A DNA stretch of 64,000 nt, taken from Gigantopelta aegis (Eukaryota > Mollusca > Gastropoda > Neomphalida > Peltospiridae). Of this stretch, positions 1 through 64,000 are shown in pieces. A model generated the notes under the pieces. That model searched no databases and was not told where the DNA came from. It was given only the letters and a program-made list of their open reading frames with translations. The translations under genes were made by a program, and so were the position numbers. Where the stretch lies: assembly GCF_016097555.1 (NCBI RefSeq), contig NC_054701.1, forward strand, positions 4,596,890 through 4,660,889, written 5' to 3'. Numbering within the stretch: position 1 is the first letter of the stretch; every line of letters starts with the position of its first letter.

Positions 1-7
1 TTCCAGT

Positions 8-3000
8 CTATTTTTTGCCCTTATCTGCAGTGGGAGCAACAGCAGCCACTACTTTGCCTCTTTTGTTGTGTTTCCTGGAGAACTTCAGATTCTTCAAGAA
101 CTTTGGATCAACCTGAAACCATAGTATTACTTATATTCAAGCAACATTTTGTTCAGCATCGCATCATGATTCGCACCCATGTTTCAGAGATCACTACACA
201 ATTTTAAACTATTAAACAGTTGATGCTGATCAATTTTCAGTTGACTAGAAATATCACTAATCAAGATTTTAAAAACAAAATGTTCTCCAAAAATAGTCAT
301 TAGATTCATTAAAAACTCAAATTATCAACACTTCTGTTCAGAGTTTTCAAGGTATGTAGCTTTTTTATTTTGGATCAAATTAATTTTGAGCTACCGCAAA
401 TAACAGGATCAGTAACATGTTGATTTGCCAAATGTGATAATTTAAGACAAACACTGCAAGCAATGTGTAAGCTAATGGTAAACAAGAGTACTGGTGAGGT
501 ACATGTTAAGCCCGTCTGGAGTTTGATGGAAAACCATAGATACTAATGAATATGTTACGGTATGATTCAATTATAATTATGTGAAATGTTTGTAATGTGA
601 TGGATGAACAGTAAACATTCCTGACTTCTTCAAAGGCTAAACAAGATTTTCCTATGATCTTCAAAATATAGACAATTATCTGATTTATTTGTGTCACAGT
701 GACCTACTATGCGACACACCACCATCCCAAGTTGTTTCTACACGCGAGCTTTGATGGTCCTGAATGCATCTGTATGCAAGATACCGTTTGGACAAGGATT
801 TACTGTTATGTGCAGTAGACCATGAAAAGTAAGTCACAGTGACCTAACCAGACATGAAAAAGTTAACAGATGGACGTACAACACCATACCATAATACAAC
901 CCATCATAGATGGTATATAAAAAACCTGTAGTATTTTACATTGCCAAAAGACAAGGATCAGAAGTTTTTAACTACACAGAAAATACTTTTGACAAAATAA
1001 TCCGCTGTCTGCTGGGCAACCATCCCATACATATGGCAGATCTTTCATAGTCCAGGGATTCAGATCTCACCAATTTGGGCACAACATTTGTCTGATTGTT
1101 CTGAGCATTAACAAGATCTTTAAGGATCACATTAATTGAGGATGTGAAATGAAGTGATTTGAAGAGTGGTAGATATTCAGAAATGCATTTTGAATTATTT
1201 CAAGCTAATTTAGGCTTAATATTTCAGTAGTTTTTGTTATTTTTGGCACACACTTTACCATTGTGACTTTAATGCTCACTTGCACAAAAAGGAAATGGGC
1301 GACATGAATTTGGTCTCGAGTAAGCCATAAATGGGTTATGCAAATTATCAATCCTCAGAGGTGTTTTAATGGAGGATATAAACATGAACTGACGTTAATG
1401 TACAAAACAACTTACACCCTTCATAGATGGACATCGGTAGGACTTGGGTTTGTGGATACCATTCCTGTGAGCTTTCGAATCTGAAATAAATAGTAAAATT
1501 TCCAATCAACGCCTCAGAATTTCAAGTTTTATGAGAAAACTTTTTTCAGTTTCCTTGTATCATCAGAATTCATCCGAATTTCTTCTTTTTTAATCATGGT
1601 AACAATGTATGATACATACACATAATAATGGAAAACAAACCTTAGGTTCTACAATTTTGATGACTAATTATCAGAAATTATTGTCTACGTAAATTGCTAT
1701 GAAAGTTAAACTTGATCTGCAACAGAACATGATAAGGAAGAAAATATTTTTATTTAATGATGCACTCAACACATTTTATAAAAAAAAATTACTATTATAT
1801 ATATGGTTAAGGACTACACAGATATTGTGAGGAAACCCGCTGTTGCCACATCATGAGCTACTCTTTTCAATTAGCAGCAAGGGCTCTTTTTTATGCACCA
1901 TCCCACACAGGATAGTACATACCACTGCCTTTGTTACACCAGTTGTGGAGCACTGCCTGGAACAAAAAATAGCCCAATGGACTCCCTGACGAGGATCGAT
2001 CCTAGACCAACTGCGCATCAGGCAAGCGCTTTACCACTTGGTTATGTCCCAACCCCAAGAACATCATAAAGCTATATACAAAATTTCAGCTGGATATCTT
2101 GAGGCATTGCACACAAAAAGTCTAAAAAAAACTAATGTTTGTATCTGCTAAAGTCAAGGGCCATAACTCTGTAATAACAGGGTTTTACTTCTAAAATTTG
2201 ACTTGACAACCATTGCTTTGACTGGGAATTTTAGTGTTGTTTTACAATTTTTTTTAGAATTTTCAGTTTGATTTAAAAAAAACATCTTAGTAAGCCTTTC
2301 TAGAATTAAAAAGACCAGGGCCCGTGCTTATAAAACTTAAAGTGTAGACTTTAATAAAGTCCAGACTTTAACGTAATGCTATTTGAATGGCGTTGCCATG
2401 ACGTTAAAGTCTGGACTTTATTAAAAGTCTCGACTTTAAGGTTTATAAGCACGGGGCCAGGTGTGCGGAAAGTACTTGTCTGCTCGCCAAATGAGAGTAA
2501 AAATTCTGATGGACGGGTTAAAAAATGCAACTACCAGTCCGACGGATGATCTGTCTTTTTCTGACCAACTGGTGGCGTTTTTGAATCCACGGTTATGCAT
2601 CTGTCATGCTAGAATTTCAAACCATTCAAACAAATTGTTCAGAATGATACAAAAATACACAATACATGTACCACCTCAGGGTTTCTGCCAGAGGGCAAAA
2701 CGGGTATGGCGCCATACCCAAATGTTTTGGCAGATTTTTTTTTTAAGTTAACCTTTTTCAGGGCTTCTAATTTTTTTTATATAAAATCCACTAGCCATGG
2801 GTTCAGTAATTAATGTATTTTACTGGCCATGATTAAAAATCCACTAGCCCTACTTTACCTAAAAGTAAATACAATTTCACTAATAGTAATAATCAGATAT
2901 GGCACCTAAACAGGGAAATAGAACTTAAAAACACTAAGATTGGGGAGGTAGGAGTGGGAACAGGATATTCATATTTACAAAATAGACTTAATGCAGCATT

Positions 3001-5514
3001 TGACAACTTTTTTTTTACTAGCCATCGGGCATGGTAACAGTAGTTATTTACTAGCCCAACGTTGAATATCACTAGCCACGGGAGTGGAGCTACCATAATC
3101 TAGAAGCCCTGTCTGGCATGGTAACAGTAGTTATTTACTAGCCCAACGTTGAATATCACTAGCCACGGGAGTGGAGCTACCATAATCTAGAAGCCCTGTC
3201 TGGCATGGTAACAGTAGTTATTTACTAGCCCAACGTTGAATATCACTAGCCACGGGAGTGGAGCTACCATAATCTAGAAGCCCTGTCTGGCATGGTAACA
3301 GTAGTTATTTACTAGCCCAACGCTGAATATCACTAGCCACGGGAGTGGAGCTACCATAATCTAGAAGCCCTGTCTGGCATGGTAACAGTAGTTATTTACT
3401 AGCCCAACGTTGAATATCACTAGCCACGGGAGTGGAGCTACCATAATCTAGAAGCCCTGTCTGGCATGGTAACAGTAGTTATTTACTAGCCCAACGTTGA
3501 ATATCACTAGCCACGGGAGTGGAGCTACCATAATCTAGAAGCCCTGTCTGGCATGGTAACAGTAGTTATTTACTAGCCCAACGCTGAATATCACTAGCCA
3601 CGGGAGTGGAGCTACCATAATCTAGAAGCCCTGTCTGGCATGGTAACAGTAGTTATTTACTAGCCCAACGTTGAATATCACTAGCCACGGGAGTGGAGCT
3701 ACCATAATCTAGAAGCCCTGTCTGGCATGGTAACAGTAGTTATTTACTAGCCCAACGTTGAATATCACTAGCCACGGGAGTGGAGCTACCATAATCTAGA
3801 AGCCCTGTCTGGCATGGTAACAGTAGTTATTTACTAGCCCAACGTTGAATATCACTAGCCACGGGAGTGGAGCTACCATAATCTAGAAGCCCTGTCTGGC
3901 ATGGTAACAGTAGTTATTTACTAGCCCAACGTTGAATATCACTAGCCACGGGAGTGGAGCTACCATAATCTAGAAGCCCTGACAAAATTAATTACTCTTG
4001 TCATTACTGTATGATTTTCTCAACCCTAACCCTAAACGTAATCCATTTTCTTTCTGGGAGAGGGCCCCCATACCCCCTCATGACTGTGGTTCTATTCAAT
4101 TCCATAGCGCCATACCCAAACAAAAATATCTGGCAGAAACACTGCACTTGGATAACACTACTGTCAATGTGATACATGTATTGTTTATTTTTGTCAACAG
4201 ACTACTTCGGAGTTCCGAAATACGCAAGCACAAAATACCCAAAACAGAGCCGGTCAAAAGTCAATGCTTCCTAAAAATAGCTTATTTATGTTGATAGTAT
4301 GTTGCCAGTGTGATTGGAATATATTGTTCTGTTAAATAATTGAAAGATGTCACTTGAATTTTGTAAATCTATCAGTGTTCGAGATTAAAATTTTTGGCCA
4401 ATATCCCAGTTGGATACTAACATTTCAAAATCTGGTATCCCACCTGAGAATTTAGTATTAAATATGGTATCCCGGTGGGATACTGGGTTCTTGAAGTCTG
4501 GTATCCAAAATTAAATTCTGGTATCCCTGGGATATCGGGATACCGTTAATCTCGAACACTGTCTATATGAAAGAAATGTGATGAACTTCATCATTACCAG
4601 AATAATAAAACTTTACTGATTTGTCAAACAAGGTTTGGGTCTTGATTTTACTTGCCACTTGATGTTGATGACTTACCAAATGTCTTTATTAATGTTTTTG
4701 TCAATATATTATATTATATTATTATTAAACAATAAAATATATAGTTCCATAGGCTGGCAGACTACTAGACATTCTGGCCGTCTAGTACATTTTAGTTGGT
4801 TCTGGTCCGGCAGGCTAGTGAAATATTTTCTGCACCAGTGAAGACTAATACCATACATATACTTGTTTTTATTCAAATTAATATCTAGTTTTATGTATTG
4901 TTTTCAAAATTAGAATTATTTACATTAATTGGGAATTTTTTACTCAAATTTTTTGAATAAAAACGACATAGCTTTTGAGGAATGGTGGGGATGGGTGCCA
5001 ATTATTTGAGTCTAGAAACATAGGTGATAAAACCTTGAATAAATGAGTAAATTGCCATGCAAGTCCAACTTGATTTGTAACACTACATCATAAAGCTATA
5101 CACAAAATTATTCCTCAATATACTGATGCAATACCAGAAAAAAAAATCAGAAAAACTAAATTATATATCCTAAGTGAAAAATGGATACATGGCCACAAAA
5201 GTCAAACTTAATCTGTAAAAATAATAAACCTAATAAAGCTATACACAAAATTTCAACTCAACAAGGCATTGTGAAAAAGAACATCGGGGAAAACTGTGTG
5301 TGGAACTGGACGACGGAGATAAAACCACTAGTCCCCTCCAGTTGGACCGGTAGGGGTCTAATAAGTATAAAAGTAGACTACACTCATAAACCTGTATGTG
5401 ACATCTCGTAGTATAAGAGCCATTTTTCACTAACACACACAAATAGTTGTAGCCACTCCCAACAATGCTGCACTTACTCTGGTTGTGATTCGTGTGATTC
5501 TTCGACTTGGCCAT
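8..5514 (-). CDS. RPL29: 60S ribosomal protein L29 (eL29), three coding exons
   Basis: Structural protein of the large ribosomal subunit. Coding exons on the minus strand are 5478-5514, 1416-1480 and 8-112. The first reads MAKSKNHTNHNQ, the eL29 N-terminal signature. The second reads AHRNGIHKPKSY and ends MKG. The third opens VDPKFLKNLKFSRKHNKRG and ends with a Lys-rich tail and TAG. Donors are GTAAGTG and GTGTAAG/GTAAGT, acceptors TTTCAG, and phases match at both junctions (phases 1 and 0). The total is 68 residues, the short length usual for invertebrate eL29 (mammalian forms have a long C-terminal extension). A TTTCAG acceptor just upstream (exon starts at 5545) implies a further 5' noncoding exon that I could not locate. 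The coding introns are about 1.3 kb and 4.0 kb and hold SINE, MITE and 87 bp satellite DNA. The 3' UTR runs off the window. Recognition is firm. Confidence 0.93.
1741..2051 (-). mobile_element. tRNA-headed SINE (type B), in RPL29 intron
   Basis: Read on the minus strand it begins with a tRNA-like head (a wobbled version of the 'accactgggttacgt' head, then GGATCGATCC as B-box-like sequence). It continues through the conserved core (AGCAAGGGCTCTTTTTTATGC, GGAAACCCGC) and ends in the tail near 1741. At least six relatives lie elsewhere in the window. It is diverged and interrupted by A/T runs, so it is an old copy. Confidence 0.75.
2318..2459. mobile_element. Fold-back MITE, 142 bp near-palindrome
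   Basis: The two ends are inverted copies: GGGCCCGTGCTTATAAA at the left and TTTATAAGCACGGGGCC at the right. The inner arms (AAAGTCTGGACTTTA type) also pair, leaving a short loop around 2385. No coding capacity. It would fold into one long hairpin if transcribed. Confidence 0.75.
2688..4142. mobile_element. TIR element (GTTTCTGCCAGA ends) carrying the 87 bp satellite
   Basis: The left end reads GTTTCTGCCAGA and then GGGTATGGCGCCATACCC. The right end reads GCGCCATACCCAAA and then TCTGGCAGAAAC, the inverted complement of the left tip. A truncated relative lies at 60646-60830, inside the Ty3 integrase region, and a lone right-end-like sequence at about 25415-25432. The long reading frame at 3998-4294 falls wholly inside this element and is taken as non-coding. 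No target duplication was recognised. Confidence 0.65.
3027..3981. repeat. Tandem repeat, 87 bp unit, about 11 copies
   Basis: Nearly identical units containing GGCATGGTAACAGTAGTTAT, ACTAGCCCAACGTTG and TAATCTAGAAGCCCTG. Copies differ by single bases (CGTTG or CGCTG), so the expansion is recent. It lies inside the GTTTCTGCCAGA TIR element in an intron of RPL29. The unit grew from sequence with recurring 'ACTAGCC' words seen just upstream at 2787-2850. Confidence 0.95.
4373..4561. mobile_element. MITE with CAGTGTTCGAGATTAA TIRs
   Basis: The left end CAGTGTTCGAGATTAA and right end TTAATCTCGAACACTG are perfect 16 bp inverted repeats. TCTAT flanks both sides, a 5 bp target duplication. The interior repeats the word GGTATCCC. 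The CAG...CTG termini and 5 bp duplication fit a short-duplication hAT-like group. No coding capacity. Confidence 0.8.
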
Positions 5515-5545
5515 GGCTTGAAATATTTACTGGGCTACGTCTTTT
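5515..5545 (-). other. RPL29: 5' UTR part of the RPL29 start exon
   Basis: Transcribed minus-strand sequence between a TTATTTCAG acceptor and the CCATGG start context. It shows that at least one noncoding exon lies further upstream (at higher coordinates). No TATA or terminal-oligopyrimidine start was identified with confidence. Confidence 0.6.
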
Positions 5546-5895
5546 CTGAAATAAAGAATATCAACCATAATACAGATTCGGATTATTATTAATTACACGT
5601 GGTTCGATATGAACAGTGGCTCATGATGTCACATATTTTCAAAACTAGTTGACTATATTATTACCTGCAGGATTTGAATGTAACAACAGCACCAACGGCA
5701 ATTGCCCTGGGTAGAGAGAATAGCGTATGGCACTTTTGTTGCTAAAGCTCCTTAACAATGGTAAAATTTATACACCTGGTGCAGGGTTGAAAATTCAACA
5801 TGAAAACCATGGTCACCAGCTGGGCCAGTTGAAAAAAAATCTTACTGGCCCTTCACAAATTTGTCCCTAAATCCAAATTTTGTGATAAATCCTTA
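5546..5895. other. Upstream of the RPL29 start exon; no gene seen
   Basis: Part of the RPL29 5' intron or upstream region. A CAG/GTAATA-like donor on the minus strand near 5663 could end a noncoding exon but is not supported further. Nothing else was recognised. Confidence 0.4.
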
Positions 5896-5897
5896 TA

Positions 5898-6856
5898 CAG
5901 TGCTGTCCAGTGTATTGGCACACCTAAGCATTCAAAGACTATTTTCTATGTGAACACTGTGAAATACTTAATAAAATGTCTCTCTTACCAATGAAGCAGT
6001 ACATAATCTGAGATACACTACAAATTGTTTGGTCTGTAATAAATAAACATTTCAAAATTGTTCATAAATGTAGACACTCCCTTGTATCCAAAACGATTTG
6101 CATGTCCGGTGATTCGGCGCAGCAGATGTGGATCGTTGACCCCGCTATTTATAACCTGCACATGACCTCACTTTGTAGCCCGTAAATGCTACACTATAGT
6201 CGCAGGATTATTTTAATACTTTTTTGTTTTCTTGTTAAAAAATATTACTATTAAAATGAACGATCACACATGACCCATCTCGTGATCAGATTCGGAATCT
6301 TTTTCTTGAGTGGCACAGTACTGCAGATGCATACATGTTCATTGTCATGCATGGCTAAGATGCCTACATGGATTTTTTCTCGGGCAGATTGTGGCACACA
6401 TGGATCTTATTTCGCCTTTTTTTTTTTGGTAACAATGTGACAGTTGTGAACTGGAATGACTGTCAATCAAGGTGTAAAACTTTTGTTTTGTTTGCATTTG
6501 TCTGTGTTTTCCTTTAGTTTAAATAAAAATAACAGAAAAAAATAATTATACTGTTTACTATAATTTAAAAAATGTGGGAAAGGTGTTTTTAGACTGGTTT
6601 TTACATTCTTATTATCAATAAGGCTGACCTACTTCGCGTTTATATACACGAAAGCAAGTGAATAATTTATTTTGAAATTATGACATAACTGTTGATAATT
6701 CTAAAAAAAATATTAATTGTACCCTTAACAATAAATATGTTGATACCTGATTAAACATTAAAAATGGAATTGAACTTTAATTCGTTAAAAACACTAACAA
6801 CATCCTAAGCATACTTGAGCAAAATACCAAGTGCGCCGATACCCTGGACACGGTTG
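5898..6856. mobile_element. Non-autonomous Tc1/mariner-like element, about 960 bp
   Basis: The left end begins CAGTGCTGTCCAGTGTATTG followed by GCACACCT. The right end, read on the minus strand, begins CAACCGTGTCCAGGGTATCG followed by GCGCACTT. Both abut TA dinucleotides (5896-5897 and 6857-6858), the Tc1/mariner target. No transposase frame is present. The interior is AT-rich with no recognisable gene. Confidence 0.65.
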
Positions 6857-7189
6857 TAAAGTTAACAACGAAACAGTGATATTATCCCCTAAATAATAAC
6901 AATAAATTCTTTATTTTAAGAGGGTAAACTCAGTTAGCATCATTTTGCTAATCTCTCCTGTGGCCCTCTCACAATAACAATTTAACTTAAGTAACCAAAT
7001 TCTAAGCGCACCATCTCTTTTTCACACGCACACACACAGGTGGGCTAGGAAAATGTGTTCTTCATATCCTCACCACATCCAGGACCCACAGAGTATTTAA
7101 AACTGTGGAGGAAGGGGGGAGGGGGGGGGTAGTGAGTAAAATGGCCCGGCTGATTAAAATTTGGAGGTCCAAAGGGCCTGGGCCCTGTT

Positions 7190-7272
7190 CCACGAAGCGA
7201 TCTTAGCCCTAAGATTACCTTAAGCTACCATATACAATTAGGTCCAAGATTGCTTCGTGGAAAGGGGCCCTG
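7190..7272. mobile_element. Short palindromic MITE (GTTCCACGAAGCGATCTTAG family)
   Basis: Starts GGGCCCTGTTCCACGAAGCG and ends CTTCGTGGAAAGGGGCCCTG, with inverted arms throughout. A longer, better-preserved relative lies at 52573-52681 and partial ones at about 13863-13895 and 15738-15772. Confidence 0.75.
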
Positions 7273-7334
7273 AACATGTTACTGTTAGGTGAGGTGTGGG
7301 GCATACTCGGTCAGGTCAGGTCATAGGGCTTTAC

Positions 7335-9565
7335 TAGCCCGAGTACTCTGACTGTAAGAGAGCTAGACGGACATTTGGACATAAACACGCTCTCATTAAT
7401 ACCTATGTCTACCTACATCTAATACCTATGTCTTTTTTTGGCAATTCCTGACTACCAAACGGTAGGCAACGAGTCCCGCTCTAATACCACAACAATCCTA
7501 TGTTTGACGTCAAATACCTTTACATCAATCATTTTCGAGTTAAGTGATACAAAAAAATCCACATATTAATCACTAATACACTTACTACAGAAAGAAACCC
7601 AACAGCACCCACATTCAGCTACGCTTCGTGACACTCCGTTGCAACAATTGCAAAGCTCGGCGATCTATTTCGAGACGTAGACCATGTGATCGCGCACTTG
7701 GCGATTCCGCCTTGTGCAGCACTTACAGGGGCCGTCTCATATCAAGCGGTTATTATTTTCATAAACAAATCGTCAGTCAAAAAAGAACTTGTAAATCAGC
7801 GACAAATATCATTGTCGTACTGTTAACTGCCAATGCGTATCGATGGGTAATCTCATTAATTGTGGCTACATTCTACGCTGAAAAAAGTTCTAAACCTTTT
7901 TTTAAAACTCCCACACACCCTCTCGTTCTGAGTACAGTTTGTGGCCCTGATCAGATATCGTGGTAGCGTACTTGAACATCAAACTGATATAAGCAGGTTA
8001 ATTCCCGACATCGGACCTGGCAGTCATTTGTGGCCATACATGCATACGGCGAAACTCATCGCCATCGGTCCCTAGGCGTCAGCTTGTCTACTATGACGGA
8101 ACTCCTGTCTACAACTGATCATTGAGTATTGTGTTACAGAATCGGTCTTTGTTCAGTTGTTGAAAACAATTGGGCTGTGTTCTATGTAGGTTAATTCATT
8201 GTCAATAATTATTAACTACCATACATATATGTGATTTACATTTGCTTGGATAAAACGATCGTTCATATGAAATTAGTTATTAAGCAAACAGAATACTTAC
8301 AACCAACCCAAAACAAAATTTGAACTATTTTTATTACTTAATTTACTAGTATCCTACCGCCTTTTTCTTCTTTATTTTTCTTTTTGCTTTTTAATGAGAT
8401 ATTACACCACAGTTTCACATTTGAGTCATTTCCGCATATTTCTTAGGGAGTGGGTTTCAGCTCAGTCGTTTGAGTGTTCGCGTCGCAGGATCGAACAACC
8501 TCGATGGATCCATTCAACCAATTGATTTCTTTGTCGTTCCAACTAATGCACCAGAACTGGTCAGTGGCCTGTGGGAAAGTACATATAAAAGATCCATTGC
8601 TAATGTAGCGGGTTTCTTCTCCAATACTCATATCAGAGTTACCAAATGTTTGACATCCAATAGCTAGTGATTAATTAATCAATGTGCTCTAGTGGTGTCG
8701 TTGAACAAAACAAATTTCAATATTTTTTAGTTTGATCTGAATAGCAAAACAACTATAAGATAAGTTTTAAAGATCGAATGAGCTATGCACCGATTCAATT
8801 TTGATTTTGCAGTAACAAGCATTGCCATCCTTCCCCTTAACGCCTCAGAATACATCTTATGATACCCCATCCCCTCAAGAGCGTTACGTAATTGTTGAGA
8901 AAAAAAACCCCACACACACACACTCTACTACTGTACTAATGACTAATTCATAAAACATAAAATAATCAAATTAAATTACTACTTATTTTATCTTTCATAA
9001 GAGGAGGCAGTACGTAGCACATACTTTTGCCGTATCCTGTCGATAACACCCAAATGTATCCTTCAAATTCAAAATGGAATCAATAATGTGTAATTGTTTT
9101 AATGACGTAATGAAATCCAAATTCATCCAAAACGGCATTAGCCAACTCTTCCATGTTGTAACTTCACTTGATATGAGACGGCCCCTGTAACTGCTGCACA
9201 AGGCGGAATTGCCCAGTGCGCGATCACGTGGTCTACGTCTCGAAATAGATCGCCGAGCTTTGCAATTGTTGCGACGAGTGTCACGAAGCGTAGCTGAATG
9301 TGGGTGCTGTCGGGTTTCTTTCTGTAGTAAGTGTATTAGTGATTAATATGTGGATTTTTTTGTATCACTTAACTCGAAAATGATTGATGTAAAGGTATTT
9401 GACGTCAAACATAGGATTGTTGTGGTATTAGAGCGGGACTCGTTGCCTACCGTTTGGTAGTCAGGAATTGCCAAAAAAAGACATAGGTTGGTCTCTGACT
9501 GTAATGAGAGCGTGTTTATGTCCAAATGTCCGTCTAGCTCTCTTACAGTCAGAGTACTCGGGCTA
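7335..9565. mobile_element. Mutator-like element with about 400 bp TIRs
   Basis: Inverted arms of about 400 bp (7335-7745 and 9160-9565) are nearly identical, both carrying TAGCCCGAGTACTCTGACTG at the tip. AGGGCTTTAC stands directly outside each end (7325-7334 and 9566-9575), a 10 bp target duplication. Long TIRs with a 9-11 bp duplication are typical of MULEs. No transposase is visible between the arms; the middle holds a SINE (8444-8717) and AT-rich sequence. The frames at 7628-7966, 8995-9201 and 9343-9724 are parts of the arms and are not taken as genes. Confidence 0.8.
8444..8717 (+). mobile_element. tRNA-headed SINE inside the Mutator-like element
   Basis: The head GTTTCAGCTCAGTCGTTTGA plus GCAGGATCGAAC resembles tRNA A and B boxes. 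The core has AAAGATCCATTGCTAATGTA and GCGGGTTTC, and the tail TTTGACATCCAATAGC...GTGTCGTTGAACAAAAC. Its closest relative in the window is 38108-38417. The short overlapping frames on both strands are SINE sequence. Confidence 0.8.
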
Positions 9566-9575
9566 AGGGCTTTAC

Positions 9576-9735
9576 ATGCACATTCAGAGCAAGCTGTTGT
9601 GCCGCACGCCTGTCCTGGGCACACGAGCCGGCCTCGGCAGGCTCCTCCGTCCAGGATAGGAAAGGTGGGACCGCCTGCACAGGCAGGTGCAAGGGAGCAC
9701 CAGCAGCCCGACCATGGTCAGTAGCAGGCGGGGCA
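9576..9735. repeat. GC-rich interspersed repeat interrupted by the Mutator-like element
   Basis: Contains AGAGCAAGCTGTTGTGCCGC and ACGCCTGTCCTGGG. The same words recur at 51508-51562 (AGAGCAAGCTGTTGTAGCGC, ACGCCTGTCATGGG), where no insertion is present. Its family was not identified. Confidence 0.6.
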
Positions 9736-11210
9736 TACTCACCACAATATTTTATTTTATGTACTGTTGGGTATTCAAATACAACATTTCCAGCCTTTTG
9801 ATAATCTACTCTTACTTTTTCAGGCTCTTTGGACCTCTACATTTTCATCAGCCAGGCAATCGCACCGATAGTGCTGCCCCCCCCCCCCCCCCCTCCTCGC
9901 CCTCCCCCTCCACTCTCAAATACTCTGCGAGCCGTGAAAGCGGTGGGGTGCGTTTCACCGGTTAGGCGATTGTTTCTTTTTGGCAGCTCTACATTTTAAA
10001 ATGGTTAAGAGCAGGGCACATCAGCTATAAAATGAACCCATTCCAAATATTCTTCTATTACACTGACTACTGCAGCACATTTTCTTTAAAACTGTCTCCA
10101 TTGATGGTGTTCGTAGAAATAAAATGTTAAAATGTGTTGAACAATAATGCAAATATTTGATCAATTATCAACTGTATGAACGTAAAAATAATCCATTCAA
10201 TAAAATAGCCCTTTCTTGTATGATGTAGTTTATTTTAATAATAATCTAACACCACAACTATGTGGATGCAAAGCGATATCATTTAACCCCGAAAAATATA
10301 AACACTAACTGGTGAGACAGCCAAGGAAAAGGCCGGAAACGCGGAACCTCGTTGATGACGATCGCTTGCAACTAAAAATAGAACACGTAGACAGAGGAAA
10401 ACCCTCTACCCAGTTCGTCAAACTTCGGCTAATTACGGACATTTAGATCATGTCTATTTCTTTCTCTTATATAGTGCTGTCGGAAATAGAATAAAAAATA
10501 ATTTTCGTCGATTATTTCTTACATATTAAACAGAAAAGTAAATATTTTGTAAATATCTATTTAATTATAGTCTACCTAATTCAGCTCTCAAGATGGTGTT
10601 TACTCTTGAAAATAAAAGAAATATGTCAGTAAACAGGTGATTTGTGCACTTTATTGGAACACACTATAACCCATCGCACATCGTACGAACGCTCTACGAC
10701 TAAGTTACACCCCGCTCCGCAAGAGTCTAATAACACTTATAGTAATTGCCGTCAATGTCGATCATGAATATCCACTATTACTACCAATATCACATATTAT
10801 TATGGACACAACTAATTACTATCACTACAATATCGGATGGCTCTCTTAAACATAAATACAATCCATAATTCTAGGACGAAAATGACGTTATTAATATTTC
10901 CATCAAAATAGTAATTGATTTATATTTATAGTTCACAGGTCTGTAATTTACTATACAACAGAAGAAAAAAATATATATGACTGCATAGCATATCGATCCC
11001 TCCAAACACTGATTGGTATGCAATAATGCATTTCCCAGCATGTTAGGAATTGCGTTCCTAATAACAAAGCGTTGCGAATGAGCGATGAATGGTCAGGCCT
11101 TCTCGGCAGCGGCATGTTATTACCATTCGACTACTAACCATTCAAGACCAACCCGCGTCGGCCAGTCCAAAACCGGTCAATAACGGAAGAAGTAGAAACG
11201 CAGTTCTCAA
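9736..11210. other. Intergenic region upstream of the Ly6 gene
   Basis: Includes a C tract at about 9877-9892 and otherwise mixed AT-rich sequence. No exon with convincing splice signals was seen. The part nearest 11210 is less AT-rich, consistent with a promoter region. Confidence 0.4.
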
Positions 11211-11217
11211 GAAAATC

Positions 11218-11229
11218 TAAAATGGCGGA
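11218..11229 (+). promoter_or_regulatory. YY1-like AAAATGGCGGAC element, possible core promoter of the Ly6 gene
   Basis: AAAATGGCGGAC matches the YY1/'ATGGCGG' motif common just downstream of animal TATA-less start sites. It lies about 160 bp before the start codon of the Ly6-type gene. No TATA box was seen. The role is inferred. Confidence 0.35.
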
Positions 11230-11385
11230 CCTACAGCAATCAATATGGAGTCAATCGCGCGGTTTTACTGGCGATCCGGTTTTAACAGACTGACAAAACA
11301 ACGCCTTCTTACAAAGAGAGTTTAGTCCTTGTTTACCACAGAAGTGGCAGGCTGATTTTAAAGAAGAGCGGACACATGATCGCAA

Positions 11386-11855
11386 ATGAACAGGATTTAC
11401 CACTTGCTTTTCGTTTTGTTTATCTGCGAGATAACTGAGGCAAGAGGTCAGCATCTAATGTAAATTGTAAACTTGTTTGGTTGCCAGTTTAAATGTGGCA
11501 GATGTTTTTCATACTCCTAGAAACTCACTAGGTATTATAGATATCGTATCACAAGTTAACAGATCAAATGTTACTAGTAGATAAAATCATCTCTGAGATA
11601 TTTCTCTCTTTTGTAATACTAGTAATAAGTGAATTTTTTTTATCTCGACTCGGTAAAGCATATACAGTTTGTATGGTATTAACATTTGGATTGTTGTAGC
11701 GTAAAGTTCATATTGTATAATGTAGATATTTAATTTATCTTACATTATTACAGCGGATTAGTACAGTGTATGATGCATTTGCTATTAAGCAAACAATATT
11801 ACATAATAACTCAGTGGATTTTTGTGATATATATACATACGTATACATACGTACG

Positions 11856-11886
<31 letters not shown>

Positions 11887-14800
11887 GGCAGTAGCTCCTT
11901 GCTGATGATGAACTGAAACATGTAACGGAAAATTATTTCTTTAAATATTTTTTAAATACATCTGATGATGAACTGAAACACTATATTTTTTTAATACTGT
12001 ACACTTGTTTTGTTTTATATAATATAAAGTATTAACACGGGTCTTACATTTTGCTAGCTGTATATATACATTATAGAGCTGTATAAATTAATAAACGAAT
12101 TCTTGAAACATAACACAACGCATTGTGTTGCTTCTACTATATAATAGCGACTATATGTATTATTTATTAGGTATTTGAACACTGAGGTTCTTGTGTTAAA
12201 CTATAACACTGACTTATCCAGGATTTTGCATTGAGGCCACCCACATTGGGGGAGGGTTGTCACTCACATTGTTTATGAGTCGTCATGTGAGGCGACACAC
12301 AAACAAAAGGTGGTGTGGGGGGCTGGCTACAGCAATAAATGTGATAAATAAGCGTATTAAATTTTATGCAGTTATGTCACGGTTGTGTCACATGTCGTGC
12401 CAAATGGATAATCGGGTCTAATTCTCCATTTAACATTTTGTATTTTTATATATTGCGTAAACAAAAAGCGAATGTTTATGATGAAGCGTAGTCCGTATTG
12501 ACGAATTCCCGTGATCAAGTGTATCACACAAACATTTATAAAAAAATATAGAAATCATGACACGATAAGGGTCTGATATTACATCAATGACAATCATCCA
12601 CACTCGCCACTAGCTCGAATGTCCTCTAGCCCTCCCCTTTGTTTATATACAGTCAATGGGGGGAGTTATAGGACACTCAAGCTACCCTGTTACCTAATAG
12701 CCGAAACTAGCGTTGTTGTTGTTGTTGTTGTTATTGTTGTTGTTGAACATATTACTGTTGGTGTTGGACTAAAGCTTGTTATTTGTTTCAGTGAAGCAGC
12801 CACTGGGATGTTTTACGTGCACGTCTCTGAACGGCAGCAACCCCAGCTGCGAGGATCCCTTTAGTCCCGCGGCAGGGACGTACGACCCCGACTGTCAGCA
12901 GGGCGTCGAAAATCGTGTGGGAGTGTTCCCCGCAAAATACTGCACCAAGATAAAGGGCAAATATAGTTAGTAGTTCCATGATACATTTCTGTTAGCGATA
13001 GCACATACCACGGCCTGTGATACACCAGTCGTGGTGCAATAGTCCGTTTGTACATACCACGGCCTGTGATACACCAGTCGTGGTGCAATAGTCCGTTTAC
13101 ACATACCACGGCCTGTGATACACCAGTTGCGGTGCAATAGTCCGTTTGCACATACCACGGCCTGTGATACACCAGTCGTGGTGCAATAGTCCGTTTGCGT
13201 CAAAAGGGAACTGATGGACTGGCATGTAACTCTCTATTGAATAATGTTAAAATTCATATAAAATCGTATTATGAAGTATTCAATCAATATTTTTTACATT
13301 TTCTTTTACAAAACATTTTACGTAAATAACAAATTACCATCAAATTGTGTAAATTAAATTTATCTCATTTCAGTACAAGGGTGAAGGTAAAATGCTAAAT
13401 CAGCAAAAGGTAGGCAGTTCACCTGAATTGTTACTGGTAATCAGTGATACTGTAAACACTAAGAACTTTACGTGCAGGTGCTTTATCTTGGCTGTTGTAT
13501 CAGGTCCTATTTTCCAGTCTACCAAAGAGATTTAACCTAGAGACTTTGATGGCAAATTGTCAAGAAACCTTTTTTTATTTATACTGAGATTTGTTTTGGG
13601 AAATATTTTTATGTTTTGCGAGATTGTATGTGTTTAAAACTTAATATTATTACCCATATGGTTAGAAATATCTTTGTACATATCAAAGTGATACATCCCA
13701 CTAAAACCATGACTCATGAGAACGCCAAGTGGGACGTAACACTTCGTGACGTCGTCGATTGGCGTTCTACATATCAAAGTGATACATCCCACTAAAACCA
13801 CGAGAACGCCAAGTGGGACGTAACACTTCGTGACGTCATCGATTGGCGTTCTACAACCTTACAGGGCCCCGGTCCACGAACGAATTGTAGCTAAGGTTAA
13901 AGCCGCACACCCTAGTTCCATCCAGCGAAAATAAATTATAATTTGGTTAATCTATACACCTGTAACACACTTAGATCACGTTTTTATCAAATGGAGTGAA
14001 AAAGCAGGTTTTATATCGATAAATACCATGGGAATCCCCATGTCCCAATTGCTTGAAATAATTTTGAAAGTTAGTATTCTGATGTCACCGGTAGAAGCAC
14101 AACAATGCCTACGTCACGACAAATTTCACAGACTTGGGGTGCGTTCGTTTCACCTCTCCTGGACATGTTCCAACTGTTCTGTCCTGGTTGTATCCCCTCT
14201 CCAGATATCGTAAGACTTAGCAAAATTATTGGTTTTAAGGGTTTGTAACGTTTTGTATTGAGACACTTACTTGTCTGAACTTTATTGTTACTGAAAATGT
14301 TCACGAACTGTGAAGAAAAATCTCACAAATGAACAACAACAAATCGGATGTTGATTGCGCGAACCGTGCACGAGAAAACAAACCGAACCAAAATGATAAC
14401 GGTCACGTGATATACCAACGTCTGTGACATTAAAAATAGATTGGACCTCGCTTGCTTAACGGTTTTTTCTCGACAACACGTTTTGTGAAAAAATGCAAAA
14501 AATGCATTTCGTGGTTTTACAAACATCAGGATTACCAAAAAGCACTTCAGGTGAATGGAAATGTGTATTCTAAATAATAAAATGTAAGTAAAGTGCAATT
14601 TTATTTGTGAAAAATGGGGTTTAATAGCGAAAAACAACGCCGTAATGGTTAACAAATAAACGTAACTAGGGTTTGTCCCTTTAACTGTAGTGATTTAAGG
14701 TGGGTTTTACAACTGGCACCGTACACTTTACAGCCGTTCCACGAACGAATCGTAGCTAAGGTTAACTGTAGTGATTTAAGGTGAGTTTTACAACTGGCAC

Positions 14801-16710
14801 CGTAAACTTTACAGCCGTTCCACGAACGAATCGTAGCTAAGGTTAACTGTAGTGATTTAAGGTGAGTTTTACAACTGGCACCGTAAACTTTACAGCCGTT
14901 CCACGAACGAATCGTAGCTAAGGTTAACTGTAGTGATTTAAGGTGAGTTTTACAACTGGCACCGTAAACTTTACAGCCGTTCCACGAACGAATCGTAGCT
15001 AAGGTTAACTGTAGTGATTTAAGGTGAGTTTTACAACTGGCACCGTAAACTTTACAGCCGTTCCACGAACGAATCGTAGCTAAGGTTAACTGTAGTGATT
15101 TAAGGTGAGTTTTACAACTGGCACCGTAAACTTTACAGCCGTTCCACGAACGAATCGTAGCTAAAGTTAACTGTAGTTATTTAAGGTGAGTTTTACAACT
15201 GGCACCGTAAACTTTACAGCCGTTCCACAAAGCAACCTTACGGTAGTCGTAAGTGCTCCTTTAATTATTAATAGATTCTTTGTAAAGAAGTGCGAATTAG
15301 TTAAATAATAAATTGTTTACAGTCTTTTCGGAAGATGTTGGATGTATTCATTGGTATGGGACAACCATGAAGTAACTTTGTCAATTTATTCGGTGAGCGA
15401 TAATTGCCGAATGCATAAGACATGAGAGTTGTCTCCCTTATTTTTGTGTGAAGGTCATTAGGCCTAGACTGTTTTTCATCGATCACAGAGTTTTATAAAA
15501 GGTATTTGGTATATATTAGATCCATTTTTACACAAAGAGTTAGTATCCTTCTTAGAAAATTATCAAATCATCATCTAACTGTCATTTGACAGCTACGTTA
15601 GTGGCTTACAACTGACTCGTACCAATTGCAAATTTTCACTGTAATTTACGACGATAGTAAGCTACGCCGCGTCGTGGAGCGGGCTGACGATCGTAAAAAA
15701 AAAATTGAAGGTCTCGATGGTAGGTATTTACAACAATAGTAGGGCTAAGATCGCTTCGTGTAACGGGGCCCTGGAACGTTAACTAAACGAGTTGAGTGAT
15801 ATAAATTAAGATCAATTATGGGTAATAAATAGGATATTAAACTCGCTACCATTTTATATCATGTTTATGTCCCTCGTGGCAACTGAAAATTATTTCACTC
15901 GGGACATAAATATGATACAAAATGGAACTATAAATATGTTCTTATATGAGTTTTAACATTTTTCATTATAGTTACATGCCAATTCATCGGTTCCGTTTTG
16001 TGACTCAAATGGCCTTTTTTTAATTGACTTGAATCTTGATTATGTGTGTTGTGTATAAAGTTCATCTACATTGGAGGGTGAGCATGCGTGCTTTCCGGCT
16101 GAAAACAAAGAAAGAAGAAAAACACAAAGAAAGAAAACCTCACTAAAACTGGTTGCGTATGATACATGTGTGCAAAACATTTTTGCTAGTTGCAAAGAAA
16201 AAAAGATAATGTTGCAGACGTGGGTTTCTCCTCTAGCTCTCAGACCAAGTTTTAAATTCAGAGTATTTGAATAAACGTAAAGCTAAGACCAAATTTAATC
16301 AACTATTTCCTTCCATTGTTTCAAAGAGTATTCTTTGCTTTTTTAATTGTCTTAGCAGTAGCCATTAAACCCTTTTGTGACGCGAGACCACTTCTGAATT
16401 AACGTCTTCGTCTGTTGGTATATTTGGTGTTTTTCATTCATTCATATATTGTTTTGAGGTTTTTAGTTTATGTATTGTGTTTTGTCTTTTAGAGAACTCG
16501 AACCTGACGATGTTGGTTCGGTCGTGCGGCATGTCGGCCATGCTCAACACATGTGGACCGTTCGAGTTCAAGGGCAAGATCTACAACGGCTGCCTTATGT
16601 CCTGCCGAGGCACCGGCTGCAACCAAGCAAACGTCATCACGGCTGTGACATCACCACTACTCTTCCTATTGTGCTGCCTATCACTCTGCCTCAGAACGCT
16701 TGCATACTAA
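11386..16710 (+). CDS. GPI-anchored Ly6/uPAR (quiver-like) protein, three exons
   Basis: Exons 11386-11446, 12792-12965 and 16493-16710 join in phases 1 and 1 to give 150 residues. Exon 1 is a signal peptide (MNRIYHLLFVLFI...). Exon 2 carries GCFTCTSLNGSNPSCEDPF and ends ...YCTKIKG. Exon 3 carries VRSCGMSAMLNTCG and SCRGTGCN, then a hydrophobic tail (VTSPLLFLLCCLSLC) as in GPI-attachment signals. Ten cysteines and the closing 'CN' give the three-finger LU domain (about residues 26-121), and the CEDPF motif resembles the quiver/sleepless branch. One N-glycosylation sequon (NLT) is at residue 82. Acceptors are TTGTTTCAG and GTCTTTTAG, donors GTCAGC (weak) and GTTAGT. Family function is cell-surface binding, often of channels or receptors; the ligand here is unknown. 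Exon 1 is the least certain part. Confidence 0.82.
11826..11885. repeat. (ATAC)n microsatellite
   Basis: Perfect to near-perfect ATAC/CATA units in intron 1 of the Ly6 gene. Confidence 0.9.
12990..13196. repeat. Tandem repeat, 49 bp unit x4, derived from a SINE core
   Basis: Units read ACATACCACGGCCTGTGATA then CACCAGTCGTGGTGCAATAG. The same words occur singly in the SINEs (for example 25885-25925, ACATACCACAG...ACCAGTCGTGGAGCACTGG), so the array probably arose by tandem expansion of a SINE segment. It sits 25 bp after the Ly6 exon 2 donor. The overlapping minus-strand frames (12861-13203) are repeat artefacts. Confidence 0.85.
13678..13853. repeat. Two tandem copies (91 and 84 bp) with inverted arms
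   Basis: Each copy holds AGAACGCCAA...TTGGCGTTCT inverted arms around ACTTCGTGACGTC. The second copy lacks 7 bases. Located in Ly6 intron 2. Confidence 0.8.
13888..14686. mobile_element. TTAA-bounded MITE (CCCTAGTT family)
   Basis: The left end reads TTAAAGCCGCACACCCTAGTT-like sequence and the right end AACTAGGGTTTGTCCCTTTAA. Its first about 250 bp are nearly identical to 19019-19285, and 42846-43234 is a diverged relative with cleaner ends. TTAA at the tips suggests a piggyBac-type target. The small frames at 14028-14655 are not genes. Confidence 0.6.
14684..15225. repeat. Tandem repeat, 81 bp unit, about 6.7 copies
   Basis: Units read TTAACTGTAGTGATTTAAGG ... CCGTTCCACGAACGAATCGT. The CCGTTCCACGAA part is the tip of the palindromic MITE family at 7190 and 52573, so the array looks like a MITE end that expanded. 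It lies in Ly6 intron 2. Confidence 0.9.
15226..16492 (+). other. Rest of Ly6 intron 2
   Basis: Mostly unique AT-rich sequence with a partial palindromic MITE end at about 15738-15772 (GCTAAGATCGCTTCGTG). No additional exon was recognised. The frame at 16071-16274 has no supporting features. Confidence 0.5.
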
Positions 16711-17985
16711 ACTTTCATCGACAACGTTTATTTAATCAACTCACTGGAGACGGAACTGACAAGATGACTGGCCGTGCCTAATTTAACATTAATTAATACC
16801 CCATCACCATTTTCTCTTGTAGATACCGATGACAAATGTACAGATAGGGCCTGTGTTTTTTTTCCTGCTTTTTAATTGATTGATCTTAGGTGTGAATTCT
16901 GAACTTTCTACTAGTTGTATTTCATGACATTGATACAAATGGTTTCTGGATTAAAGGACATTGATGGAGTCTTTTTACACCAAATTCATGATATCTGTAC
17001 ACTAAACAACAGCATTTTTCTCTGTCTATTTCTTCTCCCCCCCCCCCCCCCCCCTTCTTTCTTTCTTTCTTTCTTGTTTGTGTGTCAGTATTGTTGTAAG
17101 GGTTTTGAAAAACGTCTTTTTTTGGCTTCTACTTTCACACCACCCACAAAACAAATGATTACTAGTATGTGAAATATATTTCACTAAATTTATTTTTGTA
17201 TGATACAAATATAAGCAATATTGGTTGAATGATAATACTGGTTTAAGCATATCTAGGCATAGGCCAAACTGCCCATCCATTCCTAAACATGTAACGGAAT
17301 ACTGTCTGATTCAGTAATGCACATTGGGAAACACCGATTGTAATCCACTGAACTCGTTTATTTTTTATCATTTAAAACATTAATGTATAACTTGTTTAAA
17401 TCACTGTTGTGAGGAATCTGGAATACATTATATTCGATTATGTATGTCACAGAGTAGAAGCTCCTGTCGATTGCCACTCAACTTTAAAATGTTTTAACAA
17501 TGTCTTGTTCGGATACTTCGAGGAAATTAAAAATATGTGACTGATTCCGTTTTATTTGTGTTAATATTTTATTTTTAAAATTATTTTTATTTTTTCTAAA
17601 AACTAATATTATTATGCCAACACTTGAAATACATTCATGGCATAATCCGAGTAGGCTGTAGTCTATTGCAGGAACTAGCTATTGACGAATTTTGATTTAC
17701 GAGAATTTAGTGGAGTAGTTACTGACGAAAGAATAGAAGATTAATTTTAGTTTACTAGACGTCATGTGTGTACATAATTTTAGTTTTAATGTCACATTTC
17801 TCCACAATATGTTGCTGATTAGTTTTTATTAGATACATTTCCACTTATGACGAGTATTTCGGCTGTACTTTGTTTTAATGATTTATACTCATTTGTTCTA
17901 TTGCTGTTTGTAGCTTTACGGTTTTAGTCCAACATAGCACCATATTAGTATGCATGTGAGCCGTTTTTGTTATTTGTTGTTGTTG

Positions 17986-18026
<41 letters not shown>

Positions 18027-18285
18027 TTAGATTTGTTTGTGTTCGTAGGGTTTGGGGAGAGTGGGGGTGGGGTGGGGTGTTCGTGGAATTGTATGTCATT
18101 TACTATATGGAATATCTTTAAATATTATTGTCAGTGTTGTTTAAATTTTCTTATTTTATAATTACATTTATTTTGTTATTACATTTATTATTAAACCAGT
18201 CGGTTAAAATCTATAAAACCTTTTTTGTTTCCTTTTTTTTGACACTGAGCACCGACTTTAAATAAAAGATTATTTTGACTTTTGA
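16711..18285 (+). other. Probable 3' UTR of the Ly6 gene
   Basis: The first convincing AATAAA after the stop codon in a suitable setting is at 18261-18266, followed by TTTTGACTTTTGACTTTG, a U-rich downstream element. The interval has no repeat-family sequence apart from a C tract (17038-17054), CTTT units and a trinucleotide run, which fits a long UTR. Its extent is inferred. Confidence 0.45.
17984..18027. repeat. (TTG)n/(ATT)n trinucleotide microsatellite
   Basis: A short TTG run passes into about 12 ATT units. Confidence 0.9.
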
Positions 18286-18726
18286 CTTTGTTATTAACTT
18301 CATCAAACGTAATTAAGTTTTTTTTAACAAAGAGTACATAGATACTACCTAGCAACTGTCTTTAGAATGATATCAGCCATACCCGGTGAATGTTTGCTAT
18401 TTTAAGACATTAATGAGCTGTTTTAATGATGTGGCATTCCTCCATAATATGAGAACTAAATGAAATGAACTGTTCAGCTTCACAACATAAACTTACCGTT
18501 TTACAGAGTATATACATTCCATTCCAATATTTATTTGCATGCTTATATACCACTGGGGTTTCAAGCATGTCCGCCCCGGGCCCGTTCTCTGGATAGCCAG
18601 TTAACTGGTCCGGGACAGTATATACATGTCTACAAGTAGTGATTGCCTTATAACCTGTAGTCTTGTCGCCTAGAATATTTATACACCAAAACAAAATAGT
18701 TCTTATGCCACATATATATATTTTAG

Positions 18727-18754
18727 TGTTAAAAGATACGCAAATCATGGGACC

Positions 18755-18840
<86 letters not shown>

Positions 18841-18870
18841 GGTCCCATGATTTGCGTATCTTTTAACATT
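18727..18870. repeat. (AT)n tract flanked by about 28 bp inverted arms (cruciform)
   Basis: TGTTAAAAGATACGCAAATC plus ATGGGACCGT precedes about 80 bp of pure AT, and the exact inverted complement follows. The whole 144 bp is one palindrome. The poly-Ile/Tyr reading frame across it is an artefact. Confidence 0.95.
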
Positions 18871-19018
18871 AAAATTTAACCCTCTAAACCGGAAACCCCT
18901 CTAAACTGCACCGGACGGGTGAGGGTACTTTTTTTAACGTGCCCATATCCAATCAAGGTTCAGGCACGTCCACCCCGGATTTGGTCTCTGACGAAATTAT
19001 CCAGTCCCATTGTGTTCA

Positions 19019-19631
19019 TTTAAAGCCGCACACCCTAGTTCCATCCAGCGAAAATAAATTATAATTTGGTTAATCTACAAACCTGTAACACACTTGGATC
19101 ACGTTTTTATCAAATGGAGTGAAAAAGCAGGTTTTATATCGATAAATACCATGGGAATCCCCATGTCCCAATTGCTTGAAATAATTTTGAAAGTTAGTAT
19201 TCTGATGTCACCGGTAGATGTCGCTCGAAGCACAACAATGCCTACGTCACGACAAATTTCACAGACTTGGGGTGCGTTCGTTTCACACGAAAAATTTCTA
19301 CGATTAAACATACATATTAAATATATTTTCTTGTTTAGAATATCAGTGTTTGTGTATTCAATGTGTTTTTGGTCGTCTTGATATTTGTAAGAAGCCCAAA
19401 CTGGAGTTTGTCTTAAAATAATTTCGTACGTACGAAAAAATAGTTTTTAGGAAATAAAATGAAAATTAACCTACTACAAATATTAGGACGATCAGAAACA
19501 CGTTTAATATACAGCCACTAATATTTTATGCACAAAAATATATTTGATATGTAATTACAGTCGTCAAAAAAGTCTCTGTTAGTCGATAACATCTTAAACA
19601 TTGCAGCACACTCAGAAATGTCCCTTTAAGG
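19019..19631. mobile_element. TTAA-type MITE, second copy
   Basis: Starts TTTAAAGCCGCACACCCTAG and ends GTCCCTTTAA. It is nearly identical to 13888-14140 over the left half and differs in the interior. Confidence 0.6.
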
Positions 19632-19720
19632 GATTAATTAACAGCTCTGATGTTTAAATAACTGGATGAAACACATGTACTCCCTTTATTCTGAGCTCGT
19701 TTGTTACAAAGTTAGATTAA

Positions 19721-20115
19721 AGTAAAGTTTGTTTTATTTAACGACGCCGCTAGAGCACATTGATTTTTTATCTTATCATCGGCTATTGGACGTCAAACAT
19801 ATGGTCATTCTGACACTGTTTTTAGAGGAAACCCGCTGTCGCCACATAGGCTACTCTTTTTACGACAGGCAGCAAGGGATCTTTTATTTGCGCTTCCCAC
19901 AGGCAGGATAGCACAAACCATGGCCTTTGTTGAACCAGTTATGGATCACTGGTCGGTGCAAGTGGTTTACACCTACCCATTGAGCCTTGCGGAGCACTCA
20001 CTCAGGGTTTGGAGTCGGTATCTCGATTAAAAATCCCATGCCTCGACTGGGATCCGAACCCAGTACCTACCAGCCTGTAGACCGATGGCCTGCCACGACG
20101 CCACCGAGGCCGGTC
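19721..20115 (-). mobile_element. Long tRNA-headed SINE (type A) with 14 bp target duplication
   Basis: Read on the minus strand, the head GGCGTCGTGGCAGGCCATCG and GGGTTCGGATCCCAGTCGAG supply tRNA-like A and B boxes. The core holds AAAGATCCCTTGCTGCCTGT and the tail GACGTCCAATAGCCGATGAT...GGCGTCGTTAAATAAAAC. The flanks repeat CAAAGTTAGATTAA (19707-19720 and 20116-20129). Sister copies are at 42408 and 53541. Confidence 0.93.
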
Positions 20116-20411
20116 CAAAGTTAGATTAACTTACGAATTTGATTGTGCTCCTTTTCATAGCCTACACTTACGTCTCACGATTACCGCAATGAACGGCAAA
20201 GCAACTAAGAATTTAATTAATTTTTTCCAATTGTTTGAACCCTTTTTTTTTTCCTTTTTTTTTTTTTATCTTTGCAAAATTTATTTAACAAAATAAAGAG
20301 TAACCAAGAGTAAAATTGTTTGGCTTGGTTTGATGTAAAATTTGTCAACAGTGTTTCATTTTATTATTTACTTTGGATATAATACTAAATATTTTGTGAT
20401 TATTAAATCTG

Positions 20412-21310
20412 AATGACAAAACCGTATACCGTAATCAGAGGCAGAGTCGAAATGACGTTTTAGGCAAAGCCGTGATTGCTTCCGTGATCCACTATCAGGT
20501 GCTCGTCCCTGGGAGAGCCGCCACTCTCCCCGGAGATCCGCAACATGACGCCCAATTCCCTTGCATCGCCCGCAGGAGGACCGCCACTCTCCCAGGAGAC
20601 CCGCAACATGACGCCCCATCCCCTTGCATTGCCCGCAGGAGGACCGCCACTCTCCCAGGAGATTCGCAACATGACGCCCCATTCCCTTGCATCGCTCGCA
20701 TGAGGACCGCCACTCTCCCAGGAGATTCGCAACATGACGCCCCATTCCCTAGCATCGCTCGCATGAGGACCGCCACTCTCCCATGGGGTTTCGCAACATT
20801 ACGCCCCATTTCCTTGCATCGCTCGCATGAGGACCGCCACTCTCCCAAGAGATTCGCAACATGACGCCCCATTCCCTTGCATCGCTCGCATGAGGACCGC
20901 CACTCTCCCATGGGGTTTCGCAACATTACACCCCATTTCCTTGCATCGCTCGCATGAGGACCGCCACTCTCCCAGGAGATTAGCAACATGACGCCCCATT
21001 CCCTTGCATCGCTCGCATGAGGACCGCCACTCTCCCAGGAGATTCGCAGTATGTATCTCTGCATCGCCCGCAGGAGAATCGCCACCGCCAAGACTAGCTG
21101 AGAAAACCCAAATATGCACAGGACAGAGCCCAATGGAAAGCATACAGCTATGATGCCTTGCACACATGATCACTGTAAAACAGCGATGATATCAGGCGTT
21201 CCACAGTCACAAACGTCCACAGCCACCAAGCCCATAGCTACCAAGTTCATAGCCACCAAGTTCACGGTCACAAAGCCCACTACTACAAAACCCAGAGCCG
21301 AAATGTAAAA
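20412..21310. mobile_element. Unclassified element with internal 63 bp tandem repeats (Helentron-like candidate)
   Basis: The left flank (GACAAAACCGTATACC, then ...CACTATCAGGTGCTCGTCC) resembles the unit starting at 39205 (GACAAAACCGTAATACACTA, then ...CACTGTCTAGTGCCTCC). In both, a tandem array of 'ACCGCCACTCTCCC'/'GGACTGCCATTATC' type follows. A left domain plus internal tandem repeats and no TIR is the layout of molluscan Helitron-derived 'pearl' elements. That assignment is a hypothesis. Confidence 0.4.
20510..21050. repeat. Tandem repeat, 63 bp unit, about 8.6 copies
   Basis: Units run GAGGACCGCCACTCTCCCAG, then ATTCGCAACATGACGCCCCA, then CATCGCTCGCAT. Because 63 is divisible by three, frames stay open on both strands (up to 222 codons). 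The translations are mere 21-residue repeats without domain character, so no gene is called. Confidence 0.95.
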
Positions 21311-21496
21311 GGATGAAAAAGGCATGCACACGTTTTATATAAAAACACTAATATTCTAAACAAGAAAATGTATGTAACGTAATTGTCATCGATAAAAAGG
21401 CTCTTCCATTTAATCATGTTTTAACACAAACTCAAGATAATCGCTTTAAAATAAAGAAAGAGAATAAGAGTTTTATTTTATTTAAACGATAAACAT

Positions 21497-21715
21497 AAAA
21501 TTTGTTTTGTTTAACGACACAACTAGAGCACATTGTCGTTGATTTATTAATCATTGGCTACTGGATGTCAAACAGTCTTAGAAAGGAAACCCGCCACTTT
21601 TTTTCCTTTTTGTTCATTAGTAGCAAGGGATCTTTTATATGCACCATCCCACAGACAGGATATAGCAAATACCACGGCATTTGACGTACCAAACGTGGTG
21701 CACTGGCTGGGAAAG
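21497..21715 (-). mobile_element. SINE, 3' portion
   Basis: Minus-strand tail GTTTAACGACAC...CATTGGCTACTGGATGTCAA and core AGCAAGGGATCTTTTATATG. The tRNA head is missing. Confidence 0.8.
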
Positions 21716-21721
21716 AATAAA

Positions 21722-22022
21722 GATAAACTTTGCTTTTTTCAACGACACCACTAGAGCACATTGATTTATTAATAATCGGCTACTGGATGTCAAACATTTG
21801 GTAATTTCGACATATAGTCTTAGAAAGGAAACCCGCTACATTTTTTTTTTTTTCATTTGTAGCAAGGGTTCTTTTATATGCACAATCTCACAGACTGAAT
21901 AGCCCACACCATGTCCTTTGATATACCTGTCGTGGTGCACTGGCTGGAACGAGAAATAGCCCAAATGGGCCCAACGATGGGGATCGATCCTAGACCGACC
22001 GCACATTAGGCGAGCGCTTTAC
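21722..22022 (-). mobile_element. SINE (type B), nearly complete
   Basis: Minus-strand tail (CAACGACACCACTAGAGCAC), core (AGCAAGGGTTCTTTTATATG) and head (GGGGATCGATCCTAGACCGA, GCGAGCGCTTTAC). It directly follows the partial copy at 21497 in the same orientation. Confidence 0.85.
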
Positions 22023-22027
22023 TTAGC

Positions 22028-22192
22028 GATTCGAGTGACGAAGAATTGTGTCCAGCTTGTGCTAATGGCATCAAACCGTATCAGTTTGAACCACTTATTA
22101 GAGACTTCGTCCCTAATCCTGGAAATGTTGTCTTAGACGAAAATTCGGATGAATCAACTGCCGACGAAGACGAGGAAGCCACACGGTCATAG
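22028..22192 (+). pseudogene. Acidic fragment resembling the P2X7-intracellular-like domain N-terminus
   Basis: A 54-codon open stretch ending in TAG reads SSDEELCPACANGIKPYQFE then PLIRDFVPNPG, and an acidic tail. 'CPxCxxGIxPYQFEPL' preceding an acidic stretch is common in molluscan proteins linked to the P2X7 cytosolic (zinc-binding ballast) domain. No start codon or convincing acceptor precedes it: it abuts the SINE head at 22022. It is probably an exon remnant cut by the SINE or part of an unrecognised transposon. The function is not established. Confidence 0.35.
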
Positions 22193-22665
22193 ACTAGCAT
22201 ACAAGCATTTTTTTAAACATAATTTTTTATGACATTTTTAATGTAAACTGAAGCAAATGGACCTAATTAGAAGAAAAACACACACAATTTTATAATATTT
22301 CATCATAAATCTTGTTCAGCATCTATAGATGTAAATATGACACGTCAGTGGATAATCCATAGGCCGATTTCGCAAATTTGCAAAAAGCGTCCCCTCCTCA
22401 CCAAAGCAAGATATAATAATTTAACAAAAAACTTTGTTCTCTTAACTAGTTACCCTCCAAGTTTTAATGTGTTTGGTTAAACCGTTTATTTTTAATTATT
22501 AAGAAAATGTGTTACCAGTCTGCCGAAACTGTCCACAGCCGGGTACAGAAACACAGAAATGTTGGAAAATATACTGTTGCCACTTACTGACAATCACTTT
22601 ACAACTAATATGTCTTATCGACAATATTATTATGTAGTCTTTGCATTTATTAATATAAAATACAA
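22193..22665. other. No gene seen
   Basis: AT-rich spacer with no recognised repeat or splice-flanked exon. Confidence 0.5.
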
Positions 22666-22872
22666 CAGGCCCGTAGGAACTGGGGAGGGGCGGGCCTAGG
22701 GGCTTGTTCTCCATCACACACTCTAGGATGAAAATGTATGTTTTACATTTTCACTACTTTGCATAAATAAAGATATAAAGATAAAACAATCTAGTTTGTA
22801 TCCCTCACTAGAGACTGTACCCCCCCCCCCCCCCCCACACACACACACTTCAAATATCGTTCCTACAGGTCT
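22666..22872. mobile_element. MITE with CAGGCCCGTAGGAAC ends, diverged copy
   Basis: The left end CAGGCCCGTAGGAACTGGGG is paired with a worn right end, CGTTCCTACAGGTCT. TACAA lies beside both ends. It has an internal C tract (22810-22826). Confidence 0.65.
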
Positions 22873-23306
22873 ATACAAATGTAGATAATATGTAGAGGGT
22901 GAAGTTAGGAACCAGTTCCTTTTATCTTTAGGATTTTGTAATCATGATTTTAAACCAACTGTTTCAGGTAGTTTGCTCCACATACTGACATTTGTTATAT
23001 AATGGAATAAAACAACAATAATTACAATATATCCAGTGTTATTTTTTTTAATCATTCATGGAGGAAGAAGGAAGTCCTGATGAAAATATATTACAGGTAA
23101 AATATATTACAGGTAAAACAAAATAATATATGATGCTTATTCCATATGGTAACTATTGTTCATTTTGCTTTAAATTGCTAGATGCCAAAAGTGATTAATT
23201 ATATTATTTTATGGTAACAGTCGAAAATTAGATGACCAATTGTTTCAACCTCTGCCAAAGGTACCAGGTTTTCTGCCAGAAAATAATTTGACGGTACGTA
23301 ATAAAA

Positions 23307-23460
23307 CAGGCCCGTAGGAACTGGGGTGGGGGGTGGGGAGGGGTGCCCCCCACTTGTGAGCTTTTCTTTATCACATTAATTTTTGCCATTGTAACCAAAA
23401 TCTGATATAGAGTTTATACTCAGTCCGTCAGTGCCCCCCCCAGTCGTTCCTACGGGCCTG
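23307..23460. mobile_element. MITE with perfect CAGGCCCGTAGGAAC TIRs, 154 bp
   Basis: The ends CAGGCCCGTAGGAACTGGGG and CGTTCCTACGGGCCTG pair perfectly over 15 bases. TAAAA flanks both sides (23302-23306 and 23461-23465). G-rich left and C-rich right interior. Confidence 0.85.
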
Positions 23461-23465
23461 TAAAA

Positions 23466-23800
23466 ACTAAATATATTCAAAGGAGTATATTGGGTGGTTA
23501 TAGGTTTGAAATGTTTTTTTATTGAACATTTTATTTTATGCACTTTTATAAATTTTAAACAGCAGTAGTATGGGGGCCTGTTGAGGGCCATGGCCTACTT
23601 TCCGTGACCTTGACCTTGGTGTGATTCATAGGTGTGACGTCAGTCTGACCTTGGGGTGTGTATGGCATACTTGGTGTATGACTCACCATGACCGACTTAG
23701 AGAGCAGTGACTGGCATAACTGGGCAGGTGTGCGACCTTGGTGTAGTCATAGCCTTGACGTACTTGGTGTGTGACTCATCACCTAGCCTTGACCTATTTA
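23466..23800. repeat. 'CTTGGTGTGACTCA' short irregular repeats before the gap
   Basis: Words such as TGACCTTG, CTTGGTGTAT/GTGTGTGACTCA recur irregularly from about 23600 up to the N run, probably the edge of a tandem array that the assembly could not cross. Confidence 0.5.
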
Positions 23801-24000
23801 NNNNNNNNNNNNNNNNNNNNNNNNNNNNNNNNNNNNNNNNNNNNNNNNNNNNNNNNNNNNNNNNNNNNNNNNNNNNNNNNNNNNNNNNNNNNNNNNNNNN
23901 NNNNNNNNNNNNNNNNNNNNNNNNNNNNNNNNNNNNNNNNNNNNNNNNNNNNNNNNNNNNNNNNNNNNNNNNNNNNNNNNNNNNNNNNNNNNNNNNNNNN
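23801..24000. other. Assembly gap (200 N)
   Basis: A run of exactly 200 N, a placeholder length. Translations across it are meaningless. Confidence 1.
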
Positions 24001-24231
24001 ATTAGCCTTGAGCTGTATCATCAGGATTCATGAATTTTATCGATTATTTTTGCACCGTTAATTGTCAACAACGTGAAATTCAATTTGGCCGTCCATGCAT
24101 GGTTCGACATGTCCCGTGTAGTATTCGGTCAATTTGTTTTACTTGTCTTACTGACATTGTTGTCAAGTGAACGAAAACGCTTCAAAATTTGTAAAAAAAA
24201 AATAACGTTTTTTACATGTAGCATTTTTAGT

Positions 24232-25171
24232 ATGCCAAGAATATCCAATAATTTACGCGAACGGGCGATTGGCATGCTTGATGCTGGCATGTCGACAGAA
24301 GACGTTGCAAGGCATGTTGGGAGTTCTAGTCGAGCGATACGAAATCTTCGCGTAAGATTTCGAACGACAGGAAGCACCAACGACTTGCCACGTCGTGGAC
24401 GTCCGCGTGTTACAACGCGTGGTCAAGACCGCTATATCATGAACACGCATTTGCGCAATCGATTCCAAACTGCCACTGTTACTGCTGCTAACACACCTGG
24501 GCTTCATAATAACCGAATCAGTGGGCAAACTGTTCGCAATCGTCTGCGGGAGAACGGTTTAAATGCACGACGTCCTTACGTCGGATGCGTTTTAACGCAA
24601 TGTTATCGATCGTCTAAATCGTCTTAATTGGGCACGTGTACACACTCGTTGGATATGGCGACGCTGGAATATCGTTCTTTTCAGGGATGGGGGTTCTGTC
24701 ATGGTCTGGGCAGCCATTGCTCATGGTTATCGTTCACCACTAGTCGTCACTGATGGCAATTTAAATGCTCAACGTTACCGCGATGACATTCTCGCTCATC
24801 ACGTCATTCCTCTGTTCCATAACAACGCCAACATCTCGATTTTTCAGCATAATAATGCCACCTCTCATACAGCTAGAGACACTGTAAATTTTCTTAGGAC
24901 AAATAACATTGATTTCATTGATGACTTGCCCGCTAAAAGTCCTGATCTCAACCCCATCGAACATGTCTGGGATAGTCTGGACAGACGATTGAGGCGTCGT
25001 CCCAACCCACCCGCTAATGTCAACAAACTTCGTCAAGCGCTCATTCAGGAATGGAACAATATTCCACAGGCAGAAATCAATACTTTAATCAATTCTATGC
25101 GCCTGCGATGCACTGCTGTGGTCAGTTCAAGAGGTGGTCATACCCGTTATAATTTTTTTTTTTTTTTTTAA
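24232..25171 (+). pseudogene. Tc1-type transposase, frameshifted and catalytically broken
   Basis: The first part (from MPRISNNLRERAIGMLDAGM) has the paired-type helix-turn-helix DNA-binding region, then GRPRVTTRGQD. The frame is lost near 24590. The second part has VMVWAAI, then FQHNNATSHTARD and SPDLNPIEHVWD. The family's DDE/D triad normally has a first Asp in an 'SDES' motif, a second in 'QQDNA' and a third residue in 'SPDLNPIE'. Here the segment with the first Asp is deleted, the second Asp is Asn, and only the third motif is intact. The left end of the element probably lies in the N gap. Non-functional. Confidence 0.9.
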
Positions 25172-25700
25172 CCCCTACCACACTTGGTCAAAATTTCTCC
25201 CAGTTTCTGTTAACCTATGGCCATGATTTTTGCACCAAACGATGCATCATGGAACACTCTTTAAACGCATATATAACAATTATTCCCCCGGTTTGTTTTC
25301 ATCAAGTTATGTTCAAGCAAAGTTATCGGAAGTTTCTTATTTTGTTCAGTATATATATACATTAATTTCTGAGATTTTTTAGTACATACATATAAGTTTA
25401 CCCTCCGCACCCTCTGGCAGAAACCCAGGGTAGGTATTAAAATAATTATTTGGTGTAGAGTATTTTTAATATGACATACAGAAAGCATTGAAAAGTACAA
25501 TTTTATTATGCTTTAATAATCGACATTAGCTTTAAAATTATTTAACCATCATTCCTTCTGGCCAGAGTACATATGTTGTTCCTGCCAAAGTGTTAGCATT
25601 TTAATTTTAATGACAATATACTGAACCGACTATAAACGTTGTTAACTAACGTAATAATTCACGTTTTGAAGGTGTTTTGTTTTGAAAATCAAAAGAAAGG
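25172..25700. other. No gene seen; stray TIR-like end at 25415-25432
   Basis: AT-rich spacer. CTCTGGCAGAAACCC matches the right end of the 2688-4142 element. No other feature was recognised. Confidence 0.45.
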
Positions 25701-25701
25701 A

Positions 25702-26022
25702 AGGAAGGAAATGTTTTATTTAACGACGCACTTAACACATTATATTTACGGTTATATGGCGTCAGACATGGTTAAGGACCACACAGATATTGAGAGAGGA
25801 AACCCTCTGTCGCCACTTCATAGGCTACTCTTTTCGATTAGCAGCAAGGGATCTTTTACATGTACCATCCAACAGAGAGGAGAGCACATACCACAGCGTT
25901 TGATGTACCAGTCGTGGAGCACTGGCTGGAGCGAGGAATAGCGCAATGGTCCCACTGACGGGGATCGATCCCAAACCGACCGCGCATCAAGCATGCGCTG
26001 TACCTCTGGGCTACGCCTCGCC
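25702..26022 (-). mobile_element. SINE (type B), full length, with target duplication
   Basis: Minus-strand tail (TTTATTTAACGACGCACTTA), core (AGCAAGGGATCTTTTACATG) and tRNA-like head (GGGGATCGATCCCAAACCGA, CTGGGCTACG). The flanks repeat ATCAAA(A)GAAAGGA at 25688-25701 and 26023-26035. Confidence 0.9.
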
Positions 26023-26045
26023 CATCAAAGAAAGGAATATTTTTC

Positions 26046-26784
26046 AAACTACACCCTGTCACATTTCACATTACGGATATTAATAAACTACACCCTGTCA
26101 CATTTCACATTACGGATATTAATAAACTACACTGTCTCATTTCACATTACGGATATTAATAAACTACACCCTGTCACATTTCACATTACGGGTGTTAATA
26201 AACTACACCCTGTCACATTTCAAATTACGGATATTAATAAACTACACCCTGTCACATTTCACATTACGGGTATTAATAAACTACACTGTCACATTTCACA
26301 TTACGGGTATTAATAAACCACACCCTGTCACATTTCAAATTACGGGTGTTAATAAACTACACCCTGTCACATTTCACATTACGGGTGTTAATAAACTACA
26401 CCCTGTCACATTTCAAATTAAGGGTGTTAATAAACTACACCCTGTCACATTTCAAATTACGGGTATTGATAAACTACACCCTGTCACATTTCACATTACG
26501 GGTGTTGATAAACTACACCCTGTCACATTTCAGATTACGGGTGTTGATAAACTACACCCTGTCACATTTCAGATTACGGGTGTTGATAAACTACACCCTG
26601 TCACATTTCAGATTACGGGTGTTGATAAACTACACCCTGTCACATTTCAGATTACGGGTGTTGACAAACTACACCCTGCCACATTTCAAATTACGGGTGT
26701 TGACAAACTACAGCCTGTCACATTTCAAATTACGGGTATTAACAAACTACAGCCTGTCACATTTTAAATTACGGGTATTAATTT
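26046..26784. repeat. Tandem repeat, 39 bp unit, about 19 copies
   Basis: Unit ATTACGGGTGTTAATAAACT plus ACACCCTGTCACATTTCAA. A few units are 36 bp. All lengths are multiples of three, so frames up to 191 codons stay open in more than one phase (for example ITGVNKLHPVTFQ repeats). Variants are ordered: TTAATAA on the left, TTGATAA in the middle, TTGACAA on the right. Confidence 0.95.
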
Positions 26785-27036
26785 TCTAACATATGATTAT
26801 TTCCAACGATTGATCTAGATAAGAAGTAAGTACAACCTCTATCATATGCTACTATCACCGAATAGCAGCCATTTCTAGAAACGTACATACTGTACGACCT
26901 TTGAGTTGCATGCCGTGGCTTCGTTTTGAAATACATTTTACAAATATAACACTGCTAATCTTCCACAAAAAAAACCCGCCTCGAAATTAAGCACTAATAC
27001 AAACAAAATTCAATGAAAAATGTCAAGCAAAGATTG

Positions 27037-27312
27037 AATCTTAAGACTGTCAGTGGGAAAAGGTCCATACACGGATGTGTTTTTTAACTTCGTAATACAA
27101 AGACCCCTAAAACGGCGGTGTAGTGGTTAATCTTAAGACTGTCAGTGGGAAAAGGTCCATACACGGATGTGTTTTTTAATTTCGTAATACAAAGACCTCT
27201 AAAACGGCGGTGTAGTGGTTAATCTCAAGACTGTTAGTGGGAAAATGTCCATACACGGATGTGTTTTTTAATTTCGTAATACAAAGACCTCTAAAACGGC
27301 GGTGTAGTGGTT
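27037..27312. repeat. Tandem repeat, 92 bp unit x3
   Basis: Units run AATCTTAAGACTGTCAGTGG ... AAAACGGCGGTGTAGTGGTT. The unit's end is the head of the SINE that follows at 27292, so the array includes a SINE 5' end. Confidence 0.9.
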
Positions 27313-27500
27313 AATCTCAAGATTGGTAGGTATAGGGTTTGTATCCAGGCACCGGTTCCCACCCAGGTCGAGTTTTAATGACTCAATGGGAAGGCGTAAA
27401 GCCACTAGATCGAATTATAATCATTGTCTTGGCAATACAGCCCAGATAACTGAAGTGTGTGCCCATGGCAGCGTGCTTGAACCGTAATTAGATACAAACA
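27292..27500 (+). mobile_element. tRNA-headed SINE, type D
   Basis: Begins GGCGGTGTAGTGGTTAATCT with a B-box-like GGGTTTGTATCC, followed by ACCGGTTCCCACCCAGGTCG and CAATGGGAAGGCGTAAAGCC. The sequence differs from types A and B and only one copy is seen here. Confidence 0.6.
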
Positions 27501-28307
27501 CAAAAAGGTTAAAATAAAACGAATTGGAGTTTATATTTTTTTAAATGTGACTGAAAGCAATGGTAATATAATGTCGACTAATTGGTTGTATTCTTATACT
27601 GACGTTAACGAACAAAAGACTAAAACAAGATATGGAAATATACAGTATTATTTAATGTTTAGTAACAAATGAGAGCTGTACTCTACAGTACACCTAACTT
27701 GTATATAAGACTATATATACAGATATATTAATAAATTTGAGATTCGATGTACACAGGTGAAATAAGAATATCAATTAAAATAGTATACACATGACATTCA
27801 TAAATGCATTCGTTATATGGTATATACCACAATCACAGTTTCATCTTTATAACGAGTAGTTTCCAGCAGTAGATTCTGATCATAATGCGAGTGCGGAATA
27901 TGGCTGTTCAAAAATTAATCCCGGGGTAGGGGTAGTGGTGGTAGGGTGGGGAGTTTAGGAGGGGCCATTGTTTACATATCTGCTACCTACAAATTAAAAT
28001 CGTACTAGTATTTAAATAATAAATACATAGGGAAAATATCATAACTTCTAGAACAACTTTACGATTACGGTGTGTCAGCACCCACCCTCCGACTACCCTA
28101 GTTCCGCACAAAACTTGTCACCCTATATGTAGACCGACCCGGCACGTTTCTGGCACAGTAGTAGCTACTACATGAAGACTGGTTCAAATTAAAATATAGA
28201 AATTTACTGGCCAAATTAAACTGTTTATGACAAACACTGCCACATTTACCACCAATAGCAGGGATGGTAGCATTGACTGCGACATTGAATGAAAAGTTGG
28301 ACGCACT
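27501..28307. other. No gene seen
   Basis: AT-rich intergenic sequence with a G-rich patch at about 27920-27965. The frame at 28098-28385 runs into the 90 bp repeat and is not supported. Confidence 0.45.
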
Positions 28308-28585
28308 TCGAACTTTGACCCACTGATACCCATTTTGAGGATAGAGGTTCGCCTTTAGACATTTAACAATTATTACTATAAACATTCGTCTTGCGTTCTA
28401 AACTTCGACCCACTGATACCCATTTTGAGGATAGAGGTTCGCCTTTAGACATTTAACAATTATTACTATAAATATTCGTCTTGCGTTCTAAACTTCGACC
28501 CACTGATACCCAATTTGAGGATAGAGGTTCGCCTTTAGACATTTAACAATTATTATTATAAATATTCGTCTTGCGTTCTAAACTT
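28308..28585. repeat. Tandem repeat, 90 bp unit x3
   Basis: Units contain CCCACTGATACCCATTTTGA, GATAGAGGTTCGCCTTTAGA and ATTCGTCTTGCGTTCTAAAC, with one or two differences per copy. Confidence 0.9.
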
Positions 28586-28783
28586 CAACGTGCTACTGCC
28601 ATCCGGCACCGGCTAGTAGTAGTCGATATCAGTGGCGTAGTCTGGTCCTGGAATAAGAACCCAGTGGACCATTTCGTCTACATTTCCCCTCGTACGAATA
28701 GACCAATAATGCCCTATTAAAAACAGCTTCATGCCTGAATATTAATATAAAAAAAAACACACAAAAAAACAAGTTACTGCGGT

Positions 28784-31084
28784 CAGGGCCGTACCCTGAC
28801 CAAAATCCATGGGGGGGCACTAAATTTTATAAATAATTTTTAACATACTATAAAGATTAAATCTGGACCTTTTCAGGGCCGTACCCTGATCAAAATCCTA
28901 GTTGGGGGGGGGGGGGGGGGCACTACTTTTTATATATAAAACAAATTGTGACTTGTCCAAGAACGCGGAACCTTTTAGAAGTCCGGGGCATGATTTCCTG
29001 ACATGAATTACAAAATTGACCAATTTCCAACAATAAATTTAAACAACTTCAATGATTATTTGGCAGAGTATTGTAACCCGATTTTTTAAAATTATTATTT
29101 AAAGGACTCGTAAAGTTAGCCATTTTCAAACGGTGACTTTAGTTATCTTGTAGGATTTTATAATGCAAGAAGGGTTTAGATGAGTTGGGACATGACGTTG
29201 TTGGATCTGAATTACTATATTATTTTGGAGGGCATTATTAAATTTAGGACGGCACTTAGGGTCAAGTCTAAGATGTTTTTTTAAAGCTGCACTCTTAAGC
29301 TAAACAGACTTACTGTGACAACAATCCGTCAAGCTAAACAGACAAGTGTTTTTTTTATTTCGAAGTCTAAATAGACAAGTGGCAGTATGACGTCATGAAT
29401 TCAAATTCCAAAGTTATATTCAATTTCTGATAGCATGATATAGCAATCGGTTTTTTCCTCTCCAAATAATTGCAGGTTTGTTTGATTTGTATAGTAAATG
29501 TAGGACATTCCTGAAGAATCTGATGTGTAGGTCATTCCTGTAAGATATGTCAGGTAGATACAGCTCTTGTTTCGCAATGTCACATATTGAGTTTGTGGTA
29601 TAGGTGACATTGAAGCACATTGTGTTTTTATTGCAGTTCAGTATTGTACATTTGTTACAGCTGTAGTACATTAATTTAATGAGCTAATTGGCTCCAGTTA
29701 CATTTTGTAGAGTATATCTGTTCTGGGCAAGGAATGTATGGTGTGTTCCGATGGCAAAGAAGCATAGCTAGTCCACTAAGGCGATCATGGGCCATACTTG
29801 CTCTGGTCCACAATTTCAAGCGCCTTAGTGCTGAAAATGATCTTTCACATGCCACACTGCCAACAGGAGTAGTGAGGAATATCACCAGAATTCGGTGAAT
29901 TGCTGGGAAATACACTTTGTTGCAGGCTGCCAAAGTGGTACAACCATCCGCTGGTCTGGACTCTACTGGAGTATGTTGGAACAAGTGTTTCCACTTCTCT
30001 ACTTCAACTTGAAGATACTCTCCCCGTTTCAGAAATTTCGAATAGTATTCATTTATTTTGGCCATGCATGTTGGTGTAAGATGTTCCAAATTCACGGGTA
30101 CGAGTGCTTCAGTTATACGTAAATGTCCTGTTTCCGATTTGTTTCAAGATTTGCCGAGTCTGTCATTTAAGATACACCTTGTCAGTTTCGTCCTACAAGT
30201 GTTGTGGCACAAAACATTTCAACACCTGCTTTTTCCCTGACTAAATTAGTTTGGATGGGGCAGGGGGTGTTGAAAAGTATTAGAGGGTTATTCCTTTAAG
30301 GAGAAGTGATGACATTTTTAGACAGTCCCTTAGCGTTCGTGAACACGTGTCGGTGAACGCAGTTTTGACAACGCATGCCTTGCTGCAACTTATGTGCACG
30401 CATTTTGTTTCTGGAAACGATTCTGTAGGAATACAGCTATATTAACTCACCTCATTACAACAACAAAAAAACACACACAAAAAACCACTTTTATATTATT
30501 TTATAATAGTAGGGACAGTAGTAGTAGGGTCTATTAAGATGATTAGGCAATATACAATCAGCATTAATTTTATTATTCAACTGAACACATCGTGTCCGTG
30601 ACATCGATTGTGTCAACATTAATGCAAATGGTAATTTTTCAAGACTTGACAGCAACTTACCTTGTTGATTTGTGAAAAAAAGACGATACACTTTGTTGTG
30701 TGTATCTCTTTGCCTTCTTAGCGCTCGGCGCATCAGAAATTGGAGAATTGGACATTGCCATTTTAGATTTTGTTTCCGTTATGCATTTCCTGTTCTATTT
30801 TTAGCGCGTTTGTCTCGATATACAGTATTATTATTTAATATGGACGGTCAGAGACCTGTAGCCGTATAACATATTATAACCTCTAGAATATTACCTGAGC
30901 GTATGACATACAAAATACAGGGAATTAAACACTATACAAATTAAACCCTGACATTTCTATGCTATTACTGGAGATATATATATAAAAAAAAAGGACAAGA
31001 TTCTCAGGAAAGGGGGGGGGGGGCAGCTGCCCCCCTGCCCCCCCCCCCCCCCCCCTGCCCCGCCCCCCGGAGGGTACGGCCCTG
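28784..31084 (-). mobile_element. hAT-superfamily element with CAGGGCCGTACCCT termini
   Basis: The left end CAGGGCCGTACCCTGACC (28784) and right end GGAGGGTACGGCCCTG (to 31084) are inverted. GCGGT lies directly outside both ends (28779-28783 and 31085-31089). A second copy of the left tip is at 28876, so the subterminal region is duplicated. G/C tracts sit just inside both ends (28905-28920, 31009-31055). The interior carries a split transposase gene on the minus strand. Confidence 0.7.
29676..30761 (-). pseudogene. hAT transposase, first and last exons with the middle missing
   Basis: Exon 1 (30661-30761, minus) starts AAAATGGCAATGTC and encodes MAMSNSPIS... then KRYTQQSVSSFFHK, the 'xSSFF' opening usual in ZMYM/52-kDa-repressor-type hAT proteins. 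It ends at a perfect AG/GTAAGTTG donor. The C-terminal piece (29676-30095) has VEKWKHLF, VGSVACERSFSALRRLK and DRLSGLAMLLCHR, the hAT dimerisation domain. The roughly 560 bp between holds none of the several hundred catalytic-core residues, so the copy is internally deleted. It could at most encode a short dimerisation-domain protein. Confidence 0.75.
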
Positions 31085-31258
31085 GCGGTGGAGTTTGGCG
31101 TCAGCACACTGCTCTATACTTTTGAACTGTCGCTGAGCACTGAACACATTGAGAACATTCTGGGACATCTGAAATTGATCTGTTCTATCGTTTTAGTGCC
31201 GAGGTGGGTTTCCACTACCAAAACTTGGTTGGATAACAAGAACAACAGTGGTGGTTGT

Positions 31259-32041
31259 TTATCCTCCAATAATAATCCCTGGATGATACGAGTAATCTTT
31301 CGCGTTCACAGCTCTCTCGTACATGGCCAAAGCCAACGCCCCGGCAACGATAGCCAGGATTATCGAGACTATGATGAGTCGCTCAGCGCGTGTGACATAC
31401 TTGATAGCTAGGTCAATGTTCCCTTGCAGAAGACCTTCATCAAACGCCTTCTTCGTCTTAAATGCATAATAACAGGCCGGGATTCCGGTAGGGAAAAACA
31501 TCACAGCCGCGATAACTGAAAATATTTTGATGAAGGTGATCCGTCTCGCTCGGAGCGGACGCTGAAACTGTCGACCGCGCTCAGGTATTGCCCGAGTCTC
31601 AATCGTCCTTGACCCGTCCGGAAGCGTCGTCATGACCCTCTCCTGGAGAACGACGTTGTGACCTCCTCTGTTGTCAAACACCACTGGCCGTGAAATAGAA
31701 ATACTGGTGTCTGCGTCAGTGGTGCCGTCTTGGACGCATTTCGCGTGGTCTAGGTTAGCATTCCCGTCCAAGTGGCTGCTGCCATTTTGCTGAAAGTTTT
31801 CGTTAGGCAGAGGGTCTGCTGACGATTCCTCGAAAGCCGCGTTCAAGTGACCATTGCCATTTTGCTGAGAGTGTTCAGAAGGTAGAGGGTCCGTTGATGA
31901 CGCATCGAAAGCTACGTTCACGTGACCTGCGGATACCATATCGGCAAAGTTGGATTCAAATTTCAAATCTCTGCTAGTGTCAAGGTCATGTGAGTCGCTG
32001 GCGACAAGATGGCTGACATCGTGCGATTCTCGATCTGCCAT
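31259..32041 (-). CDS. CD225/dispanin-family two-pass membrane protein 1
   Basis: A 260-residue frame on the minus strand. I start at MADRESHD because TTTTGTGTTCAG/A directly precedes that ATG, a good acceptor; the in-frame upstream Met would lie in the intron. The N-terminal 160 residues are polar and contain two degenerate repeats (AFDASSTDPLPSEHSQQNG / AFEESSADPLPNENFQQNG). Residues about 161-243 form the CD225 domain: TM1 with FFPTGIPACYYAFKTKK, a loop (NIDLAIKYVTRAERL) and TM2. The family includes vertebrate IFITMs (restriction of virus entry), PRRT and synapse-associated dispanins. Orthology cannot be told from sequence. A paralogue lies 20 kb away on the same strand. Confidence 0.88.
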   Translation of the reverse strand: MADRESHDVSHLVASDSHDLDTSRDLKFESNFADMVSAGHVNVAFDASSTDPLPSEHSQQNGNGHLNAAFEESSADPLPNENFQQNGSSHLDGNANLDHAKCVQDGTTDADTSISISRPVVFDNRGGHNVVLQERVMTTLPDGSRTIETRAIPERGRQFQRPLRARRITFIKIFSVIAAVMFFPTGIPACYYAFKTKKAFDEGLLQGNIDLAIKYVTRAERLIIVSIILAIVAGALALAMYERAVNAKDYSYHPGIIIGG

Positions 32042-33774
32042 TCTGAACACAAAACAAAACGAAACAAATATTAAAAGTAGATACAGAATGAATATATGAA
32101 ATATTTAAAGTTGCAAAACGCTAAAACATTGAACATTCAATTCTCAAATTGCTTTCTATATATTTTTGCTAACCTGCCTGACAAATAATACCCTTTTAGT
32201 CGTTCTTTGTTAAAAGTAGAGATGATTTTTGTAAATTATGTAGATTTACCAATAATATTATATAGAGAAAACACACGAGTTTAATTTAAAAAAATGTAGC
32301 TGTGTTTGTATTTTACATTGTGCAAAAGAAACTGCAGATTGACATGTTATAGTATAATGTGAATAATGTTAAAAAGTAATTGATCATTATATATTTAAAT
32401 AAATTATTTAATAATCACGAAGAACGGGTGTGCGGTCCTACACCGAGTTATATAATTGCCTAGGAAAAACATCTGCACAAGTGTTTTTATTATTAATCCA
32501 TTGCGTATTTATTCTGTAGTTCAACGTTTTCATTCCCGTTTTACCTAACAGAAACTAAAACTCGTCATTACAAACGCACATTAATGTGACACGCAGTGTG
32601 TACAAGTGACACGTGAGCCGGGTATATGAAGATAGATATCTGAGAGATGTCATAATAAGACACGGGGATATCACCAACTGTTTTTTTTAATCTGTACATA
32701 ACATGCTAGGTGTAACACGTGCCACCTGTATAAGCAATCAATCTGCGTAAAGAGAAAACGATATTGGACATGGATATCACTATCATTTCAAATGTAATTT
32801 TTAATGAAAAATGTTTATCAAGACATATTACTATAAAAATATCAGCACATTGGAATTAAAGAATTGTTTAATTGTAATAACGTTAAGTGTACCCTCTGGA
32901 ACTTCAAAATTCATTCCTGAAATTAGCAACATTCAGTAAATCGCAGATCTATACACTATTCCCAATACTACTAAATACTATGTTAAGTCTTAACTCATAA
33001 AAATCTTAATATTATATTTGGTCACTTCTTGTCATCAGGTATCCCCTTAAAGTAGTGTGTAGTTATGACATACCATCAATGTATAGATTAAACAAGGTAA
33101 GACACAAGACACGACAAGACAACACAAGACATTTATTCGGTTATTGAGACCACATGACCAAGAGAACTACTTTTAATACATAAAAAGAAGAAGATTAAAC
33201 AAAGAATTGTTAAGTGTCCTGTTTTTCCCATGTAAATATTCGTTGTAAAAACGTCCTCATATATGATGTCGTCTAAAGGCGTTTTATGTGAATCGGATGA
33301 TTACACGACATAAAATCGACATTTTTGTACAATGATAAATATTATATACTTAGTATGTTACAGGGTACAGGAGAAAGAGAAAACGAATTAATCAGATTTA
33401 TGTCCGTGTAGTATGGGACATGCACTTGTAATTATTGATAACAACTCGCGGCAAGTTTATTATTTATTTGACATACCAGACGTTACAATAGCATTCTAGA
33501 AATGGAAATGAAGCTGGTGAAACTGTGTCGCTGAAGAAAATGTTGAACTGTGATCATCATATTTATAGTTCGTGACATCTGGACAGATACCACAATACAC
33601 GGCGCTGTTGAATTCGCCAACACTGAGTCATGACCACATTAATCGGTTGGAAATCAGTAGCGCGTTCACAAAAACAAAAAAAGGAATATTTGTGTAATGT
33701 CAACACAGAACATTTTAAACAATACATTTTTGGCATGTAACATATGTTTATGTCCACACTCGGACGACGGAGAT

Positions 33775-34140
33775 AAAAAGAGGAAACCCGCAGCCGTCAC
33801 ATAGGTTTACTATTACTGAAAAAGCAATAAAGGATCTTCTTATATGCACTTTCCATACGCACGACAGTACATACAACGAATCATGGGATTATTGTTGGAA
33901 CGGGAAACGCTCCGCGTCCATCGAGGATGATCGATCCTGTGTGCCTCACCTGTGATGCGAGCGCTCTACCGCTGAACCCTGGCTCTGGAAAAGTCTATAT
34001 AAAAGATCCCTTGCTACTAATGGAGAAATGTAGCGGATTTCCTCTCTTAGACTATATGTCAAAATTACCAAAAATGTTTGACATCCTATACCTGATGATT
34101 AATAATTTTATGTGCTCTAGTGGTGTCGTTAAACAAAAAC
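33775..34140. mobile_element. Two SINE fragments in opposite orientation
   Basis: 33775-33985 reads as a minus-strand SINE (core, then the head ending GCGCTCTACCGCTGAACCCT). 33990-34140 reads as a plus-strand core and tail (AAAGATCCCTTGCTACTAAT ... GTGTCGTTAAACAAAAAC). Confidence 0.75.
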
Positions 34141-34247
34141 AAACTTTAACATTTCCTACCCCGAAATCAGATCAGAATACACCTATATCTCTTTAGTACT
34201 ACCGTTCTGTTGTAAAAACATAATCCACTGCATTGTCCTCTTAATAC

Positions 34248-34312
34248 TGATTTTGTTTAACGACACCGCTAGAGCACATTGATTTATTAATCATCGGCTG
34301 TTGGATGTCAAG
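34248..34312 (-). mobile_element. SINE 3' tail fragment
   Basis: TTTGTTTAACGACACCGCTA ... CATCGGCTGTTGGATGTCAA, the shared tail reversed. Confidence 0.8.
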
Positions 34313-34949
34313 TTCAAGTTCTTTATTTTTCTTCAGTTTTACAACTCATCAGCTGACAATCTGATTAAAATTAGCTCTACTGGGTCTACCAGTAGATCTA
34401 ACAGCATTGCGTGGACTCAAATGTCCAGGTGACATTTTATCTATAAATAACAATTTAAATATCGACCAATTACACTTCGCCTTTTATAGTGTTATTTGGG
34501 AGCATACAAATTCTAAAAATATCGGGCGAGACTATTTATGCAATGGCGAACTTGTTGGTCTATTTCAACATTAAAAAAACAGGGGGAAAAGTGCAGTAAT
34601 AAACTCTGGATTGTATATTAGTATAAACAGATTTTATGGCTATACCATCACGGGGTTTTGTTTTATTCGCCTTGAAACGAATTTTATATACAATTTAAAT
34701 TGAAATCGGTTTCCGGCATACTTCGTAATTCACCCGAAAAATTTCGTATACCCTCGGCATAATCTCGAGTGTTTTCATATTCTTTTCAAATCACTGGCAT
34801 GATTTTGCAAGTAAGGTTTTGATTGGTCGAATGAAAGGTCAGCTGGACAAGAGTTCCAACGGGCTGCTGTTAGATCCACATGTAATGGAGCTAATTTTAA
34901 TTAGATTGATCAGCTGAATACATAACATAAATAATACAACATAGCTATA

Positions 34950-35060
34950 TCAAACATTTGGTCATTCTGATATATTGTCTTGGAGAGCAAATCCGCTTTA
35001 TTTTTTCATTAGTAGCAAGGGATTGTCTATATGCACCATCCCATAGACAGAGATTGTAAT
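34950..35060 (-). mobile_element. SINE core fragment
   Basis: Contains CAAACATTTGGTCATTCTGA and AGCAAGGGATTGTCTATATG. Confidence 0.7.
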
Positions 35061-35210
35061 AATACCTCTCTTAACGAACACCGGCAATTAAATTAACTAT
35101 ATAGCTACATAATGGAAATACGACTTGTAATAACAAAACCTAGATATAAATAGTATATTTCACAAGACGTTTCAAAGTTTGTAATCAGCAGTTACAGGAC
35201 ACCTCATAGC

Positions 35211-35469
35211 CATGGGCGTCATTTGCAAGGAAAAAGGGGGGGGGGGGGACAATTGGGTTCTAACAATATTTCGTGCGACTAATCGCGAGCGCTCTAGGCG
35301 TGAAGCGACTCTAGGGGGGTCTGGGGGCATACCCCCCCCCCCTCCCGGGCTGTCTGAGAACATTATTTAGAGTAAAGTGGGGGGGACATCAGATATTCTG
35401 TCCCCCCCACTGCTAAAAGTGTGGGGGGGGGGACATGTCCCCCCTGTCCCCCACCAAATGACGCCCATG
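35211..35469. mobile_element. hAT-type MITE with 8 bp target duplication
   Basis: The ends CATGGGCGTCATTTG and CAAATGACGCCCATG are perfect inverted repeats. CTCATAGC flanks both sides (35203-35210 and 35470-35477), the 8 bp duplication typical of hAT. The interior is rich in G and C runs. Lone ends of the same family are at about 47673 and 48311. Confidence 0.9.
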
Positions 35470-35691
35470 CTCATAGCTTTTGAACGGTCGTGCAGTTCGT
35501 GTGTTGGTGACACAACTTTATTACACATTCTCAAATTAAAAGGTGGAAACTTCAGAAGACAACACAAATTGTAATGCAAATTTAAGGCAAATTATTAGTT
35601 TACGCAAATCACGTAATTGAACAATCGGTTACCTACAGGCAAAACACATGTGAATCGACTTTTCGTTACCAAACTTTTGAGATATTGTCCC

Positions 35692-35717
35692 CTCCCCCCC
35701 CCCCCCCCCCCCCCCCC
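35692..35717. repeat. Poly-C tract
   Basis: About 26 C residues with one leading T interruption. Frames with poly-Pro or poly-Gly here are artefacts. Confidence 0.95.
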
Positions 35718-35869
35718 ACCACCATGCAGGATCATACGTTTGTGTTTGTTTTTCTTTCGTACGGAACAATACTTTTTTCCGGATACAAGCAACGGCTCTT
35801 GTCTGTCTATATCGCAATGAGCAACACGTACCACTGCTTGGCGTTCTAGTCATAAAACTATGATTTGAG

Positions 35870-36216
35870 AGACAGGGAGACAGACCGACAGAGAGAAACA
35901 GAGTCCAATAGAGGGGGAGGGGGTAGATAAAAATGTAAAGATACAGAAAGAAAGAAACGAAAAGACAGACTAACAAAGAAAACAGGAGACAGACAAAGAG
36001 AGAGGGAGACAGAGAGACAAAGACAGGGAGAGAGAAAAACAAAGAGAGGCAGAGTGAGACAGAAAGAAACAGATATACAAAGAGAGAGGGAGACAGAGAT
36101 AGACAAAGACATATACAGACAGACACATACATACATACAGACAGACAGAGAGACAGAATGTAAAATACAAAAAGACAGACTAACAAAGACTAACAAAGAA
36201 ACAAGGAGACAGGGAC

Positions 36217-36286
<70 letters not shown>

Positions 36287-36357
36287 AGGGAGAGTGAGAG
36301 TGAGAGAGAGAGAGAGAGAGAGATAATCAGAAAGAGAGAGAGAGATAGAGGAGACAG
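35870..36357. repeat. GA-rich low-complexity tract
   Basis: Purine-rich AGAC/GAGA words with a pure (AG)n core at about 36221-36275. The 'SLSLSL' and 'RERERE' frames on either strand are artefacts. Confidence 0.95.
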
Positions 36358-36717
36358 ACATGTATGGTAATATAATGAAGGCTAAAGTAGTCTATCTTCA
36401 AGAACCTTAATGAGCTTAGGTCAAAATCGACCATGAAATCAATTTCGAAGAAGCTTTGTGGCTAAATAATTAATTCCATGGCTCGTTAACATCAACACAA
36501 CAATTAGAAATACTCTTGACAATCTCAAACAGATATAGAACGAAAATTATCGCATTAATCCACAGCTTCCTAAATATCTGTACAGGTAAAATATCGACCA
36601 CGGTATTCGTCCTACAAAACTGTTGATGCGTGTATGTGTTGGTACTTAGTAGTGTGTCACACAGGTATTATTGCCAAGGTGATGTTGAGAGAAAATAGTG
36701 ACAGAGACTATACTCAC

Positions 36718-36880
36718 CTGTAATTGTGAAAGCAGGTGTCGAGCCCAACTAGATCACTTGTTTCGTCGAAGCGGGGCCATTTTAATATCAGTTTCAACAC
36801 ACTCGCCAACTGGGACGGGTCCCCAGACAGGTGATCGATAGATTGTTTTTAATCAACAATGGCAAACAGCCACTCAAGCG
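36718..36880 (-). other. Probable noncoding first exon of CD225 gene 1
   Basis: On the minus strand, ACAG/GTGAGTATAG is a near-consensus donor ending at 36718. A TATA box about 30 bp beyond the proposed 5' end sets the start near 36880. The exon contains an ATG (in TTGCCATTGTTG on the plus strand) that does not open a long frame. The link to the acceptor at 32042 is inferred. Confidence 0.5.
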
Positions 36881-36907
36881 TGAACATCCTGTGACGTGTG
36901 CGCAGGT

Positions 36908-36917
36908 CTATTTATAG
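36908..36917 (-). promoter_or_regulatory. TATA box, CTATAAATAG
   Basis: The minus strand reads AAAGCTATAAATAGACC, a strong TATA element. A CRE-like TGACGT (CACACGTCACAGG on the minus strand, about 36890-36900) lies between it and the proposed start. A CACGTG-like E-box is at about 36942. LINE-derived sequence begins about 90 bp upstream, at about 37005. Confidence 0.6.
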
Positions 36918-37004
36918 CTTTGTGAACTGCTTCTTTATATCACGTGTGAGTAACTAAAACCGGTTTCAGTGACCGCTGTTTTTACCTGTTACCGTGTAGC
37001 GATC

Positions 37005-38720
37005 ACGCGTGATTTACAACATACCCTTAACATGTTTCACAATTATTGTAATAAATGGAAGCTTAAAATCAATATCAACAAGACAAACATTTTAATTTTT
37101 AATGGCACAACCAATGATTACAAGAAATATTTTACAATCGGAAATAAAGTTCTCCAAAACGTTAAAATATAAATATTTAGGTTTAACTTTTAATAAGCAA
37201 AACAAGTTCAACACAACAAGAAAAAATGTATCCCAACAAGCTACAAAAGCAATGTATTTTGTTTTATCTAAATCTAAAGATAACAATCTATCAGTAGAAT
37301 GTAAGTTAAAATTGTTTGACACTATGATATTACCTATTCTTCTGTATGGATGTGAATTATGGGGTTATGAAAACACTGACATTATTGAAAACATACACAT
37401 ACATTTCCTGAGACGGCTGCTTCCTGTTAAAAAAAACCCTATCCTTTCTATTGCATGCATTTATGTTACAGGACTACACTTGGATTCAACATATTAATCA
37501 ATTATTTAACAACCTAGGTATGACTGATAAATGGCTGTCTCAAAGATTTTGAACAAAAAACAACTTTTTGAATGTATCAAATTGAGACAACATGACCAAT
37601 ACCTTCAAATTTGGAACAATAACATTGCATCATCTTCTAGAGGCAAAAAGTATACAATTTTTAAAAACCGACTAATTAAAAAACAACAACACCTCACCAT
37701 AATGCCTGAAAAACTATGGATCATTATTCTTAAATTCAGAACATCAAATCATTATCTCCCGATTGAAATAGAACGATGGAATAATAAACCAGTAGAAAAT
37801 GGCTATGCACACTTTGTGATTCTAACGATATTGGTGATGAATATCATTATCTATTCACTTGTGCCTTCTTTACTAAGTCTCAAAAAGCACTCCTAAAGCA
37901 ATATTATTATGTAAACCCCAATACCCTAAAATTGAAAGAATTAATGACTAGTAATAAAATAAGTGTCCTAAGAAAAGTCATCAAATTAATTAAAGAAATT
38001 AATGATAAATTTAAAAGACCATAGCTATGTGTATCAATATATACCACATCACTCGAGTTAAAGATGCTTTATTATTATTGCACAGATGTCTCTAGTTTAA
38101 TCAATCGGAGGTGGGATTTAGCTCAGTCGGTTGAATGCTCGCTTGAGGTGCTCGCGTCGCAGGATCGAACCACCTCGGTTGATCCATTCAGCTGATTGGT
38201 TTTTTCGCGTGACAACCAGTGCACCACAATTGGAGAAAGGCCGTGCTATGTGTTTTCCTGTCTGTAGGAAAGTGCATATAAAAGATCCCTTTCTGCATTA
38301 GAAAACATGTAGCGTGTTTCCTCTGATGACTACGAGTCAGAATTACCAAATGTTTGACATCCAATAGCCGATGATTAATTAATCGATGTGCTCCAGTGGT
38401 GTCGTTAAACAAAAACAAACTATTTTAATAAATCGAAATATACTAGTACATGTATAAAATATTATATAATGAACTTCAATTATTCTACTATACCTAATAT
38501 TATTGACTTATTGTATATATGTATTTTTGTTCTGTCCATACATTGTATTTCTGTATACATGTATTTATATAATTTAACTATTCATATACTATATTATTTA
38601 CTATTTAATGTTCTCCTGTAAACCCTGTCCTGTCTTGTCACATATTATACTATGTATTTGTTCATGTTTCCCCATATGCTGTTGCCTAACAGCCTGGGTG
38701 TAATAAAGTTCTGTGTTATT
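37005..38720 (+). mobile_element. 5'-truncated LINE, reverse-transcriptase C-terminal part and 3' UTR
   Basis: The frames read KWKLKININKTNILIFN, YKYLGLTFNKQNKF, then LFDTMILPILLYGCELWGYE and PEKLWIIILKFRTSNHYLPI. These are the thumb and C-terminal landmarks of non-LTR reverse transcriptases. Several frameshifts and stops break it (37102-37497, 37531-37896). A SINE (38108-38417) splits the 3' end. The element ends with AATAAAG-type sequence near 38705. Confidence 0.75.
38108..38417 (+). mobile_element. tRNA-headed SINE in the LINE 3' region
   Basis: Head TAGCTCAGTCGGTTGAATGC and GCAGGATCGAACC; core AAAGATCCCTTTCTGC; tail TTTGACATCCAATAGCCGAT ... GTGTCGTTAAACAAAAAC. Confidence 0.9.
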
Positions 38721-39204
38721 TTCTACTGTGGCATGTACATGGTTCATCATGCAAGCTGGGTATGGGTAGGTATAGTCCGGAGGGACGTAGTAAGTGTGGT
38801 TGTTACTATGAAAAGTATTGACTTAACGTGCCCCGAGATCTTGGGCAGATACACATAATGAAACATAATACCACAATGTCACAATGTCATGCAAACAACT
38901 AGTTTGGTTGTGACGTCAGTATTATTTAGAAATAATAGTCTTCGACAGAGGTTTATCACAAGCGTTTGATAGCGAACTGTGGAGAGAGAATATCAGAATG
39001 TCTAGGGCAATCACAGTAGTGTTGGTTTAGAACATCAGTTCACTATGGCCATGGATGTAGCCAATTGGTCACCAGAGAAATGATCACAGACCAGTTGCTC
39101 ACTGGGAAAATACTATTATGAAAATATTTTTAAAGGGTCAAATGCTGCTTAGATGTATTTATTTATTTATTTTTATTTTTTGTTTGAGTTGGTTATATTT
39201 TTGG

Positions 39205-39900
39205 AATCTAAAAGACAAAACCGTAATACACTATCAGGGGCGTATGTCGAATAGGAATTTGGCAAACTAGTGGTTGATTCCCCTAATCACTGTCTAGTGC
39301 CTCCTCTATAGGAGGACAGCCACTCCTGAGGAGATATTTTACTGGCGATTTCACCCCTCTTGCACCGCCATAGAGGACTGCCATTATCAGACTAGTGTAT
39401 TAAATCAAAACTAGCACAACAGTTCAGATTTCACCCGCTTGCATCGCCATAGAGGACTGCCATTATCAGACTAGTGTATTAAATCAAAACTAGCACAACA
39501 GTTCAGATTTCACCCGCTTGCATCGCCACAGAGGACTGCCATTATCAGACTAGTGTATTAAATCAAAACTAGCACAACAGTTCAGATTTCACCCGCTTGC
39601 ATCGCCATAGAGAGGACTGTCACTCCCCGACTAGTTTACTCAATCAAAAGCAGTTACAAAGTCTCAGCGTCCACTTATGACTTATAATCGAAAGCTATTT
39701 CTCCAAGACCTTTTGTCAGCAAACACTTGGCACAGATTCTGAACGTGACTCCGGGCTGTCTACTCGTTACACGCTTCTCCTGGGGTTGTCTCCCCTCATT
39801 CTGCTATTAGTGTGGCTGCCATGCCTCGGTCTATATCCAAAAAGTCGGTCAGCGCCCCGACTAAAGCAATAGTGACCATCAGTAGAAGACAGGTGACAAT
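39205..39900. mobile_element. Relative of the 20412 element, with 79 bp tandem repeats
   Basis: Shares the GACAAAACCGTA start and the 'CACTCCTGAGGAGAT' to 'GCATCGCC' arrangement with 20412-21310. The internal array 39362-39598 has three 79 bp units (CATAGAGGACTGCCATTATC ... TTCAGATTTCACCCGCTT). Class not proven. Confidence 0.4.
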
Positions 39901-40136
39901 GTTTGAAGACCACTGCTGTTGTCAGTGCCCTTCACGTTTTGTTTATAATAGCTGCTTACTCTTCTCATATAGCCTCCTACATTCAACTATAAAGAACATT
40001 CTCAGGCGCTTGTGTGGGGAATTCAGCAGGGGAGGGGGGGGGGGGGTCTGGACTGTGGCGACCAGTTTATAGAGGGGGAGAGCAAATTTGCTTCAGCTGG
40101 TAGAGGTATCGACCCCCGAAACCTTACTCGTGCACT

Positions 40137-40378
40137 TGCAATATAATGGTTGTCATTTACAAGCTGTCGCCTGGCTCTGCAATAGGATGGTTGTCACTTA
40201 CAAGCTGTCGTCTGGCTTTGCAATAGGATGGTTGTCACTTACAAGCTGTCGTCTGGCTCTGCAATAGGATGGTTGTCACTTACAAGCTGTCGCCTGGCTC
40301 TGCAACAGGATGGTTGTCACTTACAAGCTGTCGCCTGGCTCTGCAATAGGATGGTTGTCACTTACAAGCTGTCGTAAT
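40137..40378. repeat. Tandem repeat, 41 bp unit x6
   Basis: Unit CTGGCTCTGCAATAGGATGG TTGTCACTTACAAGCTGTCG T, with few changes. Confidence 0.9.
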
Positions 40379-41030
40379 CTGATAGTTCACGCCAAACACA
40401 TTGCTTTATTTGTCGTGTCGTCGTCAAAGATAACGTGATGTACATTCCACAATGGTGATGATGGTGTTTACGGAGCAGGAAGACGTGGAACTGGTATTGT
40501 CACGTGATCACCTGGAGCAGCCGTAACCCGTTAGTCAGGGGGCCACATCGAGCTATCGTGCTAAAAAAGAGAAAGATTTTACAAAGATATACTTTTTTAA
40601 ACTCAAAATATCATCAGTATTATCATTGGTAAATATGAAAACCAAAGATACTTTTCCAAAACGGATTGCCTTAATATATTACACCATGTTTTATAGTGTT
40701 AGGGGTAAACAAGCAAAAAATGCAATTATGGACCGATAATGTTTATCGATCTGTTAAGGCCCACTTTATGAAATAATTATTGAGAAAAAGTAAAATGTTT
40801 GCATTACATTAGTAGTTATGTATATAATGAAGTAGAAATAGGCATATAATAGTAAGTTTTGTAAACGCTTCTTTGCAATATCTCACTAGGGAAAATTAAA
40901 AAAACAAACAATATTGCAATGACACGGACTGTCCATTTATAAATACCAGTCATATTACCAATACCACTCTATCGTACAAAATATAGACAATTACTCGTCG
41001 GACAAATGCTTACCCAAAAAGAGAATATAT
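40379..41030. other. No gene seen
   Basis: Unique AT-rich sequence; no repeat family or exon recognised. Confidence 0.5.
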
Positions 41031-41649
41031 ATGCTCATTTATTTTGTACGAGACATACCAGATGATCTGAATCTAAACCATGCCCTGGACAGCTTTGATT
41101 TGACCTATGAAACCAGTATCTCCAGGCGTCTTCTGGCTTGGTATCATCATTGTGAAATGTGCACATCGTTAATCTTGCTTGATGACTGCTCCAGAAATAA
41201 CATCTTGGTGTCCAGCAGCTTGTGGAGTCAGAACTATTATCTGTTTGGAGAAAGACCAAGTCATGGCAGCCATATTTATTCTGCATATAGTAAAAAGGAA
41301 AACGTAGGAATTTCAGAGGTCCCTTTGGAATGTGTGCCAAGGGTTCAGACTATCCTTAGATAGTGATTACTTCCGAAAATATAACAAACCGAAACCCCCA
41401 AAAAACTAATTTATACAGAATTCTTCTTATATTTTTGGGAGCCGGTATTTGCTAACTGAGCAACTGTACGATGACCATTTGTCCAGTGACTCCAGCCAAG
41501 AAGAGTACTATGATTGCCACTGTGTGGAGTTTGGTAAACGCTTCCCTCACTTGATATCCTTTCTGATGGAATGGGTGAAGGTTCTCACAAAGGTCAACCA
41601 ATGGTCTAGACATTCAGAAATTCTCTCTCCACTAAGCGTCATATAGATG
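41031..41649. other. Unassigned region with several overlapping open frames
   Basis: Less AT-rich than its surroundings, with frames on both strands (41031-41363 plus, 41035-41340 minus, 41449-41646 plus). A minus-strand stretch at about 41450-41545 reads VREAFTKLHTVAIIVLFLAG, a plausible membrane segment. Just before it is MTLSGERISECLDHWLTFVR with a GTGAGG donor-like site. I recognise no family. It may be a decayed multi-pass membrane protein gene or a transposon fragment. Confidence 0.2.
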
Positions 41650-41999
41650 CATTTCACCACACCCAAAACTGACACGTGTACATGATCAGAAAGTGATTGA
41701 ACGAACCACCTCATCACTCACATTATGAATACACCAGATGTAAAACTGTCAAGACAAAACCGTGAACCGCGATCCCTAACAACATGTTTTAAAATGTTTA
41801 TAACATTAAATTAAATACTGCCACTGCGACAAGTATGGTTGTATTTTGTAAAGTAATAACTAAAGATTACACTAAAATGAAAGCTAACAAAAAGGTATTC
41901 TAATTAACATTGATTAAACATTACATGATTTAGGTTTAAAAATCAACCTTTTAATATTTTTTTATGGACCCAAATATTGACATATTTATTTTAGTTCAT
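41650..41999. other. No gene seen
   Basis: AT-rich sequence that may include the 3' end of the minus-strand LINE. Confidence 0.4.
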
Positions 42000-42407
42000 C
42001 TAAAGCCGAAAACATATTAAAATATACTGGTAACAAGGTGAAATCATCGGTTAAACTTGTACCACTGGTCTGATGGTGATGTTGATTCTATCGTTAGCGG
42101 AAATGTCACCTAATATTTTGAGCTGTTGTGGAATCGAAACAATGATTATAGAAAAACAATAAACCAAGATAATTAAACTTATTAACAACTTCTAACTGAT
42201 TTCCGTTGTAAAACCATACTTCATTATTTCGTATTTCCCTATGTTTCGAAAATTAACAATCTTATCCGTGTTGACAGTTAAATTTCATTTTACGGTATAA
42301 TTTGATAGTGAAGTGAGCATTGTTTGTATCTGACGTTTGTGCTAAAAGTACCATATCATCGACATACAATAACATTAATAAAAATATAGTTAGCATCTGT
42401 ATTTCAT

Positions 42408-42802
42408 ACCGGCCTCAGTGGCGTCGTGGCAGGCCATCGGTCTACAGGCTGGTAGGTACTGGGTTCGGATCCCAGTCGAGGCATGGGATTTTTAATCGAG
42501 ATACCGACTCCAAACCCTGAGTGAGTGCTCCGCAAGGCTCAATGGGTAGGTGTAAACCACTTGCACCGACCAGTGATCCATAACTGGTTCAACAAAGGCC
42601 ATGGTTTGTGCTATCCTGCCTGTGGGAAGCGCAAATAAAAGATCACTTGCTGCCTGTCGTAAAAAGAGTAGCCTATGTGGCGACAGCGGGTTTCCTCTAA
42701 AAACAGCGTCAGAATGACCATATGTTTGACGCCCAATAGCCGATGATAAGATAAAAAATCAATGTGCTCTAGCGGCGTCGTTAAATAAAACAAACTTCTT
42801 CT
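42408..42802 (+). mobile_element. Type A SINE inserted beside the LINE's YVDD motif
   Basis: Full tRNA-like head (GGCGTCGTGGCAGGCCATCG), core and tail. TCTGTATTTCAT flanks both sides (42396-42407 and 42803-42814), a 12 bp target duplication. Confidence 0.95.
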
Positions 42803-42845
42803 TCTGTATTTCATTGTATGGACAGTTATAAGATAAGAATTGCAT

Positions 42846-43234
42846 TTAAAGGGACAGACCCTAGTTTGAACCCGTGAAATTTAACACTACGTTTAGTTAA
42901 TCTACAAAACTGTAACACATTTGGATACAATTTACAAGTTACAATTAAGTGAAACATGAGCCTGTGACTATGAAATGGTGAAATACCCTCTAAAAATAGA
43001 CTAAAACTCGACTCCCATAACTGTTACTTCTGAGACGCACGTGCGTTTTTAAAAATATGAGAAATGTCTTCTGTGGTATTAAAAACACCAGAATGACCAA
43101 AAAACACTTCGAATGTACGGAAATGGCTAATCTAAACCATAACATCTGAGTAAAGTATGATTTCAGTTATTAAAAACGGCTATAATAGTAAAAAATATGC
43201 CTTAGTGTTTAAAAACTAGGGATATATCCCTTGA
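42846..43234. mobile_element. TTAA-type MITE inserted in the LINE
   Basis: The left end TTAAAGGGACAGACCCTAGT and right end AACTAGGGATATATCCCTTGA are inverted. LINE reverse-transcriptase sequence continues on either side. Confidence 0.75.
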
Positions 43235-43566
43235 ACTCATTTACATACATAGAAAAAAGTATATGATGATAGAACTTCACCTTCACCGTTCTTACATATA
43301 CAATAATCAGAGAGTATATTGCAAGCATGTTCCCCTCCACACCCTGTTTAATTAATTTATACCATAGGTTTTGCCTACTTACATAATCAAACGCTTTCTT
43401 GTAATCTATAAAACAGCAATACAATTGTTTACCTTTCTCCAATGTTCTGTTAACAAGAGTTTGTAAAATAAAAAACGGCGTCAATAGTTGACATGTTTTT
43501 AAAACCAAATTGTGCATCCGTAATAATTTTGTTTTCTCTCAGAATAATCGAGCAGTAAAATGTTTG

Positions 43567-45717
43567 CCTAACCAGCTGACTATGGCGATATCTCTATAGT
43601 TATCTGTGTCATTAACATTTCCCTTCTTAAAAACAGGAACAATACAGACAGTGGACTATGACGATACCTCTATAGTTATCTGTGTCGTTAACATCTCCCT
43701 TCTTAAAAACAGGAACAATACAGACAGTGGACTATGGCGATACCTCTATAGTTATCTGTGTCGTTAACATGTCCCTTCTTAAAAACAGGAACAATACAGA
43801 CAGTGGACTATGGCGATACCTCTATAGTTATCTGTGTCGTTAACATCTCCCTTCTTAAAAACAGGAACAATATAAACAGTGGACTATGGCGATACTTCTA
43901 TAGTTATCTGTGTCGTTAACATCTCCCTTCTTAAAAACAGAAACAATACAGACAGTCTGTGTCGTTAACATCTCCCTTCTTAAAAACAGGAACAATACAG
44001 ACAGTGGACTATGGCGATACCTCTATAGTTATCTGTGTCGTTAACATTTCCCTTCTTAAAAACAGAAACAATACAGACAGTGGACTATGGCGATACCTCT
44101 ATTGTTATCTGTGTCGTTAACATGTCCCTTCTTAAAAACAGGAACAATACAGACAGTGGACTATGGCGATACCTCTATAGTTATCTGTGTCGTTAACATC
44201 TCCCTTCTTAAAAACAGGAACAATATAAACAGTGGACTATGGCGATACTTCTATAGTTATCTGTGTCGTTAACATCTCCCTTCTTAAAAACAGAAACAAT
44301 ACAGACAGTCTGTGTCGTTAACATCTCCCTTCTTAAAAACAGGAACAATACAGACAGTGGACTATGGCGATACCTCTATAGTTATCTGTGTCGTTAACAT
44401 TTCCCTTCTTAAAAACAGAAACAATACAGACAGTGGACTATGGCGATACCTCTATAGTTATCTGTGTCGTTAACATTTCCCTTCTTAAAAACAGGAACAA
44501 TACAGACAGTGGACTATGGCGATACCTCTATAGTTATCTGTGTCGTTAACATGTCCCTTCTTAAAAACAGGAACAATACAGACAGTGGACTATGGCGATA
44601 CCTCTATAGTTATCTGTGTCGTTAACATTTCCCTTCTTAAAAACAGAAACAATACAGACAGTGGACTATGGCGATACCTCTATAGTTATCTGTGTCGTTA
44701 ACATCTCCCTTCTTAAAAACAGGAACAATACAGACAGTGGACTATGGCGATACCTCTATAGTTATCTGTGTCGTTAACATGTCCCTTCTTAAAAACAGGA
44801 ACAATACAGACAGTGGACTATGGCGATACCTCTATAGTTATCTGTGTCGTTAACATCTCCCTTCTTAAAAACAGGAACAATATAAACAGTGGACTATGGC
44901 GATACTTCTATAGTTATCTGTGTCGTTAACATCTCCCTTCTTAAAAACAGAAACAATACAGACAGTCTGTGTCGTTAACATCTCCCTTCTTAAAAACAGA
45001 AACAATACAGACAGTCTGTGTCGTTAAAACAGGAAAAATACAGACAGTGGACTATGGCGATACCTCTATAGTTATCAGTGTCGTTAACATTTCCCTTCTT
45101 AAAAACAGAAACAATACAGACAGTGGACTATGGCGATACCTCTATAGTTATCTGTGTCGTTAACATGTCCCTTCTTAAAAACAGGAACAATACAGACAGT
45201 GGACTATGGCGATACCTCTATAGTTATCTGTGTCGTTAACATCTCCCTTCTTAAAAACAGGAACAATATAAACAGTGGACTATGGCGATACTTCTATAGT
45301 TATCTGTGTCGTTAACATCTCCCTTCTTAAAAACAGAAACAATACAGACAGTCTGTGTCGTTAACATCTCCCTTCTTAAAAACAGGAACAATACAGACAG
45401 TGGACTATGGCGATACCTCTATAGTTATCTGTGTCGTTAACATTTCCCTTCTTAAAAACAGAAACAATACAGACAGTGGACTATGGCGATACCGCTATAG
45501 TTATCTGTGTCGTTAACATTTCCCTTCTTAAAAACAGAAACAATACAGACAGTGGACTATGGCGATACCTCTATAGTTATCTGTGTCGTTAACATTTCCC
45601 TTCTTAAAAACAGAAACAATACAGACAGTGGACTATGACGATACCTCTATAGTTATCTGTGTCATTAGCATCTCCCTTCTTAAAAACAGAAACAATACAG
45701 ACAGTGGACTATGCATG
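43567..45717. repeat. Satellite, 76 bp unit, about 28 copies, derived from LINE RT
   Basis: Unit CAGACAGTGGACTATGGCGA TACCTCTATAGTTATCTGTG TCGTTAACATCTCCCTTCTT AAAAACAGGAACAATA. The minus strand of one unit encodes KKGDVNDTDNYRGIAI, the conserved motif of non-LTR reverse transcriptase. Several units carry the same internal deletion (GACAGT directly joined to CTGTGTCG), and variant types (GGAACAATATAAAC, TACTTCTATAG) recur in the same order, a higher-order repeat. Confidence 0.95.
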
Positions 45718-46017
45718 CGGGAAATTACCAGATTCAAAAACATTATTAAACATTAGCACAAAACATGGCATTAATTACATCGTTGCAGTTGATAAAATAT
45801 TAGTTTAAAATATTATCATAGCCGTTGGCTTTATCCTTTTTCAAATTATGTATAGCGTTTGATATCTCCTGTTCGGTGATGCTTCCATCTAGCGGGTTAA
45901 CAATAGTATCGCCTGATACCTGATAATAATCAGAAAAAAAAAAATTCAACTTGTTTGTTATTGATTGGTTCTTTAGTTGCCGGTTTACTAAAACGATTAG
46001 GCCAAAACAAAAAAGAA

Positions 46018-46195
46018 GTTTGTTTCAGGTAACATGGCCAAAAAAAGTAGGGTAGGTAGGTAGGATTTTTTGTCGATCCGTGACCACAACTTCTCTGTGC
46101 GCTCCCCCCCCCCCCAACCCCACCCCACCCCAGGAAAAAAAAAAGTTCAGGGTCGGTGGCAAAATTTAGGGTCGGTCGGGTGACCGGAAACAAAC
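46018..46195. mobile_element. MITE with GTTTGTTTC ends
   Basis: The left end GTTTGTTTCAGGTAACATGG and the right end (minus strand GTTTGTTTCCGGTCACCCGA) are inverted. C tract 46106-46116 inside. It interrupts the LINE. Confidence 0.6.
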
Positions 46196-46900
46196 GATTT
46201 TTTTTTTTTTGGCGTTAAGAAAGTCATCATTACCCGGGTCAGATTTCATACTTTTTCGTTTTTGGAATTGTTTGTAAAAGTGTTTAGTATTATATTATCC
46301 AATAGTTCAACCTATAGCCTTGTTGGCATTTGTATTCTCGTCTCAATTTTGCTTCTAATTTTTATATTATATGTATTATATATTTATGTGTATTTTTTTA
46401 AACACATATAATCTCAGCACGGTTATCATTTGTTTTATTACTTTTGATCATCCGGATTGCATTTTTATACTGTATGTATCGTTGTTGACAAGATTCGTTT
46501 AACCACTGTTTATTGTCATCTTTAAGTGTGTGGTGTGATTTTCCTCTCGATCAAATGTTGTGTGTGGTAACAGAACAGTATGGTAGAATAATATCATTTA
46601 GTGTTTGAGTGAATGTATCAACTGATGTATTTCTACTGCCTATGCTACTCTCATTTATAATACACATATGTAATAGCACTAATTTTATCTGCATTATGTT
46701 TCCTATTCTACATTACATTTGTTGTATGATCTTCAGATATATTATCGTTAATACATTAATTAATGAGACAACCAACATTATATATAATTTCTGAATGATC
46801 TGACAAACAATTGAACTTGCCCGACTCAAAATGCCAGCTAAGATCAAAGTTGTCTTGATTAACTAAAACAGTCTTTAAGACTGGTATCGTTTGCATTATA

Positions 46901-47580
46901 AACAGTTATGTTACCGTTTGGATCTCCAGAATGTCTACCATTGACACAGCAATCGTTGTTTCTTCTATATGTGTCCATGTTCTTCTCTTGTTATTCAGGT
47001 GTGGTTTAGTGTAACACCTAAAACAAATACAGACGCATTGTGAAGCATTTGCGTGGGTCTGTCGATGTACAGTTTCCAGCCAACTCTTCATATCATACAA
47101 GAGTATGGTGAGGTACCTGACACACCAGTGAAAAGTAGGTCGTGGTGACCCAGTTTTACTATGCAACACACCGCCATTCCAAGTTGTTTAATAATAATCC
47201 GTTATTTAATATGTAACGGTATATTGGCTTAATTTCTATACTCGCAATGTGATTGTCAAAATATGATCAATAATATTAATAATGAGTTGATTGCATGTCG
47301 ATCTAAATCGACTTTATAGCCTACGTTGTGTCCTCGGTAACCGATAGCAAGTAGCTTCGATCGTGTGGGAACTCTAAACGTGTAATTCCCTACATTGATT
47401 CCAGGCTTTTGTTTCTTTCATGTCGTCTCTTCATCTTTCTTTTTTTTATCTTATTAAAGGGTTTGTTTTTTTGCTCTTTTTTTTGTGGCATTTATTATTT
47501 TATTTTATGTTATTTTTTGGTGGGGTTTACGAGAGATGAGGTTTTTGTTAGGTTTTTTTTGTTGTTCTTGTTTTTATTTA
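46901..47580. other. No gene seen
   Basis: Possibly the 5' part of the LINE up to about 46960 (GDPNGNITVYN on the minus strand), then T-rich sequence. The 47409-47798 frame is low complexity. Confidence 0.4.
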
Positions 47581-47612
47581 TTCATCCATCCATCCATCCA
47601 TCCATCCATTCA
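47581..47612. repeat. (CATC)n microsatellite
   Basis: Seven CATC units followed by CATT variants. Confidence 0.9.
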
Positions 47613-47672
47613 TTCCTACAATTATTAATTTTAAGGGACTGTCCTCGGTTTGCAACCATTGTGACATATTTC

Positions 47673-47800
47673 CATGGGCGTCACTTGGTGGGGGACGCGG
47701 GGGACATACCCCCCCCCATACTTTCTGGAGGGGGGACCAACGTGCAAGTGTCCTCTCCCCCCCCCCCCCCAACACACACTTTTTTCGATGGAAAATAACC
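47673..47800. mobile_element. One-ended fragment of the CATGGGCGTCA MITE family
   Basis: CCATGGGCGTCACTTGGTGG opens G- and C-rich sequence as in 35211-35469, but no right end was found. Confidence 0.55.
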
Positions 47801-47860
47801 CCCAGAAACATGTTTATTTTATTAGAGCCAGAACGTCATTGTATTAAAAACTAATATTAT

Positions 47861-47943
47861 TGTTAACATTTCCAGAAGACAACCACGAGTACAGGCTGTA
47901 TGGTACTGTGCAGCCTGTACTCGTACCAAGTTAAATGTTAACA
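47861..47943. repeat. Nested inverted repeat (hairpin)
   Basis: Outer arms TGTTAACATTT and AAATGTTAACA. Inner arms ACGAGTACAGGCTG and CAGCCTGTACTCGT enclose a 12-base loop. Both stems are perfect. It could be a very short fold-back MITE or a transcribed hairpin. Confidence 0.85.
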
Positions 47944-48205
47944 AGTGTTAACAACAACGTGGTCTATAGACTATATCGTCTAGACACATAGTTTATGTTT
48001 TATGTGTTTATAAGAAAACAAGAAACAAAACGTTGAGTTCACGTTATTATTGTGATTAGAAACCACGTGCACGTTACACGTGTGGTTTGGGATTCAGTTT
48101 ACGAATCTATTCTCACGCTGAATGCAGGCAGCTATGTCAGCAGATTTATTTAATTTTAATTGTCACACTTTTTATGCTCAAATTCTTTTCTCCCGTCTCT
48201 GCAAG

Positions 48206-51200
48206 CGCCAGCGATTCTTTAGCGACGGCAGTTCAACCGCATTCCGGTCATTCGCATTTGAAAAGCTGGAAGACAAGACCTATGAATCCAGGTGTGTAAT
48301 GTGTGTTGCCATGGGCGTCACTTGGCACATTTTTTCAATTTATGTCCTAAATAGTCTTTCTGGACAATGTCTATGCCCTGTACTTAAATATTAAAGTCAA
48401 ACCCCACTCGCCGTAATTTAACGTCGTTGAAGTAGTTTATGACGAGACAGTACAAAGTCAAATTGTAGTGTTGAAATAGTTTCATAAGCGCATGTGTTCG
48501 CTATTTTCCGAGTTGTTATACAGATCGACATCATAATTCTTTAATAATATGGACAACTGGAAATTAAACTGTAATGATCATAATATTATTATGTATGACA
48601 TCTAATAGCCGATGATTAATTATGAATGTGCCCCGCTTCGTGCCACTGTTTCGTTAACAAACGAACTTTACTGTACTTTATGTGTACCATTTTTCTATCG
48701 TATTCCAGTTTAAGTTATGCAGGATCTGCTTTGCATTCTTCGTTTACGGTCATTTTCTTCTAAAATGCACATAAATGATTTAGACATAACGATTTATCCA
48801 ATAAAAAGAATGATAGGTAACGAATTGTTTTGGTTTTTTTTGTTAATTACATTGTAAAATAATACGCCTTCACTGATTTTAAAGTGTTGTTCATTGGATG
48901 CACGACGGTGATATGTTTATTGGTTGATATGCTTTACACCGATATTGAGCACACGTATTAAACATACCAGTTAGTCGTTACAAATGAAAGATCGTTTGCG
49001 TCACAGTTATAATAGTATCTAATGCTACATTTAAGTGAAAAATTAAATAATCTTCTTCGAATACATAAACGTGTGGAAATTATAAAAATTAGTTAAGTTA
49101 GTAGTTTATAATGTATTTTAATATGCGACCAGAATGCACCAAAGACATCTGTTTGTTCTAAGTGAACGGCGGTTGCTCTCCCTTTCCATAGCGTGAAAGA
49201 TACATCCTTAACATGGTTTTAATATAGAATTCTGCACAGAATCCTGGCGACTAACAAATTCTTACGTATGATTCATTATATTGATTCTAATGCTTGTAGC
49301 TTTTGTAGCAATTATCCAATTACTACAAACGTAAGGATAACAACAAACACGTTGTATATACAGACACTTATATTTTAAACAAGAACATGTCTTTAATATG
49401 TAATTTTAGTAGTTAAAAATGCTGTTAGACGAAACTATACAAGCCCTTTAATAGTTGGAAAGACGCTCAGTCTTTTGGGATTTTTTTTACAATATAGCGA
49501 AACGTTTTCTGGAATAAATCGTGTTGTTTAATTTTTCAATTTTTTTATTAGTCCGAAACATGAACCACGTTTGTTTAGGCCATAAATTTGTTGTTGAATG
49601 TGCTGTGGTATTTACTTCCTTTTACTATATATGATACACAGCTACCTTCGCAAGTGTTCCAGAATATCACAGTTACAGCCCTTTGATCATGATGAACCTC
49701 TTTCTTTTCTTCTTCGGTGTTTTTTAAATTACAAATTAATGAATGAATGAATGAATGAATGTTTAACGACACCCCAGCACGAAAAATACATCGGCTATTG
49801 GGTGTCAAACTATGGTAATGCAAATAAATAAAGTGATGATCAGCATCAATATAAAAATTCAAGGTTTAAACAAAAACAGTGTAAAGAACTGTGCAAAAAT
49901 ACAAATACAAATATCACAGAATTTTACGGACACCGAATTTTACTCTAAACTTCAATTTGTGCTGTATTGGTCATTCTCAAAGAGAATGTTACACCCCTGC
50001 ACCACGGTGAGGTTACAGCACACGCAGGGGAAATTACAAATTATGACGAGTGAGTCGTTATATTTTCGCCAGGTAACAGCTTTCAGTAGTATTTTAAATA
50101 ATGAATACATTTTTTTTTTTTTTTTTTATCAAAACCCAAGCTCACATTTTATTTATTTCCTTTTCTATGGTGGCATAGAATTGCCATCAACATTACTACA
50201 TAATTTAGGCAAGTTGGCTAAAATTATATCGTTATGTTGACAAAACCTGCAGAAATATATTATTTTGTCGTAAAAACGTGTCGTTTCGAAGGTAGTTCTA
50301 TGTCACCATATTTTTTTTTATTACATACCTATTCAGTCTTACTATACAGATAAAGACATTTTTAAACCGTGTCATAAATGTATCTTGCATCGCAAATATT
50401 AATTATGTGCGATCTGGGCGTGAATGTTTAAATGAGGAATTCCCTTTTTATTTTTACTGGAATTAGCGCTTTTTTTGTTACTTACGTCATATAACATAAC
50501 TCACATAACATAACATAACATAACATAACATAACATAACAACATGACATAACATATTTTATTTCCAAAGAGATGAGATACACATAAGGTACATGGTCTTA
50601 GAGCAACAGTTTGACAATAAATTGATAATATACACGTGTAACAGATAAAATTGATAACTAACAGTTATGGCTGTCGCACTGTCAGAAGATACGATTTACA
50701 AATTACATAATATACGATTTACAAATTACATCACATTATAACATTACACAAGATTGCCGCAGAGTATGATTCTTAACGTTAAGTATATCTATGACAGGCG
50801 TATTGATAACAGATTTAAGAAACTGTAGTTATGAACTTATGACGTTAAATTAAAAACCCTTTTAAAAGAAGGTATGTGATAAATACAGAACTACACATAC
50901 GTTGTTTTCGCTTCCTATTTATTGCACTCGTTTATTTTGAGCAAGAACATACAACTCAACTTCTACGCGGTCTCGTGGTATATATGTTTGTGCAAAATAA
51001 ACTCGTGTAATAAAATAAAAAGCGAAAACAATGTATGTGAAGTTACACGTTTGAAGTTATATTTATTACACGAATACGCTAATAATTATTATATAAAGAG
51101 GTACTTTTATTTATAAATGTTACGTATGTAGGTGTTTTTTCTTTTCATTACAGATGGACAGCCATTTATGACTGTGATCTGTTTGTGAATGGGTTAATAA

Positions 51201-51232
51201 TTAGCTGTACCTGCCGTATAGGATCTTCTTAA
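48206..51232 (+). CDS. Two 3'-terminal exons of an unrecognised gene (perhaps ZP-domain-like)
   Basis: Exon A, 48206-48291, follows TTTCTCCCGTCTCTGCAAG and ends CCAG/GTGTGTAATG. It reads RQRFFSDGSSTAFRSFAFEK and ends TYES. Exon B, 51154-51232, follows a strong acceptor (TTTTCTTTTCATTACAG). Phase 2 joins to it exactly, reading RWTAIYDCDLFVNGLIISCT CRIGSS and TAA. The pattern 'F.DGSS..FRSFAF' followed by a 'Y.C.(L/V)' Cys-containing segment recalls the C-terminal half of zona pellucida domains, but spacing is loose and upstream exons were not found. The intron of about 2.9 kb holds LINE and SINE fragments. What is seen is splice-site and phase agreement; the family is a guess. Confidence 0.4.
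48595..48672 (+). mobile_element. SINE 3' tail fragment
   Basis: GACATCTAATAGCCGATGAT ... TTTCGTTAACAAACGAAC, the shared tail. Confidence 0.7.
49737..50130 (-). mobile_element. LINE 3' end (CR1/Jockey-like) with (ATTC)n tail
   Basis: The minus strand reads a worn zinc-ribbon segment (CVCCNLTVVQGC), then 3' UTR, then TTTGACACCCAATAGCCGAT...GTGTCGTTAAACATTC and ATTC repeats. About 220 bp is nearly identical, in inverted orientation, to 55742-55965. Confidence 0.75.
50494..50545. repeat. (ATAAC)n pentanucleotide repeat
   Basis: About ten ATAAC units with minor interruptions. Confidence 0.9.
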
Positions 51233-51424
51233 CAATCAACTACAGGAATTATTTTATATTCCCCACTGACGCAGAGATTGCATATACACTAGGATTTGTT
51301 AGAACGTGAATTAACCCAGCGGGTTCACTAATATCAGAGTGGGTTTCATCTTACTACCACTGAAGTTAGGGACACGGAGAGAACTTTCCACTAACTAAAT
51401 CCCTTTTGAAATACGTCTCGCAGA

Positions 51425-51480
51425 AAGTTAGTTTTGTTTAGCAAAACCACTTGAGCACATTGATTAACTAATCATCAGCT
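51425..51480 (-). mobile_element. SINE 3' tail fragment
   Basis: TTTTGTTTAGCAAAACCACT ... GAGCACATTGATTAACTAAT. Confidence 0.6.
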
Positions 51481-51507
51481 TCTTGTAGCTTCTCAGTTCA
51501 GTTCTGG

Positions 51508-51562
51508 GGGTTTAACGTGAACAATCAGAGCAAGCTGTTGTAGCGCACGCCTGTCATGGGTG
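51508..51562. repeat. Repeat copy lacking the Mutator-like insertion
   Basis: GGGTTTAACGTGAACAATCA then GAGCAAGCTGTTGTAGCGCA corresponds to the flank joined across the 7335-9565 element (AGGGCTTTAC + ATGCACATTCAGAGCAAGC), so it resembles an empty site. Confidence 0.55.
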
Positions 51563-51886
51563 CAAATTGTGTGCAAAGGTCAAGACGTGAAGTTCAAAAT
51601 ATTTAATATTAAAAACTACTTATATTTTGTCAAACATATTTTAAGTATTCATTATTGTTTATAAATACATTGATCACGATTTCAAACCTGGTATAGTGAG
51701 TGCATCAGGAACTGGTCTATTATCAGCTTCAAAAGAATAACAGTTGAACTAACCAGCTCTTAGATGTATTCACAGCATTGCTCATTTACACGGCCATTTC
51801 ACCTAACGTGGCTCCGTTTTATTCTCAGTGTTTATGCTACCCTGCAACAACACTTAGATACTCTAAATGTGTAGTCTAATATTATA

Positions 51887-52297
51887 TTACAAAGAATTTA
51901 TGACGTCATCGTAAACTGTAACGGCAAAATCTTTCATTTCCTTGAGTTTCTCCCACATGGCCAGTGACACCGCCCCAACGATTACTGCCAGAAGCACCGA
52001 ACATATCACCAGGCGTTCGGTCAGTATGGAATACTTTATAGCTAGTTCAAAATTGTCTTTCAAATCTCGGTCGTAGAATGTCTTCTTCGTCTTAAAGGCG
52101 TAATAACACGCGGGGATTCCGGTTGGGAAGAAGAGGACTATGGCGATGAAGGAGAAGATGATAAGGTAGGTGATTTTCTGGGCGTGCAGAGGCCGGTGGA
52201 ACGGTCGACACCGACACACGATCAGCTGGTCGGGTTTCCGCGGCACCCATCTCTCCTTGAGGATGATCGGTTTGATCTCGTCTGGTGACAGGGGCAT
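51887..52297 (-). CDS. CD225/dispanin-family two-pass membrane protein 2
   Basis: The frame from ATG at 52297 encodes 136 residues (MPLSPDEIKPIILKERWVPR...). An upstream in-frame GTG is not used. The juxtamembrane FHRPLHAQKIT matches FQRPLRARRIT of the first gene. FFPTGIPACYYAFKTKK is identical in both, followed by LAIKYSILTERLVICSVLLA (TM2) and a polar tail. It lacks the long repeat-bearing N-terminus of gene 1, so it is either a short paralogue or has upstream coding exons I did not find (a weak CTAG acceptor is 10 bases before the ATG). Same strand as gene 1 and 20 kb away, consistent with tandem duplication followed by repeat insertion. Confidence 0.82.
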   Translation of the reverse strand: MPLSPDEIKPIILKERWVPRKPDQLIVCRCRPFHRPLHAQKITYLIIFSFIAIVLFFPTGIPACYYAFKTKKTFYDRDLKDNFELAIKYSILTERLVICSVLLAVIVGAVSLAMWEKLKEMKDFAVTVYDDVINSL

Positions 52298-52572
52298 TGT
52301 CACTTGTCTAGCCGTTCACACAAGGAAATCAACGTTTTTTCCAGGCCGTGTTTTCCCAAAGTGGCATACCCTTTCAAATTCCATGCGTCATTTTGTTGGT
52401 TTGTTGGTAACTGCACTTCACCTACATTCACGTGACACATTGAGACCGTATCTGCAAAGTGGAATTAAAAATTTAAAGAGCATCCATATAGTATCGACTG
52501 TATTCAAACGATGTTTATCATAAGCCTATAACATGGCGCATGATAGAGGCTATTAACGTAGAAATATTGACC

Positions 52573-52681
52573 AGGGTCCCGTTCCACAAAGCGATCTTAG
52601 CCCTAAGATCACCTTAAGTGCATAGCTACCTTATGCATTAAGGTGATCTTAGTGCTAAGATCGCTTCGTGGAACGGGGCCC
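52573..52681. mobile_element. Palindromic MITE, 109 bp
   Basis: GGGTCCCGTTCCACAAAGCG ATCTTAGCCCTAAGATCACC TTAAG pairs with CTTAAGGTGATCTTAG...CGCTTCGTGGAACGGGGCCC type sequence, a near-perfect hairpin about 280 bp upstream of CD225 gene 2. Confidence 0.85.
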
Positions 52682-52767
52682 AGATCCATAGGAACAAACT
52701 TGAGGACGCCGGGTTGTTGTTTTTTTGTTTGTTTTTTTTTTTAATTTTACCTAGTCTATATAAAGAA

Positions 52768-53175
52768 TGAATGAATGGATGGATGTTTAACAACACCCAG
52801 CACAAAAAAGGAGATTGGCTGTTGGGTGTCAAACAAAGGTAAGTACATCAATATGATTATGTTCATTTAAACTAAAAACAATTATAATTATTTAAACACA
52901 GTGTAAAGAGCTGTGGGAATGTACAGTAGAATAAAATACAAATATCAAGGTAAGTATATATTTTAAAATTTTCATAGATATCAAAATGTTTTAAAAACTT
53001 CAAAATTATTTCGGAGGGGGGGGGGGGGGGGGGGGGGGATTTAAATGATTCCAAAATATTTCTGTTGCCAAATATATCGATTCTTGTCAGCTTCAGATGA
53101 TTACACTCAACAAACATGTGACGCACAGTGAGTGTACACTCAGACCACTGACAGTGTTCACACTGAGGAGGATCC
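52768..53175 (-). mobile_element. LINE 3' end with RT C-terminal zinc ribbon
   Basis: The minus strand reads PPQCEHCQWSECTLTVRHMF VECNHLKLTRI, the Cys/His segment at the end of CR1/Jockey-type reverse transcriptases. A G tract (53017-53038), 3' UTR and a tail ending in (CATT)n follow. It is a diverged relative of 49737-50130. Confidence 0.75.
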
Positions 53176-53194
53176 TTCTTTAAAATAAATGAAT

Positions 53195-53306
53195 GTGTTA
53201 AATGTCTAGTCTATATAAGTGAATGTCTAGTCCATATAAGTGAATGTCTAGTCCATATAAGTGAATGTCTAGTCTATATAAGTGAATGTCTAGTCCATAT
53301 AAGTGA
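53195..53306. repeat. Tandem repeat, 21 bp unit x5
   Basis: GTGAATGTCTAGTCCATATAA, with C/T alternation at one site. Confidence 0.9.
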
Positions 53307-53397
53307 AGATAAAAAAAAATGGCTTGCGTGCCTTATCCATCCCACCCACCGACTCAGGCCTGTTGAACACTGGTATTCAGAAATACACCCAGTATGA

Positions 53398-53460
53398 TAA
53401 CGATGACGATGACGATGATGATGATGATGTAAATGATGATGATGATGATGATGATGACAA
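53398..53460. repeat. (GATGAT)n microsatellite
   Basis: Imperfect GAT/GAC repeats. Confidence 0.85.
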
Positions 53461-53540
53461 AATTAACCACACCGTAATGTAACGGTATGATAATGATGAT
53501 GATGATAAAGGTAACCTGCATTCAGTCACATTTTTCATGG

Positions 53541-53943
53541 ACTGGCCTCGGTGGCGTCGTGGTTAGGCCATCGGTCTACAGGCTGGTAGGTAATGGGTTC
53601 GGATCCCAGTCGAGGCATGGGATTTTTAATCCAGATACCGACTGCAAACCCTGAGTGAATGCTCCGCAATGGGTAGGTGTAAACCACTTGCACCGACCAG
53701 TGATCCATAACTGGTTCAACAAAGGTTATGGTTTGTGCTATTCTGCCTGTGGGAAGCGTAAATAAAAGATCCCTTGCTGCCTGTCGTAAAAGAGTAGCCT
53801 ATGTGGCGACAGCAGGTTTCCTCTAAAAAAAACTGTCAGAATGACCATATGTTTGACGTCCAATAGCCGATGATAAGATAAAAAAATCAATGTGCTCTAG
53901 TGGCGTCGTTAAATAAAACAAACTTTACTTTTTTTTTTTTTAC
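53541..53943 (+). mobile_element. Type A SINE, full length
   Basis: tRNA-like head with GGCGTCGTGGTTAGGCCATC and GGGTTCGGATCCCAGTCGAG; core AAAGATCCCTTGCTGCCTGT; tail GTCCAATAGCCGATG ... ending in a T tract. TTTTCATGG flanks both ends (53532-53540 and 53944-53952). Confidence 0.93.
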
Positions 53944-54038
53944 TTTTCATGGCGCCATGTTTGAAATTATGCATTAGCCTAACGTTGAACATATTAAACA
54001 TATAGAACAATAAATAAAATCGGCCCACTATCGTCTGT

Positions 54039-54205
54039 TGTGTAAATCACATCCTCATTTTTTTTAATTGGTTCATTAAAATTAAATACCCATTCTCTGT
54101 CCGCTATATAAACGGCGCCAAATTTGTAACAACTGAGAAATTGCGTTTTTAAATCAATGGAGATAAACGTTGTTGATGATAACGTGTGTGGTTTTTTTTT
54201 TTTTT

Positions 54206-54236
<31 letters not shown>

Positions 54237-54293
54237 TCCCCCACTGACTCATCCCCAGAACAGTGAAAATCGATGTGGCATCGATGGTCTAAC
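54039..54293 (+). repeat. 5' LTR
   Basis: Starts TGTGTAAATCACATCCTCAT and includes CTATATAAACGGCGCCAAAT (TATA-like). It ends ATCGATGGTCTAAC. A T tract then G tract (about 54190-54236) is inserted relative to the 3' LTR. TTGTTGGAGATGC just after it is a candidate primer-binding region. Confidence 0.85.
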
Positions 54294-54548
54294 TTGTTGG
54301 AGATGCAGGGCATGGAGAATCGTTCGTTCGAACTTTAATGACGATTTTAATGGTTTAGATAAAACATTTATAAGTTTTTGTTAATGTTACCGATTGGAAA
54401 ATGGCGGCAAAACACGCAAAAACTTTTGGCAAAAGTTCCGAACCAGGCTACTTTTGTCGATAATGATTTCAACTTCAATTAATGAAGAACAATGTTAATA
54501 ACATTTCATGAACATTGCAACATTTAGCTGGGTGATAAATGTGCATTA

Positions 54549-55025
54549 ATGTTGACTTGGCAAAATGCTGAAGTGAGTTACGATGATCTTATGGAAAATG
54601 ACAATTTGTACGGTACCCGTATTACCGGACAGTGTGGACTAAATAGCTTTTCGGATGACCCAGTGATTTCGTTACCATTCCTGAGTCCAGTCGATATTTC
54701 GGACATTCATATTTCAACACCATCACCAATAAGGAATTCTAACAAAAAAGAATTTATAACTAGCAGTGACAGTGATTCTGACGATAACTGTGTAATGGCT
54801 GTCAAATTATATATTAATATATTTCATGGACTGAGTTCAGAGAGTCCAGAGATATTTCTGGCAGAATTCAAGTCCTATACTACATTGAATAAGATTGCTT
54901 CTGATGATAGTGAAAGGAGGGTAGCTGCCTTCCAGTTGCATTTAGAAGGACCTGCATTAACATGGTTTTTGTCTTTACCTGAGAGACAGAGAGTTGTGGA
55001 ACACCGTGAAAGATGCTTTTCATGA
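54549..55025 (+). pseudogene. gag fragment of the Ty3 element
   Basis: 158-codon frame with an acidic N-terminal region and the capsid-like stretch AFQLHLEGPALTWFLSLPE, typical of Ty3 gag. The frame shifts after about 55000, and the nucleocapsid zinc knuckle is absent, lost at the insertion. Confidence 0.75.
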
Positions 55026-55741
55026 GAAATATATTGACATTGACCCGTAGAATACTTTCAAAATTCAAAGCTAGCCCCGGTGTAAACGGAATGCAAGTCC
55101 GTAGGAACAGTGGTCTGCCCGGACTTAATCTCTTAGGAATGCAGGTCCTAGATCTAATATACCTAGCAGGGCTCGAAACTCACCAAAATATTATGATGGC
55201 CCAAAAACTAATAACTGATGTTGGCAAATTATGGTAAGAGAACCACGAGCATGATTTTAATGTGGAATACAAATATTAATAGTGGCTCGTAGGTTATAGC
55301 TCTAGAGAAGAGCGCCCACATATATTATTTGTGCGACTAATGACATTATTTTTTTAATATTTAAGTCGCCCACACGGGACATTGGTCGCATTTGGCGACA
55401 TGGCCACAGGTCGTTTCGAGGCCTGACCTAGGAATGTAAGTCCTAGGACTTACGTTCCTTAGGAATACTGGTCTGACTGCCAGGATATCAAGTCCGGGTC
55501 GGACTTGCATTCCTGGACAATCAAAATTTAAATCCGGTCGTTTACTTTTTGTAAATTATAAATGTAAACAAAACGAAAACCAGTTTCCTTTTTGGTTTAT
55601 TTAATTAACTTAGGATACTAGCGCCTCTCTTTATTTAAATCTTTTTTTCATTTATTCCAATATTTTCCATTTATATAAGTTGCAAGAGTTTGTACACATT
55701 TTGTTGACCTTATTACATGAGCAGAACCACGGTCTTTATTA

Positions 55742-55965
55742 ATTGAAGTTTAGAGTAAAATTCGGTGTCCGTAAAATTCTGTGATATTTGTATTTGTATT
55801 TTTGGCACAGTTCTTTACACTGTTTTTGTTTAAACCTTGAATTTTTATATTGATGTTGATCATCACTTTATTTATTTGCATTACCATAGTTTGACACCCA
55901 ATAGCCGATGTATTTTTCGTGCTGGGGTGTCGTTAAACATTCATTCATTCATTCATTATTCATTG
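55742..55965 (+). mobile_element. LINE 3' tail fragment, inverted duplicate of 49737-49962
   Basis: Nearly base-for-base the reverse complement, ending GGGGTGTCGTTAAACATTCA with (TTCA)n. Confidence 0.85.
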
Positions 55966-56118
55966 CGTATTGTTCCAACTAATAAATGTTTAAACATTTA
56001 AAAGTAACTCAAAAACATTTACCATAATTCGAAGCATATTAGTACTCGCAAATAAGTATAACTTGCCCATATGATATACCAACACAGTTATCTGTTAGAC
56101 ATTATATATTGGTATTTG

Positions 56119-56165
<47 letters not shown>
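56119..56165. repeat. (AAT)n microsatellite
   Basis: About 15 AAT units. Confidence 0.95.
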
Positions 56166-56936
56166 TTAACTATAAAATGTGATATTTGCGTTATATACAT
56201 TATCTTGTTATTATATAATTTTAAGTTTATGCCTTTCTGTCAATAATGTTGCAGGCGCGTATACATAGGGTGTGGAGTGGCGTGTTCTAAACACCCCTCT
56301 TCAAAGTAAATTTCTTGACCTCTCCCCTGCATAGCTTACTGAACATGTGCCTGCTTTGTCAATTTTGCTCATTTTAAAAATTAATTTGGTCTAACATATG
56401 ACATATCAGACTCTAGCCTCTATGATATCTTAGTCCCAACAAACCATACCATCGATAAACAAATATGTTAAATGGTTTTCATTAATGTTTATCAATTAAT
56501 AGAAATATCGATGACTAAGAGTGGGTGTTAGCAGCTCAATGGGCTACTACACCGACTAAAACAAAACAATAATCCCTGAACAATTATCATACTGTCAATA
56601 ATATGCACACACAATTTACAAAGATCCTTTTAAACAGACAAACTACTCATGCCACTTTTACACCTGACCGTTTTGGTCGCAATAGGCATTCAGAGTCCCT
56701 TTTGGGGAGAAGGGGTGGGGGAGGCATGCTGGTCATTATTGCCCGAATGAAACGAAAATGTCCGAACCTGGAACACAACGTATATTTATATTCGCATTAC
56801 TACCAAGACGCTAAATAGGATTCCAAACAAATCAGTCTGCATTATTACATGGATTACAACTAATATTGTGAGTAAAATTATGGAATTGCATGGTGAAGAT
56901 TTTAGGCCAGCTCATTTTGCCCGAACATGTCCACTG

Positions 56937-56974
56937 CCCCCCCCCCCCCCCCCCGCACTGCGGGAGTGACCCCC

Positions 56975-57005
<31 letters not shown>
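56937..57005. repeat. Two poly-C tracts
   Basis: About 18 and 30 C residues split by GCACTGCGGGAGTGACCCCCTC. Confidence 0.95.
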
Positions 57006-57007
<2 letters not shown>

Positions 57008-58267
57008 ACTCACACCTCCACCCAGTCTCGAACGCTTATGATGTTCTTAACGGCCAGGTATAATAATACAGAGACCCTTTCCCCAACTCATATCTTATGC
57101 TTTTTATGGTCGAAACTGCCATAAGGCAGTCAGTGTAATTAATTTCAAGTGTTTTGATGCTATTTTTAATTGTTCATCAATAAAAGTCAAATTTTCATGC
57201 TTATTATTCCTGTTATTTTATATTGTAGTAACCGGTCATTATAGTACTAGTTATAAGTACTAAATACTAGAACTAAGTACAGTTTTTAAAGTTTTATTTC
57301 AGGGATTTTCAGGAATCATATATATGTAATAAGCAAACTATCGGAAATAAATTCCAGAGGACTAGGAATACTAGAATTGAAAGTCCTGTGGACTAGGAGT
57401 ACCAGGAATAAAAGTCTCACGGACTTACATTCCTCGAAATGCACGTCCCACAGACTTAAATACCTAGGGATACAGGTCCTACAGACTAGGATTCCGGGGA
57501 ATGGAAGTCCGATCAGACTAAGATTAAGAAAAATCACAATTAATCAGATTGTGACTTACTGTCAAAATATAAACCTACAAAAGATATTATTAAAAATTAT
57601 GTTGGTGCATATAGAAATTGGCTTTTGTTGTTCAGCAAATGCTAGTTTTTTTGGAGTTACCAGTTTTAATATATATATATATATTTAAAAATAATAATTG
57701 GGCTACATATTGGGGGGGAGGGGGGTATATTTCTTCGTGTTGAACACATGGACATATAGCCTACTTTATATCTGTAGTTGCTTTATATACTTTTGAAACA
57801 AGCAAGATATTCGTCCTACTTCAGTATTTAACAAAAATGTAAGTCGATTACAAAAATTCACTCATGTGTCTGATCCACAAGTCTATGACGTAAAAACAAA
57901 AATAAGTTGATACTCAAACTTAAAAATAGTTTTTGACATGGAGATTTGAACCCACAATAATCTTAAGAAACTGTACACTTATCCATCACACTACGAGGGA
58001 AGTCTGCCAAAACTTCACTTTTTTTCTCGTGTCTTTCTGGCAGCTCGTGCAAATTGCAGAGTATAATAAACGGACATCTAATTTGCCGGACTAGCATTTC
58101 TGTCACTGCTGTAGAAGGAATTTAAGTCCGGTAGGAATACAAGTCCTAGGATAAAAACAACTTAAAAATAAACCAGGAATGAAAGTCCGGGAAGGACTAT
58201 GGTTCCTAAGCTATGGAGGTCCGATAGGACTACTGTTCCTACGGACCTGCGTTCCTTTTACACCGGG

Positions 58268-60472
58268 ACAACCTATTATTGTCCCGGTGCATTATTAGAT
58301 TCTAGTAGTTCAATTAATTTGGTCTCAGAACACTTTTACAGATCATTACCCAGTGACTGTTGTAGATATATACCAAATACTTTATGTAAAATTACAGTTG
58401 CAAATAATGTTGAGGTCCATATTATTGGATTGGCTCAGCTTAAATTGCAAACTCCAAATGGAAAACATGATATAACTGTTTTATGTGATGAGGGATACAA
58501 GTCATCCTTTAATCTTTGGTACTACCTTTTTAGCTAAGAAGAGAATCTCATTAGATTTTCAGGATTGTAAGTTTCAGCAGTCACGGATCCGAATTCGTAA
58601 GGTTACCATACCAACCAACACAGAAATGGTGATATGGGCTAACGTTAGTTCTAAACTATCCAGGATTACAGGGCCAAATACTAGTCTGTGCAACATTAGT
58701 AATATTGTAACTGCAAAAAAACCTTGTTACTATTGGTCATGATAGCAACGTGCCTGTTAAAGTATGTAATCCCATTGGTGAGCCGATTACTCTTCCTAGA
58801 AGTACAATGTTAGCCAAGTTTAATAAGCTAGGGGAAAATTATGTTTTTCATTATCCGGTAAACCAAATCAATGTGTGTGCTCATGTTCAGGTGAATACAG
58901 GTACTAAAGTGCAGGAATTGGGGTGTATCTGTAAGTGAAAGTTCCAACGGAAACCAAAAAGATTTTGAAATATTTTGTGACAATTTTGACTTTTCTGGAG
59001 ATTCATGTAATGTATCTCCTGAGCAAACTCTTCGTATGAAACAATGTTTGTATGCCAATAAACAAGTATTTATGACCAAGAAGAATACTAATTTAGGTCC
59101 CACTAATTTGGTAGAACATCATATTCACTTAAAGCCGGATGCACAGTCAAAGCATCAACGTCCGTACCTGTCTTCCACCTCATAAGCGTCAAGTGTTAAG
59201 ACATCAGCTGGAAGAACTTGTGAGACAGGGTATTATTGTTCTTGTTAGCGAGAAAGAAGACATTCCAATAAGTAGTCCTATTGTCCTTGTTGGAAAACGT
59301 AACAAAAACAAAAATCTTCAGCCAACACCAAATAATTCAATTTGACATATCGATTTTGTTGTGATTTCCGGTTTTTAAATTCGCAAACTCAGGCTTTTAA
59401 ATACCACATTCTGGATTTGCAAGAATTAACAGATTATTTCAATGAAACATGTCCAAATTATATTTTCTCTTTCGACCTTAGTTCAGGATTCTTCCAAATG
59501 TCCATTTCTGACGATTCATCGAAATATACTGCCTTCAATACCTGCCTTCAATACCTTCAATACTTGTTTTGGGACATATACTTTTTTGAGATTGCTAATG
59601 GGTTTGAAGACATCGCCAAGTTCATTTCAATTGTTGATGAATAAAGTGTTGAAAGGTTTGCCGGTTCGATCTGTATTGTGTTATATTGACGATGTTGTAA
59701 TATTTTCTGAAACATTTGAACAGCATCTGATAGACTTGCAGATATGGTTTGATCAGTTTAAAAGTGCAAATTTGAAGTTGGGTCCCAAAAAGTGTTCTTT
59801 TGCTCAACAAAAATGTATTTCTCCCGAGATGGTATTCGACCGCCTTCTGATAGAGTTCAAGCTGTTAGAACATATCCAGTACCTCAAAATGTTGGTGATT
59901 TGAGGCACTTTATTGGATTAATGAATTGGTTGATTGTTACGAATGAATACACCTTTTATTTGGGATATGGAACATGATAACGCTTTTGAAATTCTAAAAA
60001 GACATTTGTCTGAATGCGAAGCTTTGGCTTTCCAAAGGTATAACTTGCCATTCACTCTAGTAGTTGATACTTCCAGTCGTGGGATTGGTTATTTGTTGTA
60101 TCAAGTGTATCCTGAATGTGAATTCTCAGTTGGAACTAAAGAACGGTTACGTACCAGAATTATACGGTTTGGTTCCAACTCGTTAGCGAGCTGGAACTGC
60201 TTGGTGTCGTTGACAGTATTTTGGTTTGTGCAGGATATCTTCGTGGAACACATTTTACTGTAGAATGTGATCATCAAGCTTTACGTCCTTTATTTCAGAA
60301 GAAAATAAAAGGTGCAATCTATGAAAGGTGGATGGCAATACTACAGCAATTTGATTTTGCAATTAAATATAAAGCGTGTACGGAAATGAGTGTGCCTGCT
60401 GCTTTTTCTCGGTGCCAACCCCCATATGTACTAGAAGATAGTCCGGATGAAGATACTTTCCCTATGTTTTAG
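58268..60472 (+). pseudogene. pol remnant: protease, reverse transcriptase, RNase H
   Basis: Successive frames show the aspartic protease region (GALLDSSSSINLVSEHF; the usual DTGSS/DSGSS Gly is Ser), then RT with FSFDLSSGFFQMSISDDSSK and LCYIDDVVIFSETFEQHL (the YxDD box, intact). RNase H landmarks follow: LVVDTSSRGIGYLL and HFTVECDHQALRPLF. At least five frame breaks (near 58530, 58740, 59340, 59550, 59930). Non-functional as it stands. Confidence 0.88.
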
Positions 60473-60645
60473 AGAAACCGTATCAAATAGTAACAGAGGA
60501 GGGTGAAGTTTTGTTTTCATCGAAAACTATCCCTGTCACCGACCTTGAAGTAAATTGTTGCCATATTGATTGTCAGCAAGACTCCTTTTTTTTTGGAGAA
60601 AAAACCAACCTGAGTATGACGAAGTGCCAGAGAAAACGTCTAAGC

Positions 60646-60830
60646 GCAAGGTTTCTGCTAGAGAGTAAAACGGGTAAGGCGCCATACCCAAGTTTTTTGC
60701 AGATTTTATTTTTTAAGTTAATCTTTTGACACAATTATGATTTTTTAAAACTAACCCTAAACCTAACCCATTTTCTTTCTTATGGAGCCCCCCTCCCCCC
60801 ATACCCCCCGTTGACTGTGGTTGCATTCAG
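60646..60830. mobile_element. Truncated GTTTCTGCCAGA-family element
   Basis: GGTTTCTGCTAGAGAGTAAA ACGGGTAAGGCGCCATACCC matches the left end of 2688-4142, and the following ACTAACCCTAAACCTAACCC ... TTGACTGTGGTT matches its right part. The inner satellite and right tip are missing. Confidence 0.75.
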
Positions 60831-60903
60831 GACACACATTGTAAATATTGGGTGAGGATTCACAACGTCCCTATAAGACTGTGTTGGACACTTATCTTGT
60901 GGT

Positions 60904-61296
60904 GGAAATGCTGCTGTCGATTTGGATTTGGTACATACAAGTGTCGAGGGATCGGATACTTACCTTAGTGTAGAGGACACAATTGCTCACAAACTGCAGA
61001 ATATTGATTTATTTAAAAATGGTGATTTTGATATGAACACAATGTGTGAACTCCAAAGGAAAGGCTATACTTTGAGCAAATATTTTCAATATTTAGAAAG
61101 TAAGTGGCTTCCTGATTCACAAAAGGCTTCCAGGAAGTTGATTCTGCAGGTGTTCGACTTTATTGTTGTTGAGGGACTCCTTTTCCATAGTTTTGTGCCG
61201 AAGCGAAAAAGAACAAAGTGTTTTTCCCAATATCAATTGGCTATTCCAGTTGTAATCAAAGAACTTTTGCAATTATATCATGATTCACACAGATGA
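60904..61296 (+). pseudogene. Start of integrase (zinc-binding region) of the Ty3 element
   Basis: Reads LILQVFDFIVVEGLLFHSFV and PVVIKELLQLYHDSH, the segment around the HHCC zinc site. It stops at 61296, and no catalytic DDE core follows before the 3' LTR. Confidence 0.7.
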
Positions 61297-61706
61297 CATT
61301 AAAAGATAAATGTTTGATAGGTTTTTGTTTATTTTGTATTGGTTATTAATGAATTCCTTGGAATCCAAGACTTGTGTAAATATTCATGTCATTGTTTTTG
61401 TTGCTAAAGTGACTCATGACCTATAAGCAATGGATGTGTGGGTTTAAAAAAAAAAATGTAAAAGTATCTCATGATTTATTGAAAGGAATGATAGTTTACC
61501 GTTTACAACACTTCTTACAAGCTATTTTAATTAACTGTAGTCTATACTGTGCCTGTCCATTGCCACACTCATACTTTTATCTGATTGCAGTACCTGTAGT
61601 TACAGACATATACCTATGTTTTGCTTTGATTTGTTTTTCAATTTAGTTCCTATGTACATTGTTAAATAAAAGTTCAATTTGAAATTTTATTTGCATTGCC
61701 CGGAGA

Positions 61707-61904
61707 TGTGTAAATCACATCCTCATTTTCTTAATTAGTTCATTAAAATTAAATACCCATTCTCTGTCCGCTACATAAGCGGCGCCAAATTTGTAACAAC
61801 TGAGAAATTGTTTTTAATCAAGGGAGATAAACGTTGTTGTCGTGTTGTTGTTTTTGTTGTTGTTTTTTCCGCAGTGAAAATCGATGTGGGATCGATGATC
61901 TAAC
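61707..61904 (+). repeat. 3' LTR
   Basis: Matches the 5' LTR from TGTGTAAATCACATCCTCAT to ATCGATGATCTAAC, without the T/G tract. Confidence 0.85.
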
Positions 61905-62244
61905 ACTTCTATTGTTTATCTAGTCGTTTTGTTTTGTTTCTGTTTGTTTCTTTTGTTGTTGTTTTTATTTATTTTGTTGCTGCTGCTGTCGTTGTTGTTT
62001 TGTGTTTTGTTTTATGTTTCAGTAGGCTACCGTGATTGGAACTTGATGTGGTAGACCACCACAAATCTTGAAAATTGCACAAAGAGGTTGGTTTAACGTA
62101 AGAAGAAAGTAAAAGTGTTGGAAATAATACCCCCCCCCCCCCCCCCCCCAGTATTTGTGTGTGTAATTTAGAAAACAATCGGTTCTGAAATAGGACTAAA
62201 TAACTTGTACTAGTTGCAGTAAATCCCACAGTACAGGTCGGTCG

Positions 62245-62285
<41 letters not shown>

Positions 62286-63104
62286 ACGGTAAGCTACGAT
62301 ATTTCCACAAAAAATTCTTCATGGAGGCTGGAATGGACTATTATACAGGGGGTGGCGCAGACAGCTGGTACAGCAATGGCCGTACCACTCTTTTCTTCTT
62401 TTTTATGGGTTATATTTGTTGTATCTGTGAAAATGTCCTTCACAGGTGAATTTGAAAGGAGTCTGGCAACTTCGAGCCGTAGGCCTACCACTATTTGTTA
62501 CACTGTGCCGCCCCTGCTAATAGTTACTTTTCCGGTGAAAACATAAACCTTAATTTATAACTTGATTTGTAAAACAGATGGAAATATAAGAAATATAATA
62601 GAATTTTAAATTAAATAGCATAATATTATAATACGTAAATTGAAAACGTTTAATACCTGGTAGACGGCAAGTAGAATGTTTCTATAGTTTGGCGTCTGAC
62701 GTAAATATCATGAATAATGACGTCACAAGATGAGCTCCTTTCCCGCTCATTTTCACTGACTATGAACTATGATAGCACACGTCATTACCTATATTATACT
62801 CAGCAAAATTGATTGAGAGCCAGTAAATATTTTCGACATTTTTTCAATACATATGGTACAAAATACTGAACAAAAATAAACATACGGCGTGCACAATTTT
62901 CACGCGCATCACTGGTCTACGTTTAGACTAAACGTTTAAAAAGCATAGATCTGTGATCAATTAATACAACACAAACCAAAAAGTGTACTGGCCCATAATT
63001 AATTTTGTTTGTGTATAATATATGTCATTCAGTATTCTTTAAAATTCATCTTTACCTTATAATAAAACTAATACCGGTAGGCTAATCCATAATCATATAC
63101 TTAC
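61905..63104. other. No gene seen; two long poly-C tracts
   Basis: C tracts at about 62131-62149 and 62246-62284 (39 C). The rest is AT-rich. Frames at 61969-62546 are low-complexity or unsupported. Confidence 0.5.
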
Positions 63105-63220
63105 CTGTTTGACACCCAATGTGTATTTTCGTGCTGTGGTATCGTTAAACATTCATTTATTCATTCTTTCATTCATTCATTCATTCATACATCTTTTCAT
63201 TCATTCATTCATTCATTATA
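63105..63220 (+). mobile_element. LINE 3' tail fragment with (ATTC)n
   Basis: TGTTTGACACCCAATGTGTA TTTTCGTGCTGTGGTATCGT followed by CATTCATT repeats. Confidence 0.75.
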
Positions 63221-63382
63221 GCCGAGACTATTTTTATTCAGCTGTCGCTAGCTAGTTTTACGAAACTTGTGAACTTTGCATGGTATCTAACCTCATTTTC
63301 GTTCGGTCAGATACTAACATGGGAAATTCACTCGTATATATGTAGTGAAAACTCGTATAGTCGGGCACGGCGGAGCAGGCGG

Positions 63383-63418
63383 CTGGGGGGGGGGGGGTCT
63401 AGCCCCCCCCCCCCCCCA
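63383..63418. repeat. Poly-G then poly-C
   Basis: About 14 G, TCTAG, about 15 C: a local palindrome typical of the G/C-tract MITE interiors. Confidence 0.85.
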
Positions 63419-63740
63419 ACACAAACAATTCTGAATAAGAAATATTATTGATGGTAAATCTTTAAGGCAGAGATGAATTTTAGTCATAGAATGCAAAAAA
63501 AAAAAAAAAATGCATTTCATGAAATCTAATTAATTTTATTTACGGGGAACATTCCCCGAACCCCTACAATGTCTACCTGCTTCCGCCGTGCCTGCAGTGA
63601 CGTTAATTAATTATTGGAAAATTGTTTACTTTATACACGGCAGCATCTCGGTCCTATTTGGCAGACCATCAGACAGCCGGTAAAGGTAACAGTTATTGTG
63701 TGAGCAAGATATAGTTAGTTTCTGTACACTAGAAGATACC

Positions 63741-63848
63741 ATGGCATTGTTTCCTTTGAATCCATTGCCGCATCCATGTATTCTGGCAATTTGTGGCAGA
63801 CCTCGTGATTGCGACGTGGGGCAGAACGCACGGTGCATGGCAGATTGA
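63741..63848 (+). CDS. Short Cys-rich open frame, possible exon
   Basis: The ATG lies in a good Kozak context (ATACCATGG) and opens 35 codons ending in TGA. It includes PHPCILAICGRPRDCDVGQN then ARCMAD. The spacing C-x4-C-x5-C-x7-C resembles follistatin-N or other small disulphide modules. A CACTAG acceptor-like site lies 9 bases upstream. It may be a terminal exon or chance. Confidence 0.22.
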   Translation: MALFPLNPLPHPCILAICGRPRDCDVGQNARCMAD

Positions 63849-64000
63849 GTTCATTGGTATTCAATCATATCATATAAGTATTTGAAAGAAGGGTAAGATT
63901 CTAATGGTCAAATAATCAACACTGGTGGACATATGATAATCACATTATAATTCTTAATGTAGCGTAGTGAAACAGAAAAACCTAACTTGTATATTCTTTT

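Follow-up and report, generated by a model that had tools for sequence, protein, structure and literature searches.

A 76-bp minisatellite of reverse-transcriptase origin, probably born in place within a single decayed LINE copy of Gigantopelta aegis

The window analysed here, by which the whole stretch of 64,000 bases is meant, contains a tandem array whose unit corresponds to a segment of the reverse transcriptase (RT) code of a LINE, and the LINE is found on both sides of the array. The preferred reading, to which a probability of about 0.88 is assigned, is that a single, dead LINE copy gave rise in place to this minisatellite, which may have been seeded by a mutation that completed a short direct repeat, CATAGTC.

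The array and the LINE that carries it

Tandem Repeats Finder (TRF) called a tandem array at 43578-45713 with a period of 76 bp, which was split on the minus strand into 30 similar units running head to tail from plus-strand coordinate 45704 down to 43576. There are 15 distinct unit sequence types, and the full units (n = 25) differ pairwise by 3.8% on average and by 9.2% at most. The RT code carried by the unit is STVCIVPVFKKGDVNDTDNYRGIAIV; the array read on the minus strand is translated as ...FKKGDVNDTDNYRGIAIV, and one minus-strand frame of the consensus unit gives VCIVPVFKKGDVNDTDNYRGIAIV. No further copies of the array were detected within the 64-kb window by self-BLAST. The initial annotation had described a 76 bp satellite. 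The array and its 76-bp unit are real, but 5 of the 30 units are shorter, and, because it measures 2.1 kb and has one known locus, the array is classed as a minisatellite, satellites in the strict sense forming long arrays at several loci with a high share of the genome. The array and the surrounding parts of the LINE are located as follows.

43576..45704, minus strand: minisatellite array derived from the LINE RT, 30 units (25 of 76 bp, 4 of 49 bp, 1 of 33 bp)
45622..45999, minus strand: 5' LINE flank, the N-terminal part of RT entering the first unit (L040 RT residues 2-107 at 45940-45622)
43237..43655, minus strand: 3' LINE flank, the last unit entering the RT palm (...FIDYKKAFDYV...; L040 RT residues 82-198 at 43646-43317)
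46220..46945, minus strand: endonuclease and linker of the array-bearing LINE copy, decayed
46000..46219, no strand assigned: about 220 bp inside the LINE, without counterpart in the relative L012, in which the LINE sequence of either side is nearly contiguous
42133..42405, minus strand: C-terminal part of RT, 44% identity to L040, probably of the same LINE copy

The array-bearing copy starts at about 46945. The stretch at 46000-46219 is probably a later insertion into the LINE, as judged from the comparison with L012; homopolymer runs are abundant in it. The C-terminal part of RT is separated from the 3' LINE flank by two dispersed repeats, one at about 42855-43236 and the other, which is SINE-like, at 42402-42797.

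That the unit derives from the RT code of a LINE and that LINE sequence lies on both sides of it, as had been claimed from the letters alone, is borne out by the translation of the unit and by the relatives of this copy. RT is colinear on both flanks and lies on the minus strand like the array: L040 RT residues 2-57 map at 45940-45773, residues 57-107 at 45774-45622 and residues 82-198 at 43646-43317, so that about RT residues 82-107 make up the segment that was expanded into the array. Taken singly, the RT pieces of the window are too decayed for domain assignment (RVT_1, E 0.012, below the Pfam cut-off; R2 RT, E 0.83), whereas the pieces from both sides of the array, put together, give a match to R2 RT with E 4.5e-6. 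Five open reading frames (ORFs) from the relatives L018, L027 and L040 were also tested against domain profiles, and four of them match RVT_1, with E values of 8.8e-23, 7.9e-17, 1.4e-14 and 1.9e-4, the last of which falls short of the cut-off (81.5 bits for L018:2741-3229, 62.1 and 54.7 bits for L040, and 21.6 bits, under the cut-off, for L018:2257-2733). L040 matches the LINE-1 ORF2p of solved structure (E 3e-14), and an ORF of L027, which aligns to the window in three pieces at 46945-46407, matches Exo_endo_phos_2 (E 5.2e-10). Both domains of a non-LTR retrotransposon, RT and endonuclease, are thus recognized through the ORFs of the relatives. Divergence between the LINE flanks and their five closest relatives amounts to 10.5-12.1%.

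With respect to coding capacity, the unit length of 76 is not divisible by 3, so that the frame shifts with each 76-bp unit, and TAG stands where consensus units join. The 12 variable unit sites are distributed 4:4:4 over the codon positions, variable columns 75 and 76 being excluded from this count because they hold flank sequence in unit O. As read from its sequence, the array is untranslatable, and a coding function is ruled out by the frame shift, the junction stops and the even spread of the variants. That the array is retained for its protein or RNA, as a selected repeat, may be thought of because the RT stretch is still legible within single units; with the frame lost at each unit, stops at the junctions, variants indifferent to codon position and a decayed LINE all around, such retention is extremely unlikely. 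No cellular function is proposed, and the array is taken to represent neutral sequence turnover.

One whole or partial unit at each outside site examined

The genome of the same animal (1.15 Gb, 5216 contigs) was searched at the DNA level with 434 bases of the array. At least 45 matches were obtained, 6 within the array and 39 elsewhere (best 40 of 73 candidates scored), with none of the outside matches among those scored being longer than 98 bp. All 39 outside places were retrieved and inspected. Each holds one whole or partial unit, with a match of 37 to 74 bp, so that the monomer corresponds to a transposable-element (TE) segment that is single at every one of them; in two cases an additional unit fragment is found beside the single unit (27 bp in L012 and 13 bp in L021). 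Tandem arrays of the unit were found at none of these places, which number at least 39 (best 40 of 73 candidates scored). RT lies on both sides of the unit at 35 of the 39 and was found only downstream of it at the remaining 4 (L017, L024, L025 and L026). A pattern spanning the unit junction, allowed up to 3 mismatches, gave 26 matches in 1.15 Gb, 25 of which fall at the array (24 between units and one at the 5' flank), the other being the equivalent place of an ordinary LINE copy, L011.

These results bear on two further explanations. According to the first, the array belongs to a LINE subfamily as an integral internal repeat and was spread by retrotransposition, as its position inside the LINE and in the orientation of the LINE could indicate. 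An array is, however, present in 0 of the 39 or more places (best 40 of 73 candidates scored), and the genome holds no second junction array at up to 3 mismatches, the lone outside match being the ordinary copy L011; furthermore, with a period of 76 bp and TAG at full unit junctions, RT would be destroyed. With no array at the 39 places and 25 of the 26 junction matches at one locus, the array was rejected as a feature of a LINE subfamily, and an origin of this kind is regarded as very unlikely. According to the second explanation, a pre-existing satellite was inserted or transferred into the LINE. Arrays of another family, with an 87-bp unit, are indeed dispersed in this genome, but the unit of the RT-derived array is the LINE's own missing segment, colinear with both flanks, and no junction array was found outside the locus in 1.15 Gb at up to 3 mismatches, so that insertion, too, has a very small probability.

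Birth of the array in place is, in contrast, strongly supported by the comparison of these loci. The initial annotation had advanced it, and had named the array occurring widely without LINE flanks as the sign of an independent origin; such an occurrence was looked for in the 39 outside places and with the genome-wide junction pattern and was not found. The search for the same array in other LINE copies likewise gave none among the 39 outside places.

Variant order and the putative seed of the first duplication

In minus-strand order, the unit types are A B C B D E F G H I J E F G K B G L B D E F M B D E F G N O. In all four instances, a 49-bp unit (D, J, D and D) precedes E, F and either G or M, which differs from G by one base. 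The longest repeated string comprises five units (B D E F G, found twice), and B D E F is found three times. When the labels were shuffled, a repeated string of five was obtained in 3 of 20,000 trials and the observed count of repeated trimers in 0 of 20,000. TRF also reports a period of 353 bp for the array. The recurring variant order had been read earlier as a sign of higher-order amplification, and the fourfold recurrence of the block formed by a 49-bp unit, E, F and G or M, together with the shuffles, supports it. The array is not a regular succession of one higher-order repeat, since the block starts are 6, 9 and 5 units apart.

The copy number was taken from one assembly, and the assembly is also the whole of the evidence, as would be compatible with an artefact in which a few true copies were over-expanded. 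The 15 unit types, the deletions and the edge units form, however, an ordered pattern that is unlike the plain duplication of one read end, and the artefact is considered unlikely.

For the preferred birth in place, an order of events can be proposed. All 25 full units carry T at unit site 4 and G at unit site 66, states found in none of 8 close relatives, which have G (7, and one gap) and A (8) at the two sites, respectively. Being fixed in the full units and missing from the relatives, both changes are older than the amplification. Unit O, at the end of the array and adjoining the 3' flank, shows 3 differences from the relatives' majority, as does unit L, while the other 23 show 4-6. An edge unit with older states fits an expansion from the inside of the array; the 5' edge unit A, with 6 differences and no ancestral-like character, counts against it.

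The boundaries of the array suggest how the first duplication may have been seeded.

45705..45713, minus strand: putative seed boundary on the 5' side, reading CATAGTCCA and lying in the LINE flank, where the TGG codon of 10 of 16 aligned relatives is TAG, completing CATAGTC
43578..43584, minus strand: second (3') CATAGTC of the 7-bp repeat pair, at the end of the last unit and next to the resumed LINE flank

The two copies of CATAGTC form a perfect 7-bp direct repeat at a distance of 76 bp. In the 16 aligned relatives, the boundary Trp codon is TGG in 10, TAG in 2, TGA in 1, TGT in 1 and gapped or unaligned in 2, and CATAGTC is present at the first site in none. The two 7-bp sites agree at 7 of 7 letters in 0 of the 16 (two of which lack the full letters) and at 6 of 7 in 4 of the 16. 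The relatives L020 and L021 have TAG at the boundary codon and no array, from which it follows that the stop alone is insufficient. Direct repeats of 7 bp at 40-120 bp from one another arise by chance, but they are few: 72 were counted among 200,556 position pairs in array-free flank.

By taking these observations into account, a G-to-A change would have turned the Trp codon TGG into TAG, completing the CATAGTC repeat 76 bp from its partner, and slippage or microhomology-mediated repair between the two copies would then have led to the first tandem duplication. The array may afterwards have grown by unequal exchange or more slippage, a 27-bp deletion, with only 1 bp of microhomology, may have generated the 49-bp unit, and a 353-bp block of about five units may have been recopied several times. 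Since the unit boundary includes the stop codon, the source had probably ceased to code by the time of its duplication, and the TGG-to-TAG change would also mark this LINE copy as dead. The seed mechanism is plausible rather than proven; alternatively, the 5' TAG could have been copied from the array into the flank by gene conversion, instead of preceding the array.

Other arrays and known systems

With a period of 20-100 and at least 3 copies, 12 arrays were found in the window, covering 6461 of its 64,000 bases (10%); one of them, at 35963-36109, is low-complexity sequence. A wider sample of 40 pieces (232,639 bases), chosen non-randomly around LINE copies and analysed with slightly wider array limits, contains 24 arrays. 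For 2 of the 24, a lower bound, spanning single-unit sites are present in the sample, namely for the RT-derived 76-bp array and for a 54-bp array in L009; for the other 11 arrays of the window, the 232,639-base sample contains no spanning empty sites. In L009 (755-1409), a 54-bp segment is repeated 12 times (655 bp) inside a SINE-like repeat of the same family as that at 42402-42797 of the window, with element sequence on both sides. As in the RT-derived array, an interior segment of a dispersed element was multiplied in place, the element being SINE-like instead of a LINE.

A 65-bp tandem duplication (x2) lies in the LINE ORF region of L015 (3338-3468), and it is possible that it represents the earliest stage of array birth. 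An 87-bp tandem unit is common to arrays at 3028-3981 of the window, L014 1353-1529, L015 1108-1545 and L016 3692-4215; these arrays are dispersed, near three LINE relatives, and belong to a family that did spread. As a tentative generalization, rated at somewhat less than even odds, this genome may continually form arrays inside dispersed elements, with the x2 duplication of L015, the x12 array of L009 and the x30 RT-derived array with its block re-amplification lying on one path, the first step of which can be a single base change completing a short direct repeat.

Known systems provide several terms of comparison. According to a review (PMC9659126), any part of a TE may serve as a source of satellites, and those related to ORF2 include HinfI (chicken; CR1, 3' UTR and partial ORF2), PROsat (Phodopus roborovskii; LINE-1 ORF2) and Pvc 20 (Phoca vitulina; LINE-1 ORF2). 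Like the RT-derived array, they are tandem repeats with LINE ORF2 sequence. In the description of the same review, however, they are named repeats of their genomes, and in PROsat only a small region is similar to ORF2, whereas the present case is a single 2.1-kb array inside its source copy and with known empty sites. The Ogre-derived satellites of Lathyrus sativus (PMC7004042) resemble it in that short arrays embedded in a retrotransposon are the starting point of satellites; they differ in that their LTR element carries them downstream of gag-pol and that they recur across its copies, the RT-derived array occupying a coding segment of one non-LTR copy. The Helitron-associated satellite DNAs of oysters are likewise TE-linked tandem repeats, but they are central repeats of the elements and spread with them (PMC11136912), whereas the RT-derived array was found in one copy only. 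Further TE-derived arrays are described in PMC6947457 and PMC7004042.

It had been held that satellites derived from coding sequence are rarely caught inside their source. In view of a second in-source array (in the SINE-like element), the 12 minisatellites of the window and the ORF2-derived satellites tabulated in PMC9659126, such rarity is not supported, and the array is a clean example of an already described process. A published report of the RT-derived 76-bp array itself was not found in the literature searched, which covered few subscription papers. The value of the locus lies in the fact that the array can be seen together with its source and the empty sites, so that an order of birth (point mutation, duplication, expansion, deletion and block re-amplification) can be proposed and tested, making it a usable model for the beginnings of satellites in a genome as rich in minisatellites as the window shows.

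Other features of the window comprise two ORFs with a CD225 (interferon-induced transmembrane-type) domain, in keeping with an animal genome, at 31259-32104 and 51887-52315, both on the minus strand, as well as remains of a Tc/mariner-type transposase (24034-25171, plus strand; HTH match just under the cut-off), of a hAT dimerisation region (29676-30143, minus strand) and of an RT with RNase H (59430-60472, plus strand).
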